This document shows positions 1-64,000 of a stretch of 64,000 nt of DNA, one piece after another (the first letter of the stretch is position 1; every line of letters begins with the position of its first letter). Position numbers and translations under genes: made by a program. The notes below the pieces were generated by a model. The model saw only the letters and a list, made by a program, of their open reading frames with translations, had not been told where the DNA came from and did no database searches. Source of the DNA: Vicinamibacteria bacterium (GTDB taxonomy: Bacteria > Acidobacteriota > Vicinamibacteria > Fen-336); the NCBI GenBank assembly GCA_035570235.1, contig DATMML010000085.1:62001-126000 (forward strand), read 5' to 3'.

Positions 1-1297
1 TCTCCACCGCGCGCGCGGCGACGCGCACCTGCTGGGCGACTTGCAGTTCCAGAAGCTGGAAGCTGATCAGGGCCTGGTCTTTGAAAAGGCGGGCCTGGGC
101 GGATTGGGCCGCGGCCGCCCGATTCATGAGCGGATAGGTCAGGTTGAGGCGGACCGTCCAGGTGGGGTTCGCGATCCCCAAGGCGTCGCCGGCGGCGTCC
201 CCGTACCCGCCCGGAACGGTGCTGACGATGGGGCCCCCCAGGCTCTGACGCTTCAGGCCTGTCCCTCCCACCCCCGTCGAGCCGTAGCTCGCGACGAGGT
301 CCACCTGGGGCAGCACCTGGCTTCGCGCAAAGTCCACCGAGATGTCTGCCTTTTCAAGGTTTTTCCGGGCCACCACCACGTCCGTCCGCTTTTCCAGGGC
401 GTTCTGGATGGCCGTCCCCACGTCCACCCGCACGGGCTCGGCGTTGGGCCTGTCCTTGGGGACGATCCTAAGGTCCCAGGTGGCGGGATCGTTCTTGGGG
501 AAGATCAAGCGCTTCAAGGCGTCCTCGGTGTCGAGGATTGCGGCTTCGGCCCGGATCACGCCCTCCTCGCGGCTGGCCACTTCCGCCTGTGCCGACACCA
601 CGTCCAGGGGGGCCAGGGTCCCCACCCGCACCTTGATCTCGTTCTCGTTCAGCAGCTTCTTGGCCAGGTCGAGGCTCTTCTGCTGGGCGTCCAAGTTGTC
701 GATGGCGGCGATGAGGTCGTAATAGCCTTGCTTCGTGCTGGCCACGGTGTTGATCACGGTCTGGCGGAACTGGACGTCAGAGATCTCGCGGCTCTTCTTG
801 GCCACCCGGATGCCCTCCCGCGCGGAGTCGAGCTTGAAGTTGCGGAGCAGTGGCTGGGTGAGGTTCAGGCTGAAGAAAGAAGTAAAGGTAGGGTTGAAAG
901 TCGTGAAGACGCTGTTGGTGTCGCTCTTGTTGCTGTTGAAGGTGAGGTTGAAGGTGCCTCCGGTGGGGAGGTACTGGTTGACCCCGAAGTTCCATATCTG
1001 GGTGTCGGTGCTGACCTTAGTCCCGCCCGAGAACGCGCTGGTGGCGGGCGACTCCTGCGACCCCGTGCTCAGGGTTGCGGAGAGGAAAGGATCGTAGGCG
1101 CCCAAGGCCTGCCGGACCCCCTCCGCGCCGACGGTTGGGTTGAAGCGATCGACTGCGATGTCCAAGTTGTTGTCGAGAGCGCGTTTGACCGCGTCGTCCA
1201 AGCTCAACTCCAGGACCGGACGCTCCTCGGCTAGGCCGGGACGGGGGAGGATGAGGGCCACGGCTACCGCCACCAAAACGCGAGTTCGTCGTCTCAT
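1..1297 (-). CDS. TolC-family outer membrane efflux channel (3' end beyond window)
   Basis: The minus-strand frame runs from an ATG at 1297 to the window edge without a stop, so about 432 residues are visible and the C-terminus is missing. It begins with a signal peptide (MRRRTRVLVAVAVALILPRP then GLAEE). A TolC/OEP pattern follows: LSLDDAVKRALDNNLD near residue 32, the SFFSLNLTQPLLRNFK barrel entry near 140, and long alanine/glutamine-rich helices with the second-repeat pattern AIQNALEKRTDVVVARKNLE. TolC proteins are trimeric outer-membrane channels that work with RND or ABC exporters; no partner pump gene is in view. GGAGG lies 11 bases before the ATG. The plus-strand frames here are antisense shadows. 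Family assignment is confident; the exported substrate cannot be told. Confidence 0.88.
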   Translation of the reverse strand, partial: MRRRTRVLVAVAVALILPRPGLAEERPVLELSLDDAVKRALDNNLDIAVDRFNPTVGAEGVRQALGAYDPFLSATLSTGSQESPATSAFSGGTKVSTDTQIWNFGVNQYLPTGGTFNLTFNSNKSDTNSVFTTFNPTFTSFFSLNLTQPLLRNFKLDSAREGIRVAKKSREISDVQFRQTVINTVASTKQGYYDLIAAIDNLDAQQKSLDLAKKLLNENEIKVRVGTLAPLDVVSAQAEVASREEGVIRAEAAILDTEDALKRLIFPKNDPATWDLRIVPKDRPNAEPVRVDVGTAIQNALEKRTDVVVARKNLEKADISVDFARSQVLPQVDLVASYGSTGVGGTGLKRQSLGGPIVSTVPGGYGDAAGDALGIANPTWTVRLNLTYPLMNRAAAAQSAQARLFKDQALISFQLLELQVAQQVRVAARAVE

Positions 1298-1631
1298 TTG
1301 TGCTGTGACCTCCATTGACTGCCGGAACCCGAGGCGGTGCCGGAGACGCGATTATACCCGCGGGTGCGCGCAAGGGTCTCCCCTGCGTTCCCGCGACCGA
1401 CACCACCAGTGTGAGACGCTTGGCGGACGGGAAAAGATCCCCTCTTTTCGCCCGCGGGGTCCCTGGGCCCCGGGGTTTACCCGTGGTCCGAGAACCGGAG
1501 ACGGGGGAGCGGCGAGCACCCGCGGGCTGGCCGTAACGGAGAGCTCGTACCGATCTAGGAGAAAGACCCGCCGGAACCCCAGAGGCCTGCGAAGGCCTCC
1601 GGGGCTCCCTCGGGTTGAGCCGGAGCGTTGG
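1298..1631. other. Intergenic region between the TolC-like gene and the TonB receptor gene
   Basis: A non-coding stretch of 334 bases downstream of the receptor gene and upstream of the TolC-like gene. It should hold the promoter of the latter, but I cannot name a clear -35/-10 pair. The only clear structure is the hairpin at 1577-1604. Confidence 0.5.
1577..1604 (-). terminator. Hairpin, likely terminator of the TonB receptor gene
   Basis: Twelve-base arms (CCCCAGAGGCCT and AGGCCTCCGGGG) flank a four-base loop with one mismatch, 27 bases beyond the receptor stop codon. On the minus strand the hairpin is followed by a weakly T-rich stretch (GGGTCTTTCTCC), so intrinsic termination is plausible but not ideal. 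Confidence 0.55.
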
Positions 1632-4600
1632 TTAGAAGCTGTACTTAAGGCTGAACTGGATCTGGTAGACGTCCGTCAGGAACGCGGTCGTCTGGAAAGT
1701 CTGGTTCATGAGCGCGCCGTTGATGACCCTCATCCTGTAGGTGGCCCTGCCCTGGGCGTCGACGCCCGGGTTGGTGAGGGGCTGCGAGTTCACCAGGCGC
1801 TGACCCACTCCCCAGCTGTGGTTCAGCAGGTTCGAGAAGTTGAGGAAGTCCGCCCGGAACTGCAGGCCGTGGCGCTTCCCTCCGAGGTCCTTGAAGATGT
1901 CCTGAGCCACGCTGAAGTCGAGGTGGAACACCATGGGCAGGCGCACCCCGTTGCGCTCCGCGTACTGGCCCCGGTGCTTGCTCAAGTAGGGGTCCTGCGC
2001 GATGTAGGCGTTCCAGGCCTGGGACTGCTCGGCCGCGGTGTAGAGGTGGCCCCCGGAGGTGAACGGCTGGAAGTTCATCTCGGAGGTGTCCCGCGGGATG
2101 TAGATCAAGTCGTTTCCAAAGGCTCCGTCGCCGTTCAGGTCATTGGCGTAGGTGTAGCTGGCCACGCCGTTGGTGACCCCCTGCCAGAAGAAGGAGAAGG
2201 TCGTCGCCCCGAACTTGAGGTATTCGAGCCGGTAGCTGCCCGCCAGGAAAACGCGGTTGCCGGGGTAATACTCTGTGTCGGCGACGGGGGGGTTGTTGGG
2301 ATCGCGGGCGATCGGGTTGCCGGTCCAGGAGCCAAACGCGATAGACCCGGGATCGACCTGGTTTCTGGAAACCCCATAGGCGTAAGCAGCCTTCAGGAAG
2401 CCCTGGTGGAACGTCTTCTGGAGGGCAGCCGAAGCGTTCCAGGAGTAGCCCGCGTTTTCGTTTCCGAGCACGGTGGCGTCCGCGACTTGCGGGTAGATCC
2501 GGTTGCTCGTCCAGCGGGGGCGCGTGTCGGCGCCCACGAAGTTCGTCTGGGGCGCGGGCAGGTTGGCGTTGATGTAGGAGATCCCGTTCACGTCCTTGCT
2601 GTAGATGAACTCGCCGGTGCCCACGATGCCCCACCCGAGCCGGCGGTCCACCGCGATGTTGTTTCGCCAGACCTGCGGGAACTTGAAGTTCGGGTCGGTC
2701 AAGGCGAGCTCGTAGCTCGAGGCGGGGGCCCCGGTGACGGTGGTGGGCTTGTAGGCGTCCGGGCTCGGGTTCCACGGCCGGGCCGTCGTATTGTTAAGCT
2801 GCTGGAAGCCGGTGAGCACGCCCGTATTGCCGATCTGGTTCGAGATCCACACGTAGAGGGGAGGGCCCGCGAAGAGGCCCGTGCCCCCGCGCACCTGCGT
2901 CGTGCGATTGCCGCTCACGTCCCAGTTGAAGCCCAGGCGCGGCGACCAGAGGAGCTTGGAGTCGGGCAGCTTCCCCGAATTGTACTGGACCGGGTTCCCG
3001 CTCGCATCGCGGAACGTGAGCGCGTCGGCGAGCGGGTTGTCGAAGCCGTTGTTGCCAAAGGACGAGACCTCGACCCGCAGGCCATAGGTCAGCTTGACGT
3101 TACGGCTCGCTTGCCACTCGTCCTGGGCGTAGGCGCCCCCGTAAGTGACGTCGAGGGGCTGGAGGGGCTGCGTCTGGCCCGGGATGTTGTTCCAGCGCAC
3201 CTGGAATTGCGCGAGGGTCACCGGCGACGTGGTCCGGTTCGGGTTGGCCAAGTAGCCGTTGGCGTCGGTGTAGAAATCCTGAAGCGAGTTGTAGACGTAG
3301 ACGCTCTGGGAGCCGGGGAAGAACACGTTGTCGGAGTGGTACCTCTCCCCCGTCGCTCCGAACGTGAACGTGTGGCTGCCGCGGTTCCACGTGAAGTTGT
3401 CCTGGGCCTGGAAGGTGTGGTACCGGAGCTGGTTGGCGGGGGTGAAGGGCTCGGTGCCGAACGACGTGTACACCGTGCTGGCCTGGAGGATGTCGACGAA
3501 CGGGAACAAGGAGCCACTCTGCGGTCGGCTCTCGTCGTTGGTGGTGTAGCCCGCGATGAACTGATTTGCCATTCGGCTGCTGATGATCGAGTTCCACTCG
3601 CCGACTCCCGACTTGATGTTCTCGAGGATCGCGTAGTTGGAGTTGGCGAAGTTCAATCCGGTGGTGCTGCTGCGGCGGCCGCCGAAGCCGAGGGAGCCCG
3701 AGTTCGAGAGGAGGACCGGGGTCTGCGAATCCAGCTGCAGGTAGCGGAGGCTCACCTTGTTCTTGTCGTTGAGGTTGTAGTCCAACTTCCCGAGGTATCT
3801 CTTGGCGGGGGTCTCGAAGCTGTAGCCCTGATAGCCGCCGGTGTCATAGCTGAAGTTCGTCTTGAGGTAGGTGCCCAGGGCGTTCAGGTCGGAGCCGAGG
3901 ACGCGCGTGATGTTGCCGCCCACGGGCTGCCCTCCGGAGTTGGCGACGAACGTCGTTCCCGGCTGGGTGAATTTGTCGTTCTCGTAGCTGGCGAAGAAGA
4001 AGAGCTTGTCGCTGATGATGGGCCCCGACAACAAGCCCCCGTAGCGCTTGTAGTCGAACGTGCCGGGGACGAAGGTGTTGCCCGCGGCGTTGGTGCCCAC
4101 CAGGCCGTCGTTGCGGAACCAGTAGTAACCCGAGCCGTGGAAGGCGTTGTTGCCGCTGCGGGTGACCATGTTGACGCCGGCGCCCACGAAATGGCCCTGG
4201 CGGACGTCGTAGGGGGCCGCGTTGACCTCGATCTCCTCGACGGCGGCCGTCGAGATGGGGGTGACTTGGGTCCGGTCTCCGGGCTGGCCGCCGAGGCCGA
4301 ACGAATTGTTGAAGTACGACCCGTCGACGGTGATGTTGTTGAGGCGGTTGTCCTGCCCCATGAAGCTGCCGCCGAAGGGCCCGCCCGAGTACTGGGGGCT
4401 CAGACGGGCGTAGTCGTTGATGCGGTCGGTGATGGTGGGGATGGTCGCCAGGACCTCCCGATCCACGGAGGTTGCCGCGCCGGTGCGGGCGGAGCTGAAG
4501 ATGGCGTCGGCCGCGGCCGTCACCGTGACCTCCTCGGTGACGGTGATGTTGCTCAAGGTCAGCTCTAGGTCGGTCGCGCCTCCGAGGAAGACGTAGACGT

Positions 4601-4895
4601 CCTTGGTGACCTTGGGCTGGAATCCGGAAAGGGAAGCGGTGACGGTGTAAGGACCGCCGACCCTCATGCCGGGGATGGAGAACCTCCCATCCGCACGCGT
4701 CCCGCCTTCATACTTGGTTCCGGATGCATCGTGGACGGCGACCACGGTCGCGCCGGGGACAGCTTGCTTCTGGGGATCGGTCACGATGCCGGCGATGGAG
4801 CCCGTCGTGACCCCCTGCGCGTGGGCCTGGCTCATCGGCCAGAAGAGAGAGCAAGATACGAGAAGGGCGAATGTTCTGCAAACGGTGGTCTTCAT
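1632..4895 (-). CDS. TonB-dependent receptor, Oar-like, with carboxypeptidase-regulatory-like domain
   Basis: A 1087-residue outer-membrane protein. The signal peptide is residues 1-27 (ends SQAHAQ). A beta-sandwich CarboxypepD_reg-like domain spans about 30-115 (GSIAGIVTDPQKQAVPGATV). A plug domain follows (about 125-260), including NNITVDGSYFNNSFG and VNMVTRSGNNAFHGSGYYW, and the rest is a 22-strand-type barrel ending in IQFSLKYSF with a terminal Phe, as outer-membrane barrels do. Such Oar/SusC-like receptors import or bind large substrates using TonB energy and are strongly expanded in Acidobacteriota. It is monocistronic between a hairpin and the divergent hpt gene. Substrate unknown. Confidence 0.93.
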   Translation of the reverse strand: MKTTVCRTFALLVSCSLFWPMSQAHAQGVTTGSIAGIVTDPQKQAVPGATVVAVHDASGTKYEGGTRADGRFSIPGMRVGGPYTVTASLSGFQPKVTKDVYVFLGGATDLELTLSNITVTEEVTVTAAADAIFSSARTGAATSVDREVLATIPTITDRINDYARLSPQYSGGPFGGSFMGQDNRLNNITVDGSYFNNSFGLGGQPGDRTQVTPISTAAVEEIEVNAAPYDVRQGHFVGAGVNMVTRSGNNAFHGSGYYWFRNDGLVGTNAAGNTFVPGTFDYKRYGGLLSGPIISDKLFFFASYENDKFTQPGTTFVANSGGQPVGGNITRVLGSDLNALGTYLKTNFSYDTGGYQGYSFETPAKRYLGKLDYNLNDKNKVSLRYLQLDSQTPVLLSNSGSLGFGGRRSSTTGLNFANSNYAILENIKSGVGEWNSIISSRMANQFIAGYTTNDESRPQSGSLFPFVDILQASTVYTSFGTEPFTPANQLRYHTFQAQDNFTWNRGSHTFTFGATGERYHSDNVFFPGSQSVYVYNSLQDFYTDANGYLANPNRTTSPVTLAQFQVRWNNIPGQTQPLQPLDVTYGGAYAQDEWQASRNVKLTYGLRVEVSSFGNNGFDNPLADALTFRDASGNPVQYNSGKLPDSKLLWSPRLGFNWDVSGNRTTQVRGGTGLFAGPPLYVWISNQIGNTGVLTGFQQLNNTTARPWNPSPDAYKPTTVTGAPASSYELALTDPNFKFPQVWRNNIAVDRRLGWGIVGTGEFIYSKDVNGISYINANLPAPQTNFVGADTRPRWTSNRIYPQVADATVLGNENAGYSWNASAALQKTFHQGFLKAAYAYGVSRNQVDPGSIAFGSWTGNPIARDPNNPPVADTEYYPGNRVFLAGSYRLEYLKFGATTFSFFWQGVTNGVASYTYANDLNGDGAFGNDLIYIPRDTSEMNFQPFTSGGHLYTAAEQSQAWNAYIAQDPYLSKHRGQYAERNGVRLPMVFHLDFSVAQDIFKDLGGKRHGLQFRADFLNFSNLLNHSWGVGQRLVNSQPLTNPGVDAQGRATYRMRVINGALMNQTFQTTAFLTDVYQIQFSLKYSF

Positions 4896-5208
4896 GGGAT
4901 TTCTCCTGGCCTAAGCCTCGGCCCGACGACGGACGACAAGGGTTTCAACCGGCCCGCTCCGCGCGGCAAATAGCCCCCAATGTGCACGCTAGAGACCCGA
5001 GCGATTGGCCCGAACTGGGTCGATAAGGTTGGCGGCCCGAACGCACGCAACCGCGCTATCTCCTCACCTCCGGGTAGGGGACCTGCTGAGCTTGATCAGG
5101 CGGATCCTAGCCGCGTTTCGCTTTCTCTGTCAATGACCGCGCGACGGGATCCTTGGCGGGGACCGCCGGGGCACCCTATAATCGACGCTCCCGGAAGGAG
5201 ATCCCGTG
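4896..5208. other. Divergent intergenic region, receptor / hpt
   Basis: About 310 bases separating two divergent genes. Apart from the hpt promoter at 5153-5182 and its ribosome site (AAGGAG, 5195-5200), I see no convincing ORF or repeat. The receptor promoter should lie in the left part. Confidence 0.5.
5153..5182 (+). promoter_or_regulatory. Sigma-70-type promoter of hpt
   Basis: A perfect TATAAT -10 hexamer at 5177-5182 is preceded, with an 18-base spacer, by TTGGCG at 5153-5158 (four of six matches to TTGACA). The likely start point is about 5189, giving a short leader that contains AAGGAG. Confidence 0.65.
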
Positions 5209-5721
5209 ATGAAGCTGTTGCTTTCGCATGACGCTATCCAGGCCCGGATCTTGGAGATGGGCCGGCAGATCGCGTCGGATTATGCCGGACGGGAGCCCCA
5301 CCTGGTGGGCGTGCTCAAGGGCGCCTGCACCTTCATGACCGACCTGGCCCGGGCCATGGAGGACCTCCCCCTCACCCTCGACTACATCGCGGTCTCCTCC
5401 TATGGCTTGGCCACCAAGACCTCGGGCGAGGTCCGTTTGGTCAAGGACTTAGATCAGGGTCTCGACGGGCGCGACCTCCTGGTGGTGGAGGACATCGTCG
5501 ACACCGGCCTCACCCTCAACTACCTCTTGAACGTCCTCCGCGCCCGCGGGCCCCGGACGGTCAAGGTCGCGGCTCTGCTCTCCAAGCCTTCGCGCCGTCT
5601 GGTGCAGACCCAGTTGGACTACGTGGGCTTCACCATCGAAGACCATTTCGTCGTCGGCTACGGCCTCGATTACAACGAGAAGTACCGCAACCTCAAAGAT
5701 ATCGTGGTCTACGGGTCCTGA
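5209..5721 (+). CDS. hpt: Hypoxanthine phosphoribosyltransferase
   Basis: A 170-residue purine-salvage enzyme that converts hypoxanthine (and usually guanine) plus PRPP to IMP (GMP). The PRPP-binding signature VVEDIVDTGLTLNYLL is near residues 93-108. The N-terminal LVGVLKGACTFMTDLARAM and C-terminal FVVGYGLDYNEKYRNLKDI motifs are typical of bacterial HPRT, and length is normal. AAGGAG at 5195-5200 is eight bases before the ATG at 5209; the GTG one codon earlier would leave only five bases, so I prefer the ATG. It converges with murQ, overlapping it by 13 bases. It complements the nucleoside operon on the other strand, whose phosphorylase releases free purine bases. Confidence 0.95.
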   Translation: MKLLLSHDAIQARILEMGRQIASDYAGREPHLVGVLKGACTFMTDLARAMEDLPLTLDYIAVSSYGLATKTSGEVRLVKDLDQGLDGRDLLVVEDIVDTGLTLNYLLNVLRARGPRTVKVAALLSKPSRRLVQTQLDYVGFTIEDHFVVGYGLDYNEKYRNLKDIVVYGS

Positions 5722-6626
5722 TCCGGCCGGGGCCGGGCGAGGGCCTGCCGCAGATGGCCCCCCGCGGCGCGGAGCCGGGCCCGCGCCTCTTTCGCGGTGC
5801 CGCCGAGCGCGCTCATGAGGATCGCGGTCTTGGCCTCGCCCCCCGCAGCCGCGAGCAAGCGCTCCGCCCGCTGCTTCGACCCTCCGGCCGCCAACTGGAC
5901 GATGCGTCGAGACCGGTCCTTGAGCTTGGCGGAGGTGGGCCGCAAGTCGACCATCAAGTTCCCGTAGACCTTGCCCAGCCGCACCATGGCCGCGGTGGTG
6001 ATGGCGTTCAGGACGGCCTTGGTGGCGGACCCGGCCTTGAGCCGCGTGGAGCCGGTCAGGACCTCGGGGCCGGTCCGGAGCGCGATCACGATCTCGGCCA
6101 GGCCGCGCGGGGCCTTCCCGGGCGCGCAGGTCAGAAGGACGGTGCGCGCTCCTCCCGCCCGCGCCCCCCGCAGGGCCCCGCGAGCGAAGGGCGTCACCGA
6201 ACTGGCGGAGATGGCGACGAGGAGGTCCCGCGGCCGCAGCCGCTTGCCCTCGCGCCGGCCCTCGCTTGCGCGGTCCTCGGCTCCTTCCACCGCCCGGAAG
6301 ACGGCCCTGCGTCCGCCCGCCATCACCGCGCGGATGCTAGCGGGTGGAGTGCCGAACGTGGGTGGGCACTCCGCGGCCTCCAGCACGCCCAGCCGCCCGC
6401 TCGTCCCCGCGCCCAAGAAGAGGAGCCGCCCGCCGGCGGCCAGGGACCGGGCCGCCGCCACCGCCGCGCGGGCGATGGCGGCCCGCTCCCGGGCCGCGGC
6501 CCGGAGGGCCCGGCGGTCCTCGTCGAGGATCAAGCCCACGATTCTCGTCGTCGACAGCGCGTCGAGGCGCCTGCTCCGGGGATTCCTAGCCTCCGTGGGG
6601 AGGCGCGACCAGGTCGCGGGCCTCAC
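5709..6626 (-). CDS. murQ: N-acetylmuramic acid 6-phosphate etherase
   Basis: A 305-residue SIS-domain enzyme that cleaves the D-lactyl ether of MurNAc-6-phosphate, giving GlcNAc-6-phosphate in cell-wall recycling. Family hallmarks are LPTEARNPRSRRLDALST at the N-terminus, GAGTSGRLGVLEAAECPPTF near residues 58-77, and the later VGSTRLKAGSATKAVLNAI-like block (here TGSTRLKAGSATKAVLNAIT). I place the start at GTG 6626, whose bases overlap the cdd stop (GTGA); the open frame extends 36 codons further, but that part is inside cdd and lacks family similarity. It is the last gene of the nucleoside operon, an unusual neighbourhood for murQ. No MurNAc kinase or PTS gene is nearby. Confidence 0.93.
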   Translation of the reverse strand: MRPATWSRLPTEARNPRSRRLDALSTTRIVGLILDEDRRALRAAARERAAIARAAVAAARSLAAGGRLLFLGAGTSGRLGVLEAAECPPTFGTPPASIRAVMAGGRRAVFRAVEGAEDRASEGRREGKRLRPRDLLVAISASSVTPFARGALRGARAGGARTVLLTCAPGKAPRGLAEIVIALRTGPEVLTGSTRLKAGSATKAVLNAITTAAMVRLGKVYGNLMVDLRPTSAKLKDRSRRIVQLAAGGSKQRAERLLAAAGGEAKTAILMSALGGTAKEARARLRAAGGHLRQALARPRPDQDP

Positions 6627-7054
6627 AGGTGCCGGGAGTCGAAGGGAAACGGCAGCAGCTCGGAGAGGCGCAGGGTCCGCGTGTGGCCCTTGAGGTCGCT
6701 CAGGTTCACCCACACGTCTCCGCAGAACTCCCATAGGATCTGCCGACAGGCGCCGCAGGGCGGGGTCAGGCGGGGAGATGCGGTCACTACCGCCACCGCA
6801 TCGAAGGCGCGGATCCCCTCCGAGACCGCCTTGAAGACCGCCACGCGCTCCGCGCAGAGGGTGAGGCCGTAGGAGGCGTTCTCCACATTGCAGCCGGTCA
6901 CGATCTCACCGCTCCGCGCGCGCAGAGCCGCACCGACCTTGAAGTGTGAGAAGGGGGCGTGGGCCCGGCGGCGGGCCCCGCGGGCGAGGCGGGCCAGGTC
7001 CCGGAGGTCGGGGGGGGCCAGGGGGCGGACCCTCCCTTCCCGGACGCGCGTCAT
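6623..7054 (-). CDS. cdd: Cytidine deaminase
   Basis: A 143-residue zinc enzyme that deaminates cytidine and deoxycytidine to the uridine forms. Substrate-side motif HAPFSHFKVGAALRARSGEI and the zinc/catalytic signature CNVENASYGLTLCAERVAVF (residues about 53-72, with Cys and the catalytic Glu) are followed by PCGACRQILWEF, which supplies the other two zinc cysteines. The ATG at 7054 overlaps the punA stop (ATGA), and its own stop overlaps the murQ GTG, so it is translationally coupled on both sides. Uridine made here can be used by the upstream pyrimidine-nucleoside phosphorylase. The C-terminal tail (RTLRLSELLPFPFDSRHL) is standard for the homotetrameric class. Confidence 0.95.
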   Translation of the reverse strand: MTRVREGRVRPLAPPDLRDLARLARGARRRAHAPFSHFKVGAALRARSGEIVTGCNVENASYGLTLCAERVAVFKAVSEGIRAFDAVAVVTASPRLTPPCGACRQILWEFCGDVWVNLSDLKGHTRTLRLSELLPFPFDSRHL

Positions 7055-7881
7055 GCCTGCTTTGCCGCCTCCTGGATGATCCGGTTCAGCGCGTCGAGGA
7101 GGCCCATTTTCACCTTCTCCCCCACGGCCAGGACCTCCCGGTGGTCCAGCTTCTTCTTGAGCACCCCGGAGGCCATGTTGGTGAGGCAGGAGAGGCCGAG
7201 CACCCGCAGGCCCATGTGGCGGGCGGCGATCACCTCGGGCACGGTGGACATGCCCACCGCGTCCGCCCCCATGGCGCGGGCCATCTTGATCTCGGCGGGC
7301 GTCTCGTAGGAGGGCCCGGTGAAGCCGATGTAGACCCCCTTGCGCACGGGCACCCCCGCTTTCCAGCAAGCAGCCTCCGCGATCTCGCGCAGCCGGGCGT
7401 CATAGGGCTCGGTCATGTCGAAGAAGCGGGGGCCGAGCTCGTCCTCGTTGGGCCCCAGAAGGGGGTTGGTGCCCATGTAGTTGATGTGGTCCTCGATGAC
7501 CATCAGCTCTCCGGGCTTGTAGTTGACGTTGATGCTGCCCCCGGCGTTGGTCAGGATCAGAATCTTGACCCCCAGCCTGGCCAGCACCCGCACCGGAAAG
7601 ACGACCTGGTCCATCCGGTAGCCCTCGTAGTAGTGGACCCGGCCCGACATGACCGCCACCGGCACGCCCCCCGCGTGGCCCACCACGAGCTCCCCGCCGT
7701 GGCCGGGGGCGGTGGCGGTGGGGAAGTGGGGGATCTGGCTATAGGGGACGCTGGTCGCCTTGTCCAGGGTCCGGGCGAAAGCGCCCAGGCCGGACCCCAG
7801 GACGAGGCCGATCGAGGGGCGAAGGGGCGTCCGCCCGGCGATGAACTTTGCCGCTTCCTCCGCCTGTTTGAGGACGCTCAC
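7051..7881 (-). CDS. punA: Purine nucleoside phosphorylase (class II, trimeric type)
   Basis: A 276-residue enzyme that phosphorolyses inosine and guanosine to base plus ribose-1-phosphate. The sequence shows GLVLGSGLGAF (phosphate loop), HFPTATAPGHGG, SGRVHYYEGY, LTNAGGSINVNYKPGELM, GFTGPSYETPAEIKMARAMG and GADAVGMSTVPEVIAARH, all diagnostic of the PNP/MTAP family. The GTG start at 7881 overlaps the nupC stop as GTGA; longer readings of this frame run back through nupC and are shadows. It lies directly after the transporter and before cdd. Free hypoxanthine and guanine made here feed hpt at 5209. Confidence 0.95.
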   Translation of the reverse strand: MSVLKQAEEAAKFIAGRTPLRPSIGLVLGSGLGAFARTLDKATSVPYSQIPHFPTATAPGHGGELVVGHAGGVPVAVMSGRVHYYEGYRMDQVVFPVRVLARLGVKILILTNAGGSINVNYKPGELMVIEDHINYMGTNPLLGPNEDELGPRFFDMTEPYDARLREIAEAACWKAGVPVRKGVYIGFTGPSYETPAEIKMARAMGADAVGMSTVPEVIAARHMGLRVLGLSCLTNMASGVLKKKLDHREVLAVGEKVKMGLLDALNRIIQEAAKQA

Positions 7882-9101
7882 AGCAGCATCCCCGCGATGG
7901 AGGCGCTCACGAAGTTGGCTAGGGTTCCCGCGAGCAGGGCGCGCAGCCCGAGGCGGGCGAGGTCGTTGCGCCGCTCCGGGATCAAGGCTCCGATGCCCCC
8001 GATCTGGATGCCCACGGAGCCGAAGTTGGCGAAGCCGCAGAGGGCGTAGGTGGCGATGGTGAAGCTGCGGGGGTCGAGCGTCGCCTGCATTGGCCCGAGC
8101 CGCGTGTAGGCGATCAGCTCGTTCAGCACCATCCGCGTACCCAGGAGGTCTCCGATTGCGAAGGCGTCTTTCCCGGGCACGCCCATGGCCAGGGCCAGGG
8201 GGGCGAAGACCACGCCCAGGATTCTCTCCAGGCTCAGCTCTACATGAAACCAGTTGCCGATGTGGCCCAGAACCAGATTGACGAGGGCCACTAGGGCCAA
8301 GAAGGAAATGAGCATGGCGGCCACGTTCAGGGCCAGGTAGAGCCCTTCGCTCGTCCCCCGGGCGGCGGCCCCGATGACGTTGACGTCGGAACGGGGCATG
8401 TCCACCTTTACCGTTCCCATCGTCTGGGGAGACCCCGTCTCGGGGATGAGGATCTTGGCCAGGAGGATCGTCCCCGGTGCGGTCATGAGCACGGCCGCCA
8501 GCAGGTGGCGGGCCTCGGCCCCGAGAAAAACATAGGCCCCCATGATCCCCGCGCTGACGTGGGCCATGCCCGATGTCATGACGCAGAGGAGCTCCGACTG
8601 GGTCATTCCCCCCAGGAAAGGCCGGACGGTCAAGGGGGCTTCGGTTTGGCCCATGAAGATGGAGGCGGCCACGTTCACGCTCTCCGCTCCGCTCGCCCCC
8701 ATGAGGCGGGTCATGACCATCGCGAAGGCCTTGACCACGACCTGCATGACGCCCAGGTGGTAAAGCACGGCGAAGGTCGCGGCCGCGAAGACGATGGTGG
8801 GCAGGACCTGAAACGCGAAGACGAAGCCAATCGGCCCTTCCCCCCCGCTCTTCGCCCCCAGTTTGCCAAAGACGAACTCCGAGCCCACGAACGACAGGCC
8901 GAGCAGGCGCGTGACGAGGGCGCCGATCCACGTGAAGAGGTCCTGGCCCCACTGGGTCCGGAGCACGAAGAGGGCAAGCACGAACTGCAGGCCCAGGCCC
9001 CAGATCACGGTGCGGGGCTTGATGGCCTTCCGATCGCTCGAGCACGCGTAGGCGATTCCCAGAAACAGGACGAGGCCGACGAGCGAATACAGGCGTTCCA
9101 T
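7878..9101 (-). CDS. nupC: Concentrative nucleoside transporter, CNT/NupC family
   Basis: A 407-residue inner-membrane symporter for nucleosides. It has the CNT layout: N-terminal helices (LYSLVGLVLFLGIAYACS, VIWGLGLQFVLALFVL), VFAFQVLPTIVFAAATFAVLYHLG, the first helical hairpin with FMGQTEAPLTVRPFLGGM (nucleoside contact Gln/Thr/Glu), AGIMGAYVFLGAE, and the late GFANFGSVGIQIGGIGALIPER signature before the last helix. GGAGG lies nine bases ahead of the ATG at 9101. It is separated by 49 bases from pdp upstream and overlaps punA downstream. Context fits uptake of ribo- and deoxyribonucleosides for salvage. Confidence 0.95.
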   Translation of the reverse strand: MERLYSLVGLVLFLGIAYACSSDRKAIKPRTVIWGLGLQFVLALFVLRTQWGQDLFTWIGALVTRLLGLSFVGSEFVFGKLGAKSGGEGPIGFVFAFQVLPTIVFAAATFAVLYHLGVMQVVVKAFAMVMTRLMGASGAESVNVAASIFMGQTEAPLTVRPFLGGMTQSELLCVMTSGMAHVSAGIMGAYVFLGAEARHLLAAVLMTAPGTILLAKILIPETGSPQTMGTVKVDMPRSDVNVIGAAARGTSEGLYLALNVAAMLISFLALVALVNLVLGHIGNWFHVELSLERILGVVFAPLALAMGVPGKDAFAIGDLLGTRMVLNELIAYTRLGPMQATLDPRSFTIATYALCGFANFGSVGIQIGGIGALIPERRNDLARLGLRALLAGTLANFVSASIAGMLL

Positions 9102-9150
9102 GGGCCGGGACCTCCGCCGAGGTGGCTAGAGTCTGGGGCGGAGGGAGGTC

Positions 9151-10455
9151 TCAGTCAAGGACGGCGTGGATGAGGGGAGCGCGCGGGGGGGCCTCGGGAG
9201 CAACGCGGATGGCCTCCCGCAGCCGATGCTGGGCCTCGTCCAGGCGCCCGCGGTCGTTGACGTGCAGGGTCAGGAGCGGCTCGTCCTTGATCACGAGGTC
9301 GCCCACCTTCTTGTGCAGCACGAGGCCTACCGCGGGGTCGATGGCGCTGTCCACGGTTTCCCGGCCCGCGCCCAGGAGCATGGCCGCGTGGCCCACGGCC
9401 CGGCAGCCGATGCGGACCACTCGCCCGTCCGCCTCGGCCTTGAGGTCCACCTGTTCCCGCGCCCGAGGCAGCCGGGAGCCGTCGTCGCAGACCCGGGGGT
9501 CCCCCCCCTGGAGCTCCACGATCTCCTGAAACTTCCGGAGCCCGGCGCCAGAGCCCAAGGCGTCCCGCACCCGGGCCCGGGCCGCTTCCATGGTTGGGAC
9601 CAGGCCCCCGAGGGTCAGCATCCAGCCCGCAAGCTCCAGGGAAAGGGACTCCAAGTCCTTGGGGCCCCGGCCCTTCAAGGTCTCGACGCACTCCGCAACC
9701 TCGAGCGCGTTACCCACCGCGTGGCCCAGGGGCTGCTCCATGTCCGTGATGAGGGCGGCCACCTTCTTGCCCAGGCCCCGGCCGATCGCCACCATCGTCT
9801 CGGCCAGGCCCTTCGACTCCGGCAAGGTCTTCATGAACGCGCCATCCCCCGTCTTCACGTCCAGGATCAGAGCGTCGATCCCCTCCGCCATCTTCTTGCT
9901 CATGATCGAGGCCGCGATCAGGGGCAGGCTCTCCACGGTGGCGGTGACGTCGCGCAGGGCGTAGAGCTTTCGGTCCGCGGGGGCGATCTCAGGGGTCTGG
10001 CCGATCAGGCCCAGCCTTGCCTTACGGAGCACGGCCCGGAACTCGGTGAGCGATAGGTTGACCCGGAAGCCCGGGATCGATTCGAGCTTGTCCAGGGTGC
10101 CCCCGGTGTGTCCGAGGCCGCGGCCGGAGATCATGGGCACGTACACTCCGCAGGCCGCGGCGAGGGGGGCCAAGATCAGGCTAGTCTTGTCGCCCACCCC
10201 CCCCGTGGAGTGCTTGTCGGCCTTCGGCCCCGGGAGGTCGGAGAGATCCAGCACCTCGCCCGTGCCCATCATGGCCTCGGCCAGGCCCACCGTCTCCCCC
10301 GCGGTCATGCCCTTGAAGAAGATGGCCATGGCCAGGGCGGAGGCCTGATAGTCGGGGATCCGACCACGGGTATAGCCTTCGACGAAGAACGAGATCTCCT
10401 CTCGGGACAGTTCGAGACCGTCCCGCTTGCGCTGGATGACGTCGACCGCCCGCAT
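9151..10455 (-). CDS. pdp: Pyrimidine-nucleoside phosphorylase
   Basis: A 434-residue enzyme of the thymidine/pyrimidine-nucleoside phosphorylase family, which splits uridine, thymidine or deoxyuridine with phosphate. Seen: MRAVDVIQRKRDGLELSREE and IPDYQASALAMAIFF (helical domain), KADKHSTGGVGDKTSLILAP (phosphate loop, near 80-99), SGRGLGHTGGTLDKLESIPG and DVKTGDGAFMK. Length and motifs resemble Bacillus-type Pdp more than the E. coli thymidine-specific form, but base specificity is inferred. The downstream C-terminal barrel-sandwich part (AMLLGAGR, VGLVLHKKVGD) is complete. The ATG is eight bases beyond the zinc-ribbon stop, so both belong to one transcript. Confidence 0.94.
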   Translation of the reverse strand: MRAVDVIQRKRDGLELSREEISFFVEGYTRGRIPDYQASALAMAIFFKGMTAGETVGLAEAMMGTGEVLDLSDLPGPKADKHSTGGVGDKTSLILAPLAAACGVYVPMISGRGLGHTGGTLDKLESIPGFRVNLSLTEFRAVLRKARLGLIGQTPEIAPADRKLYALRDVTATVESLPLIAASIMSKKMAEGIDALILDVKTGDGAFMKTLPESKGLAETMVAIGRGLGKKVAALITDMEQPLGHAVGNALEVAECVETLKGRGPKDLESLSLELAGWMLTLGGLVPTMEAARARVRDALGSGAGLRKFQEIVELQGGDPRVCDDGSRLPRAREQVDLKAEADGRVVRIGCRAVGHAAMLLGAGRETVDSAIDPAVGLVLHKKVGDLVIKDEPLLTLHVNDRGRLDEAQHRLREAIRVAPEAPPRAPLIHAVLD

Positions 10456-10463
10456 GGTCCTGC

Positions 10464-10781
10464 CTATCGCTTCTTGAGGCGCTCCACCTCCGCCCAGAGG
10501 TCCCGCTTCTTGCGCGCGGGCGCCACGGGGGCGGGGGGAGGCTCGGGGGGGGGTGGCATGCCGGCCAAAACCTGATCCATCAGGCTCTTCTTCTCGTCCT
10601 TCTTGCTCTTCCGCTTGGCCGGCACCTCGGCCTTCCGGTAGTCGTGCGTGTTGTGGCAGGTCCGGCACGTGACCTTGGCCACGGCGCCCTCGAACAGGCT
10701 GGCGATGTCGTGGTTCATCAGCAACCGGCAGCGCGGGCAGTAGTCGTCAATCACGTCGCCGAGCCGGGGCGGACGATCCAT
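10464..10781 (-). CDS. Small zinc-ribbon protein with basic/proline-rich tail
   Basis: A 105-residue protein that heads the nucleoside-salvage operon. Two CxxC pairs, YCPRC near residue 14 and CRTCH near 40, form a zinc ribbon with an intervening NHDIASLFEGAVAKV segment. A lysine-rich linker (AKRKSKKDEKKS) and a proline tract (PPPPEPPPAPVAPARKKR) end in a charged helix. The start at 10781 has GGAGG four bases upstream; an in-frame ATG at 10796 is possible. Similar small proteins occur in several deltaproteobacterial and acidobacterial genomes without a function known to me. The eight-base gap to pdp suggests co-transcription rather than a nucleoside-related activity. Confidence 0.75.
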   Translation of the reverse strand: MDRPPRLGDVIDDYCPRCRLLMNHDIASLFEGAVAKVTCRTCHNTHDYRKAEVPAKRKSKKDEKKSLMDQVLAGMPPPPEPPPAPVAPARKKRDLWAEVERLKKR

Positions 10782-11214
10782 GGGCCCTCCGGGCATGGTC
10801 GGAGTCGGCGTCCTGAATGTGCCATTCACGCTTCCCGCGGCGTCCGCCAAACGTCGGCGGGGCTCTCGACGCTCCACGTGCCTTACTTCCGGCCCTCCTG
10901 GCCGTAGCGCCCGTCATGTGGGCGAGTCAGGGCGCCACGGTACCACGAACCCAGCCGAGGCAGGTCCGATAGCCTTGGGCAACCTCTGCTGGTCGCAACC
11001 GGCTGCCGGGGGTCGCGTTCGGTCAAGCGCTCCGATGAGGGGAGTATAGCGCACCCCCAAGCACGGGTAGGCTAGAATCACCCCCCGGAGCGCTCGCGGG
11101 TAGAACCTCGCCGCGGCCCGCGGAACCCGCGGCGGCGAGGACCAAAACCGCGGGCGTACTCGGTCGAGGAGGTGGAATCTTCGGCGGCCGCGGGCCGTCG
11201 CCCAGGATTTGATC
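10782..11214. other. Divergent control region of the nucleoside operon and the WYL regulator
   Basis: About 430 bases between the minus-strand salvage operon and the plus-strand WYL regulator gene. I see no real ORF. The arrangement makes it the obvious candidate operator region, but no convincing palindrome or promoter pair stands out to me. Confidence 0.5.
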
Positions 11215-12207
11215 ATGCGCAACGCGGAGGTCATCCGCCAGTGGAAGATCCTCAAGACCATCGAGGCCGGGCGCTTCACCACTGCCCCCGAGATGGCGCG
11301 GGAGCATGGGGTCACGGAGCGCACGATACGCCGCGACATCGAGGCCCTGCAGGAAGCGGGCTTCCCGCTCTACGACGATCGCTCCGAGGGGCGCAAAGTC
11401 TGGCGGCTGGTCGAAGGCTATAAGCAGCGCCTGACCCAGAGCTTCACCCTGGCCGAGCTGGCCGCCCTCTACTTTGGCAAGAACCTCCTCACCTTCCTGG
11501 GGGGGGCCCCCTTTTCCCAGGACTTGGAATCGGCCTTCGCCAAGATCCGCGAGGCCCTGCCCGCCCGGAGCCTGCCGTACCTGGCCCGGATCCAAGAGCT
11601 TTTTTCCGCCCGTCCCGATCCCTGGAAGGACTATTCGAAGAAGGCGGACATCATCGCAGGGCTCATTGACGCCACCCTCCACCAGCGCCAGCTCGCGATC
11701 GCCTACTTCTCCTTCAACTCCAAGCGCACAAAGACCTACACCCTGGACCCCTACCGGCTCGTCTACTATCACGGAGGGCTCTATCTCTACGCGCGCGCCC
11801 ACGAGTATGGCGAAGTACGGACCTTCGCGGTAGAACGCATTCAGAGCATCGAGGTCCTCGACCACACGTTCGAGGTTCCGCCCGATTTCAGCGTCTCCGA
11901 GTACGCCCGCGGGGCCTTCGGGATCGCGGGGGGGAAGGCAGAGACGGTGGAGCTTCTCTTCGGCCCCGAGATGGCGGGCTACATCCGCGAGCGGGTGTGG
12001 CACGAGAGCCAGGTCTTGGGCGACCGGCCCGACGGCTCTGTGACCCTGCGCCTCCAGGTGGCCCCGGGCTGGGAGCTGAAGTCCTGGATAAAGGGCTTCC
12101 TGCCCCATGTCCGGGTTCTGCAACCCCCATCCCTGCGTGAGGAGATCGGGAAAGACCTGGAGAAGGCGGCCCCGAGCTTCAAGGGCTCCCGGAAGGCTTC
12201 GCGTTAG
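11215..12207 (+). CDS. WYL-domain transcriptional regulator with N-terminal HTH
   Basis: A 330-residue cytoplasmic regulator. Residues about 3-60 form a DeoR/HTH_11-type helix-turn-helix ([34 protein letters not shown]). A WYL domain follows at about 150-230, with [20 protein letters not shown], then [26 protein letters not shown], and a WCX-like C-terminal extension. WYL proteins typically sense small nucleotide or nucleic-acid ligands; the ligand here is unknown. ATG 11215 is chosen because AGGA sits seven bases upstream; a TTG two codons earlier would leave one base. It is followed after one base by queF. It lies divergent from the nucleoside operon, so control of that operon is a reasonable inference. 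Confidence 0.88.
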
Positions 12208-12208
12208 T

Positions 12209-12583
12209 ATGCACCCTGTGGCCGGCCTCGAGACCTTCCCCAATCGCCACCCCGGCCGCGACTACACCATCGAGCACACCTGCCCCGAGTTCACGGCCCT
12301 TTGCCCCAAGACCGGCCAGCCCGACTTCGCCACCATACGCCTGAGCTACGTGCCCGATCGGGAGTGCGTGGAGCTGAAGAGCCTCAAGCTTTACCTGCAG
12401 GCCTTCCGAAACCGCGGGATCTTCTATGAGCACGTGACCAACGTGATCCTGGACGACCTGGTCGCGGCGGTGAAGCCGCGGAGCATGACCGTGGAGGGGC
12501 ACTTCCACGTTCGGGGGGGCATCTCGACCGTGGTGCGTGCGAGCTACGAGGCCCCCCGCCGGGCCCGCCGGCGGGGCCGATGA
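12209..12583 (+). CDS. queF: NADPH-dependent 7-cyano-7-deazaguanine reductase (preQ0 reductase)
   Basis: A 124-residue unimodular (type I) QueF of the tunnelling-fold family, which reduces preQ0 to preQ1 for queuosine in tRNA. The catalytic cysteine lies in [13 protein letters not shown] (near residue 30-42), with the conserved Asp in the same block. The NADPH-binding signature [16 protein letters not shown] follows, then [14 protein letters not shown]. The ATG is one base after the WYL stop and the stop overlaps the next ATG (ATGA). No other queuosine genes (queCDE, tgt) are in the window, so it is an isolated pathway member. Confidence 0.95.
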
Positions 12584-13425
12584 GAGCGCTCACCTTCCTG
12601 GCCCGGCGCTTCGTGGCGGGAGAGACGGCGGAGGACGCGGTGGCAGTGGGCGGGCGTCTGCGCGAGCGGGGCATCAATGCCACCTTTGACAAGCTGGGCG
12701 AGGATGTCCATGACCGCGACGCGGCCCGCCGCGCCGCCGAGGCGGCCAAGGAGGTCCTCCGTCTGATCACCCCTCCGGTGGACCGAAACATCTCGATCAA
12801 GCTCTCCTCCATGGGCCAGGAGATCTCGCGCGACTTCTGCCTGGAGATGGCGGCCGGGATCCTGGACGTGGCCCGCCAAGTGGGGGGCTTCGTTCGCCTG
12901 GACATGGAGGGCTCGAAGCTCACCCAGGACACGATTGAGATCTTCCACACCTTGCGCAAGACCCACCAGAACGTGGGGATCGTCTTGCAGGCCTATCTCC
13001 GCCGCACCGAAGAGGACGTGAAGGAGGCGATCTCCCGCGGGGACCGCATTCGCCTTTGCAAGGGCGCATACAAGGAGCCCGAACGCATCGCCTGGACGGA
13101 CATGGCAGACATCCGCCGGAACTTCCAGAAGTGCGCTCGCTTACTCCTGAGCGGAGGCACCTACCCTGCCATTGCGACCCACGACGAGTCCTTGGTGCAG
13201 GGGACCCTCGACTACACGCGCGAGGAGAAGATCCCGGCCGCGCGCTTCGAGTTCCAGATGCTGTACGGCCTCAGGCCAAGACGCTGGGACGAGCTCGTTG
13301 CCGCGGGTCACAATGTGCGGATCTACATTCCCTACGGCACGCACTGGCTGCCTTACTTCTACCGCCGGCTTCGAGAGCGGAAGGAGAACGTCCTGTTTGT
13401 CCTGCGGAGCCTCGTCGGTGGTTGA
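12580..13425 (+). CDS. Proline dehydrogenase (monofunctional)
   Basis: A 281-residue FAD-dependent TIM-barrel enzyme that oxidises proline to delta-1-pyrroline-5-carboxylate. Motifs seen: [10 protein letters not shown] (first strand Lys), [58 protein letters not shown] and the terminal [21 protein letters not shown] with the paired arginines that bind the proline carboxylate. It is a stand-alone form rather than the PutA fusion, and no P5C dehydrogenase gene lies beside it (the aldehyde dehydrogenase at 17774 lies in the island). Its ATG overlaps the queF stop. Confidence 0.94.
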
Positions 13426-13500
13426 AGGGGGGGCGGGCGCCCTGGACCCAGACACTGGCGCTCCCCTAGCCAGAAGTCGGTAATACTTGCCGAATTCCCC

Positions 13501-14556
13501 ATGAAGGCTGCGGTTTACAGGGGTGCCAACGACCTCCGCATCGAGGACATCCCGGTTCCCGACGTGGAACGGGGAGAGATGCTGGTCCGAGTGGACTCCT
13601 GCGGCATCTGCGGCACCGACATTAAGAAGATCAAGAAAGGCCTCCTGGCCGGCCCCCGAGTGTTCGGCCACGAGATCGCGGGAACGGTCGTCAGGCCTGG
13701 TCCCGGTGTCTCCCGATTCCGGGAAGGCCAGCGGGTCGTCCTCCACCATCACATTCCGTGCGGGTCGTGCTTTTACTGCGGGCACGCGGCCTACGCCCAG
13801 TGCGAGGGCTACAAGCGGAATGGGACGACCGCGGGGTTCGAGCCGGCCGGAGGCGGCTTCGCGGAGTACGTCAAGGCCATGGACTGGATCGTGGAGCGGG
13901 GGGCCATACCCGTCCCCGACGGGGTATGGCCGGAGGAAGCGATCTTTGTCGAGCCCGTCAACACCTGCCTCAAGGCCGTCAAGAAGGCCGAAGTGCAGGG
14001 GGGGGAGACCGTCCTCGTGGTGGGGCAGGGGCCGATCGGTCTGCTGCTCCTACAGCTCGCCCGCTGGGCCGGGGCCGGCACCATCGTTTCCGACATCATG
14101 CCCGACCGCCTCGAGATGAGCCGCCGTCTGGGGGCAGAGGTCGCTCTGGATGCGACCGTCGATGTGAGCCGTGAGGTGAGGGCCCTGACCGGAGGCCGGG
14201 GTGCCGACTGCGCCTTTGTGGCCGCGGTCGGTAGCCTCCCCTTCGCCCAGGCGGTTAGCGCCACCCGCCCCGGCGGCCGTATCATGGTGTTTGCTGCAAC
14301 TTCCGCTGGAGAGACGGCCGAGATGGACCTAGGCGCCCTGTGCGCCGCCGAGAAGGAGATCCGCACGTCCTATAGCGCGTCGGTCGACGTTCAGGACTTG
14401 GCGGCCCGCCTTGTGTTCGGTCGGGAGATCCGGGTCCGGGAGCTCGTGACCCATCGCCTCCCCCTCCCGGAGGCCACGGCTGCGGTCGAACTTGCGTCGA
14501 GGCCTGCCCCCGGTGTCTTGAAGGTCGTCCTGCAGGCCCAAACCACTGTGAGGTAA
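13501..14556 (+). CDS. Zinc-dependent alcohol/polyol dehydrogenase (MDR superfamily)
   Basis: A 351-residue NAD(P)-linked dehydrogenase. Catalytic zinc motifs are SCGICGTDIKK near residue 36 and FGHEIAG near 58. The structural zinc lobe is CGSCFYCGHAAYAQC near 90-105. The Rossmann loop is VVGQGPIGLLLLQLA near 178. It belongs to the threonine/sorbitol/galactitol-dehydrogenase-like group; the substrate is not evident. It follows proline dehydrogenase by 75 bases and precedes a paralogue by 16 bases. The two are clearly related but well diverged, which argues for two different steps (or a heteromeric enzyme) rather than a recent duplication. Confidence 0.85.
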   Translation: MKAAVYRGANDLRIEDIPVPDVERGEMLVRVDSCGICGTDIKKIKKGLLAGPRVFGHEIAGTVVRPGPGVSRFREGQRVVLHHHIPCGSCFYCGHAAYAQCEGYKRNGTTAGFEPAGGGFAEYVKAMDWIVERGAIPVPDGVWPEEAIFVEPVNTCLKAVKKAEVQGGETVLVVGQGPIGLLLLQLARWAGAGTIVSDIMPDRLEMSRRLGAEVALDATVDVSREVRALTGGRGADCAFVAAVGSLPFAQAVSATRPGGRIMVFAATSAGETAEMDLGALCAAEKEIRTSYSASVDVQDLAARLVFGREIRVRELVTHRLPLPEATAAVELASRPAPGVLKVVLQAQTTVR

Positions 14557-14572
14557 GAGTTTGCCCCTGCGC

Positions 14573-15616
14573 ATGAAGGCCGCCATCCTCTACGGGAGAG
14601 AGGACGTACGCGTCGAGGATGTCGAGGTCCCCGCCCTTGACCCGGGCGATGTTCTCCTGCGCACGAAGGTGGCCTTGACTTGTGGCACCGACGTAAAGGT
14701 CTTCCGCCGCGGCTACCATGCCCGCATGATCGTGCCCCCCGCAGTCTTCGGGCACGAGGTGGCGGGGGTGGTGGAGAAGGTCGGGGCGGGCCTCGAGGGT
14801 GTGGAGCCGGGCACGCCGGTGGTTGTCGCGAATTCGGCCCCCTGTGGAGAGTGCCACTATTGCCGGCACGACATGCCTAGCCTCTGCGATGACCTCCTTT
14901 TCTGGAACGGGGCCTACGCGGAGTTCGCCCGGATCCCGGCCCGGGTCGTGAAGCACAATCTCATCCCGCTCACCGAGGGCCTCGCCTTCCGGGAGGCGGC
15001 CATGGTCGAGCCCCTGGCCTGCGTGGTGCGGGGCGTGGAGGAGAGCTGGATCGGCCGCGGGCAGTCGGTGGCCGTGATCGGCGTCGGCCCCATCGGCCTT
15101 ATGTTCGTGGCGCTGGCCCATATGCGCGGAGCCCACGTGGTGGCAGCTGGCCGGAACCGCGCCCGGCTCGAGAAGGCCCTGGAGATGGGGGCGGAGACGA
15201 CCGTCTCCGTGCTCGAGGGCCCGGACCTAGCCGAGCAACTCCGTGAGTGCAGTCCAGGCCGCCGCGGCCCCGACGTCGTGATCGAAGCGGTGGGCCTGCC
15301 GGAGACGTGCGAAGCCGCCGTGCGAGCCGTCCGCAAGGGAGGGGTCGTCAACCTCTTCGGTGGCTGCCCGGCCGACAGCCGTATCGGGATTGACTCCCAG
15401 CGCCTCCACTATCAGGAGCTGACGATCAAATCCACGTTCCACCATACGCCGGAGAGCGTCCGGAAGGCGTTCCGGCTGATCGCGGATGGGCACATCGACC
15501 CGAACGCCTTCATCACATCCGATGCCCCTCTGGACGAGCTGCCCCAAGTCCTAGGACGGCTGGCCCGTGGCGGCGATGGCCTGAAGACCGCGATCCTGCC
15601 TTGGGGACCGGAGTAG
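14573..15616 (+). CDS. Zinc-dependent dehydrogenase, threonine/sorbitol-dehydrogenase-like
   Basis: A 347-residue MDR enzyme, paralogous to its upstream neighbour. It has ALTCGTDVKVFRRG (catalytic zinc Cys), FGHEVAG, CGECHYCRHDMPSLC (structural zinc) and VIGVGPIGLMFVALAH (NAD loop). The late block GGVVNLFGGCPADS resembles sugar-alcohol and L-threonine dehydrogenases. I start at ATG 14573; a TTG at 14561 is in frame but precedes the MKAA start typical of the family. A bidirectional hairpin follows the stop. The substrate is unassigned. Confidence 0.85.
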   Translation: MKAAILYGREDVRVEDVEVPALDPGDVLLRTKVALTCGTDVKVFRRGYHARMIVPPAVFGHEVAGVVEKVGAGLEGVEPGTPVVVANSAPCGECHYCRHDMPSLCDDLLFWNGAYAEFARIPARVVKHNLIPLTEGLAFREAAMVEPLACVVRGVEESWIGRGQSVAVIGVGPIGLMFVALAHMRGAHVVAAGRNRARLEKALEMGAETTVSVLEGPDLAEQLRECSPGRRGPDVVIEAVGLPETCEAAVRAVRKGGVVNLFGGCPADSRIGIDSQRLHYQELTIKSTFHHTPESVRKAFRLIADGHIDPNAFITSDAPLDELPQVLGRLARGGDGLKTAILPWGPE

Positions 15617-15632
15617 GACGTTGAAAAGAAAG

Positions 15633-15654
15633 AGGGGGCGCACAGGCGCCCCCT
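15633..15654. terminator. Bidirectional terminator between convergent genes
   Basis: A nine-base perfect stem (AGGGGGCGC / GCGCCCCCT) with an ACAG loop sits between the dehydrogenase stop and the lysine-rich gene stop. On the minus strand it is followed by CTTTCTTTTC, a good U-tract; on the plus strand the downstream tract is weak. Confidence 0.8.
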
Positions 15655-15675
15655 ATCTATCAGCAGATCTGAGAC

Positions 15676-15990
15676 TTAGCGTCTCTTCCTAGACTTCGAC
15701 TTCTTACCGGCCTTCTTGCTGTGGCGCTTCTTGGCGTGCGCCTTCTTGGCGTGGGCCTTCTTGGCGTGGCCCTTCTTGGCTCTCTTCGCCTTTTTGGCCT
15801 TCTTGCCGGCCTTCTTGTGTGCCTTCGCCTTGGCCTTCTTCTTCCCCTTGGCTGCCTTGCGCGCCTTGGCCTTGTGCTTCTTGGGGGCGGCGGGCGCGGA
15901 CGCTGGCGCGGGGCTGAATGCAGGCGGTGGCGGGGCGGGTTCCGGGGGAGCCATCGGCCCCGGCGAACCCATATGCGTGTCGTCCTCCAT
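15676..15990 (-). CDS. Lysine/alanine-rich histone H1-like protein
   Basis: A 104-residue protein. An acidic/proline-rich head (MEDDTHMGSPGPMAPPEPAP) is followed by an extremely basic tail built from K-A-K and A-K-K-A/G-H repeats, including three AKKxH-type units, ending KSKSRKRR. This resembles bacterial histone H1-like or AlgP-like proteins that bind DNA non-specifically. GGAGG eight bases before the ATG at 15990 fixes the start; a longer open frame to 16323 has no such signal. The low sequence complexity means homology cannot be judged by eye, so DNA compaction is an inference from composition. Confidence 0.75.
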   Translation of the reverse strand: MEDDTHMGSPGPMAPPEPAPPPPAFSPAPASAPAAPKKHKAKARKAAKGKKKAKAKAHKKAGKKAKKAKRAKKGHAKKAHAKKAHAKKRHSKKAGKKSKSRKRR

Positions 15991-16154
15991 GTTTTCTACC
16001 TCCAGGAGTAGGTGGGTTCCGGCTCGCCGGCGAGCCGTGCCCAGAGCGAAAGTCGATGGCAGAGTGTGCTCCCGCTGGCCCCCCGCCGTCAAGCTTGAAG
16101 GCGGAAGATCCGTGAGCGGGATCACGGGCAGCGCGCCGCTGCCAGCCGCGCCCT

Positions 16155-16358
16155 TTAGTTCAGCGTGAAGTCGCGGGGGAGGTCCGCCAACACGCCGCAG
16201 TCGTCGCAGAGGGTGTACCCCCCACCCCCGCCGTGTCGGCCCAAGGCGATGGGATGGAGGTCCGCGGCCAGAACACGACCCGACCGGCTGATCGAGAGGA
16301 CCAACGTCCCACAGAGTGGGCATCGCGCGTCAACCGCCCCTACAGCGAAGCTGGCCAC
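16155..16358 (-). CDS. Small zinc-ribbon protein
   Basis: A 67-residue protein with two CxxC pairs, RCPLCGTLV near residue 13 and LCDDCGVLA near 51, separated by a basic segment and a run of five glycines. That is the pattern of a rubredoxin-like or zinc-ribbon fold. The GTG start at 16358 has a GGGAGG-rich ribosome site just upstream. No known family is recognised. It sits between the lysine-rich gene and the tRNA. Confidence 0.55.
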   Translation of the reverse strand: MASFAVGAVDARCPLCGTLVLSISRSGRVLAADLHPIALGRHGGGGGYTLCDDCGVLADLPRDFTLN

Positions 16359-16614
16359 GCCCCCCTCCCTTCCCGGCGGCCATCACCCCGAAGGGGATCT
16401 CGGTCGCCTCAACTCAATGGACGTGGACCGCAAGCAAAAGGTTCAGGGGGGCGTGCGCTTGCTCACTTGGTTTGACCCTGACACATACTCTTTGACGGCG
16501 AAGCGCCAGCCGTACAGTTCGGATCAGGCGGGTGAAGACCGCTTTCCAGCTTGGGACAGCGTAGCGCTCACGGCGATGGTTCTTCCAAACGACGCCAAGT
16601 GACGCTAAGTGATC
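16359..16614. other. Non-coding region upstream of tRNA-fMet
   Basis: About 255 bases with only short, unsupported frames on both strands. Apart from the tRNA promoter that starts at 16615 I see no feature. Confidence 0.5.
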
Positions 16615-16643
16615 TTGACACGCCGCCTGGAGCCCTGTTAATC
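16615..16643 (+). promoter_or_regulatory. Promoter of tRNA-fMet
   Basis: A perfect TTGACA at 16615-16620, a 17-base spacer, and TTAATC at 16638-16643. The tRNA begins 17 bases after the -10 element, so a short 5' leader would be trimmed by RNase P. Confidence 0.7.
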
Positions 16644-16659
16644 TCACGTAGTCATCTGA

Positions 16660-16736
<77 letters not shown>

Positions 16737-16756
16737 ACTCAATCATAAGAACTTAG

Positions 16757-16787
16757 GGCCCTCGAAAGACTTCATCTTTCGAGGGCC
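16757..16787 (+). terminator. Terminator of tRNA-fMet
   Basis: A perfect 13-base stem (GGCCCTCGAAAGA / TCTTTCGAGGGCC) with a five-base loop, followed by TCATTGCTTT. It is 20 bases beyond CCA. Confidence 0.85.
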
Positions 16788-17103
16788 TCATTGCTTTGGG
16801 GCGTTGTTGGGGCGTTCGCACGCGGTCGCGCTTCCACTGCCGCGCCAAGGTGCACGCACGCGGGCCCCCTCGCCTTCGCGATCCGATTTCCACCTGCGTG
16901 CCAGACTCGATTCTGGCGAGGCAAAGCCCAGGAGTGCGGCTACGAGGTCAGCGGGGCGGCCCCGCCCGTGACCGCCTGAGCCTCCGCGATAGGTACGAGC
17001 GTTGTGGGCGCATCGCTCGCCTCCCCGCCGCGGCGACGCGCCCCACCCTCCTTTGACTTCCCGCTTTGCGGGATGCTAGTTTAGGTTCTCATCCTCAGCC
17101 TAG
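16788..17103. other. Island left-end non-coding region with 11-base-period repeats
   Basis: No credible gene. GGGGCGTT occurs at 16798-16805 and again at 16809-16816, an 11-base period. The stretch 16835-16855 resembles 41656-41676 (19 of 21 bases) at almost the same distance from the CCA of its tRNA-end copy. Confidence 0.55.
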
Positions 17104-17751
17104 GTGCGCCGGGGCATGCGGTCCCACTTCGCGTACTGCGATCAGCGCCTCCCATATGCCCCGGGGTCGAGCCCGTTCAACATCAAGGGCGAGTACTACC
17201 GCCAGACCGCCGATGTGGTGGCCTACCACGAGAAGAAGAGCCAGGGCGCGCTCATGCCCATCCTCGAGCGCGAGGGCCTGCGCGAGTTCGTGGGCCAGAC
17301 CTTCCTCTCCTCGGCGTTCTACGACGTGATGCCGCTGCCGCGCATCGTGATGGCGGTGGCGGAGGCGCGGGGCCGCGACGTCCACGAGTTCACGTCCCGG
17401 ATGGGACAGGCGGCGGTGGAGGCCCAGATGAAGGGCGTGTATGCGCGCTTGCTCAACCAGCTCACGCCGAAGAACTTTGTCCAGCGCTTCGACCGGGTGA
17501 TCAACCTCTTCTACGACTTCGCGCCCGTGATCGTCACGGCAAGCGATGCCGGCGCCCGCGTCGTGCGCAGGGGCATGCCCCTCGGCATCAGCGAGTGGTG
17601 GGCCGTGGTGACCGTCCCCTTCGTGGTTGTCCCCTTGAGCGCGGGGGGCGCTCGGGACGTGACCGTCGAGTGGCGCCTCGAGCCCTCCGGCGTGCAGGAG
17701 GGCGTACCCGTGGGCGCGGCCATCCTCGAAGTGGGGTGGGCGGCGGACTGA
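17104..17751 (+). CDS. Conserved hypothetical protein, about 215 residues
   Basis: I do not recognise the family firmly. The protein is soluble and alpha/beta in composition, with a helical middle (HEKKSQGALMPILEREGLREF, DRVINLFYDFAPV) and a beta-rich C-terminus (VVVPLSAGG, DVTVEWRLEPSG). The layout is loosely reminiscent of small myxobacterial/acidobacterial heme-NO-binding-like paralogue families, but I cannot confirm this. The frame opens at GTG 17104, with ATG 17116 as an alternative; no ribosome site decides. It is the first gene inside the tRNA-bounded region and converges with the aldehyde dehydrogenase gene. Confidence 0.6.
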   Translation: MRRGMRSHFAYCDQRLPYAPGSSPFNIKGEYYRQTADVVAYHEKKSQGALMPILEREGLREFVGQTFLSSAFYDVMPLPRIVMAVAEARGRDVHEFTSRMGQAAVEAQMKGVYARLLNQLTPKNFVQRFDRVINLFYDFAPVIVTASDAGARVVRRGMPLGISEWWAVVTVPFVVVPLSAGGARDVTVEWRLEPSGVQEGVPVGAAILEVGWAAD

Positions 17752-17773
17752 GGGCGAGGCGAGATCGCCGGGC

Positions 17774-19192
17774 TCAGAGTTGGAGCGACTTGACCTCCAG
17801 GAACGCCTCGAGCCCGTATCGGCCTAGCTCCCTTCCGTGGCCCGATTGCTTGTATCCGCCGAAGGGGGCCATGGGGTTGAAGCGCCCCCCGTTGATGTCC
17901 ACCTGTCCGGCCCGCAGCCGGCGCGCGATCGCCTCGGCGCGCCGCCCGTCCGCCGACCAGACCGCTCCGGCCAAGCCGTACCGCGTACCGTTTGCGATCC
18001 GGACCGCTTCGTCTTCGTCCTGGTAGGCCAGCACCGACAAAACCGGGCCGAAGATCTCCTCGCGCGCGATGGTCATGTCCGGCTGGACACCGGCGAAGAC
18101 CGTGGGCCGCACGTAGTAGCCCCTGGCCAGTCCGGGAGGCGCCTCAGGACCGCCGACCATCAGCTCCGCGCCTTCCCGCAGGCCCTTGCGGATGTATTCT
18201 CGGACTCGATCGCGCTGAGCGCAGGAGACGAGTGGACCCAGCTTGGCCTCTCCGCCGAACGGATCGCCGACGGTGAATCCTCCGGCGATGTCGGCCGCGA
18301 GCTTCACTGCTTCGGCTTGGCGCGACCTCGGTACCAGCAGGCGGGTGAGCGCGCTGCACGTCTGGCCCGAGTTGAGGAGGCACGAGCTCACGGTAGACCG
18401 GACCGCCTTCGCCATATCGCCGTCCTCGAGGAGGATCGAAGCCGACTTCCCGCCCAGCTCCAGCGCCACGCGCTTGACGGTCTGGCTGGCGATCTCCGAG
18501 ACACGCCGGCCCGCGCGCGTCGATCCCGTGAACGAGATCATGTCCACGTCAGGATGGGCGGCCAGCACCTCGCCGACGACGGGTCCGGTGCCGCAGACCA
18601 GATTGAAGACACCGGGAGGCAAGCCCGCGGCCTCCACGACCTCCGCCAGCAGGAAGGCGCTGAGAGGCGCCACCTCGCTGGGTTTCAGGACCACGGTGCA
18701 CCCGGCAGCGAGGGCGGGCGCCACCTTGGCCACGATCTGGTGCAGGGGGTAGTTCCAGGGACTGATGGCTCCTACCACCCCCACCGGCTCCCGCACGACC
18801 AGCGAGTTGCCAATGCGCTCCTCGAAGCAGAAGCTTCCGAGCATCTCCGCGTAGCTCGCCATCACCCTGATCGGCACGCCGGCCTGGATGGCTCGCGACA
18901 GGCGGAGAGGCATCCCCACCTCGCCCGTGATCGTGTGCGCGATCTCCTCCTCGCGTGCGGCGAGACCCTCCGATAGGCCGCGCAGATACTGGGCACGCTC
19001 GGCCACGGAGGTGATCGCCCACCCCTCGAAAGCCCGCCGCGCCGCCCCCACGGCGCGCTCCACGTCTTCGGAGCTGCCCGCCGGGACCCGGGCCATGACC
19101 TCTTCCGTGGAGGCGTTGATGACCTCGAGAACCCCGCTGGCCCCGGACGAAACCCACTCACCGTTGATGTAGAGTCTGTCTTGGATCGGCAT
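17774..19192 (-). CDS. NAD-dependent aldehyde dehydrogenase
   Basis: A 472-residue ALDH superfamily enzyme. [20 protein letters not shown] and [10 protein letters not shown] (cofactor), [11 protein letters not shown], the general-base Glu in ALELGGKSA near residue 243, and the catalytic cysteine in [10 protein letters not shown] near 277 are all present. Then come [11 protein letters not shown] and [13 protein letters not shown]. It would oxidise the aldehyde produced by the divergent alcohol dehydrogenase to an acid that the acyl-CoA ligase can activate. A near-palindromic TetR-type operator lies between the two genes. The specific aldehyde is unknown. Confidence 0.92.
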
Positions 19193-19203
19193 GCCTTCTC
19201 TTG

Positions 19204-19219
19204 TTTACCGCGCGGTCGG
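19204..19219. promoter_or_regulatory. Candidate TetR operator between ALDH and ADH genes
   Basis: TTTACCGCGCGGTCGG contains the palindrome ACCGCGCGGT (19207-19216). The same ACCG-NN-CGGT core occurs at 35421-35430 and 38755-38764. Its position between divergent genes fits shared repression by the island TetR protein. Confidence 0.65.
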
Positions 19220-19268
19220 TGCATTATGTCCCAGATCCGGGGGCGCACGTCTCCGGAAGAGGTAGATC

Positions 19269-20375
19269 GTGAAAGCTGCCGTCTGTCGCACCCGAGGCCA
19301 GCCGGTGCAGGTCGAGGATGTCGAGCTCGGCCGTCCGCAGCAGGACGAAGTCCTCGTCCGGCTCGCGGCCAGCGGGGTCTGCCATTCCGACTATTCGGTC
19401 GTGAACGGCGTGATGCCCATGAAGCTTCCCTGCGTGCTTGGGCACGAGGGGGCGGGAGTGGTAGAGGAGGTCGGGGCGGGGGTCAGCCACGTCCGGCCCG
19501 GCGACCGCGTGGTGCTCTCGTGGGTCACGCCGTGCGGAAGCTGCTTCTATTGCCGCGAGGGCCAGCCCAACCTGTGCGACCTCGGTACGAAGATCAACTC
19601 CCATCACCGGATGCCCGATGGCACCAGCCGCCATCACAAGGACGGTGAGGACCTCCAGTCGTTCTCGGCCATTGGCGCCATGGCCGAGCTAGCGGTGGTG
19701 CCTGCGGGGGCCGCGGTCAAGCTGCCGCCCGACGCCCCCCTGGAGAAGGCCGCCCTGATCGGCTGCTCGGTGATGACCGGAGTGGGTGCCGTCTGGCACA
19801 CCGCCGACGTGAAACCGGGCAGCCGCGTGGCCGTCTTCGGCGCGGGTGGCGTGGGGTTGAACGCCATCCAGGGCGCCGCCCTCGTCGGGGCCGAGCGCAT
19901 CATTGCCGTCGATGTCCACGCGCGCAAGCTCGAGCTGGCCCGCGTCTTCGGAGCCACGCACGTCGTGGACGGCTCTCGAGAAGACGCGGGGGCGGCGATC
20001 AGGGAGCTGACGGACGGGCGCGGAGCGGACTACGCGTTCGAGGCCATCGGAAGCAAGAAGACGATCGAGCAGGCCTACGCTGCCGTGCGCAGGGGTGGTA
20101 CGTGCGTGGTGATCGGGATCGGGCCACGGACGGAATCCGTGGAGCTGAACGTCTTCATGCTTCCCGTCCTGGAGAAGCGCCTCGTCGGCTGCTGGTACGG
20201 CGGAGCCCGCGTCCATCGCGACCTGCCGCGGCTGCTCGCGATGTACCGCGCCGGCAAGCTCAAGCTCGACGAGCTGGTGACCCGCACCTACCGTCTGGAA
20301 GAAGTCAATCAGGCCTTCGCGGACATGGAGCGTGGGGAAAATGCCCGGGGCGTGATCACCTTCCCAGGGGTGTGA
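19269..20375 (+). CDS. Zinc-dependent alcohol dehydrogenase (class III-like MDR)
   Basis: A 368-residue enzyme. The catalytic zinc ligands are in SGVCHSDYSVVNG (near 38) and LGHEGAG; the structural zinc lobe is CGSCFYCREGQPNLC near 90-104. A 20-residue insert with HHRMPDGTSRHHKDG follows, as in the class III / Rxyl_3153-like branch. The NAD loop is VFGAGGVGLNAIQGA. Start GTG 19269 (GTG AAA GCT) matches the usual MKAA beginning. It overlaps the convergent MFS gene by 20 bases. Likely role: first oxidation of an alcohol substrate or intermediate of the island pathway. Confidence 0.9.
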   Translation: MKAAVCRTRGQPVQVEDVELGRPQQDEVLVRLAASGVCHSDYSVVNGVMPMKLPCVLGHEGAGVVEEVGAGVSHVRPGDRVVLSWVTPCGSCFYCREGQPNLCDLGTKINSHHRMPDGTSRHHKDGEDLQSFSAIGAMAELAVVPAGAAVKLPPDAPLEKAALIGCSVMTGVGAVWHTADVKPGSRVAVFGAGGVGLNAIQGAALVGAERIIAVDVHARKLELARVFGATHVVDGSREDAGAAIRELTDGRGADYAFEAIGSKKTIEQAYAAVRRGGTCVVIGIGPRTESVELNVFMLPVLEKRLVGCWYGGARVHRDLPRLLAMYRAGKLKLDELVTRTYRLEEVNQAFADMERGENARGVITFPGV

Positions 20376-21816
20376 GAGGCGCCTGGCCCGGGCCCGCCCC
20401 CCGCATCCACGACTGCAGCTTCAGGACGTCCTTCTTCACGCAGCGCGAAGCGGCGAATAGGACGGCGGAGAGGATCGCCGCGAGCAGGGGAACGAGGTAG
20501 AGGGCGTTGTGCAGGCCCTCCGCTCGGAACGGGTTCAGGGCGGCGGGCGAGGTGGCCCTGGCGCCGCCCACCATCGTCAGCAAGACGTCGAAGAGCACCG
20601 CGCCGACCGACCGCTCGCCGACCACGCCAGCGGCGGCGCCCGCCCTCATCGTGAAGTAATCGCTGGCGACACCTGTACCGAGCGGACCGAGGGATGCCCC
20701 AAGGAGGTACATCGCACAGAAGTAGAGGGCCATCGCCGTTCCCCGCAGCGACGGCGCTACGATGTCCTGAACGGTCGAATAGACAGTCGCGTAGTACGCG
20801 TACATGACACCGATGCCGAAACCCATGAGCAACGAAAACGTAAGCACGTCCCCGCGAGGCCGCAGCAGCGCCAGGAACATGGCCGGCGTCGAGACCACGA
20901 GCGCCCCGGTAGCGACGAGCAGCCGGCCGTCCACCCGCCGCCGGTACAGCGCGTCGGCCGCGATGCCCCCGCCGAACAGGCCGACGATCCCCGAAAGGCC
21001 GTACACGACCATCGAGATCCTCCCCGCCTCGGCCACGCCTACGCCGTGAAAGCGAATGAGGAAAGGGACCAGGAACGCCCCGAGGGCGTACATGTTGAAG
21101 TTGTGCAGCACGCCGGAGGCGATCACCCACCACAGCGTGGGGATGGACATCACGAGGGCATAGGGCGAGCCCCGAGGCCGACGCTCGCCCACGGCGTGCT
21201 CCTCGGCCATCCCGCGCGCGGGCTCCCGGATCCAAAGCGCTGCCACCGCGCATAAAAGCCCCGGCACCGCCGCCACGTAGAACGTCGCCCGCCATCCCCA
21301 ATTGTGCGCGATCCACCCGCCTAGGCCGTTGGCCAGGCCGAGCCCGACCGGGAGTCCGAGCATCCAGATCGCCACCGCGCGGGCGCGCCGTGTCCCCGGG
21401 AACAGGTCGCCGATGAGTGATGTGGACGCCGGCGAGCACGTCGCCTCGCCGACGCCCACGCCGAGACGCGCCACGACCATCTGCGCGAAGCTGCGTGCGC
21501 AGCCGGAGACGGCGGTCAACGCGCTCCAGACAAAGACGCCGGCGCTCAGGATGCGCCTGCGTTCCCTTCGGTCCGCGAGCCGGCCGAGGGGCACGCCCAC
21601 GACGGCGTACAGCAGCGTGAACACCGTCCCGAGTAGACCGAGCGCGGTGTCGCTGAGGGCCCATTCCCTGCGCACCTCCTCCCCCACGGCGCCCAGGATC
21701 TGGCGGTCGAAGAAGTTCATCAGGTTGATCGCGAATAGCACCGCGAGCGCATACGTGGCGCCGCTGTGCGCGCCCGTGACTCGTGCGGCGGGTGTTGCAG
21801 GCGCCGGCTTGTCCAA
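20356..21816 (-). CDS. MFS transporter, spinster-like
   Basis: A 12-helix permease of about 486 residues. The first helix is ATYALAVLFAINLMNFFDRQ, and the MFS signature GVPLGRLADRRERRRILSAG follows at the helix 2-3 loop. GVGVGEATCSPASTSLIGDLF is typical of the spinster/aromatic-acid branch. I start at TTG 21816: the frame is open to GTG 21906, but those 30 codons have poor third-position GC and would cover the SDR promoter. The TTG lacks a good ribosome site, so the exact start is uncertain. It is divergent from the SDR gene and convergent with the alcohol dehydrogenase. It is likely the inner-membrane importer for the pathway substrate. Confidence 0.85.
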   Translation of the reverse strand: MDKPAPATPAARVTGAHSGATYALAVLFAINLMNFFDRQILGAVGEEVRREWALSDTALGLLGTVFTLLYAVVGVPLGRLADRRERRRILSAGVFVWSALTAVSGCARSFAQMVVARLGVGVGEATCSPASTSLIGDLFPGTRRARAVAIWMLGLPVGLGLANGLGGWIAHNWGWRATFYVAAVPGLLCAVAALWIREPARGMAEEHAVGERRPRGSPYALVMSIPTLWWVIASGVLHNFNMYALGAFLVPFLIRFHGVGVAEAGRISMVVYGLSGIVGLFGGGIAADALYRRRVDGRLLVATGALVVSTPAMFLALLRPRGDVLTFSLLMGFGIGVMYAYYATVYSTVQDIVAPSLRGTAMALYFCAMYLLGASLGPLGTGVASDYFTMRAGAAAGVVGERSVGAVLFDVLLTMVGGARATSPAALNPFRAEGLHNALYLVPLLAAILSAVLFAASRCVKKDVLKLQSWMRGAGPGQAPLTPLGR

Positions 21817-21870
21817 GGAGAACCGGCCGATAGTAACACGGCCGCCCGAGCTTTCCCGAGCAGTAAAGCA

Positions 21871-21899
21871 TTGACACCGAGCCCGGACCGCCGTATAAG
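21871..21899 (+). promoter_or_regulatory. Near-consensus promoter of the SDR-ligase operon
   Basis: TTGACA at 21871-21876, a 17-base spacer, and TATAAG at 21894-21899. The ATG of the SDR gene is at 21909, only nine bases after the -10 element, so transcription would begin at or within a few bases of the start codon. Confidence 0.75.
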
Positions 21900-21908
21900 C
21901 GCTCACTG

Positions 21909-22682
21909 ATGCCCGCGATCAAAGAGCTCTTCGACCTGTCCGGCCGCACGGCCATCGTCACCGGAGGCTCGCGGGGCTTGGGCCGAGAGATGGCCGAAGG
22001 CTTGGCCGAAGCCGGTGCCGCGCTGATGCTGTGCGCCCGGCGAGAGGAGTGGCTCACGCCGACCGTACAGGACATGCGGGCGCACGGCTTCCGCGTCGAG
22101 GGGCTGGTCGCGGACGTTTCCAGGCCCTCCGACGTACAAGGGGTCGTCGACGGCGCCGTCGCCGCTTTCGGAAAGATCGACATCCTGATCAACAACGCCG
22201 GCGTGACCTGGGGTGAAGAGCCGGAAGCCATGCCCCTCGAGAAATGGCAGAGGGTCATCGACGTGAACCTGACCGGCGCCTTCCTGTTCTCGCAGTCGGC
22301 CGGGCGCGAGATGTTGAAGCGGCGGTACGGCCGTATCGTCAACGTCGCGTCGCTCGCGGGGCTGCGCTCGTCGGTCCACGGTCCGCACTACGCGGCCTAC
22401 GCGGCGAGCAAGGCCGGGCTCATGGGGTTGACGCGCGAGCTGGCGGCTTCCTGGGGCAGGCAGGGCATCCGCGTCAACGCGATCGCGCCCGGCTTCTTCC
22501 ACTCCCGGATGGCGGATCCGGCGATCCCCATGGCGGAGCCCGACATCAAGGCGAACAGCCCGATCCCGCGGGTGGGAGATGCGGGAGAGCTGAAAGGCGT
22601 CACGGTCTTTCTCGCCGCGGATGCCTCGAACTACGTCACCGGCCAGGTCATCGCTGTCGATGGCGGCCGCTCGATCGTCTGA
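21909..22682 (+). CDS. SDR-family oxidoreductase (FabG-like)
   Basis: A 257-residue classical short-chain dehydrogenase. The cofactor loop is TGGSRGLGREM (near residue 20), then NNAGVTWGEEP, and the catalytic Ser-Tyr-Lys set appears as VASLAGLRSS and YAAYAASKAG (Tyr and Lys near 160-164). GQVIAVDGGRSIV closes the protein. Such enzymes oxidise or reduce hydroxy/keto groups, often hydroxyacyl-CoA. No ribosome site is visible and the promoter sits right before the ATG, so translation may be leaderless. It is followed after 18 bases by the acyl-CoA ligase. Confidence 0.92.
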   Translation: MPAIKELFDLSGRTAIVTGGSRGLGREMAEGLAEAGAALMLCARREEWLTPTVQDMRAHGFRVEGLVADVSRPSDVQGVVDGAVAAFGKIDILINNAGVTWGEEPEAMPLEKWQRVIDVNLTGAFLFSQSAGREMLKRRYGRIVNVASLAGLRSSVHGPHYAAYAASKAGLMGLTRELAASWGRQGIRVNAIAPGFFHSRMADPAIPMAEPDIKANSPIPRVGDAGELKGVTVFLAADASNYVTGQVIAVDGGRSIV

Positions 22683-22700
22683 AGACAGTCCAAGAAGACC

Positions 22701-24277
22701 ATGGTCTGGAAGAGCCCCTACGCCGACGCCAACATCCCCGAAGCTCCGCTCACGAGCGTGGTGCTGGAGCGCGCGACTGCGTTGGGCGACAAACCTGCGC
22801 TGGTGTGTGGGGTAACCGGCCGCCGCATCACCTACGCCGAGCTCATCGAAGGAGTGCGGCGCGTTGCGCGGGGCCTAGCCGATCGTGGCTTCGGGCCCGG
22901 CGACGTTCTCGGCCTCTACAGCCCCAACCTGCCCGAGTATGCCTTGGCCGTCTTCGGCGTGGCAAGACTGGGCGGCATCGTTACCACCGTGAACCCGCTC
23001 TACACCGTGGACGAATTGGTCCACCAGCTCGAGGACGCCCGCGCCCGAGTCCTCGTCACCGCCCCCCCGTTCCTGGAGAAGGCGCGCGCGGCCGCTTCCC
23101 GCACCGGCGTCAAGGAGGTCTTCGTCTTCGGCGAGGCCGACGGCGCGCTCCCCTTCGCCTCACTGTTTCGAAGCGTCGGTGAGCCGCCCGCGGTCGAGAT
23201 CGCCCCTCGCGAGGACGTCGCCGTCCTCCCGTACTCGAGCGGCACGACCGGCCGGTCCAAGGGCGTGATGCTGACGCACCACAACCTGGTCTCCAACATC
23301 TTCCAGTGCGTCGGCATGGACGACATCCGCGAGGACGACGTCGTGATCGCTGTGCTGCCGTTCTTCCACATCTACGGTCTCTCCGTCCTGTTGAACATGA
23401 CGCTCCATCACGGCTGCACCCTGGTGACGCTACCCCGTTTCGAGCTGGAGCCGTTCGTCAAGGCGCTGGAGGACCACAAAGTCACGCGCGCCTACGTCGT
23501 GCCACCGATCATCCTGGGCCTGGCCAAGCACCCGGTGGTGGACACGTTCGACCTGCGCAGCCTGCGCTGCATCAACTCTGGCGCCGCGCCGCTCGGAGCG
23601 GAGGTCCAGGGCGCGCTGGCCAGGCGCCTCCGCTGCATCGTCAAGCAGGGCTACGGGCTCACGGAGACGAGCCCGGTCACGCACACGAACCCCGATGACG
23701 GCGTGCGGTTGGGAGCGTCGGGTCTGCTCATCCGGAACACCGAGTGCCGGATCGTGGATCCGGGCTCCGGCGCGGACCTGGGGACGGGCGAGCACGGCGA
23801 GCTTTGGGTGCGGGGACCGCAGGTGATGAAGGGCTACCTGAACGACCCGAGTGCCACGCGCGCATCGATCACGCCCGAAGGGTGGCTCCGGACGGGCGAC
23901 ATCGGCTATGTCGACGCCGACGGATTCCTGTTCGTGGTGGACCGGCTCAAGGAGCTGATCAAGTACAAGGGGATGCAGGTGCCGCCGGCAGAGTTAGAGG
24001 CGCTACTCCTGACGCACCCCGCGGTGGCGGATGCGGCCGTGATCGGCAGCCCAGACTCGGAAGCGGGCGAGGTGCCGAAGGCCTTCGTGGTCCTGAAGGG
24101 CGAGGCCACGCCGGATGAGCTGATGGCGTTCGTCGCGGAACGCGTCGCTCCCCACAAGAAGATCCGCCTGCTCGAGATCGCGGAGCAGATCCCCAAGTCG
24201 CCGGCGGGCAAGATCCTGCGGCGGCTGCTCGTGGAACGGGAGCGCTTGCTGAATTCGCCCCCGGACGCCTCGCGGCC

Positions 24278-24281
<4 letters not shown>
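22701..24281 (+). CDS. Acyl-CoA ligase, 4-coumarate-CoA ligase-like (ANL superfamily)
   Basis: A 526-residue AMP-forming ligase that activates a carboxylic acid with ATP and CoA. The P-loop-like motif [20 protein letters not shown] is near residues 173-192. [49 protein letters not shown] (hinge Asp) and [12 protein letters not shown] follow, and the catalytic lysine is in [12 protein letters not shown] near the end. The pattern is closest to 4-coumarate and medium-chain fatty acid ligases. Its stop overlaps the stop of the convergent acyl-CoA dehydrogenase gene by four bases. It is the entry enzyme of the CoA-dependent part of the pathway. Confidence 0.93.
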
Positions 24282-25507
<1,226 letters not shown>

Positions 25508-25557
25508 GTTGCTGGCATGATAACGCGAGTTGCCTCGATTGTCTCAGGTGAGAGCCC

Positions 25558-27678
25558 ATGTCTAACCTCGTGCGCTACGAGCCAACGCAGAGGGTCGCCG
25601 TCCTCACCGTCGACAACCCCCCCGTGAACGCGCTCGGACCCGGAGTGCTGGCCGCCATCGAGGAGGCCGTCGCCCGCGGCCTCTGCGACCCCCTGGTCGA
25701 CGCCCTGGTCCTGATCGGGGCCGGCCAGACCTTCGTGGCCGGCGCCGACATCAACATGTTCAAGACGATCAAGAGCCGCGAGGAGTCGATCGAGAGGTCG
25801 CAGCAGACCCACGCACGACTGTTGCGCCTCGAGGACGCCAGGAAGCCGGTGGTGGCTGCCATCCACGGCAGTGCGCTCGGCGGCGGGCTGGAGCTGGCCA
25901 TGGCCTGCCACTACCGGGTCGCGACGGCGGACGCGAAGCTCGGACAGCCTGAGGTGACCCTCGGCATCATCCCCGGTGCGGGCGGCACGCAACGCCTCCC
26001 CCGGCTCGCCGGCGCCGCCATGGCGCTGGAGATGTGCACGGAGGGCAAGCCGGTTCCCGCGGCGCGGGCGCAGACGAGCGGGATCGTCGACCGCGTCGTG
26101 AGCGGAGATCTCCGGGAAGCGGCCATTGCTTTCGCCGGCGAGCGCGCGGGCGAAGTTCGACCAACGCGCGAGCGGACCGCGAAGATCGCGGACCGCGCCG
26201 CGGGGCTCGCCGCCTGCCTGGCCGTCCGGACGGCGCTGGGCAAGACCCCGCGCGGCGCGCGGGCGCCGCTCGTGGCCGTCGACGCGATCGAGGCTGCCTT
26301 GACCCTGGACTTCGACGCTGGCTGCGCCCGCGAGCGGGAGCTCTTCGCGGACTGCGTCCTGTCCACCCAGTCGCGCGCGCTCGTGCATCTCTTCTTCGCC
26401 GAGCGAGAAGGCGGCAAGGTTCCCGATGTACCGAGAGAGACGAAGGCTCGCGAGATCCAGCGGGCGGGCGTGGTCGGCGCGGGCACCATGGGGGGCGGGA
26501 TCGCGATGTCCTACGCGAACGCGGGGATTCCCGTGCTGCTCAAGGAGGTCGACGAGACCGCGCTGCAGCGCGGCCTCGCCACCATCCGCAGGAACTACGA
26601 GGCGTCGGTCGCCAAGGGAAGAATGAGCGCCGAACAGCTCGAGCGAACGCTCAACCTCATTAGCCCGACGACGACCTACGCCGGCTTCGACGGCGCCGAC
26701 GTCGTGGTGGAGGCGGTCTTCGAGAACATGGACTTGAAGAAGGGGACGCTGACCGAGCTCGGGCGGGTGACGCGGCCCGATTGCGTGCTGGCATCCAACA
26801 CCTCGACCCTCGACATCGACGAGCTGGCGCGCGCGAGCGGCCGGCCGGCACAGGTGATTGGCCATCACTTCTTCAGCCCCGCCAACGTGATGAAGCTGCT
26901 CGAGATCGTGCGGGGCCGCGAAACGAGCCGCGAGGTGATCGCCACCTCCCTGAAGCTGGCCAAGCGCCTCGGCAAGGTCGGCGTGGTGGTCGGCAACTGT
27001 TTCGGATTCGTCGCCAACCGGATGCTCGCCTACTACCTGCGCGAGGCGAACCTGCTGCTAGAGGAAGGGGCGAGCGTGCCCCAGATCGATGGCGCCCTCA
27101 CCGATTTCGGGATGCCGGTCGGCCCCTTTGGCATGCAGGACATCGCGGGCATCGACGTGGGGGCGCGGATCCGCCAGCACTTGAAGTCCATGGGCATGAC
27201 AAGGGCAGAGGGCCCGCAGTCGGAGGTGCCGGACCGGCTGTACGAGATGGGCCGTTACGGACAGAAGACGGGGGCTGGCTGGTACCGCTACGAGCCGGGC
27301 AAGCGTACCCCGATCCCGGACCCGCTCGTCGATCAGCTGGCCGGAGAGGCCGCGCGGAAGCGGGGGATCACGCGCCGCCGCATCTCGGACGAGGAGATCG
27401 TCGCGCGTATCATGACCGCGCTCGCGAACGAGGGCGCGCGAGCTCTCGAGGACGGGTACGCGACACGCGCCGGCGACATCGACGTCATCTACTGCTACGG
27501 CTTCGGCTTCCCGCGCTACCGTGGGGGGCCGATGTTCTACGCCGACACCGTCGGCCTGCCCGCCGTGCTGGGCAGGGTCAAAGAGTACCGCGACCGCCTC
27601 GGCGACCACTGGGCGCCCGCGCCGCTTCTCGAGCGGCTGGCCGCGGCCGGTCGCGGCTTCTACACCGAGGCCTCCTGA
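25558..27678 (+). CDS. FadJ-like enoyl-CoA hydratase / 3-hydroxyacyl-CoA dehydrogenase
   Basis: A 706-residue bifunctional beta-oxidation enzyme. The N-terminal crotonase domain (about 1-190) has VAGADINMFKTI and the oxyanion/Glu segment ALGGGLELAMACHYRVA and LGQPEVTLGIIPGAGGTQRLPRL. The 3-hydroxyacyl-CoA dehydrogenase NAD domain (about 300-480) has GVVGAGTMGGGIAMSYANAG and NTSTLDIDELA. HHFFSPANVMKLLEIV carries the catalytic histidine. C-terminal domains follow, with GFVANRMLAYYLREA and DFGMPVGPFGMQDIAGID. It hydrates enoyl-CoA and oxidises the product to 3-ketoacyl-CoA. It leads the plus-strand run fadJ-like, maoC, aph and quinone oxidoreductase. Confidence 0.95.
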   Translation: MSNLVRYEPTQRVAVLTVDNPPVNALGPGVLAAIEEAVARGLCDPLVDALVLIGAGQTFVAGADINMFKTIKSREESIERSQQTHARLLRLEDARKPVVAAIHGSALGGGLELAMACHYRVATADAKLGQPEVTLGIIPGAGGTQRLPRLAGAAMALEMCTEGKPVPAARAQTSGIVDRVVSGDLREAAIAFAGERAGEVRPTRERTAKIADRAAGLAACLAVRTALGKTPRGARAPLVAVDAIEAALTLDFDAGCARERELFADCVLSTQSRALVHLFFAEREGGKVPDVPRETKAREIQRAGVVGAGTMGGGIAMSYANAGIPVLLKEVDETALQRGLATIRRNYEASVAKGRMSAEQLERTLNLISPTTTYAGFDGADVVVEAVFENMDLKKGTLTELGRVTRPDCVLASNTSTLDIDELARASGRPAQVIGHHFFSPANVMKLLEIVRGRETSREVIATSLKLAKRLGKVGVVVGNCFGFVANRMLAYYLREANLLLEEGASVPQIDGALTDFGMPVGPFGMQDIAGIDVGARIRQHLKSMGMTRAEGPQSEVPDRLYEMGRYGQKTGAGWYRYEPGKRTPIPDPLVDQLAGEAARKRGITRRRISDEEIVARIMTALANEGARALEDGYATRAGDIDVIYCYGFGFPRYRGGPMFYADTVGLPAVLGRVKEYRDRLGDHWAPAPLLERLAAAGRGFYTEAS

Positions 27679-28148
27679 TCGAGATCGAAAGCGTCGTCTC
27701 CCTGCGCGAGCGCCTCGGCCAGGAGGTGGCGGTCAGCGACTGGGTCGACGTGACACAGGAGCGGATCGACCAGTTCGCGGCCGCCACCGAGGATCGCCAG
27801 TGGATCCACGTCGACCGGGCGCGGGCCGCACGCGAGCTGCCGTCGAAGACGACCATCGCCCACGGCTTCTTGACCTTGTCGCTCCTGAGCGCGCTGGCGA
27901 GGCGCGCGATGGGGTTCCCCGGCCTGATCATGGCCGTCAACTATGGAGTGAACCGCGTGCGCTTCGTGTCTCCCGTCCCCGCGGGGTCGCGCGTCCGGGC
28001 CCGTTTCTCACCCATGACCGTACTCGACGTGGCGGGCGGCGGCGTGCAGGTCGCCTGGAAGGTCGTGGTCGAGAGCGAGGGAGGCGACAAGCCTTGCGCA
28101 GTGGCCGAGTGGCTGGTCCGCTACCATGAACGGCCTGCCGCTTCCTGA
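27675..28148 (+). CDS. MaoC-like (R)-specific enoyl-CoA hydratase
   Basis: A 157-residue hot-dog-fold hydratase. It has VSDWVDVTQERIDQFAAAT, the hydratase-2 motif DRQWIHVDRARA (Asp/His pair near residues 35-43), and TTIAHGFLTLSLLSAL. The family normally begins MIEIESV. Here the matching codon is CTG at 27675 followed by ATC GAG ATC, so translation probably uses a CTG start overlapping the upstream stop by four bases (CTGA). GAGG lies four bases before it. It overlaps the kinase gene by 23 bases. With the FadJ hydratase half it gives the cluster two stereochemically distinct hydratases. Confidence 0.85.
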   Translation: MIEIESVVSLRERLGQEVAVSDWVDVTQERIDQFAAATEDRQWIHVDRARAARELPSKTTIAHGFLTLSLLSALARRAMGFPGLIMAVNYGVNRVRFVSPVPAGSRVRARFSPMTVLDVAGGGVQVAWKVVVESEGGDKPCAVAEWLVRYHERPAAS

Positions 28149-29202
28149 CACGAGCCCCGTGCGGGGCGGCGAGGGGCTGGACTGGGCGCGCCTCCGGGCC
28201 TACCTGCGTGAGCACCTCGACCCGCGCGAGATCGCCGGGCTCGATCTCTCTTGCGAGATGGAGGTCGCCCAGTTCCCCGGGGGCCACTCCAACCTCACGT
28301 ATGTTCTCCGCTTCGGCGCCACGGAGCTGGTCTTTCGCCGGCCGCCCCTCGGGCCCGTGGCGCCGACGGCGCACGACATGATGCGCGAGCACCGCTGGCT
28401 TGTCGCGCTCCGTCCGGTGTTTCCGCTGGCCCCGCGGCCGTACCTCATCTGCGAGGACGCCGGTATCGTTGGGTCCGTCTTCTACGTGATGGAGCGGCGG
28501 CACGGGCTGGTGGTGCGTCATGAAGACGCCGCGAGCTGGGCCGATCGCGGAGACGACTGTCGGCTGGTCAGTCAGGCGCTGGTTGACACCCTGGCCGAGC
28601 TTCACGAGATCGACGTCTCGGCGCGCGGCCTCTCCGGCCTCGGCAAGCCTGCCGGTTTCGTGCTGCGGCAGGTCCGCGGCTGGACCGAACGCTGGCAGCG
28701 CGCGAAGACGGATGCCGTTCCGGAGATGGACGCCCTCGCGCAGTGGCTGTCGGATGACGTGCCGCCCGAATCCGAGAGGCCCACGATCGTCCACGGCGAC
28801 TTCAAGCTCGACAACGTGATGCTCGACGAGGCTCAGGTGGGCCGCCTGACGGCGGTGCTGGACTGGGAGATGTGCGCGCTCGGGGACCCGCTCGTGGACC
28901 TCGGCATCCTGCTCGCCTACTGGCCGCCCTCGGCACCCGGGGCCCGCCCGCCGCGGACGGACCCCTCCGGGTGGCTCAACCGCGACGAGATCGTGGCGCG
29001 CTACGCGGCACAAAGCGGGCGTGACGTCTCGAGGGTCCGCTACTACGAGACGTTCGCGCTCTTCAAGGTCGCCGTGGTGCTCCAGCAGATCTTCTACCGC
29101 TACGCGCGCGGCCAGACCAACGATGCCCGATTCGCGAGCTTCGGGGAGCACGTCGCGGCTCTGGCGCGCGAGGCGAGCTTGCGGGCTCGGGAGCAGGCGT
29201 GA
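28126..29202 (+). CDS. APH-family phosphotransferase, ACAD10/11 kinase type
   Basis: A 358-residue kinase-fold protein. The glycine-rich loop region FPGGHSNLTYVLRFG near 48, the ATP lysine region ELVFRRPPLGPVAP, and FYVMERRHG are followed by the catalytic loop IVHGDFKLDNVML near 222-234 and the metal-binding segment AVLDWEMCALGDPLVDLGIL near 245. These match the N-terminal kinase half of animal ACAD10/ACAD11 and bacterial acyl-CoA-dehydrogenase-linked phosphotransferases, rather than antibiotic kinases. That family phosphorylates the 4-hydroxyl of 4-hydroxyacyl-CoA; the assignment here is by family and neighbours. It overlaps MaoC by 23 bases and the next gene by four (GTGA), so is tightly coupled. 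Confidence 0.9.
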   Translation: MNGLPLPDTSPVRGGEGLDWARLRAYLREHLDPREIAGLDLSCEMEVAQFPGGHSNLTYVLRFGATELVFRRPPLGPVAPTAHDMMREHRWLVALRPVFPLAPRPYLICEDAGIVGSVFYVMERRHGLVVRHEDAASWADRGDDCRLVSQALVDTLAELHEIDVSARGLSGLGKPAGFVLRQVRGWTERWQRAKTDAVPEMDALAQWLSDDVPPESERPTIVHGDFKLDNVMLDEAQVGRLTAVLDWEMCALGDPLVDLGILLAYWPPSAPGARPPRTDPSGWLNRDEIVARYAAQSGRDVSRVRYYETFALFKVAVVLQQIFYRYARGQTNDARFASFGEHVAALAREASLRAREQA

Positions 29203-30179
29203 AAGCCCTCGTGTGCCGCCAGTACGGCCCGCCGGAATCCCTGACCATCGAGGCGCTGCCCTCACCCGAGCCCGGACCCGGGGAGGTCGTGGTCAGGGTG
29301 AAGGCGGCGAGCCTGAACTTCCCGGACGTGCTGATCATCCAGGACAAGTACCAGTTGAAGCCGCCGCTGCCTTTCTCGCCGGGCAGCGAGCTGGCGGGCG
29401 TAGTGGAGAGGGTGGGGGCTGGAGTGGAGGGCGTGAAGCGCGGCGACCCGGTGCTCGCCGTCATCGGTTACGGCGCCTTCGCGGAGGAGGTCAGGGTCGA
29501 GGTCGGACGCCTTGTGCCGATCCCCCAGGGCATGGATTTCGTGACCGCGGCCGCGTTCCTGCTGACCTACGGCACCTGCGATCACGCCCTGCGCGACCGG
29601 GGGCGTCTGGCCGCCGGCGAGACGTTGCTCGTGCTCGGCGCCGCGGGCGGAGTCGGCATCGCCGCGATCGAGATCGGCAAGGCCCTCGGCGCCCGCGTCA
29701 TTGCCGGTGCCTCCAGCGACGAGAAGCTCGCGGCCTGCCGTGAGCACGGCGCCGACGCCACGATCGACTACGCGAGGGGGGAGGTGCGGGAACGGATCAA
29801 GGAGCTCACGGGAGGCAAGGGCGTGGACGTGGTGCTCGACCCCGTCGGCGGGTCGCTGACCGAGTCGGCTCTGCGCTCCACGGCCTGGCGCGGACGCCTG
29901 TTGGTGGTCGGCTTCGCCGGGGGCGAGATCCCGAAGATCCCGCTGAACCTGCCCCTGCTCAAGGGATGCTCCGTCGTCGGCGTCTTCTGGGGGGACTTCG
30001 CGCGCCGGGAGCGCGCGGCCTTCGCGGAGAGCGTGGCCCAACTCGGCCGCTGGTACGGCGAGGGAAGGCTCAGGCCCCACGTCTCCGCGACATTCCCGCT
30101 CGAGCGCGCGGTCGACGCGCTCAACCTGCTGGCGGCGCGCAAGGTCACCGGCAAGCTGGTGCTCACCGTGGCCAACTAG
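29199..30179 (+). CDS. NADPH:quinone oxidoreductase-like MDR protein
   Basis: A 326-residue zinc-free MDR enzyme of the QOR type. MKALVCRQYGPPESLTIEALP, NFPDVLIIQDKYQLKPPLPF and PGSELAGVVERVG form the N-terminal fold. AAAFLLTYGTCDHAL and GAAGGVGIAAIEIGKALGA form the NADPH site. GKGVDVVLDPVGGSLTESALR then WRGRLLVVGFAGGEIP complete the pattern. The catalytic and structural zinc cysteines of alcohol dehydrogenases are absent. Members reduce quinones or enoyl groups; the role here may be reduction of an unsaturated intermediate. GTG 29199 overlaps the kinase stop. It converges with the thiolase gene. Confidence 0.92.
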   Translation: MKALVCRQYGPPESLTIEALPSPEPGPGEVVVRVKAASLNFPDVLIIQDKYQLKPPLPFSPGSELAGVVERVGAGVEGVKRGDPVLAVIGYGAFAEEVRVEVGRLVPIPQGMDFVTAAAFLLTYGTCDHALRDRGRLAAGETLLVLGAAGGVGIAAIEIGKALGARVIAGASSDEKLAACREHGADATIDYARGEVRERIKELTGGKGVDVVLDPVGGSLTESALRSTAWRGRLLVVGFAGGEIPKIPLNLPLLKGCSVVGVFWGDFARRERAAFAESVAQLGRWYGEGRLRPHVSATFPLERAVDALNLLAARKVTGKLVLTVAN

Positions 30180-30185
30180 GCCACC

Positions 30186-31373
30186 TCAGCGACAGGCCTC
30201 GAAGAGGGCCGCCGCGCCCTGGCCGCCACCCACGCACATCGTCACCACGCCGTAGCGTGCCTGGCGGCGCCGCATCTCGTTCGCGATCGTCCCTACCAGG
30301 CGCGAGCCCGTCATGCCGAACGGATGGCCGATCGCGATCGAGCCGCCGTTGACGTTGAGCCGGTCCATGTCGAGGCCGAGCCGGTCACGGCAATACACCA
30401 CCTGCGACGCGAAGGCCTCGTTGAGCTCCCACAGGTCGATGTCCTGCACGCGCAGGCCGTGCTTCTTGAGGAGCTTCGGCACCGCGAACACCGGACCGAT
30501 GCCCATCTCGTCGGGCTCGCACGCGGCCACCGCGTAGCCGCGGAATACCAACTGGGGCCGGATGCCGAGCGCCTGCGCGCGGTTTATTGACATGACCACG
30601 GTCGCGGATGCACCGTCCGAGAGCTGCGAGGAATTGCCCGCCGTGACGCTGCCCTCCCCGCTCGTCGTGTCGAACGCCGGCGGCAGCCTCGACAGGCCTT
30701 CGAGCGTGGTGTCCGGCCGGTTGCACTCGTCGCGCTCCACTATGTGGTCCTCCTCGCCGATCGCTTCCCTGGACTTGTTGTCGAGCACCGCGCGGCGGAC
30801 CTGGATCGGCGCCAGCTCGTCGCTCCAGAGGCCGTGCTGCTGGGCGCGGGCCGTGCGCTGCTGGCTGGCGAGAGCCAGCTCGTCTTGCGCCCGGCGGCTG
30901 ATCTTGTAGCGCTTGGCCACCACTTCGGCGGTCTCGCCCATCGCGATGTAGAGGCCGGGATGGCGCTCCTCGACCCACGGGTTGGGCGAGGCGTCCCGCT
31001 CCATCATCGTGATCGACTCGACGCCGCCCCCGATCGCGGCCTCGACTCCTTCCTGAAGCACCATGTGCGCGGCCTGGACGATGGCCTGGAGGCCGGAGTT
31101 GCAGAAGCGGTTCACGGTAACGCCGGGCGTCGTCACGGGTAGGCCGGCGCGCAGGGCGGCGACGCGCGCTATGTTGTGCCCGGCCGGCCCGTGAGGCTGA
31201 CCGCAGCCGAGGATGACCTCCTCGATCTCTTCCTTGCCGAGCTGCGGGACCTTGGCAAGGGCGTGGCGGATGCAGTGCGCGGCCAGATCGTCCGGCCGCG
31301 TCATGTTGAAGGACCCGCGATGCGACTTCGCCATCGGCGTCCGGCTGCTTGCGACGATCACCGCCTCTCTCAT
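30186..31373 (-). CDS. Acetyl-CoA C-acyltransferase (thiolase)
   Basis: A 395-residue degradative thiolase that cleaves 3-ketoacyl-CoA. The nucleophilic cysteine is in VNRFCNSGLQAIVQAAHMVL near residue 89. GGGVESITMM follows, the first His motif is NVNGGSIAIGHPFGMTGSR (near 350), and the last active-site block is VTMCVGGGQGAAALFE with the acid/base cysteine near 380. Length is normal for the family. It closes the beta-oxidation spiral with the FadJ-like enzyme. It is separated from the upstream receptor by 67 bases on the same strand and may be co-transcribed with it. Confidence 0.95.
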   Translation of the reverse strand: MREAVIVASSRTPMAKSHRGSFNMTRPDDLAAHCIRHALAKVPQLGKEEIEEVILGCGQPHGPAGHNIARVAALRAGLPVTTPGVTVNRFCNSGLQAIVQAAHMVLQEGVEAAIGGGVESITMMERDASPNPWVEERHPGLYIAMGETAEVVAKRYKISRRAQDELALASQQRTARAQQHGLWSDELAPIQVRRAVLDNKSREAIGEEDHIVERDECNRPDTTLEGLSRLPPAFDTTSGEGSVTAGNSSQLSDGASATVVMSINRAQALGIRPQLVFRGYAVAACEPDEMGIGPVFAVPKLLKKHGLRVQDIDLWELNEAFASQVVYCRDRLGLDMDRLNVNGGSIAIGHPFGMTGSRLVGTIANEMRRRQARYGVVTMCVGGGQGAAALFEACR

Positions 31374-31440
31374 GGCCTCACATCCTCGCGGGTCCAGGCC
31401 CCCTTAGGGTGCGCGCCCTCCGTGCCACACGCGCATCGGC

Positions 31441-34400
31441 CTAGAAGCTCAGCTTCGCCGCGAGCTGGACCTGCCGCGGGGGCAGGGTCAAGGTGTAGTG
31501 GCCGTACGCAGGGGCCGGGTTCGACGGGAAGGCCCCCGAGCCAAAGATCACAAAGGACGACTGGTTGGTGTCCTCGATGAAGTTGGCGCGGTCGAAGACG
31601 TTGAACACATCCACAATCGCCTCGATCGCTCCGCTCTTTCCGAACTTGAATTTCTTGCTGAGGCGCACGTCCAAGTTGATTTGCTTCTCCGTGGTCCCGC
31701 TGTTCCTACCCACGGCCGTGGACGCGTCCAGCGGGTTCGTGCGAGCTCGGTCGGGCGGGAAGGCCCCGCCGTCTCCGTCCCGGTCGAGGTCGGTGCCGGC
31801 CAGAGGCGTGAAGGGGCGTCCAGACGCGGCGGTGAAGATGGTGGAGAACTGGATGTCCCACGGGAACTGGTAGACCCCCGAGAGGACGAAGCGGTGGCGC
31901 TGATCGTGGGTCGCGGGCCCACGCTCTAGGTTCGGGTTGAAGTTCAGGGGCAAGCCGAACTTGTCGTTGGGATTCCGGCCCTCACCGTTGTTCTGGGGGA
32001 GGAACTGGCTCTGGAAGTCGGTGGAGTTGTCCTCGGCCTTGCCCAGTGTGTAAGAAGCCAGGAACTGGTAGTTGTGGCTGAAGCGCTTGGAGAGCGACAC
32101 CGTCACGCCCTTGTACCAGGTCTGGCCGAAGGCGGTGTACTGGAGCACGGACGCCGAGGTCCCTGCGATGCCTCCGTTCACGCACGGCCGTGACGGGATC
32201 GCAGCGCACGGAAGGTCGTTGGGACGCCGACCGGCGCCCAGCTTGGCAGGCAGGACGGGGTTGTAGTCGAGGGTCCCCACCTGATTGAAACCGCGGACAT
32301 AGACGCCATTGACCGCGAGCGCGAAGTCCGCCCCCAGTGCCCGGTCGAAGCCCACGGCCACCTGGTTCGCGTAGGGGGTCTTGAGACTCGGGTCGAGACC
32401 GAACACGGTCGAGAAGTAGGTGCCGCCAAGCAAGGCCTTGGCTTGACTCTCGGAGAGCACGTGACCCGGGGCGTTCCATGCGTTTTGAGCCAGGGCAAAC
32501 GGCAGGACCAGTATCCGGACGCCGCTGGCGCCGTTGAGGAGAGTCGTCACGGCGGGAATGGCCTGGATGATGTTGTCGTAGAACTTCCCGTACGACGCGT
32601 GGAGCGATGTCTTCCCGTCCCCCGCGAGGTCGTAGGCCAGGCCCAGGCGCGGGGCGACGTTGTCGCCGTCGCTCGGAGTGTCATAGGTGAACCTGGTACC
32701 CCCGACATCGGGGAGGTTGTAGGTGTAGGCGGGCAGGACCTGGCGCTGGTAGCGCACGCCCGGCTTTAGGGTCAGACGCCCGAGCCTCCACTCATCCTGC
32801 GCGAAGAGAGAGACGTCCTGGTAGGTCGCGTCAGCATAGTTCGATGTCCCGTAACCCTGGATGTAGGCGGCGGGGCGCCCGGCTTGCAGAGCAGCGACGG
32901 CGGTGGGGAACAGGCCGGGTATCGCGGCAAAGATGTACCGCCCCCCGAAGTAGAGGGGGAGCGTATTTCCAGAGCTCGGATTGGTGACACGGTTGTACTC
33001 GGCGCCGACCTTGAAGTGGTGGCGGCCGCCGACGAAGCTCAGCGTGTCCAGGAGCTGCGTCCGGTTGTTCAGGCGGAGAGCGGGCGAGAAACGCTGGCGC
33101 CCCACGGTGGCGAAACCGGTGATGTCCAGGGTGGGTCCTCCCTGGTTCTCCGCTGTGCAGCCTCCCCCGCAGCGAGGGTCGAGGGAGTCGATGTCCTGGC
33201 TCTCGTGGGCGTACTGCGCGCGGACCTCGTTGATCCAGCGGTTGGAGAGGATGTCGGTCTCGGAACCGGACAAGGACCAGTCGGTGCGGCGTTGCACCGT
33301 AGCCGCGCTCTTGGCTACGCTGCCGCCGAAGTCGTCGATGCCGTCCCTGGTGACGTCCGCGAAGTTCCCCCGCAGGGTCAAGAAGTGGTCCGGGGTCCAG
33401 TGATGGTCGACCTTCGCGAAGACCTCGGTGTTCTTGAAGCTCAGCGGGTTGTTGCCCAATTCAACCGGGAAGCCCAGGCCGTTCAGGACCGCGGCCGCCC
33501 GCGGGTCGATGACCACCAGCCTGGCGTCCTTGATGTCGGTCCGCTCGAAGGACAGGAAGAAGAACGTCTTGTCCTTCTTGAGGGGTCCGCCCAGCGTGGC
33601 CCCTTCTTGCTTCTGATTGTAAGGGGCCTTCTCGGAGTTGATGGGGTTTCCGAAGATGTCGAACTTGTCGAAGTAATTCTTGGAGTTCAACGCCGTGTCG
33701 CGGAAGTAGAAGAAGGCGTTGCCGTGGAACTCGTTGGTCCCACTCTTGGTCACGATGTTGACGACGCCTCCCGAGGCCTTCCCGAACTCCGCCGAAAAGG
33801 AATCGGTGAGGACCTGGAATTCGCGGATGGCTTCCTGGCTGAAGACGGCCCGGACCGCCCCTACGGTCGGGTCATTGTTGTCGAGGCCATCCACCATGAT
33901 GTTGTTGGATCGGGCGCGCTGTCCGGTGAAAGACAACCCCGATGTGGCCGAGGCCCCCTGTTGGGGCGTTCGGTCGGGGGCGACGCCCGGAGTGATCACG
34001 GAGAAGCCGATGAAGTTCCGCCCGTTGATCGGCAGGTTGTCTATCTGCTGCTGCCCCACGACGGACTGGACCGCCGTCTGGCTCGGGTCCACGACGGGCG
34101 CCTCGGCGGTGACCGTGACCTCCTCCTTGCCTCCGGCGAGCTTCAGCGTGAAGTCCATATCCACGGCCTGGCCGAGGAGCAGCGTGAGGCCCTCCCTGGT
34201 CTGGGTGGCGAAGCCGGTGGGGCTGACCGTGATTCTATAGGTCCCGGGCGGAAGGGCGCCGATGAAGTAGTGCCCCTTGCCGTCGGTGAGGACGACGCGG
34301 GCGACGTTGGTCGCCAGGTTCGTGGCCGTAACCGTGGCACCGGGAACGCCCGCTCCCGATTCGTCCTTGATCGTTCCTTGCAGGTCGGCGCCCGTGAGGC

Positions 34401-34476
34401 GGGCCTGGGCGAGGGCCCCGGGGGGAAGGACGAAGGGGATGAGCAGGAGGAGCAGCGCGGCGATTCGAGACCTCAT
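31441..34476 (-). CDS. TonB-dependent receptor, Oar-like, island-encoded
   Basis: A 1011-residue outer-membrane receptor starting at ATG 34476 (GGAGG four bases upstream); a longer frame to 34587 has no ribosome site. The signal peptide is MRSRIAALLLLLIPFVLPPG then ALAQ. A CarboxypepD_reg-like domain follows (LQGTIKDESGAGVPGATV), a plug with LPINGRNFIGFSVITPGVAP and NNIMVDGLDNND, GKASGGVVNIVTKSGTNEFHG, and a barrel ending in RQVQLAAKLSF. It is divergent from the first receptor at 1632 in sequence. Its position inside the catabolic cluster suggests uptake of the pathway substrate across the outer membrane. Confidence 0.93.
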   Translation of the reverse strand: MRSRIAALLLLLIPFVLPPGALAQARLTGADLQGTIKDESGAGVPGATVTATNLATNVARVVLTDGKGHYFIGALPPGTYRITVSPTGFATQTREGLTLLLGQAVDMDFTLKLAGGKEEVTVTAEAPVVDPSQTAVQSVVGQQQIDNLPINGRNFIGFSVITPGVAPDRTPQQGASATSGLSFTGQRARSNNIMVDGLDNNDPTVGAVRAVFSQEAIREFQVLTDSFSAEFGKASGGVVNIVTKSGTNEFHGNAFFYFRDTALNSKNYFDKFDIFGNPINSEKAPYNQKQEGATLGGPLKKDKTFFFLSFERTDIKDARLVVIDPRAAAVLNGLGFPVELGNNPLSFKNTEVFAKVDHHWTPDHFLTLRGNFADVTRDGIDDFGGSVAKSAATVQRRTDWSLSGSETDILSNRWINEVRAQYAHESQDIDSLDPRCGGGCTAENQGGPTLDITGFATVGRQRFSPALRLNNRTQLLDTLSFVGGRHHFKVGAEYNRVTNPSSGNTLPLYFGGRYIFAAIPGLFPTAVAALQAGRPAAYIQGYGTSNYADATYQDVSLFAQDEWRLGRLTLKPGVRYQRQVLPAYTYNLPDVGGTRFTYDTPSDGDNVAPRLGLAYDLAGDGKTSLHASYGKFYDNIIQAIPAVTTLLNGASGVRILVLPFALAQNAWNAPGHVLSESQAKALLGGTYFSTVFGLDPSLKTPYANQVAVGFDRALGADFALAVNGVYVRGFNQVGTLDYNPVLPAKLGAGRRPNDLPCAAIPSRPCVNGGIAGTSASVLQYTAFGQTWYKGVTVSLSKRFSHNYQFLASYTLGKAEDNSTDFQSQFLPQNNGEGRNPNDKFGLPLNFNPNLERGPATHDQRHRFVLSGVYQFPWDIQFSTIFTAASGRPFTPLAGTDLDRDGDGGAFPPDRARTNPLDASTAVGRNSGTTEKQINLDVRLSKKFKFGKSGAIEAIVDVFNVFDRANFIEDTNQSSFVIFGSGAFPSNPAPAYGHYTLTLPPRQVQLAAKLSF

Positions 34477-34725
34477 GGAGCCTCCAGACAGGGCGCCCCG
34501 GCGGACGACCATCCCCGGGGAGCACCGTGAGACGCGAGAGCGTTGAAGCATGCCTGACGCCATGGCCATGCAGATCGCGGCCGGCATTGTCCCGGAGGCT
34601 AAGCGTGCTTTACCGAGAAGTCAAGTGCTCGTTATGCTCGTTTATGATCGCTACATCGCCTGCTCACCGCCATTGGCGGCCAGCGGACCTCGAGCGGGGC
34701 GCCTCGCCCATGGTAGAGTCTGTGC
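34477..34725. promoter_or_regulatory. Divergent control region, receptor / TetR
   Basis: About 250 bases between the receptor and TetR genes. At 34609-34624 lies TTTACCGAGAAGTCAA, a degenerate version of the TTNACCG-NN-CGGTCAA operator seen elsewhere in the island (right half 5 of 7). I cannot identify the two promoters with confidence. Confidence 0.4.
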
Positions 34726-35421
34726 GTGAAGCGGCTGCGCAAGTCGTCGTTCGCCAGGCTTCGGCGTCGCTCGAACGCGCGGCGACCAAGCCGCTCTCCC
34801 GGCGCGCAAAGACACGGATCGGGTGTACCGAAGGAAAGTGCGCGGCGCAAGGACATCATCGACCGCGCCGCGCCGATCCTTACGAGCGAAGGCTACAACG
34901 GGATCTCGATGAACGAGCTGGCCCGCCGGCTCCACCTCACGAAGCCTGGCCTCTACTACCACTTCAAGGACAAGCAAGAGCTGCTTTACGCCAGCATGAA
35001 TCACAGCATGGACTTCATCGAGAAGATGTCGCTGCAGGTGACGATGGGCGCCCGCGACAACGAGGAACGACTGCGCGAGATCATCTACCAGCACGCGCTG
35101 CGGGTGGCCGTCAGCGAGCGAAAAGGCGCGCTGACGACGCTGATCGTCGATGACGTGAGCTTCCTAAGGTCCGAGGACCGGCGCGTCATCACCCAGCGCA
35201 AGCGGGCCTACTTCGAGCTGGTCCGGGCGACGGTTACCCAGCTGAAGGAGGAGGGCCGCCTGCGCAAAGGCCTCGACGCCGCGGTGGCGACCTTCTCGAT
35301 CCTCGGCATGGTCATGTGGCTCACGAAGTGGTACGAGCCATCCGGGCGACTGAGCGCCGAGGAAGTAGCGGGGCAGATCGCGGACATGGCCTTGGCCGCG
35401 GTCGTCACGGACGGTGCCTGA
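34726..35421 (+). CDS. TetR/AcrR-family repressor
   Basis: A 231-residue regulator. A basic leader of about 38 residues precedes the DNA-binding domain (KDIIDRAAPILTSEGYNGIS, MNELARRLHLTKPGLYYHFK, residues about 42-85). The ligand-binding domain is all-helical with KWYEPSGRLSAEEVAGQIADMAL at the end, a pattern common in acyl-CoA- or CoA-thioester-responsive TetR proteins. The frame opens at GTG 34726; a shorter start is possible because the leader is unlike the family. It lies divergent from the receptor. Three ACCG-NN-CGGT palindromes near island promoters are the likely targets, including one at its own 3' end in front of the hydrolase. Confidence 0.9.
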   Translation: MKRLRKSSFARLRRRSNARRPSRSPGAQRHGSGVPKESARRKDIIDRAAPILTSEGYNGISMNELARRLHLTKPGLYYHFKDKQELLYASMNHSMDFIEKMSLQVTMGARDNEERLREIIYQHALRVAVSERKGALTTLIVDDVSFLRSEDRRVITQRKRAYFELVRATVTQLKEEGRLRKGLDAAVATFSILGMVMWLTKWYEPSGRLSAEEVAGQIADMALAAVVTDGA

Positions 35422-35432
35422 CCGCCCGGTCA
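35419..35432. promoter_or_regulatory. Candidate TetR operator upstream of the hydrolase
   Basis: TGACCGCCCGGTCA is a perfect palindrome with a two-base centre, overlapping the TetR stop codon and lying 27 bases before the hydrolase ATG. It is the best copy of the operator core in the window. Confidence 0.7.
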
Positions 35433-35458
35433 ACCGCCAGGGGCCGGTGGTCGCCGTA

Positions 35459-36349
35459 ATGGCTTGCCGATCGCGCCGGGTTCTCCTGCCGAGCGGCCTC
35501 GCCTCTCACGTCCTTGAATGGGGCTTTGAGGAGTCCTCTCTCGACCACACCGTCCTCCTCCTCCACGGATGGCTCGAGAACGCCTGGGCATGGGAGGCGA
35601 CGGCGGAGGCGGGCCTAGCCGGCCGCTTCCACCTGGTCTCGCTCGACCTGCGCGGCCACGGAGACAGCGATCGCGTCGGCACCGGAGGTGGGTATCACCT
35701 CGCCGACTATCTTGCCGACCTGCACGACCTGATTCCGTTGGTGGCACGAGGGCGACTGTCGCTCGTTGGCCACTCGCTGGGCGGTGCAATCGCCGGGCTG
35801 TACGCCGGCACTTGTCCGCAGAGGATCTCCCGGCTCGCGCTGTTGGAGGGGACTGGCCCGCCGCGCCCGGGTGGCGGGCCGGGACGAGTGGCCCGATGGC
35901 TTCGCGAGCGCGAGCGTGTGCGCGAGAGACCGCAGCGAAGCTACGCGAGCGTAGAGGAGGCAGCGGCGAGGCTGCGAGAGACTGATCCATCCCTGCGGCC
36001 GGCAATGGCGCTACGCTTGGCCGAGAAGGGCACCGCGCCAGGTTCCGATGGCCGTCTGCGCTTCAAGCACGACCCAAGGCTCACGGCCGGTCATCCCTGC
36101 GGCTTCGATGTGGAGCACGCGCGACGCTTTTGGGCCAACGTTGCCTGTCCCGTCCTGATCCTCGAGGGCGCGCAGTCGGGGATCCGGCTGTCCGAGGAGG
36201 AAGGGCGTCGGCGGTGGTCCGGCTTCCGCAACTGGCGGCACACCGTCTTACCCGACGCCGGCCACATGATGCAGCGTCATCAGCCCGAAGCCCTGGCCGT
36301 CGTGCTGCGCGAGTTCCTGGGCGAGGGTGCCCCGGCTCCGCCCAGGTAG
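35459..36349 (+). CDS. Alpha/beta hydrolase
   Basis: A 296-residue hydrolase-fold protein. VLLLHGWLENAWAWE (oxyanion strand) is near residue 35, SLDLRGHGDSDRV near 65, the nucleophile elbow SLVGHSLGGAIAGLYAG near 100, and the catalytic histidine DAGHMMQRHQPEAL near 275. It could be an esterase or lactonase that opens the substrate, or a thioesterase. The frame extends back to GTG 35414 but that would place the operator inside the gene, so I prefer ATG 35459. It converges with an acyl-CoA dehydrogenase gene, 10 bases away. Confidence 0.85.
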   Translation: MACRSRRVLLPSGLASHVLEWGFEESSLDHTVLLLHGWLENAWAWEATAEAGLAGRFHLVSLDLRGHGDSDRVGTGGGYHLADYLADLHDLIPLVARGRLSLVGHSLGGAIAGLYAGTCPQRISRLALLEGTGPPRPGGGPGRVARWLRERERVRERPQRSYASVEEAAARLRETDPSLRPAMALRLAEKGTAPGSDGRLRFKHDPRLTAGHPCGFDVEHARRFWANVACPVLILEGAQSGIRLSEEEGRRRWSGFRNWRHTVLPDAGHMMQRHQPEALAVVLREFLGEGAPAPPR

Positions 36350-36359
36350 GGGTGCACCT

Positions 36360-37580
36360 CTACTTCAGCTCCTTGCTGCTGTAGCCGAGGATGCGACGGG
36401 CGATGATGAGGCGGTTGATCTGGCCCGTGCCCTCGAACAGGTCGTTGATCTTGGCGTCGCGCATCCACTTCTCGAAGAGCAGGCGGCGCGAATAGCCCAG
36501 CGGCCCCATGAGCTCCACGCCCTTCTGGGTGGTTCGCGTGACCACGTCGCCCGCCTTGACTTTACACATCGAGGCTTCGACGGTGTTCGGTTGACGCTGG
36601 TCCATCAGCCAGGCCGCCTTCACCGTCAGCAGCCAGCCTGCCCGGAGCTGGGCCTCCATGTCCACGATATCGCGCTCGAGGGCGGTGAGGAGGTGGCGCG
36701 GCGTGCCGTAACGAACCCTGACGCCTCGCTCGGCCAGCTTCTCCTTGAGGAGCTCCAGCGTGGCGCGGGCGATCCCGAGGGCGCTGGCGGCCACGTTCGG
36801 CCGGGTGGCGTCGAAGGTGGCCATGGCGCCCTTGAAGCCCTTGGTGGGGTCCACCACTTCGGGGCTCCCCAGCAGGTTGCCGAAAGGGATGCGGCAGTTG
36901 TCGAGGACCGCGGCGGCGGTATCGCTGGCCCGGATTCCGAGCTTGTGCTCGAGCTTGCTGATCGTGAGCCCGGGCGTCCCCGCCTCCACGATGAAGGGCT
37001 TGATCCCGGCGCGGCCGGCGGAGCGATCCACCGTGGCCCAGACCACCATGAAGCCGTCGGAATCGACCACTGACTTGTGTCCGCTGGTCACGAAGATCTT
37101 CTCGCCGTTCAGGACCCAGCAGTCGCCGTCGCGCACGGCGGTGGTGCGGATGGCCGCGGTGTCCGACCCGCAGTGGGGCTCGGTCATGGCCATGCTGGCC
37201 CATTTCGGTTTGCCTTCCCGATAACGAGCTAGGAAGCGCGCCTTCTGCTCGGGAGTGCCCGTCGCCTCGACCGCCGCTCCCCCCAGGCCGGCCCCGGGGC
37301 CGCACAGGTAGATCCCGGCGTCGCCCCAGGATTGCATCTCGATGACGTGGGCGAGCGTCTGGGCGACCACGCTGGCCCGGTCGCTCGGCACGGGCGCGCC
37401 CGCGCGGAAGCTCTCGCCCGTCTTGAGCTGCCTCTCCCACATGAGGTTCACGAACTCCCAGGGGATCTCGTGCTCGTGCTCGTCGTAGTAGCGGGCCTTG
37501 TCTCGCATCAGGCCGCTGGCCACCTGACGCACGAATTCCAGACGCTCGTCCATCTCGCGCGGCCGCTCGAACGAGATCAT
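36360..37580 (-). CDS. Acyl-CoA dehydrogenase
   Basis: A 406-residue flavoprotein. Motifs are GPGAGLGGAAVEATGTPEQK, SMAMTEPHCGSDTAAIRTTA (FAD/substrate site), LNGEKIFVTSGH, and a C-terminal block DLFEGTGQINRLIIARRILG holding the likely catalytic Glu of the FEGT motif. I start at ATG 37580 (GGAG eight bases upstream), 16 bases after the stop of the preceding acyl-CoA dehydrogenase gene. Adjacent non-identical acyl-CoA dehydrogenase pairs often form heterotetramers (as in steroid side-chain catabolism), so this may be one half of such a complex. Substrate unassigned. Confidence 0.9.
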   Translation of the reverse strand: MISFERPREMDERLEFVRQVASGLMRDKARYYDEHEHEIPWEFVNLMWERQLKTGESFRAGAPVPSDRASVVAQTLAHVIEMQSWGDAGIYLCGPGAGLGGAAVEATGTPEQKARFLARYREGKPKWASMAMTEPHCGSDTAAIRTTAVRDGDCWVLNGEKIFVTSGHKSVVDSDGFMVVWATVDRSAGRAGIKPFIVEAGTPGLTISKLEHKLGIRASDTAAAVLDNCRIPFGNLLGSPEVVDPTKGFKGAMATFDATRPNVAASALGIARATLELLKEKLAERGVRVRYGTPRHLLTALERDIVDMEAQLRAGWLLTVKAAWLMDQRQPNTVEASMCKVKAGDVVTRTTQKGVELMGPLGYSRRLLFEKWMRDAKINDLFEGTGQINRLIIARRILGYSSKELK

Positions 37581-37596
37581 GGCGATGACTCCGGGT

Positions 37597-38688
37597 TCAT
37601 ATGATGGCCAGCCCTTCAAGGACCGCGAACGCGCGCGCGTCGCGCAGCCACAGCTCGACCGGGTAGTCGCGGATGTAGCCGTGGCCGCCGAGGATCTGGA
37701 CCGCGCGGTCCGCGACCATCAGGGCCATGTCGTCGGCCAGGTTGCGAGCCAGGTAGGCCTCGCGCCTGGCCTCCCTCCCCTGGTCCAGCAGCCACGCCGC
37801 TTCCCAGACCAGAAGTCGTGCGGCTTCGATCTCGGTGGCCATCTCCGCCAGCATGAAGGCGATGGCCTGGCGCTGGCCGATGGCCTCGCCGAAGGCCTTG
37901 CGGTTCTTGGCGTAGTCGAGGGCATAGTCGTAGGCGGCTCGTCCCACGCCGACGGCCAGCGCGGCCCAGGCCAGGCGCGAGGCGTCGATCAGCGCGGAGA
38001 CGTCGGCGCCGTCTTCACCCCCCAGCCTTTGACTCGCCGGCACGACGCAGTCTCGCAGCTCGACCGCGTAGAGCGGGAGTGCCTTCACGCCCATGTTCCT
38101 CTCACGCTCGCCGATCACTAGGCCCGGTGCGCCCGGCTTGACCAGGAAGGCCTGCGTCTTCCCGTCGAGAGCGGCATAGACGACCAGCCAGCTCGACTCC
38201 GCAGCGTAGGGGACGTTGCACTTGGAGCCGGTGAGGACGTAGTTTCCATCCCGACGCACGGCGCGCGTCTCGAGCGCACCGGCATCGAAGTCGTAACGCG
38301 GCTCCATCAGCGCGGCCGAGCCGGGTTGGTAGACATCCGCCGCAAAGCTGGGCAGCAGCTCCTGCTTCTGCTGCACGCTTCCCTGGAGTAGGATCGGCAG
38401 GGCCACGAGGTTCGGTGCCATAAGGGCCAGAGCTCCCGCCAAGCCACCCCAGCCCAGCTCCTCCGCGACGAGCGCGCCCGTCACCACTGAGCGCTCCCCG
38501 AAGCCGCCGAATTCCTCGGGCAGGCTGGCTGGGAGCAACCCGAGCTCCCACCCGGAACGCGTGGTCGATTCCGGCAGCGCGCCGGCTTCGTCCGCCACCC
38601 GCAGATGAGGCCGCAGCTCCCTGACGGCGAAGCGGTGTACGGCGTCGATCAGCGTCCTTTGGTCGTCGCTAGGCTGGAATCCGTACAT
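37597..38688 (-). CDS. Acyl-CoA dehydrogenase (second subunit-type gene)
   Basis: A 363-residue acyl-CoA dehydrogenase-family protein. It starts at ATG 38688 with GAGGAG six bases upstream: MYGFQPSDDQRTLIDAVHRF. SLPEEFGGFG and the divergent FAD segment PGSAALMEPRYDFDA replace the usual MTEP motif. YALDYAKNRKAFGEAIGQRQ and QILGGHGYIRDYPVELWLRDARAFAVLEG follow. It is weaker in the substrate motifs than its downstream partner, fitting a heteromeric pair in which one subunit carries catalysis. A candidate TetR operator lies 64 bases upstream. Confidence 0.88.
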   Translation of the reverse strand: MYGFQPSDDQRTLIDAVHRFAVRELRPHLRVADEAGALPESTTRSGWELGLLPASLPEEFGGFGERSVVTGALVAEELGWGGLAGALALMAPNLVALPILLQGSVQQKQELLPSFAADVYQPGSAALMEPRYDFDAGALETRAVRRDGNYVLTGSKCNVPYAAESSWLVVYAALDGKTQAFLVKPGAPGLVIGERERNMGVKALPLYAVELRDCVVPASQRLGGEDGADVSALIDASRLAWAALAVGVGRAAYDYALDYAKNRKAFGEAIGQRQAIAFMLAEMATEIEAARLLVWEAAWLLDQGREARREAYLARNLADDMALMVADRAVQILGGHGYIRDYPVELWLRDARAFAVLEGLAII

Positions 38689-38751
38689 CGGAGACTCCTC
38701 GGGCTCGCCGTCCGACGGCTCGCCCAGGCACGCCGACACGCGCTGGATAGT

Positions 38752-38767
38752 TTAACCGTGCGGTCAA
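38752..38767. promoter_or_regulatory. Candidate TetR operator upstream of the acyl-CoA dehydrogenase pair
   Basis: TTAACCGTGCGGTCAA is an inverted repeat with one mismatch between seven-base arms, sharing the ACCG-NN-CGGT core with 19207 and 35421. It lies just upstream of the two-gene dehydrogenase operon. Confidence 0.68.
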
Positions 38768-39302
<535 letters not shown>

Positions 39303-39327
39303 TTACTAAAGTTAAGGAATGTAATCG

Positions 39328-39347
39328 GGGGCTCGAAAGGGCCCCCT
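39328..39347 (+). terminator. Hairpin after repeat copy 2
   Basis: GGGGGC / GCCCCC arms with an eight-base loop. Like the true tRNA terminator at 16757 it contains CTCGAAAG, so it may derive from a tRNA terminator carried with the repeat. Confidence 0.5.
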
Positions 39348-39608
39348 AAACGTGTCGGTGTAAGCACGGGTAAGGCTCGGACTGGCAAGCCCAGTCTGGG
39401 CTGTTGGTCAATGGACAGGACATGACTAGTGTTACAAACGTAAGATCTAGACGCGAGGTCGCTGGCGGCGCTCATTGGGTAGACTCGGAGCCGCTCCCGC
39501 GTGTCCGACATCCTTCACCTCCCGGATGTCAGACGGGACCGGTGCGAACCCTCGCTCAAGACGACTTCGCAGAGCGCTTGCACTCAACCTGATCCGCCCT
39601 CGCCGCCC
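39348..39608. other. Non-coding stretch before the VOC gene
   Basis: About 260 bases. Only short frames without motifs or ribosome sites occur, and I see nothing else. Confidence 0.45.
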
Positions 39609-40001
39609 CTAATAGCGAGCGAGCTGGGTGAGCTGAATGAGGTTGCCGCAGGTGTCGTTCACCATCGCAATGGTCGAGGCAGTCACGTCGGTGGGCGGCA
39701 TGGTGAACGCGGCGCCACGGGCCTTGATCCGCTCATAGTCGCCTTTGACGTCGTCGGTGTAAAACATCGCCGCGGGCTGGCTCTGTTGGAACATCGCCTG
39801 CTGATACGCTTTGGCTGTGGGGTTGTTATTCAGCGCCAACTGCAACTGAGTGCCGTCCGGTTCCTCGGGTGAAGCCACGGTCAGCCAGCGATACAGGCCC
39901 TGACTGAAGTCGGCCTTCTTGGCAAAGCCCAGTACCTCCGTATAGAAGCGCAGAGCCTTGTCCTGGTCGTCCACGTATATGCTGGTCAGTTTGATTTTCA
40001 T
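39609..40001 (-). CDS. VOC-family (glyoxalase/bleomycin-resistance fold) protein
   Basis: A 130-residue single VOC module: KIKLTSIYVDDQDKALRFYTEVLGF at the start, YRWLTVASPEEPDGTQLQLAL, AAMFYTDDVKGDYERIKARG and the closing DTCGNLIQLTQ. Metal-ligand positions typical of the fold (for example the late Glu) seem partly replaced (NLIQL), so a metal-independent or binding role is possible. AAGGAG precedes the ATG at 40001. It is divergent from the ECF sigma gene and lies inside the small tRNA-repeat-bounded segment. Confidence 0.88.
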   Translation of the reverse strand: MKIKLTSIYVDDQDKALRFYTEVLGFAKKADFSQGLYRWLTVASPEEPDGTQLQLALNNNPTAKAYQQAMFQQSQPAAMFYTDDVKGDYERIKARGAAFTMPPTDVTASTIAMVNDTCGNLIQLTQLARY

Positions 40002-40026
40002 CTCACTGCTCCTTGTGTTCCGGACC

Positions 40027-40053
40027 TGTCACATCAGGCACGTCTCGTCCGTC
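40027..40053 (+). promoter_or_regulatory. ECF41-type promoter in front of the sigma factor gene
   Basis: TGTCACA at 40027-40033, a 16-base spacer, and CGTC at 40050-40053. As I recall, this is the published ECF41 signature, which suggests autoregulation. The sigma gene starts 37 bases downstream. A TATAAT-like element also lies at 40056-40061. Confidence 0.75.
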
Positions 40054-40089
40054 AGTATAATGACGGACCGCGACGGAGGAATGTGACCG

Positions 40090-40971
40090 ATGCCCACACC
40101 TGAGCGGCTCGCCGAGCAATTCGAAGAGCACCGACCGCACGTGCGGGCGGTCGCGTATCGCATGCTGGGATCGGTCAGCGAGGCGGAGGACGCCGCCCAG
40201 GAAGCCTGGATCCGATTGAGCCGCACGGATGTCAGCGGTGTCGACAACCTGCGGGCTTGGCTAACGACAGTCGTCGCGCGTGTGTGCCTGGACATGTTGC
40301 GGACGCGAACATCGCGCCGGGAGGATCCCTTGGACACGCACGTACCCGATCCGGTGATCACTCGCGCCGACAAGGATCCGGAGTCCGACGCAGTGCTTGC
40401 CGACTCTGTTGGTCTCGCGCTGCTCGTGGTCCTCGAGAAGCTGGAGCCGGCAGAACGACTGGCGTTCGTGCTCCACGATGTGTTTGGGATGACCTTCGAC
40501 GAGATCGCGCCCATCGTGGACCGCTCGGTCGTCGCAACGCGCCAGCTCGCGAGCCGCGCGCGCCGACGGGTCAAGAGCCAGACGCCGACGTCAGACACGG
40601 ATCTGCGGAAGCAGCGCCGCGTCGTCGAGGCGTTTCTCGCCGCCGCCCAAAACGGCGACTTCGAAGCGCTGGTCGCCGTGCTGGATCCGGCGATCGTGCT
40701 GCGGGCTGATGGTGGAGCGATCAAGGGCATGTCGCGCTTCGTGCGCGGGGCTCAGGCGGTCGCCGCACAGGCCGTGACGTTCTCGAAACTCGGGTTGTCC
40801 AACCTGGTGGTTCTGGTGAATGGCAACATTGGCGTCGTGTCGCGACTCCCGGACGGGCGCCTGCTTTCCGTGATCGGCTTCACGACTGCTGACGGCAAGG
40901 TCGTTGAGATGGACATCGTGGCGGATCCAGACCGGCTCAGTCGGCTCGATCTGTCGGCCATCGAGGCCTGA
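40090..40971 (+). CDS. ECF41-family RNA polymerase sigma factor with SnoaL-like C-terminal extension
   Basis: A 293-residue sigma factor. Sigma region 2 spans about 10-80 (HVRAVAYRMLGSVSEAEDAAQEAW), and region 4 about 110-165 (PAERLAFVLHDVFGMTFDEIA, ATRQLASRARRRV). The C-terminal NTF2/SnoaL-like domain has ADGGAIKG near residue 205, in place of the ECF41 DGGGK motif, and ADPDRL near 278, in place of NPDKL. In ECF41 proteins this extension modulates activity and no anti-sigma factor is needed; none is seen here. Matching promoters lie upstream of this gene and of the DoxX gene. Confidence 0.93.
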   Translation: MPTPERLAEQFEEHRPHVRAVAYRMLGSVSEAEDAAQEAWIRLSRTDVSGVDNLRAWLTTVVARVCLDMLRTRTSRREDPLDTHVPDPVITRADKDPESDAVLADSVGLALLVVLEKLEPAERLAFVLHDVFGMTFDEIAPIVDRSVVATRQLASRARRRVKSQTPTSDTDLRKQRRVVEAFLAAAQNGDFEALVAVLDPAIVLRADGGAIKGMSRFVRGAQAVAAQAVTFSKLGLSNLVVLVNGNIGVVSRLPDGRLLSVIGFTTADGKVVEMDIVADPDRLSRLDLSAIEA

Positions 40972-40983
40972 ACCGTTGTCGGT

Positions 40984-41010
40984 CGTCACATTTCTTCTGG
41001 TCGTTCCGTC
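40984..41010 (+). promoter_or_regulatory. ECF41-type promoter in front of the DoxX-like gene
   Basis: CGTCACA at 40984-40990, exactly 16 bases, then CGTC at 41007-41010. It differs by one base from the element at 40027. The DoxX-like ATG is 66 bases downstream. Confidence 0.72.
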
Positions 41011-41076
41011 ATCTCTGCGACGCGAACAAGCCGGTTCGATCAAGACGGGTTCGCGGCGCCCATAAGGAGGCGCGTC

Positions 41077-41529
41077 ATGAACAAGCCAGCCACCGGGCAG
41101 ACGCTCGCCGCACCGGGACCGGCCCTCTCGCCCGCGGACCCGAGCATCCGCTCCAAAGGAATAGTCGTCGGCTACTGGATCCTCACCGCGCTCTTCTGCC
41201 TGCAGATGGGCTTCACCGCCTACGCGCAACTGCGTCTGCCGCAGGTGGCGCAGATGTTCACCCACCTCGGCTTCCCCGACTACTTCCGGGTGGAGCTCTC
41301 GTGGGCCAAGCTCCTCGGCGTCGCGCTGCTGCTGGCGCCGGTGCCGGCGCGGCTCAAGGAGTGGGCCTACGCCGGCTTCGCCATCAATCTAGCCTCGGCG
41401 CTGGTCGCCCACTTGTCGGTGGGCGATGGCCCGGAGGCCTGGAGTTGGGCGGCGGCCACCGGCGTGCTCTGGGGCCTCTCGTACGTCTTCTGGCGCCGCC
41501 TGCAGGCCACGCCGGTGCCGTTACGCTAA
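41077..41529 (+). CDS. DoxX-like integral membrane protein
   Basis: A 150-residue protein with four predicted membrane helices: GIVVGYWILTALFCLQMGF, WAKLLGVALLLAPV, EWAYAGFAINLASALVAH and AAATGVLWGLSYVFW. The FTHLGFPDYFRVELSWAKLLG loop is the DoxX-like family signature. DoxX proteins are linked to membrane redox and thiol stress. AAGGAGGCG precedes the ATG. An ECF41-type promoter lies upstream, so it is the most likely direct target of the adjacent sigma factor. Its stop is followed after six bases by repeat copy 3. Confidence 0.88.
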   Translation: MNKPATGQTLAAPGPALSPADPSIRSKGIVVGYWILTALFCLQMGFTAYAQLRLPQVAQMFTHLGFPDYFRVELSWAKLLGVALLLAPVPARLKEWAYAGFAINLASALVAHLSVGDGPEAWSWAAATGVLWGLSYVFWRRLQATPVPLR

Positions 41530-41535
41530 GCGCGG

Positions 41536-41556
41536 CAAATCCTGCCCCCGCTACCA
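41536..41556 (+). repeat. Island repeat copy 3 (tRNA-fMet 3' end)
   Basis: Twenty-one bases identical to the last 21 of tRNA-fMet (16716-16736), followed by CTTACTA as in copy 2. It marks the outer right border of the composite island or of the 39.3-41.5 kb segment. Confidence 0.82.
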
Positions 41557-41873
41557 CTTACTAGTCAATGACTTAATGGGGTCCCAGGAGGGAGCGCTTC
41601 TTGGGGCTTGCTGTTTTGCGACGCTCTCATGGCCTTCGCTCGAGGCCGCGGTGTGACTGCCACGCCAGGGTGCACGAGACGGACTCCTAGCCTTCACGCG
41701 CTCACGCAGCCAAGGAAGGGGACTACTCCGGCGTAGTTAATTTCAACGCCGTCGTCGGGAAGCGTCTTGACTATCGCCGTTCTTATGCTTTGACCGCGAA
41801 CGCGACGCAGGCCGCAACTGCAAGCTCTAGTCTGTCTCCGGCTGGCTCGTTGAAGTTGGCTCCTGCTACTCCG
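41557..41873. other. Non-coding flank with similarity to the left island end
   Basis: About 315 bases without a supported gene. Bases 41656-41676 match 16835-16855 at 19 of 21 positions, 100 versus 99 bases after the respective CCA. Confidence 0.5.
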
Positions 41874-42410
41874 TTAGTGCGGATCACCGGCATCGTCACC
41901 CGAAGGTCCATAGATGCTCGGGACTCTGCCGCCCATCGGGCGAATGTAGGTGCTCAATTGGCCGCGATGGTGAACCGTATCAAACAGCGCAATCCACAAC
42001 AGCCCTCCGACGGTGTCCTTCAAGAGGATCTCTTCCGTACCCTGAAGCAGCAGCGCCTGATGGTTCCAACCGCTGTCGTCCAGCGTGTGCAATTGGTTTG
42101 CGAGACTGTCATGATCACCCTCGTAGAGTGCGATCATATCGTCGCGACTCCCGAAACTGCCGGGTTGCTGCCAGCTCAATCCGCTGTACATGCTTTTTCG
42201 GTTCTTGCAGAGTGCAATGCAGCTTTGTTGGGCCGACACTAGCAGGGCCACCAATTCCCTCGCTGAACGGGACCGTGGGTGGGGCCGGTAGTCGAGTGCG
42301 CCCGCCGGCAGCGCTTTGAACACCCTCACGAAGGCAGGGTATTCCTGCTCCCACCTCTGAATGAAGAACTCTCGGTTGGTGAGCTCTCTCCCAAGCGATC
42401 GTGTTGCCAT
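41874..42410 (-). CDS. DinB-family protein
   Basis: A 178-residue four-helix-bundle protein starting at ATG 42410 with GGAG six bases upstream. RELTNREFFIQRWEQEYPAF, YRPHPRSRSARELVALLV and the late metal-site segment FDTVHHRGQLSTYIRPMGGRV are characteristic of DinB/YfiT-like proteins, some of which are thiol (bacillithiol/mycothiol)-dependent transferases. A frame upstream to 42602 has no support. Base composition here is lower in GC than in the island and the chromosomal backbone. No operon partner is evident. Confidence 0.85.
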   Translation of the reverse strand: MATRSLGRELTNREFFIQRWEQEYPAFVRVFKALPAGALDYRPHPRSRSARELVALLVSAQQSCIALCKNRKSMYSGLSWQQPGSFGSRDDMIALYEGDHDSLANQLHTLDDSGWNHQALLLQGTEEILLKDTVGGLLWIALFDTVHHRGQLSTYIRPMGGRVPSIYGPSGDDAGDPH

Positions 42411-42770
42411 CGAAGGCTCCCTCTGGTGTCTGAGATTCTGATGTCGTAACGGGGAATAGTCCTCAGAGCACGTTTCTATCAGAAAGCGTGGCAACCCGCA
42501 TATATCAGGTCTCCGGAGGGCTGGCCGTAAGGTCCCGTGCTCGCCCCCAAGCCGATTCGCCTGGCGATAGGGCCGGCGGCTGCGATCGCTGAACGCCTGC
42601 ACGCCACACGTTTTGTAGCATCAAGTGTCAGATCGCCGGTCTTGCGAGAGATCCCGACCTCAGGGCCCCGGGGCCGTCATGTTCTCGCCCTCGAGCACGC
42701 GGGCGACGAACCGGATGACGGACCCGCTCGGATCAGGACCCATTAAACTGCTTGCGGTGACGAGACGAGG
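42411..42770. other. Gene-poor stretch
   Basis: About 360 bases. Short frames on both strands lack motifs and ribosome sites. I see no repeat or RNA. Confidence 0.45.
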
Positions 42771-43715
42771 TCAGCAGATGTGAAGCCCGCTTGGAACAGT
42801 TAGACGATCAAATGGACAAGACCAGGTAGCACCATCGTCATGCGACACGTAAAGGCATCCCGATCGATCGATCACCGCAGCCATTGAATCTCGGGTCGCG
42901 ATGCAGTTGGTATCGGCGATGCCGTCGATCCACTTCGGCATGCCTCCGCCCAAAGGCTGTAGCGGACCGTTGCTGTCGATCGGGCGTCGATAAAGTGCGC
43001 CTTGGGTCGCAAAATGGTCGGTGGATGCTGCAACGAAAATGTCGTTTCTCCCAAAAGCAACGGCAGAGCAATAATGTGCGTGAAGTCCTTGCTGCTCGAT
43101 GGTCCATGTCGCTCCAGCATCGCGACTAATGCAAAGACCCGCCGCCGCCGCCGCTATCACGATGTCGGGTCGGGTTGGATGTGCACATACCTGATGAACA
43201 TCACTATCGATATCGATAGTGGGCCGCCAAGTTAAGCCGGCGTCGGTTGATCGCGGAACTCCGCCAACGTGGACGTTAGCCAGTAGCACTGCACCATCGC
43301 ATGTCGCCGCGATTGACCGAATTCCAAGCGGCGGCCCCATCAGCTTGCCGTCGATGATCGCCGCTCCTGCATACCACCTGTCGCGGCCCGCTACGGCGTC
43401 AAAACCCGTCAAGCACTGCTGCGCGCCGTCAGGATCAACGCGCAGGATATGTGCGTCGTTGGTTCCAACAAAGACAACGTTTCCAATTGGTACGCAGCAT
43501 GAAAGCTCGAATGGGCTTGTTCCTATCGCAGTCCATTCGCCATCAGGGGATCGTCGACAGAGCGAATGCCCGCCAACAATTGCGAGCACTCTTCCACGTC
43601 CATCGGCCACCAGACTGCGAACCGATTGATTGGCGAGTTCTTGATGGACCATTTCCCCAGTGACGCTGAATAGCCCGTTGTCCCACGTTGCTACCAGAAT
43701 AGAGGGGGTTGGCAT
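42771..43715 (-). CDS. BNR/Asp-box repeat protein (beta-propeller)
   Basis: About 314 residues from ATG 43715 (AGGA nine bases upstream). Repeats with Asp-box character recur: GGVPRSTDAGLTWRP, LCISRDAGATWTIEQQ and LYVSHDDGATWSC. Blocks such as SVRSLVADGRGRVLAIVGG and RSIAATCDGAVLLANVHVGG indicate a sialidase/YCF48-like propeller. No signal peptide is evident, so it may be cytoplasmic. The base composition is less GC-rich than the neighbours, in line with transfer. Function is unknown; homologues are generic photosystem-stability or glycosidase-like repeats. Confidence 0.75.
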   Translation of the reverse strand: MPTPSILVATWDNGLFSVTGEMVHQELANQSVRSLVADGRGRVLAIVGGHSLCRRSPDGEWTAIGTSPFELSCCVPIGNVVFVGTNDAHILRVDPDGAQQCLTGFDAVAGRDRWYAGAAIIDGKLMGPPLGIRSIAATCDGAVLLANVHVGGVPRSTDAGLTWRPTIDIDSDVHQVCAHPTRPDIVIAAAAAGLCISRDAGATWTIEQQGLHAHYCSAVAFGRNDIFVAASTDHFATQGALYRRPIDSNGPLQPLGGGMPKWIDGIADTNCIATRDSMAAVIDRSGCLYVSHDDGATWSCPFDRLTVPSGLHIC

Positions 43716-44343
43716 CAAAGCAGATCCTATTGGCGTAACGCCATGTGAACAGTTCGAAGCAATTGTGCAACGATCGATCCGCTGATTCAATGGAACCGCG
43801 AGGAGGTGCGTCAGGAGTGACTAGATTGCGCTGTCAGCGATGCAGATGCGCCGGATCGAACCCATCGATCTGCCCGAGGACTACGAGCGTATCCGCGCAC
43901 AGCTAGTACGGCTGGACTAGGCGGCTCCAGCTCCTTTAGGGCCCGGGTTCGATGGCACTTTCTGATGTCGGTGGCCGCCCGGATCGTGACCAACTGGGAG
44001 GGAAAGATGGCTCATTAGGGTCGGTTTGAGCTCTGGGCCGTGCCATTCTCTCCGCCCTCTACATAGAGGATGACGGATTCACGGGTCGCTCTGCAGAGCG
44101 CTCTCGACGTGGGCGACGGCTGCGGCAACCCCGACTCCGGTCCGGCAGCCAACTCAGTTGTCCCAAGCGGCGGAACGGGCGATGCTATGGATGCCTGCTG
44201 GTGCTACACCCTCGGGGGAAAGTCTTGCAGCCCGGAGAATATGACGGGTAAGGGCAGGGCGCTCCTCGTAAGGAGCTTCGAATAGCCCGCTGGGTGGATG
44301 CGCTGGTGAACAACCGCGCTGAACAGTCGTGAAACGGAGGCCT
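43716..44343. other. Degenerate, gene-poor region
   Basis: About 630 bases. A 26-codon fragment at 43838-43918 (plus; ends YERIRAQLVRLD) reads like a leftover protein end. A 71-codon frame at 44070 has no recognisable domain. I see no intact gene. Confidence 0.45.
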
Positions 44344-44616
44344 ATGGATCTCGACGGAGCCTGCGTCCACATCCGAGGGCTCGCGACCGAAACGCACGCG
44401 AAGCGGCGCGAATGCGAGGATTACGTACAGAACGCGGCGGAGTGGGTGCATCTGCGCACTAGTCAGACCTGCGGGGGCACTCGCTGCGGCGACGCGTCTC
44501 TGAACCGGCACGCGAGCCGGCATATGAGGAGCTCAGAACACGCCGCAATCTGCTCCGCGGAGCCCGGCGAGCAGTGGCTCTCCTGCCATCCCTACGACAA
44601 CGCGGTCGAGTATTGA
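44344..44616 (+). CDS. UBP-type zinc-finger protein
   Basis: A 90-residue protein matching the ubiquitin-hydrolase-type (UBP) zinc finger found in some bacteria: EWVHLRTSQTCGGTRCGDAS, then NRHASRHMRSSEHAAICS and EPGEQWLSC. Cys and His ligands of the second half are intact, while the first CxxC is reduced (CEDY). ATG 44344 has GGAGG three bases upstream; the frame opens at GTG 44329. It is followed after eight bases by the cNMP/thioredoxin-reductase-like fusion, a pairing I recall in other genomes. In eukaryotes this finger binds ubiquitin C-termini; bacterial function is unknown. Confidence 0.82.
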   Translation: MDLDGACVHIRGLATETHAKRRECEDYVQNAAEWVHLRTSQTCGGTRCGDASLNRHASRHMRSSEHAAICSAEPGEQWLSCHPYDNAVEY

Positions 44617-44624
44617 GGGACTCA

Positions 44625-46271
44625 GTGCGAGACAGCGGATCGGAGGCAAACCCTGACCACATCTTCCCGAAGCTCAGGCCCGACCAGATCGCCCGCATCG
44701 CCGAGTCCGCTCCTGAACGGAGCCTAGCGGATGGCGAGTATCTCTGGCGACAGGGCGACCGGAACAATCCGCTTTTCGTTGTCGTCGAGGGCGCGGTCGA
44801 GATCCTGTCGGGCACGGACCAAATCATTACGGTGCATCTACCCGGCGCGTTCACCGGCGATGTCGACCTCTTGTCAGGCCGTCCTGTCGTCGTGACCGGG
44901 CGGGCACGGGGAACGACCCGCGTCCTTCAGCTGCCTTCCGAACGGCTGCGTGCGCTCGTCCAGACGGACTCGGACCTGATGGAGATCTTCCTGCGTGCGT
45001 TCATCCTTCGCCGGCTCGCGCTGATATCGCGGGGGGAGGGGAACGTCGTCCTAATCGGCTCGCGCCATTCGGCGGGCACACTGGCGCTGCAGGAATTCCT
45101 CACGCGCAACAACCAACCGTACGCCTATCTCGACGTGGATCAGGACTCCGGTGTTCAAAAGACGCTTGACAGTTTCGGAGTGGGCGTGGGCGACATCCCC
45201 GTCTTCATCTGTCGTGGCGAACGCGTCCTGAAGAAGCCGACGATCGAAGAGGCCGGGGAGTGCCTGGGCCTGAACCGGGTCAGCGAGGAAGTGGTGCGCG
45301 ACCTGGTGGTGATCGGCGCCGGCCCGGCTGGACTCGCGGCCGCAGTCTATGCGGCCTCCGAGGGACTCGACGTTCTTGTGCTGGAGGCGAACGCCCCCGG
45401 CGGGCAGGCCGGATCGAGCTCTCGGATCGAGAACTATCTGGGCTTTCCCACCGGAATCTCGGGTCAGCATCTGGCCGGGCGCGCCCTCGTGCAGGCGGAG
45501 AAGTTCGGTGCGGAGATCGTGGTGGCCCGCACGGCGGTCCGACTGGGATGCGAGCGCCGCCCGTACCGCATCGACGCCGGGGCCGGCGTCAGCGTGCACG
45601 CGCGCACCGTCATCATCGCCACCGGCGTCCAGTACCGGAAGCCGGACCTTCCGAACCTCAGGCGCTTCGAGGGACTCGGCGTCTACTACAGCGCGACTGC
45701 GATCGAGGCGAGTTATTGCCGCGGGGAGGACTTGATTGTCGTGGGCGGCGGAAACTCCGCCGGCCAGGCCGCCGTGTTCCTGTCGGGTCACGGACGGCGA
45801 GTGCACATGCTCGTGAGAGGTCCCCGGCTCGCGGAGAGCATGTCGCGCTACCTCATCCGACGGATCGAGGAGACGTCGCGGATCGCGCTCCGAACGCGCA
45901 CTCAGATCGAAGCCCTCGACGGCGAGTCTAGCCTCGAGCGCGTCACCTGGCGCGAGGGAGACGGGGCGCGCACGACGGTCGATGTAGGCCACCTCTTCTT
46001 CATGACCGGAGCGGACCCGAATTCTGAATGGCTCCGCCACTGCGTGGTCCTCGACGAGAAAGGCTTCGTGAAGGCGGGTCCAGATCTCCTTCCCTCTGAG
46101 CTCCGCGCCGCCGGTTGGGCCTTGGCCCGCCCTCCGCTGCTCTTCGAGACGAGCATCCCGGGCGTCTTCGTCGTCGGAGACGTGCGGGCGAACAGCGTCA
46201 AGCGCGTGGCGGCAGCGGTGGGCGAGGGCTCGGTCTGCGTTCAGCTCGTTCACAAGGTGCTGGCCGAATAG
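44625..46271 (+). CDS. Cyclic-nucleotide-binding / thioredoxin-like / FAD-dependent oxidoreductase fusion
   Basis: A 548-residue multidomain protein. A cNMP-binding domain spans about 15-130 (ADGEYLWRQGDRNNPLFVVV, FTGDVDLLSGRPVVVTGRA). A thioredoxin/glutaredoxin-like domain spans about 135-220 (VVLIGSRHSAGTLALQEFL, VGDIPVFICRG). A thioredoxin-reductase-like FAD/NAD domain completes it (DLVVIGAGPAGLAAAVYAASEG, APGGQAGSSSRIENYLGFP, IVVGGGNSAGQAAVFLSG, SIPGVFVVGDVR). The redox CxxC of thioredoxin reductase is replaced by ATAIEASYC and the thioredoxin-like part lacks CxxC. GTG 44625 has GAGG six bases upstream. It likely transfers electrons in a cyclic-nucleotide-responsive way; the partner is unknown. 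Confidence 0.88.
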   Translation: MRDSGSEANPDHIFPKLRPDQIARIAESAPERSLADGEYLWRQGDRNNPLFVVVEGAVEILSGTDQIITVHLPGAFTGDVDLLSGRPVVVTGRARGTTRVLQLPSERLRALVQTDSDLMEIFLRAFILRRLALISRGEGNVVLIGSRHSAGTLALQEFLTRNNQPYAYLDVDQDSGVQKTLDSFGVGVGDIPVFICRGERVLKKPTIEEAGECLGLNRVSEEVVRDLVVIGAGPAGLAAAVYAASEGLDVLVLEANAPGGQAGSSSRIENYLGFPTGISGQHLAGRALVQAEKFGAEIVVARTAVRLGCERRPYRIDAGAGVSVHARTVIIATGVQYRKPDLPNLRRFEGLGVYYSATAIEASYCRGEDLIVVGGGNSAGQAAVFLSGHGRRVHMLVRGPRLAESMSRYLIRRIEETSRIALRTRTQIEALDGESSLERVTWREGDGARTTVDVGHLFFMTGADPNSEWLRHCVVLDEKGFVKAGPDLLPSELRAAGWALARPPLLFETSIPGVFVVGDVRANSVKRVAAAVGEGSVCVQLVHKVLAE

Positions 46272-46644
46272 GGACAGTGTGGCGTAAATGGGAGCCCACG
46301 CCGAGGTGTGCGCGTGTTCTACTGGGGGTCCGCGCGCACCAGCAACCGTGCCTCGAGCTCGGGCTGTTCTCGAGAGATGACCGCCCTGAGCCCGGCCACT
46401 CACCCGGCCCCTTCGGTGCCTTTAGCGCTGGGTTGAGCAGGATCCAGGCTGCCCCCAAGCAACCGGCTTGGATGTAGGGCCTCGTCGAGGTAAAGAAAAG
46501 CGGCTCCGCCACACTACCCAGCGAGCCGCTTGAAAACCCCCGCATAGCGGGCGTTGATTGCGTCGAGACATCACCTCCGGGGAGTCCAGAGAAAACTCCT
46601 GACGCCGTGGCAACCGGGGCCGAGGCCGCGGCTCCCCGCGATGC
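46272..46644. other. Intergenic region between convergent genes
   Basis: About 370 bases with only shadow-like frames. CCCCCGCATAGCGGGCG near 46537 is a weak hairpin. I see no promoter that needs explaining because both flanking genes point inward. Confidence 0.45.
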
Positions 46645-48156
46645 TCAGTCCGACCGGCGGAACGACTCGAGTGCCGCGCGGAGGCGCACGACGCCCCGCC
46701 GCAGCTCGGGTTCCCTCATTCCGCTGAAACCCAGGAGGATGCCGGGGCGGAGGCGGCGCTTCAGCGCGAAGCTCGACAGGGGCGTGACGTCGATTCCCTC
46801 CCCCGCAAGGGCACGGGCAACGGACAGGTCGTCCATGTCTCCGGGCAGCCACGCGATGAGGTTCATGCCGGCATCGGGCGCCTCGACCTCGAGGAGTCCC
46901 TGAAGATCGCGGCGGAGGAGGTGGACGAGCAGCGTGCGGCGCGATTCGTAGATCGCCCGCATCCTCCGTATGTGCCGCTCGAAATGCCCCTCGTTCATGA
47001 AGTCCGCCATGGTCCCCTGGGTCAGGTGGGGCGGGCAGAAGTCGAGGAGGCGGCGCGCGGCCGAGAAGGCGTCGACAAGGTGGGGCGGCACCACGAGGTA
47101 GCCGATCCGCATCGCCGGGAACATGACCTTGCTGAAGGTGCCGGTCAAGATGACGCTCCCTTGGGGATCGAGACCCTGGAGGCAGGAGAGGGGCCGCGTC
47201 GTGTACCTGAACTCGCTGTCGTAGTCGTCCTCCAGGATCCAGGCGCGGTTGGCCGCGGCCCACCGCAGGAGCTCGAGGCGCCGCCGAGCACTCATGGTCA
47301 TGCCGAGGGGCAGCTGCCGGGCGGGGGTCACGAAGGCGAGCCGCGCCCGCGGCTCTAGGCGGATCCCCGCTGCGACGTCGAGGCCCTCCCCATCCACTCC
47401 CACGGAAACAATCCGGGCACCCGAGGCGACGAGGGCGCCCGTTGCCCCGAGGTAGCCTGGGTCCTCCATCCACACGGGATCTCCCGGGTCCAGAAGGACA
47501 CGGCTCACGAGGTCGATCGCCTGCTGGGACCCCGCCGTCACCAGGACCTCGTCAGGGGTGCAGCGGGCTCCCCGGGCGGCCGTCAAGTAGGCGGCGATGG
47601 CGGCCCGGAGGGCGGGGAGGCCGCGGGGATCGGCGTAGCCCAGGGAGCTGGTGGAGGAGCGCCGGAGCCGGCGCGCAGTCAGGCGCTCCCAGATGTGGAC
47701 CGGAAAGACGTCGAGGGCAGGCACTCCGGTTCGGAAGGGTCCAGGGCGGTCGGGGACCGCGGGGAAACGCCGGGACAGCTCCGCGATCGCGGCAGCCCGC
47801 GCGGAGGGGCCACCGGCGGGAGGGGAGGGGGAAGTCCTCTCGGGAGCCTCGGCCCGAGTCAGGGGGTCGGGGAGCAGGGAGCTCACCCGGGTCGCGCCCC
47901 GCCCAACGCTCTCGACGTAGCCTTCGGCCTGGAGTTGCTCGTAGGCGAGCACAACCGTCGCCCGGGAGACGCGCTGGTCCCGGGCGAGGCTCCGGGTGGA
48001 CGGCAGGCGGCACCCCCTCGGGAGCCTCCCGCCGAGAATGGCCCGCCGCAGCTCGAGATAGATCTGTCGGTAAAGCGGGGTTCCGAGGCCCGCCTGCAGC
48101 GTGACGAGCACGAAGGCGCCCGCCCCGGCCAGGTCCCGGCCTCTCGCGACGGCCAT
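46645..48156 (-). CDS. MocR/PdxR-type GntR regulator with aminotransferase domain
   Basis: A 503-residue regulator. The GntR winged helix occupies about 20-95 (GTPLYRQIYLELRRAILGGRLP, STRSLARDQRVSRATVVLAYEQL). A fold-type I aminotransferase domain follows, with VTAGSQQAIDLVSRVLLDPGD, EDPGYLGA, EDDYDSEF and the PLP lysine in LTGTFSKVMFPAMRIGYLV near residue 333. Proteins of this type sense PLP or PLP adducts and control vitamin B6, GABA or related genes. No pdxS/pdxT or aminotransferase gene is near; it is divergent from the propeller-peptidase genes, so that operon may be its target. Confidence 0.92.
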   Translation of the reverse strand: MAVARGRDLAGAGAFVLVTLQAGLGTPLYRQIYLELRRAILGGRLPRGCRLPSTRSLARDQRVSRATVVLAYEQLQAEGYVESVGRGATRVSSLLPDPLTRAEAPERTSPSPPAGGPSARAAAIAELSRRFPAVPDRPGPFRTGVPALDVFPVHIWERLTARRLRRSSTSSLGYADPRGLPALRAAIAAYLTAARGARCTPDEVLVTAGSQQAIDLVSRVLLDPGDPVWMEDPGYLGATGALVASGARIVSVGVDGEGLDVAAGIRLEPRARLAFVTPARQLPLGMTMSARRRLELLRWAAANRAWILEDDYDSEFRYTTRPLSCLQGLDPQGSVILTGTFSKVMFPAMRIGYLVVPPHLVDAFSAARRLLDFCPPHLTQGTMADFMNEGHFERHIRRMRAIYESRRTLLVHLLRRDLQGLLEVEAPDAGMNLIAWLPGDMDDLSVARALAGEGIDVTPLSSFALKRRLRPGILLGFSGMREPELRRGVVRLRAALESFRRSD

Positions 48157-48172
48157 GGCAAGGGATCTTGCC

Positions 48173-48208
48173 CTGGTCTGGTCCCCTTGCCAAATCTGGC
48201 ACTGGACC
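48173..48208. promoter_or_regulatory. Candidate MocR operator in the divergent promoter region
   Basis: CTGGTCTGG at 48173, CTGGTCC at 48178, and CTGGCACTGGACC at 48196-48208 form a series of CTGG direct repeats, the kind of spaced repeat MocR/PdxR dimers bind. It lies between the regulator ATG and the first propeller gene. Confidence 0.5.
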
Positions 48209-48280
48209 CGGGCCAGAGCCCGCCGGTAGCATCCCAGGACTCAAAGGGGGAGCGTCCAGGATCTTGGAGCACTCTTCGCC

Positions 48281-49306
48281 ATGAAGGGCCGGCTGTTGCC
48301 GCTCGCGATCCCTGCCTTTCTCGCTTTCGCCCCGGTAAGCGCCGTGCAGAGGGCGCCCTATGACGTGGGCCCCGTTCTAGAGCCCCGCCTCTTCGCCGAA
48401 GGCATCGTCTCGACGGAGGATGACGAAGTCGGGGGTACCTTCAGCCCCGACGGAACCGAGTTCTACTTCAGCAAAGTCATCCAGTCGACCACGTTCCCTC
48501 GGCTCGGCCTGCTGTGCGTCTCACGCTTCCGAGGGAGGCGCTGGACAGAGCCCGAAGTCCTCCCCTTTTCGGGACGCTACCTCGATCTCCTCCCCCAGCT
48601 CGCGCCCGACGGTAAGACCCTCTACTTCTCCTCGTCCCGTCCGGTACCGGGGAGCGGAAGCCGCGCGCTGCGCATCTTCCGGGTCTCGAGGATGGGCGAT
48701 CGCTGGGCTGAGCCCGAGCCGCTCCCACGACCTGTGAACGCCGAGGGAAGCTGGAACTGGGGGTCGTCCGTGACGGGGAACGGGACCCTGTACTTCGCCT
48801 CGACCCGGGAGGGGGGGCAGTCGCACCTCTTCCGTTCCCGCTTTGCCGCCGGGGCGTTCGGGGAGGCCGAGAAACTCGGCCCCGAGGTCAACTCGGAGTT
48901 CAACGAGCGCGATCCCTACGTCTCCCCCGACGAAACCATCCTGATCTTCGCCTCCTCGGGGAAGAACCTCGGTGATGAGGACCGAAGGGAGACCCTCAAG
49001 GGTGGTGGCGTTCTCTACGCTCGGGCCGACCTCTACCTGAGCACGGGGGAGGGGGGCATCTGGTCGAAGGCCCGTCACCTGGAGCACGGCATCAACTCGA
49101 TAGCCGACGAGGGCGCCCCGTGCCTCACCCCCGACGGGAAGTACCTCTTCTTCACGAGCGAGAGGAGCCCGTTCACCGTCCCCGAGCCCCACCCCCTTGA
49201 GGCCGGGGAGATCCACAGGATGCTCCACTCAACGCTGAACGGACACGGCAACATCTTCTTCGTCTCGAGGGCCGCCCTCGACCTGCCGGAGGGGGAGGGG
49301 AGGTGA
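48281..49306 (+). CDS. Exported PD40 (WD40-like) beta-propeller protein A
   Basis: A 341-residue protein with a signal peptide (MKGRLLPLAIPAFLAFAPV). TolB/PD40 repeats are visible as GGTFSPDGTEFYFSK, QLAPDGKTLYFSSSRP, VSPDETILIFASS and LTPDGKYLFFTSER, with the xxPDGxxxxF core in each blade. It shares architecture with its neighbour but is clearly diverged. It probably sits in the periplasm as a binding or scaffold protein. The stop overlaps the next gene's GTG, so the two are coupled; an M13 peptidase follows. Confidence 0.88.
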   Translation: MKGRLLPLAIPAFLAFAPVSAVQRAPYDVGPVLEPRLFAEGIVSTEDDEVGGTFSPDGTEFYFSKVIQSTTFPRLGLLCVSRFRGRRWTEPEVLPFSGRYLDLLPQLAPDGKTLYFSSSRPVPGSGSRALRIFRVSRMGDRWAEPEPLPRPVNAEGSWNWGSSVTGNGTLYFASTREGGQSHLFRSRFAAGAFGEAEKLGPEVNSEFNERDPYVSPDETILIFASSGKNLGDEDRRETLKGGGVLYARADLYLSTGEGGIWSKARHLEHGINSIADEGAPCLTPDGKYLFFTSERSPFTVPEPHPLEAGEIHRMLHSTLNGHGNIFFVSRAALDLPEGEGR

Positions 49307-50274
49307 GGAGGTTTCTGGCCGGGCCGCTCCTGCTAGCCCTCCTCTCCGCGAGTCCCCTCGCTCCTTCCGACCCTTCCCCGGGCCAGGGCGGGGGGCCCGA
49401 ACTCATCGGGGAGGGCGTCATCTCCACGCCCGACGACGAGCTGGGCGGTAACCTCACGGCGGATGGGAAGACCCTCTACTTCGAGAGGTCGGCTCCGCCG
49501 CACTACCTGTACGTCCTCTACGAGTCGAGGCTCCAGGGGGGGAAGTGGACTCCCCCCGTCGTCCTCCCCTTCTCCGGCGTCTACAAAGACACCGACCCCG
49601 TGCTCGCGCCCGACGGCGAGACTCTCTTCTTCGCGTCGGACCGCCCGGTCCTTGGCGTGGACCGCCACCACTTCTACATCTGGGCGGCCAAGCGACGGAC
49701 GGGCGGATGGACGGAGCCCGTTCTCCTGGACGGCCCCGTGAATGAGGGGTTCAATCAGGTCTTCTGCTCGATCGCGAGGAACGGCAACCTGTACTTTTGC
49801 TCGAGCCGGAAGACCCGCCACTACGACATCTTCCGATCCCGTCTCGAGGGGGGGCGCTACCAGCCCGCGGAGGACATGGGCCCGGACTTCAACGGACCCC
49901 AGATCGACAGCTTCGAGGCCCTCGTCTCCTCCGACGAGACCTTCCTCCTCATCGGGAGCTTCGGCCGGGAAGAGAGCTTCGGCAGCTCGGACCTCTACAT
50001 CAGCTACCACCTAGGGGACCGCTGGACCCCGCCCAGGAACCTGGGCCCCCTCGTCAACACCCCGGCCCGGGACTATAGTCCCCGCATCTCGGGGGACGGC
50101 CGGTGGCTCCTCTACACGAGCGAGAGAATCGATCCCCCCCTCGTGCTGCCCATGACCTACCGGAGCTTCGTTTCCATGTCCCGCGGCCTCTTCAACGGCC
50201 TCGGCAACCTCTATAGGATCCCCCTCGAGACCGTCCTCCGGTCGACACGCCCCAGGCCGGAGGAGGGCTCGTAG
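49303..50274 (+). CDS. Exported PD40 beta-propeller protein B
   Basis: A 323-residue paralogue of the upstream gene. It starts at GTG 49303, overlapping the upstream stop by four bases, with a signal peptide (MRRFLAGPLLLALLSASPLA). Repeats: GGNLTADGKTLYFERS, PVLAPDGETLFFASDRP, SSDETFLLIGSF and ISGDGRWLLYTSER, and blade ends such as PVNEGFNQVFCSIARNG. The tandem arrangement suggests duplication or a heteromeric pair. It is 25 bases before the M13 peptidase gene, hence probably one transcript. Ligand unknown. Confidence 0.87.
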   Translation: MRRFLAGPLLLALLSASPLAPSDPSPGQGGGPELIGEGVISTPDDELGGNLTADGKTLYFERSAPPHYLYVLYESRLQGGKWTPPVVLPFSGVYKDTDPVLAPDGETLFFASDRPVLGVDRHHFYIWAAKRRTGGWTEPVLLDGPVNEGFNQVFCSIARNGNLYFCSSRKTRHYDIFRSRLEGGRYQPAEDMGPDFNGPQIDSFEALVSSDETFLLIGSFGREESFGSSDLYISYHLGDRWTPPRNLGPLVNTPARDYSPRISGDGRWLLYTSERIDPPLVLPMTYRSFVSMSRGLFNGLGNLYRIPLETVLRSTRPRPEEGS

Positions 50275-50299
50275 GGGGCCCCCCGTCAGGAGGACGAGA

Positions 50300-52396
50300 A
50301 TGCGCCTGCCGACGATGCTCGCCGTGGCCCTCGGGGCGTCCGCCGGGGCCTTCGCCCAGCAGGCGACCCCCGCGCGGGGGGGGCCGCCCCCGGAGCTCCC
50401 CCCCCTCTCGCGCTTCAGCCCGGACATCGCCGACCCCTCGGCGGATCCCTGCAACGACTTCTACGCCTACTCGTGCGGCCGTTGGCACGAGGCTCACCCG
50501 ATACCCGCGGACCAGCCCGTCTGGGGGACTACCTCCGTACTCGACACGTGGAACCAGACACTTCTCGGCCAAGACCTCGCCCGCCTCGCGAGGGGCGAGG
50601 GGATCCGAAGCGCCGATGAGAGGAAGCTCGGGGACTTCTACGAGGCCTGCATGGACGAACCCGGGATCGAGGCGCGGGGGCTGGAGCCGCTTCAGCCCGA
50701 GTTCCACCGCGTCGCCGCGATTCGGACCCTCGCGGACCTCGCCGCGGCCCTCGCACACGTGCACCAGGTGATGCCGGGAGCCTGGACCCCCGCGGACAAC
50801 CAGACGAACAGCCCCCTCCTGGGCTTCTCGGGACAGCCCGACCTCGACGACGCCTCCTCCAACATCGCCCAGTTCGACCAGGGCGGGATGTCCCTCCCGG
50901 GCCGCAGCTACTATCTCGACCAGGACGAGAAGTCAGCGACGATCCGGCAGAAGTTCTTGAACCACGTGGCGAAGATGCTGGTCCTCTCGGGAGAGCAGCC
51001 CAAGGCGGCCGACAAGGACGCGGCGACGGTCCTCGCCCTGGAGACCGAGCTTGCAAGGGCCGCCACCGACCCTGTGACCCGCCGTGATCCCCGGACCCAG
51101 AACAACAAGCTCTCCCACGCCCAACTCCTCTCCCTCGCCCCCTCCTTCGATTTCGACGCCTATTTGAAGGCCGTGGGGGCGCCTCCCGCGGCCGTTTACA
51201 ACGTGACGGCCCCCGGTTTCTTCAAGGGCATCGAGACGACGCTCCGGACCCACCCCCTGGCCCACTGGCAGGCGTACCTGCGCTGGCAGCTCCTCGCGGG
51301 AACCGCCTCCGCCCTTCCGAGGGCCTTCGTGGAAGAGCGCTTCGACTTCTTCGGACGAACCCTCGCCGGTACCCGGGAGATGCAGCCCCGGTGGAAGCGC
51401 TGCGTAACTAGCGTGGACGCCAACCTCGGGGAGGCCCTGGGCCGGGCGTACGTGACCCGGGCCTTCCCCAAGGAGAGCAAGGAGCGCGTGCTCGCCCTCG
51501 TCCACGACCTGGACGCGGCCCTCTCCGAGGACATCGACTCCCTCTCCTGGATGTCCCCGGAGACGAGAAAGCAGGCCCACTCCAAGCTCTCGGCGACCCT
51601 CGAGAAGATCGGGTATCCCGACCGCGACCGGGACATCGCGACTCTCGTGGTCGGACGGGAGAGCCACTTCGGGAACCGGGCCCGGGCGACCGCTTTCGAG
51701 TTCGCGCGCTGGGTCGGGAAAATTGGCACGAAGGTTGACCGGAGCGAGTGGGGCATGACCGCCTCCACGGTGAACGCCTACGAGGACTCCCCGACCAACA
51801 CCATCAACTTTCCCGCCGGAATCCTCCAGCCTCCCCTCTTCGACGCGGCACAGGACGACTCGGTCAACTACGGCGCGATCGGCGCCGTGATCGGCCACGA
51901 GATCATCCACGGGTTTGACGATCAGGGGAGGAAGTTCGACGCACAGGGCAACCTCCGGGACTGGTGGACCGCTGGGGATGCGAAGGAGTACGAGAGCCGG
52001 AACAGTTGCATCTCCGAGCAGTATAGCCAGATGGTCCCCGAGGCCGGGGTGAAACAGGACGGCCGAATGACCCTGGGCGAGGACACGGCGGACAACGGCG
52101 GTCTGAGGATCGCCTACATGGCCCTCGAGGCCTCCCTGGCTCGCAAGGGGCGCCCCCTCAAGGCGAAGGAGTCGGACGGCCTCACGCCCCAGCAGCGCTT
52201 CTTCATGTCCTACGCCTTCGGCTGGTGCTCGGTCTACCGGCCCGAGCTCGTGAGGCTCCTCGTCCTCACGGACCCCCATTCCTATCCGAAACTCCGGGTG
52301 AACAACTCGGTCGCGAACATGCCCGAGTTCGCCGAGGCGTTTGCGTGCCACAAGGGCCAGGCCGAGGTCCGCGCGAACGCGTGCCGGGTCTGGTAG
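50300..52396 (+). CDS. M13-family metallopeptidase (neprilysin/PepO-like)
   Basis: A 698-residue zinc endopeptidase. A short signal peptide (MRLPTMLAVALGASAGAFAQ) precedes the M13 N-terminal domain (DPCNDFYAYSCGRWHEAHPI). The zinc site HEIIHGFDDQGRKFDAQGNL is near residue 533 (HExxH with catalytic Glu), the third ligand is in GEDTADNGGLRIAYMAL near 593, and the C-terminus is PEFAEAFACHKGQ then ANACRVW, as in the M13 family. Length is normal (about 680). It likely degrades small peptides in the periplasm. It lies directly after the two propeller genes in the putative operon. Confidence 0.95.
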   Translation: MRLPTMLAVALGASAGAFAQQATPARGGPPPELPPLSRFSPDIADPSADPCNDFYAYSCGRWHEAHPIPADQPVWGTTSVLDTWNQTLLGQDLARLARGEGIRSADERKLGDFYEACMDEPGIEARGLEPLQPEFHRVAAIRTLADLAAALAHVHQVMPGAWTPADNQTNSPLLGFSGQPDLDDASSNIAQFDQGGMSLPGRSYYLDQDEKSATIRQKFLNHVAKMLVLSGEQPKAADKDAATVLALETELARAATDPVTRRDPRTQNNKLSHAQLLSLAPSFDFDAYLKAVGAPPAAVYNVTAPGFFKGIETTLRTHPLAHWQAYLRWQLLAGTASALPRAFVEERFDFFGRTLAGTREMQPRWKRCVTSVDANLGEALGRAYVTRAFPKESKERVLALVHDLDAALSEDIDSLSWMSPETRKQAHSKLSATLEKIGYPDRDRDIATLVVGRESHFGNRARATAFEFARWVGKIGTKVDRSEWGMTASTVNAYEDSPTNTINFPAGILQPPLFDAAQDDSVNYGAIGAVIGHEIIHGFDDQGRKFDAQGNLRDWWTAGDAKEYESRNSCISEQYSQMVPEAGVKQDGRMTLGEDTADNGGLRIAYMALEASLARKGRPLKAKESDGLTPQQRFFMSYAFGWCSVYRPELVRLLVLTDPHSYPKLRVNNSVANMPEFAEAFACHKGQAEVRANACRVW

Positions 52397-52502
52397 GGGG
52401 ACCGCCCCCGCCCCGGGGGGAGCCCGAGCCGTCCAGGACCGCAGCATCAACCACTCAAGGCGCTACTTTAGCGTTGTTACGCCCGACCCTGTCAGCGCCC
52501 GT

Positions 52503-53042
52503 TTACCTCAGTATGTAGTGAACTCCGATACTGAAGGCATGCGATAGGACATACGCACTCGCGACGACTGCCACTTTGAAGAGGCCACGCCACCGCTCGT
52601 AGCGCCAAAGATAATATGGCAGGAGCAGAAACCAGAGTGCGGAAGCGAAAAGCGCGATGTCGAGTGGAAAGGAGGCGCCGTAGGGACGGCACTGCTGCGT
52701 GAGCCAGTACCAGGTGAAGGTGAGCAGACCCAAGGCGCAAAGAACTTCGAATCTCTCGGAGGGCTTGAGTCCGTGGGATGAGTAGACTCCTCGCGCAGCA
52801 TTGGACACGAAGAGAAACCCTACTAGGAAGAGCCAGGAGAGGCTCTTGGACACACGGGCTAGCTCCTGGGCGTCAAGAAGATCAGCGTCGCGACTCTCGA
52901 TCACCGCCCGGACTCCATCTTCGCCCGACTGTGGTAATTCTAGTCTTCTAGGATGTCCAGCAGATGATCTCGGGTCTCTCCATCGGCGCACGAGCTTCCG
53001 CTTTACGGCCAGCCCAAATCTGGTAAGCCGAGCCTGGCCCAC
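52503..53042 (-). CDS. Small integral membrane protein of unknown function
   Basis: About 179 residues. A basic N-terminal region of some 70 residues (RKLVRRWRDPRSSAG, SRDADLLDAQELARVSKSLS) is followed by four hydrophobic segments: WLFLVGFLFVSNAA, LCALGLLTFTWYWL, LDIALFASALWFLLLPYYLW and LFKVAVVASAYVLSHAFSIG. No family is recognised. Composition is somewhat lower in GC than the neighbours. The gene stands alone between convergent/divergent neighbours. The first ATG could be later because the N-terminal part is poorly supported. Confidence 0.6.
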   Translation of the reverse strand: MGQARLTRFGLAVKRKLVRRWRDPRSSAGHPRRLELPQSGEDGVRAVIESRDADLLDAQELARVSKSLSWLFLVGFLFVSNAARGVYSSHGLKPSERFEVLCALGLLTFTWYWLTQQCRPYGASFPLDIALFASALWFLLLPYYLWRYERWRGLFKVAVVASAYVLSHAFSIGVHYILR

Positions 53043-53315
53043 GACGTGGACATCACGACCTCGAGAGTGTGCTGCGGCTCAACCAGCACATCAAGCCAGA
53101 CTAGGCCATCGACTGACTGCCGACTTGCTGTCTTCGGGCCCTTCGTGAGCGCTCAAACCGAACCACGGGTCTTCGGGGTCTACAACGGCGGCCCCCATCC
53201 AGCGGGTTCGACGCTCCTGGGTGGGCATCGGTTTCAGTGGAGTCAGTAGGGGCGAGAGAAGGCCCGGCGTCGTCCTCCAGGACTTCGCCTGGAGGCTCTG
53301 GAGCGATGCCCGGCC
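53043..53315. other. Intergenic region with one hairpin
   Basis: About 270 bases. CCTCCAGG (53274-53281) and CCTGGAGG (53288-53295) form an eight-base stem, 20 bases beyond the regulator stop on the minus strand. No T-tract follows, so its role as terminator is uncertain. Confidence 0.4.
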
Positions 53316-55223
53316 TCAGTTGGGCAGGCCCACCCGGCGGATGAGATCGCCGAAGCGGGGGTCGCCGCGGAGCGGGTCAAACACCGACCAATACTTGAGC
53401 GACGTCATGAAGGATGAGCGCTCAGCAAAGGCCCGCTCCAGCCACGCGAAGGTCGCGTCCCTGTCCCCGATCGCGGCATAGGCGAGAGCCACGGCGCCCG
53501 AGCTCACGGGCTTCCCGTGGGAGAGCTCGAGGGACCGGGCCACCGCGGCCCGGGCCTCCGGGCGCTTTCCCGCCCGGGCGTAGAGGTACGCCGTCTGCCT
53601 AACGTAGACTCGCTCCTCTTTGAACGGCTTCGTCTTTTCTAGCTCGGCGGCCGCCTCGCGATACATCCCCTTTTCGAGGAGCGTGTCCGAGATCCAGTTG
53701 TGGGCGGCAACGAAGCTCGGGTCGAGCTCGAGGGCCCGGTGGAGCTCGGCCAAGGCCTCGTCGTACCTGTGGACGAAGTAGAGCTCCTTCCCGAGGTCCG
53801 TTGCGACGACGGGCGAGAGGGGATCGAGCTCCCTTGCCTTCCGGATCTCGGCGATCGCCTCCGCCGCCCTCCCGACGGGCATGAGGTAGCCCTCGGCATA
53901 CCAGTGGTGGGCCGTCGCGTAGTTGGGATCGAGCTCGAGAGCGCGCTTGTAGTGCCGCTCCGCATTGGCCCAGTCCCAGTTGCTGAAGAGGGCGATGAGA
54001 CCGAGGGAAGTGTGGGCCTCGGCTAAGTTGCCGTCGATCTCCAGCGCCTTCTCTGCCGCGGCGCGGGCCTTTTGCACAACCTCGTCCACGGAGGTCAGGT
54101 TGAGGCCTGCCGAGAGGGCGTAGGAATCGGCGAGGCCAGCGTAAGCGGCGGCGTAGGTCGGATCCCTGACCACGGCCTTGCCGAAGAGGTCGATGGCCCT
54201 TGCCAGGCCGTCCCGATCGCGCTTGCTCGCAAAATGGCGTCCCCTGAGATAGAGCTCGTGGACCTCGGGGTCCACCGAGTGCGCCGGCGCGAGGCGCGCG
54301 CGCTGCGCGGAGGTGAGCGTTAAGCGGATCTGGCTCGCGATGTCCTCGGCGAGGGTCGCCTGGAGGGTGAGGACGTCCTTTAGGTCGCGCTCGTAAGCCT
54401 GCGCCCAGATGTGGCGGTCGGCAGGGGCGTAGACGAGCTGGGTCCGGATCCGCACGCGATCGCCCACGCGCAGAACGGTTCCCTCGAGGACGGCGTCGAC
54501 GTTCAGCTCGCGAGCGATCTCAGGCATCGTTTTGCGCGTGCCCTTGTAGTGCACCGCCGAGGTGCGGGAGATCACGCGGATCCCCGGGAGCTTCGCGAGA
54601 TCCGTGATGATCTCGTCGGTCATGCCGTCGACGAAGTACTCCTGCTCGGGATCGTCAGAAAGGTTCTCGAGGGGGAGCACGGCAATCGACGAGATGTGGG
54701 GGAGGGCGGCTTCGGGCGGGCGCCCCCGTCCTAGGAGGAGCACCGCGAGGACGAGGAGGAGAGCCTCCGCCCCGCGCCGGAGCGCGGGCCGCCATTTTGG
54801 GGGCCTCGGTTCAGTCGAGAGCGAGGGCCCCTCGAGCAGGGTGCGGTCCGGGCTTCCTTCCGGTGTGGGCGCCGGCGGCGCGTTCTCCTGGAGGGGATGC
54901 AGGAAGCGGTAGCCGCGGCGCCCCACGGTCTCGACGAAGGTCGGTCGATCGGCCGCGTCGCCGAGAGAATCCCGCAGCTTGCTCACGGCGGCGGCGAGAC
55001 GGTGGTCGAAGTCGACGAAGGTGTCCGCAGGCCACAGCCGGCTCCGCAGCTCTTCCCGCGTGACGACCTCTCCGGGCTTTTCGAGGAGAAGGGCAAGGAC
55101 GCGGAAGGGCTGCTCTTGCAGCCGGACTTTGACGCCCTTCTTGCGCAGCTCGCCCGCGCGCCGGTCCAACTCGAAATGAGCGAAATGAATGCGATTCTGC
55201 ACGAGAAAGCCTGGCGGCGGCAC
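53316..55223 (-). CDS. Winged-helix / TolB-N / TPR transcriptional regulator (CadC-like)
   Basis: A 635-residue membrane-anchored regulator. The OmpR-type winged helix is at about 12-110 (FELDRRAGELRKKGVKVRLQ, VVTREELRSRLWPADTFVDF, FVETVGRRGYRFLHPL). A helix GAEALLLVLAVLLLGRG near 155 follows, then a TolB-N/FlgO-like domain (SIAVLPLENLSDDPEQEYFV, ISRTSAVHYKGTRKTMPEIA), then TPR repeats with ALELDPNYATAHHWYAEGY and ELDPSFVAAHNWISDTLL. This architecture is common in Acidobacteriota. It could respond to an envelope signal and control adjacent genes. The long plus-strand frames here are shadows. Confidence 0.9.
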   Translation of the reverse strand: MPPPGFLVQNRIHFAHFELDRRAGELRKKGVKVRLQEQPFRVLALLLEKPGEVVTREELRSRLWPADTFVDFDHRLAAAVSKLRDSLGDAADRPTFVETVGRRGYRFLHPLQENAPPAPTPEGSPDRTLLEGPSLSTEPRPPKWRPALRRGAEALLLVLAVLLLGRGRPPEAALPHISSIAVLPLENLSDDPEQEYFVDGMTDEIITDLAKLPGIRVISRTSAVHYKGTRKTMPEIARELNVDAVLEGTVLRVGDRVRIRTQLVYAPADRHIWAQAYERDLKDVLTLQATLAEDIASQIRLTLTSAQRARLAPAHSVDPEVHELYLRGRHFASKRDRDGLARAIDLFGKAVVRDPTYAAAYAGLADSYALSAGLNLTSVDEVVQKARAAAEKALEIDGNLAEAHTSLGLIALFSNWDWANAERHYKRALELDPNYATAHHWYAEGYLMPVGRAAEAIAEIRKARELDPLSPVVATDLGKELYFVHRYDEALAELHRALELDPSFVAAHNWISDTLLEKGMYREAAAELEKTKPFKEERVYVRQTAYLYARAGKRPEARAAVARSLELSHGKPVSSGAVALAYAAIGDRDATFAWLERAFAERSSFMTSLKYWSVFDPLRGDPRFGDLIRRVGLPN

Positions 55224-55460
55224 AAGACCGACCGGACCAAAAGTCTACCATTCCTCAGGAAGAGCGGTTCTTCCATGTCCGCAACACATTGATTTATAAG
55301 ACCATCGCGCAGGGGATCGGCAGAGGATCGATGGGGGAGCACGGGGGCATTGACCCCTACCTCCCCCGCGCCCCACTAATGGGAGGCATGGCGGGGAAGG
55401 GCGGGATCTTCGAAGGTTCCCTCCTGGCGGCCGAGCGGTTGACGCCTTCACTCCCGGGAG
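55224..55460. other. Divergent intergenic region
   Basis: About 240 bases between the regulator and the MFS remnant. It should contain the regulator promoter; I cannot identify a clear element. Confidence 0.4.
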
Positions 55461-55835
55461 GTGGCACGGTTGACAAGCACAGTTCCCCGCGACGAGCCGG
55501 GGTTCGATGGGCTCGAGGCTAGGAGGGCAAGGACGCCCCACATCGCGTTCCTGCTCGGCGCCTTTGTCATCGGCTTCGGCGCTGCGTCGGGCATCGCCCT
55601 CGTCACATCGGTTGCGAGCCTCGGCGGGTTCGCAGGACCGTTCGCCGCCGGCTTTGTTTGGGAGCGCAGGGGGAGCCTTTGCCCCGGGCTTACCTCCGCC
55701 TTTGTCTCTCTACTCCTCTCGGGGGCCCTCGCACTCGTCAGCACCGGCAAGGGGCACTACCAACGGGACTCCCTTCTATCGTCGACGCTCCCGGACACCG
55801 GGGGGGGCCCGGGGCCTTTCCCGAGGCTGGACTAG
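55461..55835 (+). pseudogene. Remnant of an MFS permease C-terminus
   Basis: The 124-codon frame holds about 60 residues that look like the last helices of an ACS-type MFS transporter: GAASGIALVTSVASLGGFAG, then FAAGFVWERRGS and a final helix SLLLSGALALV. The remaining ten or so helices are absent upstream, and the tail past residue 95 is unlike any permease. I take it as a deletion remnant, though a short expressed protein cannot be excluded. It precedes the O-methyltransferase by four bases. Confidence 0.6.
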
Positions 55836-55839
55836 CTGC

Positions 55840-56856
55840 ATGTCCCCTCGCCAGGCCTCTGACCCGTCGGCGACAGCGCTCTTCCACCTCATCACTTCCC
55901 AGCGCATCACGACCGTCATCCACGTGGCAGTTCGGCTGGGAGTCCCCCAGTGCCTCGCAGGGGGAGCTCGAGCCCTGCCCGAGCTCTCCAGGGAGACCGG
56001 GGCCGATGAACGCTCGCTCGGGCGCCTTCTGCGTGCCCTGGTCACCCTCGGGCTCTGTGAACGCGTCGACGACGAGCGCTTTTCCCTCACCTCCATGGGG
56101 AGCCATCTGACCGACGGTGCGAGGCCATCCTTCGCGCACTGGGCCATTCTCGAGGCACAAATCGAGGCTCGGCTCTGGGAGCGCCTCTTGGACAGGGTTC
56201 GGACGGGTAGGAGCCCCGACGGTGCCGCCCAGTTCTTCGCGGAGATGGCACCGGGGCCCGCAAAGGCTCTCTACGAGGGCATGGTGGCGCTCACGGAACT
56301 CGTGGTCCCCGATTTGCTCGCCGCTTGGGATTTTTCAGGCATCACGAGGTTGATCGACGTGGGCGGGGGCCAGGGCCATCTCCTGAGCGCGATCCTCAGG
56401 GCCTACCCATCGATGCTCGGGACGGTCTTCGATCTGCCGCGCTGCGCGGAGGCCGCGACGAGGCACCTGGCCGAGGCGGGAGTGGGCGATCGCGGCGACT
56501 TCGTCGCGGGAAGCTTCTTCGCGCGCGTCCCGGAGGGCGCCGACGCCCTCATCCTGAAGAGTGTCCTACACGACTGGGATGACGCCGAGAGCCTGAGGAT
56601 TCTCGACTCCTGCCGCAACGCCCTGCCCCCGAGCGGGAAGCTCTTGCTCGTCGAGGGGATCCTTCCCGAGGACCCCGGGGCCAACCCAGATCGCTGCTCG
56701 ATCGCCTTGAGCGACCTCAACCTGCTGGCCCTGGGCGGGGGCGCGTGCGAGCGAACCGAGGAAGAGTTCCGCGAACTCTTGCGCGTGGGCGGGTTCGGGA
56801 TGACTCACGTCCGATCTGCTGGACGCTACAACGTCATCGAGGCGAGGGTCGCCTGA
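55840..56856 (+). CDS. SAM-dependent O-methyltransferase (COMT / hydroxyneurosporene type)
   Basis: A 338-residue methyltransferase of the plant-COMT/hydroxyneurosporene family. An N-terminal dimerisation winged helix spans about 20-100 (ATALFHLITSQRITTVIHVA, ELSRETGADERSLGRLLRAL). The SAM motif is LIDVGGGQGHLLSAILRAYP near residue 170. GDFVAGSFFARVPEGADALILKSVLHDWDD supplies the catalytic His in the LHDWDD segment near 245. The ATG at 55840 is only four bases after the permease remnant; a longer frame back to 55507 is a shadow of it. The substrate is probably a phenol or polyketide hydroxyl. Confidence 0.92.
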   Translation: MSPRQASDPSATALFHLITSQRITTVIHVAVRLGVPQCLAGGARALPELSRETGADERSLGRLLRALVTLGLCERVDDERFSLTSMGSHLTDGARPSFAHWAILEAQIEARLWERLLDRVRTGRSPDGAAQFFAEMAPGPAKALYEGMVALTELVVPDLLAAWDFSGITRLIDVGGGQGHLLSAILRAYPSMLGTVFDLPRCAEAATRHLAEAGVGDRGDFVAGSFFARVPEGADALILKSVLHDWDDAESLRILDSCRNALPPSGKLLLVEGILPEDPGANPDRCSIALSDLNLLALGGGACERTEEEFRELLRVGGFGMTHVRSAGRYNVIEARVA

Positions 56857-56869
56857 GCGAGCCCCTGCG

Positions 56870-57751
56870 ATGAGAGATCACTTGCGCTCGCGGCGGGATC
56901 GGCGCCCTTCACAGGGCGCGTCCTTGGGAGGAGAGACGGAGAGGTGCAAAGAGTGCGGCGCACCTCGCTCCGCGGGCCCGGCGCCCCGGTCCAGCGCTGC
57001 CGAGGCAGGCCTCGAGGGTGCGTTCGAGGCCCTGGGCGCGGTGTTCGACCTCGGAACGATTCGCCACCTGAAGGATCGAGGAATAGCCCAGGGCTGGCGA
57101 TGCCTCGAGCTCGGCGGCGGCGGCTCGATTGCCACTTGGCTCTCGGCCCGGGTGGGCCCCACCGGGGGCGTCCTCGTTGCGAACGGCGACCCCGGGCGGT
57201 TCGAAGCGCTGCGCCTCCCCAATCTGGAGGTGAGGCGCCACGACCTCGCGAGGGATCCCCTCCCCGAGGCGACTTTCGACCTCGTGCACGCCCGTCTCGT
57301 CCTGCTGCGGGTCCCCGAGCGCGAGGCCGTGCTTGCCCGCCTCGTCGCGGCTCTCAAGCCCGGAGGGTGGCTCGTCGACGAGGAGTTCGAGACGAGCCTC
57401 GCGCCCGACCCGTCCCTCGCCCCCGGCGAAGCACTGCCGAAGACCTACCTGGCCATGGCGCGTGTGATGGACGGCCAGGGCGTAGATCGCAGCTTCGGAA
57501 GGCGCCTTTTCGGGCTCCTCCGTGCCCACGGGCTCGAGACCGTCGGAGCCGAAGGGCAGGCCTCGATGTGGTCGTGCCATTCGCCCGGCGCGCCTGTTCT
57601 CCGCGCCATCTTCGAGCACCTTCGGGGGGAGATCGTGAGCGGCGGTCATGTGACCAAGGAGGAGTTCGATCGCGACGTCGCTCACTTCAGCGACCACGGG
57701 TTCTTCATGCCGTCGCCCCTCCTGTGGACGGCGTGGGGGCGTCGCGCGTAG
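56870..57751 (+). CDS. Class I SAM-dependent methyltransferase
   Basis: A 293-residue protein. The basic, low-complexity leader (about 1-55) is not part of the fold. The SAM motif GWRCLELGGGGSIATWLSAR is near 77-96. The motif-II-like DPLPEATFDLVHARLVLLRV near 128 is followed by LVAALKPGGWLVDEEFE and the GFFMPSPLLWTAWGRR end. The GGGGS variant of the usual GxGxG loop is slightly unusual. It is 13 bases downstream of the O-methyltransferase gene, so both probably act on one secondary-metabolite-like substrate. The real start may be an internal codon. Confidence 0.82.
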   Translation: MRDHLRSRRDRRPSQGASLGGETERCKECGAPRSAGPAPRSSAAEAGLEGAFEALGAVFDLGTIRHLKDRGIAQGWRCLELGGGGSIATWLSARVGPTGGVLVANGDPGRFEALRLPNLEVRRHDLARDPLPEATFDLVHARLVLLRVPEREAVLARLVAALKPGGWLVDEEFETSLAPDPSLAPGEALPKTYLAMARVMDGQGVDRSFGRRLFGLLRAHGLETVGAEGQASMWSCHSPGAPVLRAIFEHLRGEIVSGGHVTKEEFDRDVAHFSDHGFFMPSPLLWTAWGRRA

Positions 57752-57880
57752 CAGGGACTGCGTCTGACTGCCGGGACGGGCATGAGCCCCTCCCAGGTCG
57801 TACTCGAAGAGGAAAGCGGCGGCGGCGTCTGCTAGAGGACGACGCCTTATTTTTGAGGATCAGCGAAAGGGAGGTGGTTC

Positions 57881-58702
57881 ATGCGGGTTTTCAGAGAAGA
57901 GAGCCGATTGCCCATGGTGTCGATGGTTGTCGCCCTTGTATGGCTTCTCCCGCCAAGCGGTGCCCGAGCGGACGAGACCGAGTTCTGCCACCAGTTCGTC
58001 ACCTCCCTACCTTTCAAGATCACGACGCCGGGACACTACTGCTTCCACCGAAACCTCAGTACCGCATTGAACTCCCCTCCCTTCGCCGCGATCACGATCG
58101 ATGCCGACTTCGTCTGGCTCGACCTGAACAACTTCACGCTGGATGGCTCTCCAGCGGGGACGGGGAGCAATACGACTGGGATTCTCGCGGTGGGCAACCA
58201 CAAGAACATCACTGTCCGCAACGGAATCGTCAAGGGTTTTTTCGATGGAATCAATCTCGACGGGGCAGGAAGCAACTACACGGTGGAAAACATCTGGGCG
58301 GATAGTAACTATGTCAACGGAATCGCCGTTCGAGGAACGGGTGGAAACCACGTGGTGCGCAACAACGTGGTGACGAACACGGGTGGCTCGACCGACCCGG
58401 GTGAGATCACGGGTCCTAACGCTGCCCTGGGCATCGAGGTATCGGGCCCGCTGAGCAGCACGAGCAACAACCTAGTCACCCATACTTTCAACCACTCCCC
58501 ACAGGGAGAGGCAGTCGGAATCTCACTCGATGACGAAGGAGACGGTCAGATAGGTGTCAACAACCACGTCATAGACTCCGGGAACACCGGCATCGCCTGT
58601 GGGCCCAAGGTAGTCCTTCGTGACAACGTCGTTCTCAGCGCACCACAGCCCTACTCCCTCGCGCCGGGTTGCACCAAGATCGGCACAACCAACTTTCCCT
58701 GA
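57881..58702 (+). CDS. Exported right-handed beta-helix protein
   Basis: A 273-residue protein with an N-terminal signal peptide (the inner start MVSMVVALVWLLPPSGARA is likelier than the ATG at 57881). Coils of a pectate-lyase-like or NosD-like helix are evident as INLDGAGSNYTVENIWADSN, NGIAVRGTGGNHVVRNNVVT and NHVIDSGNTGIACG, with Asn ladders. It lacks recognisable catalytic residues. It may bind or cleave a polysaccharide at the cell surface. It is separated by 129 bases from the upstream methyltransferase and has its own GGAGG before the first ATG. Confidence 0.85.
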   Translation: MRVFREESRLPMVSMVVALVWLLPPSGARADETEFCHQFVTSLPFKITTPGHYCFHRNLSTALNSPPFAAITIDADFVWLDLNNFTLDGSPAGTGSNTTGILAVGNHKNITVRNGIVKGFFDGINLDGAGSNYTVENIWADSNYVNGIAVRGTGGNHVVRNNVVTNTGGSTDPGEITGPNAALGIEVSGPLSSTSNNLVTHTFNHSPQGEAVGISLDDEGDGQIGVNNHVIDSGNTGIACGPKVVLRDNVVLSAPQPYSLAPGCTKIGTTNFP

Positions 58703-59023
58703 GGCCGCGATTCCGTCGCGTGTGTGCCCCGCGCCGGGGGGGGCGTCCCGCGGAGGAAACTGCCGTCTCCGCAGTCACGCGGGCTTCGGGTTGCCAGGGC
58801 GAATATGTGATGCCAGCCCTTAGGCACCCGACCTTTTTTCGTACATTCCGTTAAGCCGGTTCCCCGGGCCCAGATGCCGGAGGGCTAGATCGGCGTGGTG
58901 ACCGCAGACGCCGCAAGCCAATCCCGATAGGAGCGACGCAACCCCGTTTGCGAGGGGATTCCGGAATGTCACGGACCTCCGTCCTTTCGTCAAGTGCCGC
59001 AATCGCCTATGATCCTCGATTGA
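58703..59023. other. Intergenic region upstream of the glycosyltransferase pair
   Basis: About 320 bases. A TATGAT hexamer at 59008-59013 sits close before the ATG at 59024 but its -35 partner (TTTCGT, 58985-58990) is poor. Nothing else is supported. Confidence 0.4.
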
Positions 59024-60004
59024 ATGAGCGGGGCGCTCGACGATACCCTTTGCAGGCCCAGTCGACCCTCCAATCTCCTTGCCCCCTCCGCGGCCTTGGA
59101 AGCCGCCTTGCCCTTGGTCTCCGTTATCGTGCCTGTCTTCGAACAGACCGAGCCGCTCAAGCGTTGCCTTGCCGCCCTCGCGATCCAGGACTATCCCGGC
59201 GACTACGAGATCCTGGTCGTCGACAACGGGGAAGTGGAGTCCCTCGCTCCGGTTGTAGCCGGGGTGGCCCGAGCGCGGCTCGTGCACGAACCACAGCCCG
59301 GGTCCTACTCGGCGCGGAACCGGGGCGTGCTCGAGGCCCGGGCTGAAATCCTGGCGTTCACCGACGCCGACTGTGTTCCCGCCCGGGACTGGCTCGCGGC
59401 CGGGGTGCGAGCGCTTCTCGCGGAGCCAGAGTGTGGGCTCGTCGCCGGGCGAATCGATCTCGCGATCGCGGACGCATGGCAGCCGACAGCGGCCGAGCTC
59501 TACGAAAGCGTGGCTGCTTTTCGCCAGCGTGAGTACGTGGAGCGCTGGCATTTCGGGGCTACGGCCAACCTCTTTACGCGGCGAGCGGTTTTCAACCGAG
59601 TGGGGCTGTTCGACGAGAGGCTGCGTTCGCTCGGGGACCGGGAGTGGGGGTACCGGGTAAGCCAAGCCGGCTTCTTCCTCCGCTATGCGGAAGGAGCGCG
59701 TACCTGCCACTCCGCGCGCCGCTCGGTCGCAGAGCTGCTCCGGCGCACTCAGCGACTGGCGGGTGGCTACTTCGAGCTGGCGCGCACGGGGGGGCTGACA
59801 GCCAAGACCCTTGTCCTGGATGCGCCTATGGGTCTGGCCATGCGGGGTACCCTCGCGGGGCTCGCTAAGGACGCTGGCGCCCGGCGACGCCCGCGGGGTG
59901 CGGGCGAGCACACGCGAGTAGCGCTAGTAACGGTGGCCGTGGTCCTCATCCGCGCGCTCGAGTTGACCCGGCTCGCGCTGGGGGGCGAGCCCCGTCGTCG
60001 CTGA
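59024..60004 (+). CDS. Family-2 glycosyltransferase A
   Basis: A 326-residue GT-A-fold enzyme. VSVIVPVFEQTEPLKRCLAA near residue 32, EILVVDNGEVESLAP, YSARNRGVLEARAEILAFTD and the metal-binding DADCVP near residue 107 are canonical. The later block FNRVGLFDERLRSLGDREWG is the acceptor segment. A short hydrophobic C-terminal segment (VALVTVAVVLIRALELTRLA) may anchor it at the membrane. It is nine bases upstream of a second glycosyltransferase-like gene. The sugar donor is unknown. Confidence 0.9.
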   Translation: MSGALDDTLCRPSRPSNLLAPSAALEAALPLVSVIVPVFEQTEPLKRCLAALAIQDYPGDYEILVVDNGEVESLAPVVAGVARARLVHEPQPGSYSARNRGVLEARAEILAFTDADCVPARDWLAAGVRALLAEPECGLVAGRIDLAIADAWQPTAAELYESVAAFRQREYVERWHFGATANLFTRRAVFNRVGLFDERLRSLGDREWGYRVSQAGFFLRYAEGARTCHSARRSVAELLRRTQRLAGGYFELARTGGLTAKTLVLDAPMGLAMRGTLAGLAKDAGARRRPRGAGEHTRVALVTVAVVLIRALELTRLALGGEPRRR

Positions 60005-60013
60005 GGGAGAATC

Positions 60014-60955
60014 ATGGGACCCGACCTCACCGTCGTCTTGGAAACGACGACGGGCGACTTCACCGGCGCCTGCGACTCCCGGCGCAACCTGACGGAGTGG
60101 ATGGGCGAGGCCGCCTCCCTAGCCGCCCACAGGGCCGAGATAGTACTGGCCTCTCCCGCCCCCCTCCAAGGCCTTCCGGAACGGCCGAGCAGTTTGCCCC
60201 TCCGCCAGCTGATCGTGCCCGGCGCCGGGTATTACGCCCTAAAGAATGCGGCCGCCAACGAGGCGCAAGGCGCCCTGGTTTTCTTTAGCGATCTTGACTG
60301 CCGGCCCACGGTTGGTTGCTTGCGAGTCCTCATGGAGGCCTTCGCGGACCGCGAGGTGGGCGGCGTGGCCGGCCGGTCATACTACGATGGCCAGGGGCTC
60401 GTGACCCGCATCGGCTCGGCCCACTCCTGGGGGGACCTCCACCGGGGGCAGGCCGCCTTCGAGCGGGCGGCGGCGGTGGCCCATAACGTGGCCATTCGGC
60501 GCGAGCTGTACGCTCGTGACCCTTTTGGTCCGTTTGCCGGCCGGATCGGGGGCGATCGCTACTTGACAGAGGCCCTCCGCTCCTCGGGCCGGCGCTTCGT
60601 CCTCGAGGAACGACTCATCCTGTTCCATGAGGATCCGACCTGGCGACTGCGCGGGTTGGTTGAGCGACACCTGCGAGACACGTTCGTGCCGCTGCACTAC
60701 GGAACCAACCAACAGCGCTTTTCGGCACCGTTGACCCTGGCCTGCGCTCTCGGCCTGCGGCTCGGCCTCCGCCTGAAGCGCGTGGCCCTCGCCGGCAAAC
60801 GGCTTGGGATCGGGGTTCGCCACCTACCGGTCGTCATCGCGGTCGAGGGCATCTATTGGGCGCTGGACCTGCTCCTAACCCTCGCGGTGCTGGCGGTTCC
60901 CTCCTGGCGTCGCCGCTGGCTGGCCTTCCTGCTGCCCAACGCCGTCGTGGCTTGA
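60014..60955 (+). CDS. Family-2-like glycosyltransferase B
   Basis: A 313-residue enzyme. It shows LQGLPERPSSLPLRQLIVPG, the acceptor-type motif GALVFFSDLDCRPTVGC (DxD-like DLDC near 97), AHNVAIRRELYARDPFGP and GGDRYLTEALRSSGRRFVL. The C-terminus has a hydrophobic helix (IYWALDLLLTLAVLAVP), consistent with a membrane-associated enzyme. GGGAG precedes ATG 60014. It is coupled with the upstream enzyme and may extend the same glycan; no polysaccharide locus beyond these two is visible. Confidence 0.82.
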   Translation: MGPDLTVVLETTTGDFTGACDSRRNLTEWMGEAASLAAHRAEIVLASPAPLQGLPERPSSLPLRQLIVPGAGYYALKNAAANEAQGALVFFSDLDCRPTVGCLRVLMEAFADREVGGVAGRSYYDGQGLVTRIGSAHSWGDLHRGQAAFERAAAVAHNVAIRRELYARDPFGPFAGRIGGDRYLTEALRSSGRRFVLEERLILFHEDPTWRLRGLVERHLRDTFVPLHYGTNQQRFSAPLTLACALGLRLGLRLKRVALAGKRLGIGVRHLPVVIAVEGIYWALDLLLTLAVLAVPSWRRRWLAFLLPNAVVA

Positions 60956-60989
60956 CCCTGCCTCCAGAGTCGGCTGCGGCCCGGTCCGA

Positions 60990-62417
60990 TCAGCTCGTCC
61001 GCCGGTAAAGGAAGTAGCCGTCCTTGCTGTAGACCAGCAGGTACTGACGGTTTGTCAGCATCCAGTCATGGATCTCTTCCATCCGCCGTGGCCCCAGCAA
61101 TGGGTATCGGCTCTTAAGATCGTAGAGCACATAGTCTGGCTGCAGCTTCCCGCTCTCGAAGTCCTTGCCATCTCTGAAGAACAGGTACGTTTCGTGAGCC
61201 GGTGCCACGTAGGTGCCGAGCGTGAAGTGGGTGATGACGCTTCGCCCTCCGGGGATGCGGTTTGTGAGAATGTCCCAGCCCACGCGGTGGTGCTCGTGGT
61301 AGCCCTTTCCAAATCGCCCTTCGTCTGCGAGCACGCTCTGCAAGCTGGGGCTGCGCTCTAGGCCGTCGGGCAGGGCCACGTTTCGAACCACGCCGGTCAG
61401 GAGGAGGAGGCCGGCCGCGAGGGGCAGGGACCAGCGGTCGACAAAGGTCATGGCCACGGGACGGCCGGCCACCAGCTTCAAAAGGACGGACCGCAGGTTC
61501 AGGAGTGCCTTCGGCAGCACGGGAGCGAAGAGGATGAGGGAAGGGATCGAGTAGTAGAAGGCCAAGGAGTTGCGGGCCGGGCTCGTTGAGTTGAGCCAGA
61601 GGTAGAAGACGGGGAGAGCGGAGAGCGATCTTAGGGGAGCGAATAGGGGCAAGAAGAGGAGTGAGGAGAGGAAGGCGAGACCAGGGCCGCTGACGAGCTT
61701 GACCCCGGTGCTCAAGGGATGAGTTACAAGATAGCGGAGCACCTCCCACTTCGTAGCCCCTTGGGTGTAAAGGAGGGCGAAGGCGTCCTCGCGCTGCGGA
61801 TAGAGATGCGGGAAGAGCCAGCCAGTGGCAAACACGGCGTAGCCGGCGGTAATTCCCAAGAGGAGGGCCAGCCGCTTACGGCTCATTCTCCGCGCCCGGC
61901 TCAGGATCAAAATGGACGCGTAGAGCCAAACATCTTCCTTGATGGTTAGCGCGAGGACAAGGCACGCCACCGCCTCCGGCAGCCTCTCCCTCGACATGAA
62001 GAGGTAGAAGAAGAGGAGGGCGGGAACCATAAAGATGTCGTAGTGGGTATAGAGATTCGCGGCCACCGCGTAGGGGTTGGCGAGGAAGGCGAAAAAGAGG
62101 AGCGCGGCCGTGGAATCGGAGGCGGTGCAGTCGCGGGTGATCAGGAACAGGGCATAGGCGCCCAGGACGAGGGCCGTCACGTGGAGGGCCAGGAAGAAGA
62201 GCAAGCTGTTGAATGGCTGCACCAGCGCGGCCAGCAGGTAGAGAAAGGGAGCGAAATGGACCTTTGCCTGCAGCCCATTCGTGAAGACGTTTTGGAGCTT
62301 GACGTATATGGAGCCGTGGTCGTGCCACTCGAGTTGGAGGGTGGCGTAGGCGAGGTACAGAGGCACCCCGGCTATGGCAAAGCCAGCCAGGAGCATCAAT
62401 GGGATCTTCCCTCTCAT
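60990..62417 (-). CDS. Polytopic membrane protein, DUF2079-like
   Basis: About 475 residues from ATG 62417 (an ATG four codons earlier is equally possible). Roughly ten hydrophobic helices are seen in the first 340 residues, for example LMLLAGFAIAGVPLYLAYAT, LFFLALHVTALVLGAYALFL and FLSSLLFLPLFAPL. A 130-residue soluble C-terminus follows (SVLADEGRFGKGYHEHHRVG, LYFLFRD-like LFFRDGKDFE). The loop YTHYDIFMVPALLFFYLFMS and ALTIKEDVWLYAS (KED) fit the DUF2079/GT39-like group of putative polyprenol-dependent enzymes. Its function is unknown; proximity to glycosyltransferases supports an envelope-glycan role. Confidence 0.8.
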   Translation of the reverse strand: MRGKIPLMLLAGFAIAGVPLYLAYATLQLEWHDHGSIYVKLQNVFTNGLQAKVHFAPFLYLLAALVQPFNSLLFFLALHVTALVLGAYALFLITRDCTASDSTAALLFFAFLANPYAVAANLYTHYDIFMVPALLFFYLFMSRERLPEAVACLVLALTIKEDVWLYASILILSRARRMSRKRLALLLGITAGYAVFATGWLFPHLYPQREDAFALLYTQGATKWEVLRYLVTHPLSTGVKLVSGPGLAFLSSLLFLPLFAPLRSLSALPVFYLWLNSTSPARNSLAFYYSIPSLILFAPVLPKALLNLRSVLLKLVAGRPVAMTFVDRWSLPLAAGLLLLTGVVRNVALPDGLERSPSLQSVLADEGRFGKGYHEHHRVGWDILTNRIPGGRSVITHFTLGTYVAPAHETYLFFRDGKDFESGKLQPDYVLYDLKSRYPLLGPRRMEEIHDWMLTNRQYLLVYSKDGYFLYRRTS

Positions 62418-62429
62418 GGGGCTGCCCAT

Positions 62430-62728
62430 CGTACACGCCAGACCGCCCGTCTACCCTGAAGGACAAAAAAGACGGGACCGCAGAGCTACAAGCGAACGGA
62501 GCCGGCCCAATACCGGACATGCAGGGCCCTGGATGTGGATTCGGCGAAGATTGCAATAGCGGGGGGGGGGAGCCAGAAGGTGATACGCGATTCCGGGCAA
62601 GATCCCGACCTCTCGAAGCGCGGTATGTCGAGCAGGATCACAGGAGGGGCAACGTCGTCGTTACCGTCAGCCACGAGCGCGAGAGCGTTGGTGAAAGAAC
62701 TGTCCGTGTCTGAACGCGAGCATGAGAC
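62430..62728. other. Intergenic region between divergent genes
   Basis: About 300 bases. A run of ten G begins near 62561. Short frames (for example 62535-62735) carry no known motif. No clear promoter is visible. Confidence 0.4.
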
Positions 62729-63346
62729 GTGGTGAGACCTGATCCCGCTTGTGCAAGTGCGGTCGCTGCGCTCGAGGAGGACCCGTTCTACCGCTCGATC
62801 TGTGCCGGGTATGTGCAGGACGCCCGTCGCCGCCGCGCGGTCTTGGCGCAGTACTTCGCCTACTCGATCCAAGAGGGCAAAGACCTCGGGCGCTGTGTTC
62901 ATCTCGCCGACCAAGGGCGTGGCGTTGCCGTATGGCTGCTGCCGCAGACTCCAGACGTTCGATCGCGTGCGGCGGAGAGGAAGCGCGAGTTCTTGGAGAC
63001 GACCCTCGGCGCGCAGGGCTGCGCCAACTACTATCGCATCGTCGCCTTCATGAGCGCCAAGGCCGCGAGGGTCGTGGGAGATGATGCGTGGTATCTCTCG
63101 ATCGTCGCTGTCGATCCTGCCGCTCAAGGGCAGGGGCTCGGCCGGAACCTGTTGGAACCGACCATTGCCGAGGCCGATCGCGTCTCTGTCACCTGCTACC
63201 TAGAGACGTTCAGTCCCCGAAACCCCTCCTTCTACGAGCGCCTGGGCTTTGCGACGGCGGCGCGATTTGGGGAACCGACCACGGGCGCGGACTACGCGGT
63301 GATGGTCCGCCAACCCCGCGCGCCAGGGGGACCCCGCGGGCGTTAG
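62729..63346 (+). CDS. GNAT-family N-acetyltransferase
   Basis: A 205-residue acetyltransferase fold. The acetyl-CoA pyrophosphate loop is AWYLSIVAVDPAAQGQGLGR near residues 121-140 (Q/RxxGxG/A), followed by NLLEPTIAEADRVSVTCYLE and NPSFYERLGF, the GNAT C-terminal motif. It is of the longer type with an N-terminal helical part (DPFYRSICAGYVQDARRRRA), as in yeast-like N-acetyltransferases of unknown acceptor. GTG codons at 62729 and 62732 are both possible starts; no ribosome site distinguishes them. Acceptor unknown. Confidence 0.85.
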   Translation: MVRPDPACASAVAALEEDPFYRSICAGYVQDARRRRAVLAQYFAYSIQEGKDLGRCVHLADQGRGVAVWLLPQTPDVRSRAAERKREFLETTLGAQGCANYYRIVAFMSAKAARVVGDDAWYLSIVAVDPAAQGQGLGRNLLEPTIAEADRVSVTCYLETFSPRNPSFYERLGFATAARFGEPTTGADYAVMVRQPRAPGGPRGR

Positions 63347-63437
63347 GCGGACGGGCGCCGGGCCGGCCGGAAGCGGACGTCAACCTGATGTCTCTGGACC
63401 CTGCGTCGGCCGGAGCCCTCCCTCGCCATCGTGCGGA

Positions 63438-64000
63438 TCACTTCCCCCTCATGGCCACCACCTGCATGACCCACGGGCCGCCACCCCCCAAAGGCGCTGT
63501 GGCAGAGTAGCTGCCGATCGTGGAAACGACTCGATCTTCGGCGAGGTCCCCGTCGGGCGTCGTGACTACGCGGCTCTTCCATCCGGTACCAGCGCCCGCC
63601 GTCCAAGTCGCCACGGTGTTGGCAGCGAAAAGCAAATCCGGCGCATGGGTGGTGACGACGGCGGGTGTGCTGCTCGTCGTAGCCGTGCCCGTGGCCGCGG
63701 CGGTGACGTCCACCGGGCTGACGGTGTCCAGCCCGCTGTACTCGAGGACGCGGATGTCAGGGTAGTTGGCGGCGAGGGTAAAGGCCACAGTGACGGCGTT
63801 GGCGCCGGCCGCCGCCCCGGCGATGTTTCGCGCGTAGTAGATCGATTGCGTGAGGGTGCCGGCGAAGGCCGTGGGGCCCACCGCCAACTGATATGGATTT
63901 CCCTTGGTGTCCGTCACCGAGGCCACCTGCGCTTTCGTGTCGTTCCAGCCCACGACCACCAAGTTCAGGTTCCCGGCGGATTGCGCCGCGCTGAAGGCCA
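63438..64000 (-). CDS. Secreted beta-sandwich surface protein, C-terminal part (5' end beyond window)
   Basis: About 187 residues from a minus-strand frame that runs past the window edge; the visible portion begins AFSAAQSAGNLNLVVVGWND, a segment that recurs in many large exported bacterial proteins with VSSVTDSAGNTY-type modules. Here SVTDTKGNPYQLAVGP and YYARNIAGAAAGANAVTVAF, then IRVLEYSGLDTVSPVDVTAA follow. It ends at TGA 63438. The N-terminus with any signal peptide is missing. Function is unknown; probably a cell-surface adhesion or matrix domain. Confidence 0.75.
   Translation of the reverse strand, partial: AFSAAQSAGNLNLVVVGWNDTKAQVASVTDTKGNPYQLAVGPTAFAGTLTQSIYYARNIAGAAAGANAVTVAFTLAANYPDIRVLEYSGLDTVSPVDVTAAATGTATTSSTPAVVTTHAPDLLFAANTVATWTAGAGTGWKSRVVTTPDGDLAEDRVVSTIGSYSATAPLGGGGPWVMQVVAMRGK

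Follow-up and report, generated by a model that had tools for sequence, protein, structure and literature searches.

An ECF41 sigma factor cassette of probable horizontal origin with a predicted face-to-face promoter pair and two predicted, non-classical target genes

ECF41 sigma factors are widespread and control one-gene regulons. The locus described here, in a 64-kb window (the whole stretch of DNA that was analysed, from a soil member of the Acidobacteriota), raises the question of whether a gene for such a factor, lying between two genes of protein families not typical of the group, constitutes a regulatory unit of its own, and whether this unit has moved between genomes. On the evidence of sequence comparisons the module is probably a horizontally acquired, self-contained ECF41 cassette in which the sigma factor would drive a VOC gene, its own gene and a DoxX gene.

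The central gene (40090..40971, plus strand) encodes a SigJ-like, ECF41-type sigma factor of 293 aa. Pfam matches to Sigma70_r2 (1e-15), r4_2 (7e-11) and SnoaL_2 (3e-6) bear out the original prediction of an ECF41-type C-terminal extension, a SnoaL-type tail of about 100 aa which, according to truncation assays in other ECF41 members, governs activity (PMC3426412). The protein scores 278 bits against the NCBIfam SigJ model (cut-off 271), and its closest solved relative is SigJ of Mycobacterium tuberculosis (PDB 5xe7; 5e-47), a likeness of protein alignment covering residues 9-284. In the linker joining sigma2 and sigma4, where the ECF41 motif is WLPEP, this protein has HVPDP, which aligns with the WLPEP of SigJ and retains both prolines; a Streptomyces relative (L024) has HVPEP. 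Only one full-length ECF41-type protein was detected in the genome scan, the other matches being restricted to the sigma domains (25-37% identity). No anti-sigma gene lies next to the sigma gene, whose neighbours by Pfam are VOC, DoxX_2, DinB and acyl-CoA dehydrogenase genes.

The predicted targets, whose family assignments are secure, are a VOC/glyoxalase-fold protein of 130 aa (39609..40001, minus strand; Pfam Glyoxalase, 1.6e-18) and a DoxX_2 membrane protein of 150 aa (41077..41529, plus strand; Pfam DoxX_2, 3.6e-18). Plausible ribosome-binding sites were read from the sequence for all three genes (AAGGAG for VOC, GGAGG for sigma and AAGGAGG for DoxX). A carboxymuconolactone decarboxylase (CMD), oxidoreductase or epimerase (COE) target gene is absent beside this sigma gene by Pfam, VOC and DoxX standing in its place; an adjacent COE gene occurs in about 60-70% of ECF41 members and is thus common, not strictly defining (PMC3426412). 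No paper linking ECF41 with DoxX or glyoxalase was found in the open-access literature searched.

Three predicted ECF41 promoters occur in the module. The promoter of the sigma gene (40027..40053, plus strand; TGTCACA-N16-CGTC, TGTCACATCAGGCACGTCTCGTCCGTC) would mediate autoregulation and holds the same position in most orthologous loci; that of the DoxX gene (40984..41010, plus strand; CGTCACA-N16-CGTC, CGTCACATTTCTTCTGGTCGTTCCGTC) has the same 16-nt spacer. Both had been pointed out in the original prediction, with their equal spacing, and were located as described; the count of two was too low, since a VOC promoter on the minus strand (40062..40088; GGTCACA-N16-CGTC) had been overlooked. 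For the same reason the choice of DoxX as the direct target holds as a prediction, with VOC an equally well predicted one. All three sites match the published consensus TGTCACA-N16-CGTC, which is experimentally proven in Bacillus licheniformis and Rhodobacter sphaeroides (PMC3426412). The earlier proposal was staked on the pattern recurring in orthologous loci; the promoters persist there, and it therefore survives on this point.

A chance origin of these motifs is ruled out by genome-wide counts. GTCACA-Nk-CGTC (k=12-20) occurs four times in the window, and the three occurrences with k=16 all fall inside the sigma module. The 5.7-Mb genome holds eight copies of GTCACA-N16-CGTC (about 12 are expected from base composition), of which three lie within a single 1-kb stretch at the module (P ~1e-9 for three within 1 kb). 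A wider regulon was also considered and rejected, the five remaining exact sites not exceeding the chance number: one (contig C41) falls in a convincing reading frame, as perhaps do one or two others, and at least two look intergenic. TC precedes the -10 box in 3/3 module sites and in 0/5 of the others. The sigma factor may have a few extra targets outside the module.

The promoters of the sigma and VOC genes face each other in a 62-bp inverted pair (40027..40088) of the form GTCACA-N16-CGTC-N8-GACG-N16-TGTGAC, with the -10 boxes 8 bp apart. In an ECF41 member of Sinorhizobium meliloti the start site lies 9 nt past the motif (PMC3616915), and in two further species the start nucleotide is G (PMC3426412). 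By analogy, the starts in the window are predicted at ~40062 (plus) and ~40053 (minus); because the -10 boxes are only 8 bp apart, each start would coincide with the G in the facing GACG, and the two promoters would open a nearly common bubble.

This geometry recurs far beyond the window. The ECF41 loci compared (491 kb) contain 41 pairs of opposite-strand promoters no more than 200 bp apart, and 25 of these show the same 35-bp face-to-face offset (21 as distinct sequences, a few loci having been counted twice), and the next most frequent offset is represented by two pairs. The 21 distinct sequences with the exact pair geometry come from Acidobacteriota, Actinomycetota and Pseudomonadota, including at least two classes of Acidobacteriota, Rhizobium plasmids, Streptomyces and Pseudonocardia, and their spacer letters differ between phyla. 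The -35 boxes covary between the arms, both reading GTCACA, GTCACC (L024, L025, L045) or GTTACC; the last variant accounts for two more pairs, from Nonomuraea (L026) and from a Tsukamurella plasmid with a DoxX partner (L135). This agreement argues that a single sigma factor reads both arms. Against the pattern, only a plus promoter is clear at the second sigma gene of L024 and in L025 and L088. The window's own genome has a single copy of the complete element (reversed-pattern control, none). It is rare at up to one mismatch, being present in 5 of 297 Acidobacteriota genomes (reversed control pattern, 0 matches); the three exact matches are the window and two ECF41-CMD pairs. The main text of PMC3426412 makes no mention of a face-to-face geometry (word search), and the fixed 62-bp arrangement is apparently undescribed in the accessible papers.

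The VOC promoter overlaps the GGAGG of the sigma gene and stops 2 nt short of its ATG, so part of the conservation could be translational. Only sigma and DoxX would then be ECF41 targets, the minus-strand match would be a by-product of the sigma leader and its ribosome-binding site, and VOC would have another promoter; two loci without a recognisable plus promoter, L042 and L043, retain the minus one, which fits such an account. We regard it as improbable, however, because the spacer is exactly 16 and the offset exactly 35 in three phyla, because translation does not require the -35 box, TGTGAC ahead of the ATG, which covaries with the other arm, and because a divergent gene lies behind the minus site in locus after locus (L017, L019, L022, L023, L034, L077, L079-L081, L086, L131-L133 and L135). 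That a dimeric repressor or activator instead uses the 62-bp inverted repeat as its operator, as the near-palindromic form and fixed spacing might suggest, is very hard to credit: each arm by itself has the proven consensus and makes up a complete ECF41 promoter, a single-arm version precedes DoxX, and the cassette has no conserved regulator gene.

The genes placed behind the facing promoters vary. VOC orthologues are divergent from sigma in L019, L077 and L023; elsewhere the divergent partner is YCII (L017, with DoxX behind; L021, L083), DoxX_2 (L022, L023, L135), CMD (L034, L078-L081, L086, L089, L131-L133) or a small membrane protein (L018, L043, L045), the calls of YCII in L021 and L083, VOC in L077 and CMD in L034 and L078-L081 being made by eye, without a profile match. 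The promoter and leader of the window's DoxX gene are conserved in L017, where they run into a DUF1801 gene, and the closest DoxX relative (83% aa) adjoins an ECF41 gene in L023 under a divergent promoter pair; promoters and targets have therefore recombined between loci. The Luteitalea locus L023 (5451-8413) contains two consecutive ECF41 genes, one with a divergent DoxX target and one with a divergent VOC target, and additional ECF41-type promoters in tandem, at 5920 and 7396.

Horizontal acquisition of the cassette is supported by comparative data, and to this extent the earlier proposal of mobility holds. The sigma proteins of the window genome and the L017 genome are 87% identical, above RpoB at 75-77%, and identity at four-fold sites is 70% for sigma and 42% for RpoB. 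Distribution is patchy: 10 of 396 genomes of the phylum, the window's own among them, have a sigma match at E<=1e-60, and only one of 13 other genomes of the same family has a homologue above 50%. The cassettes have no flanking genes in common. Phage-borne mobility was rejected as an explanation, DoxX not having been found in viral contigs.

The second part of that proposal, a portable unit targeted to tRNA genes, fared less well. An intact tRNA-Met (CAT) gene lies at 16660..16736 (plus strand; ARAGORN), and partial copies of its 3' end do flank the module as had been claimed: the 3' 45 nt at 39258..39301 (98%) and the 3' 21 nt at 41536..41556 (100%, with a further 7 nt, CTTACTA, in common with the left copy), both on the plus strand. 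That segment 39304-41556 (2.2 kb) is a discrete mobile unit inserting at tRNA-Met 3' ends would be compatible with the cassette mechanism, and several features speak for it: the direct repeats bracket exactly VOC, sigma and DoxX; the block preceding tRNA-Met is syntenic in three relatives (G003, G009 and G002) and what follows it is different in every one of them, which makes the tRNA a variable site; and G003 has another partial tRNA-Met end. Nevertheless, the contig (C85) has no match to PF00589 (Phage_integrase, tyrosine type), no tRNA ends adjoin the other cassette copies (L017-L023, L042, L043, L077 and L083, within available flanks), where the original prediction had proposed to look for them, and the blocks homologous to the window in L019 and L077 are bounded by the VOC stop and the sigma stop, not by the repeats. 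Since the repeats accompany the cassette in no relative and the contig lacks a tyrosine integrase, we consider the 2.2-kb unit rather doubtful. The repeats may be traces of insertion at this locus; they are not a general feature of the cassette.

Several further observations concern the surroundings of tRNA-Met. Between the intact gene and the 45-nt copy (16737-39257) extends an island-like 22.5-kb cluster for acyl-CoA/fatty-acid catabolism; in relatives, tRNA-Met is followed by other genes, and the acyl-CoA dehydrogenase pair lies at a different place. Similar GC-rich hairpins follow the intact tRNA-Met (16756-16786) and the 45-nt copy (39327-39349), GGGCCCTCGAAAG.. and GGGGGCTCGAAAGGGCCCCC, as if the copy had brought along part of the downstream terminator. 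In G003 the genes after tRNA-Met (L115, 10129-12594) resemble, by eye, three-Cys-motif partner and DUF262 defence genes, which suggests that tRNA-Met is an integration hotspot. The partial tRNA-Met 3' end of this genome, a second one of the family, is located at a contig end (contig C45; L120, 8773-8813).

The cassette could operate as a stress switch, as follows. The SnoaL_2 tail would keep the sigma factor at low activity until its conformation is shifted by a signal, which is probably redox in nature or a small ligand; the active factor would then transcribe three units, reading VOC to the left, the sigma gene itself to the right, and DoxX further downstream. With the sigma and VOC promoters facing each other over an almost shared bubble, a holoenzyme would serve a single direction at a time, tying sigma output to target output. 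Promoter activity, mutual exclusion and the signal are what we infer, as is the biochemical role of the VOC and DoxX proteins, which to judge from their families is probably detoxification or redox defence. For the broader reading, a one-bubble bidirectional ECF41 promoter whose geometry has been selected across three phyla and whose targets are freely exchanged, as in a portable plug-in switch, we put the chances at about even.

With the characterized ECF41 systems (Ecf41Bli-YdfG and Ecf41Rsp-RSP_0606; PMC3426412) the module shares sigma2-sigma4 with a C-terminal extension, the absence of an anti-sigma gene, TGTCACA-N16-CGTC promoters, a predicted regulon confined to the adjacent gene(s) and a divergent layout, which is among the reported contexts; it differs in its predicted targets, VOC and DoxX instead of a CMD, oxidoreductase or epimerase, and in having three promoters and a fixed face-to-face geometry. 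RpoE9 of S. meliloti, also an ECF41 member (PMC6180224, PMC3616915), likewise has a single-locus regulon, with the mapped start cited above, whereas its CMD-sigma operon is co-directional and has one promoter. By its sequence features, then, the module is an ECF41 member in its core and a variant in having three predicted promoters and two predicted targets outside the classical set.

The bidirectional bacterial promoters of Warman et al. 2021 are also said to be transcribed divergently, from start sites that lie close together; reportedly they are housekeeping-type promoters with symmetric -10 sequences. The window would instead present two complete predicted alternative-sigma promoters facing each other at a fixed distance.

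For the ECF41 family, a fixed geometry combined with swappable targets would amount to a simple rule, competition between sigma and target for a single bubble; if this is true, a single holoenzyme picks between more sigma and more target. The geometry also supplies a 20-base DNA signature by which cassettes of the ECF41 type, together with their targets (VOC, DoxX, YCII, CMD), could be located without annotation, and engineers may find in the facing promoter pair a natural two-way switch of compact size.
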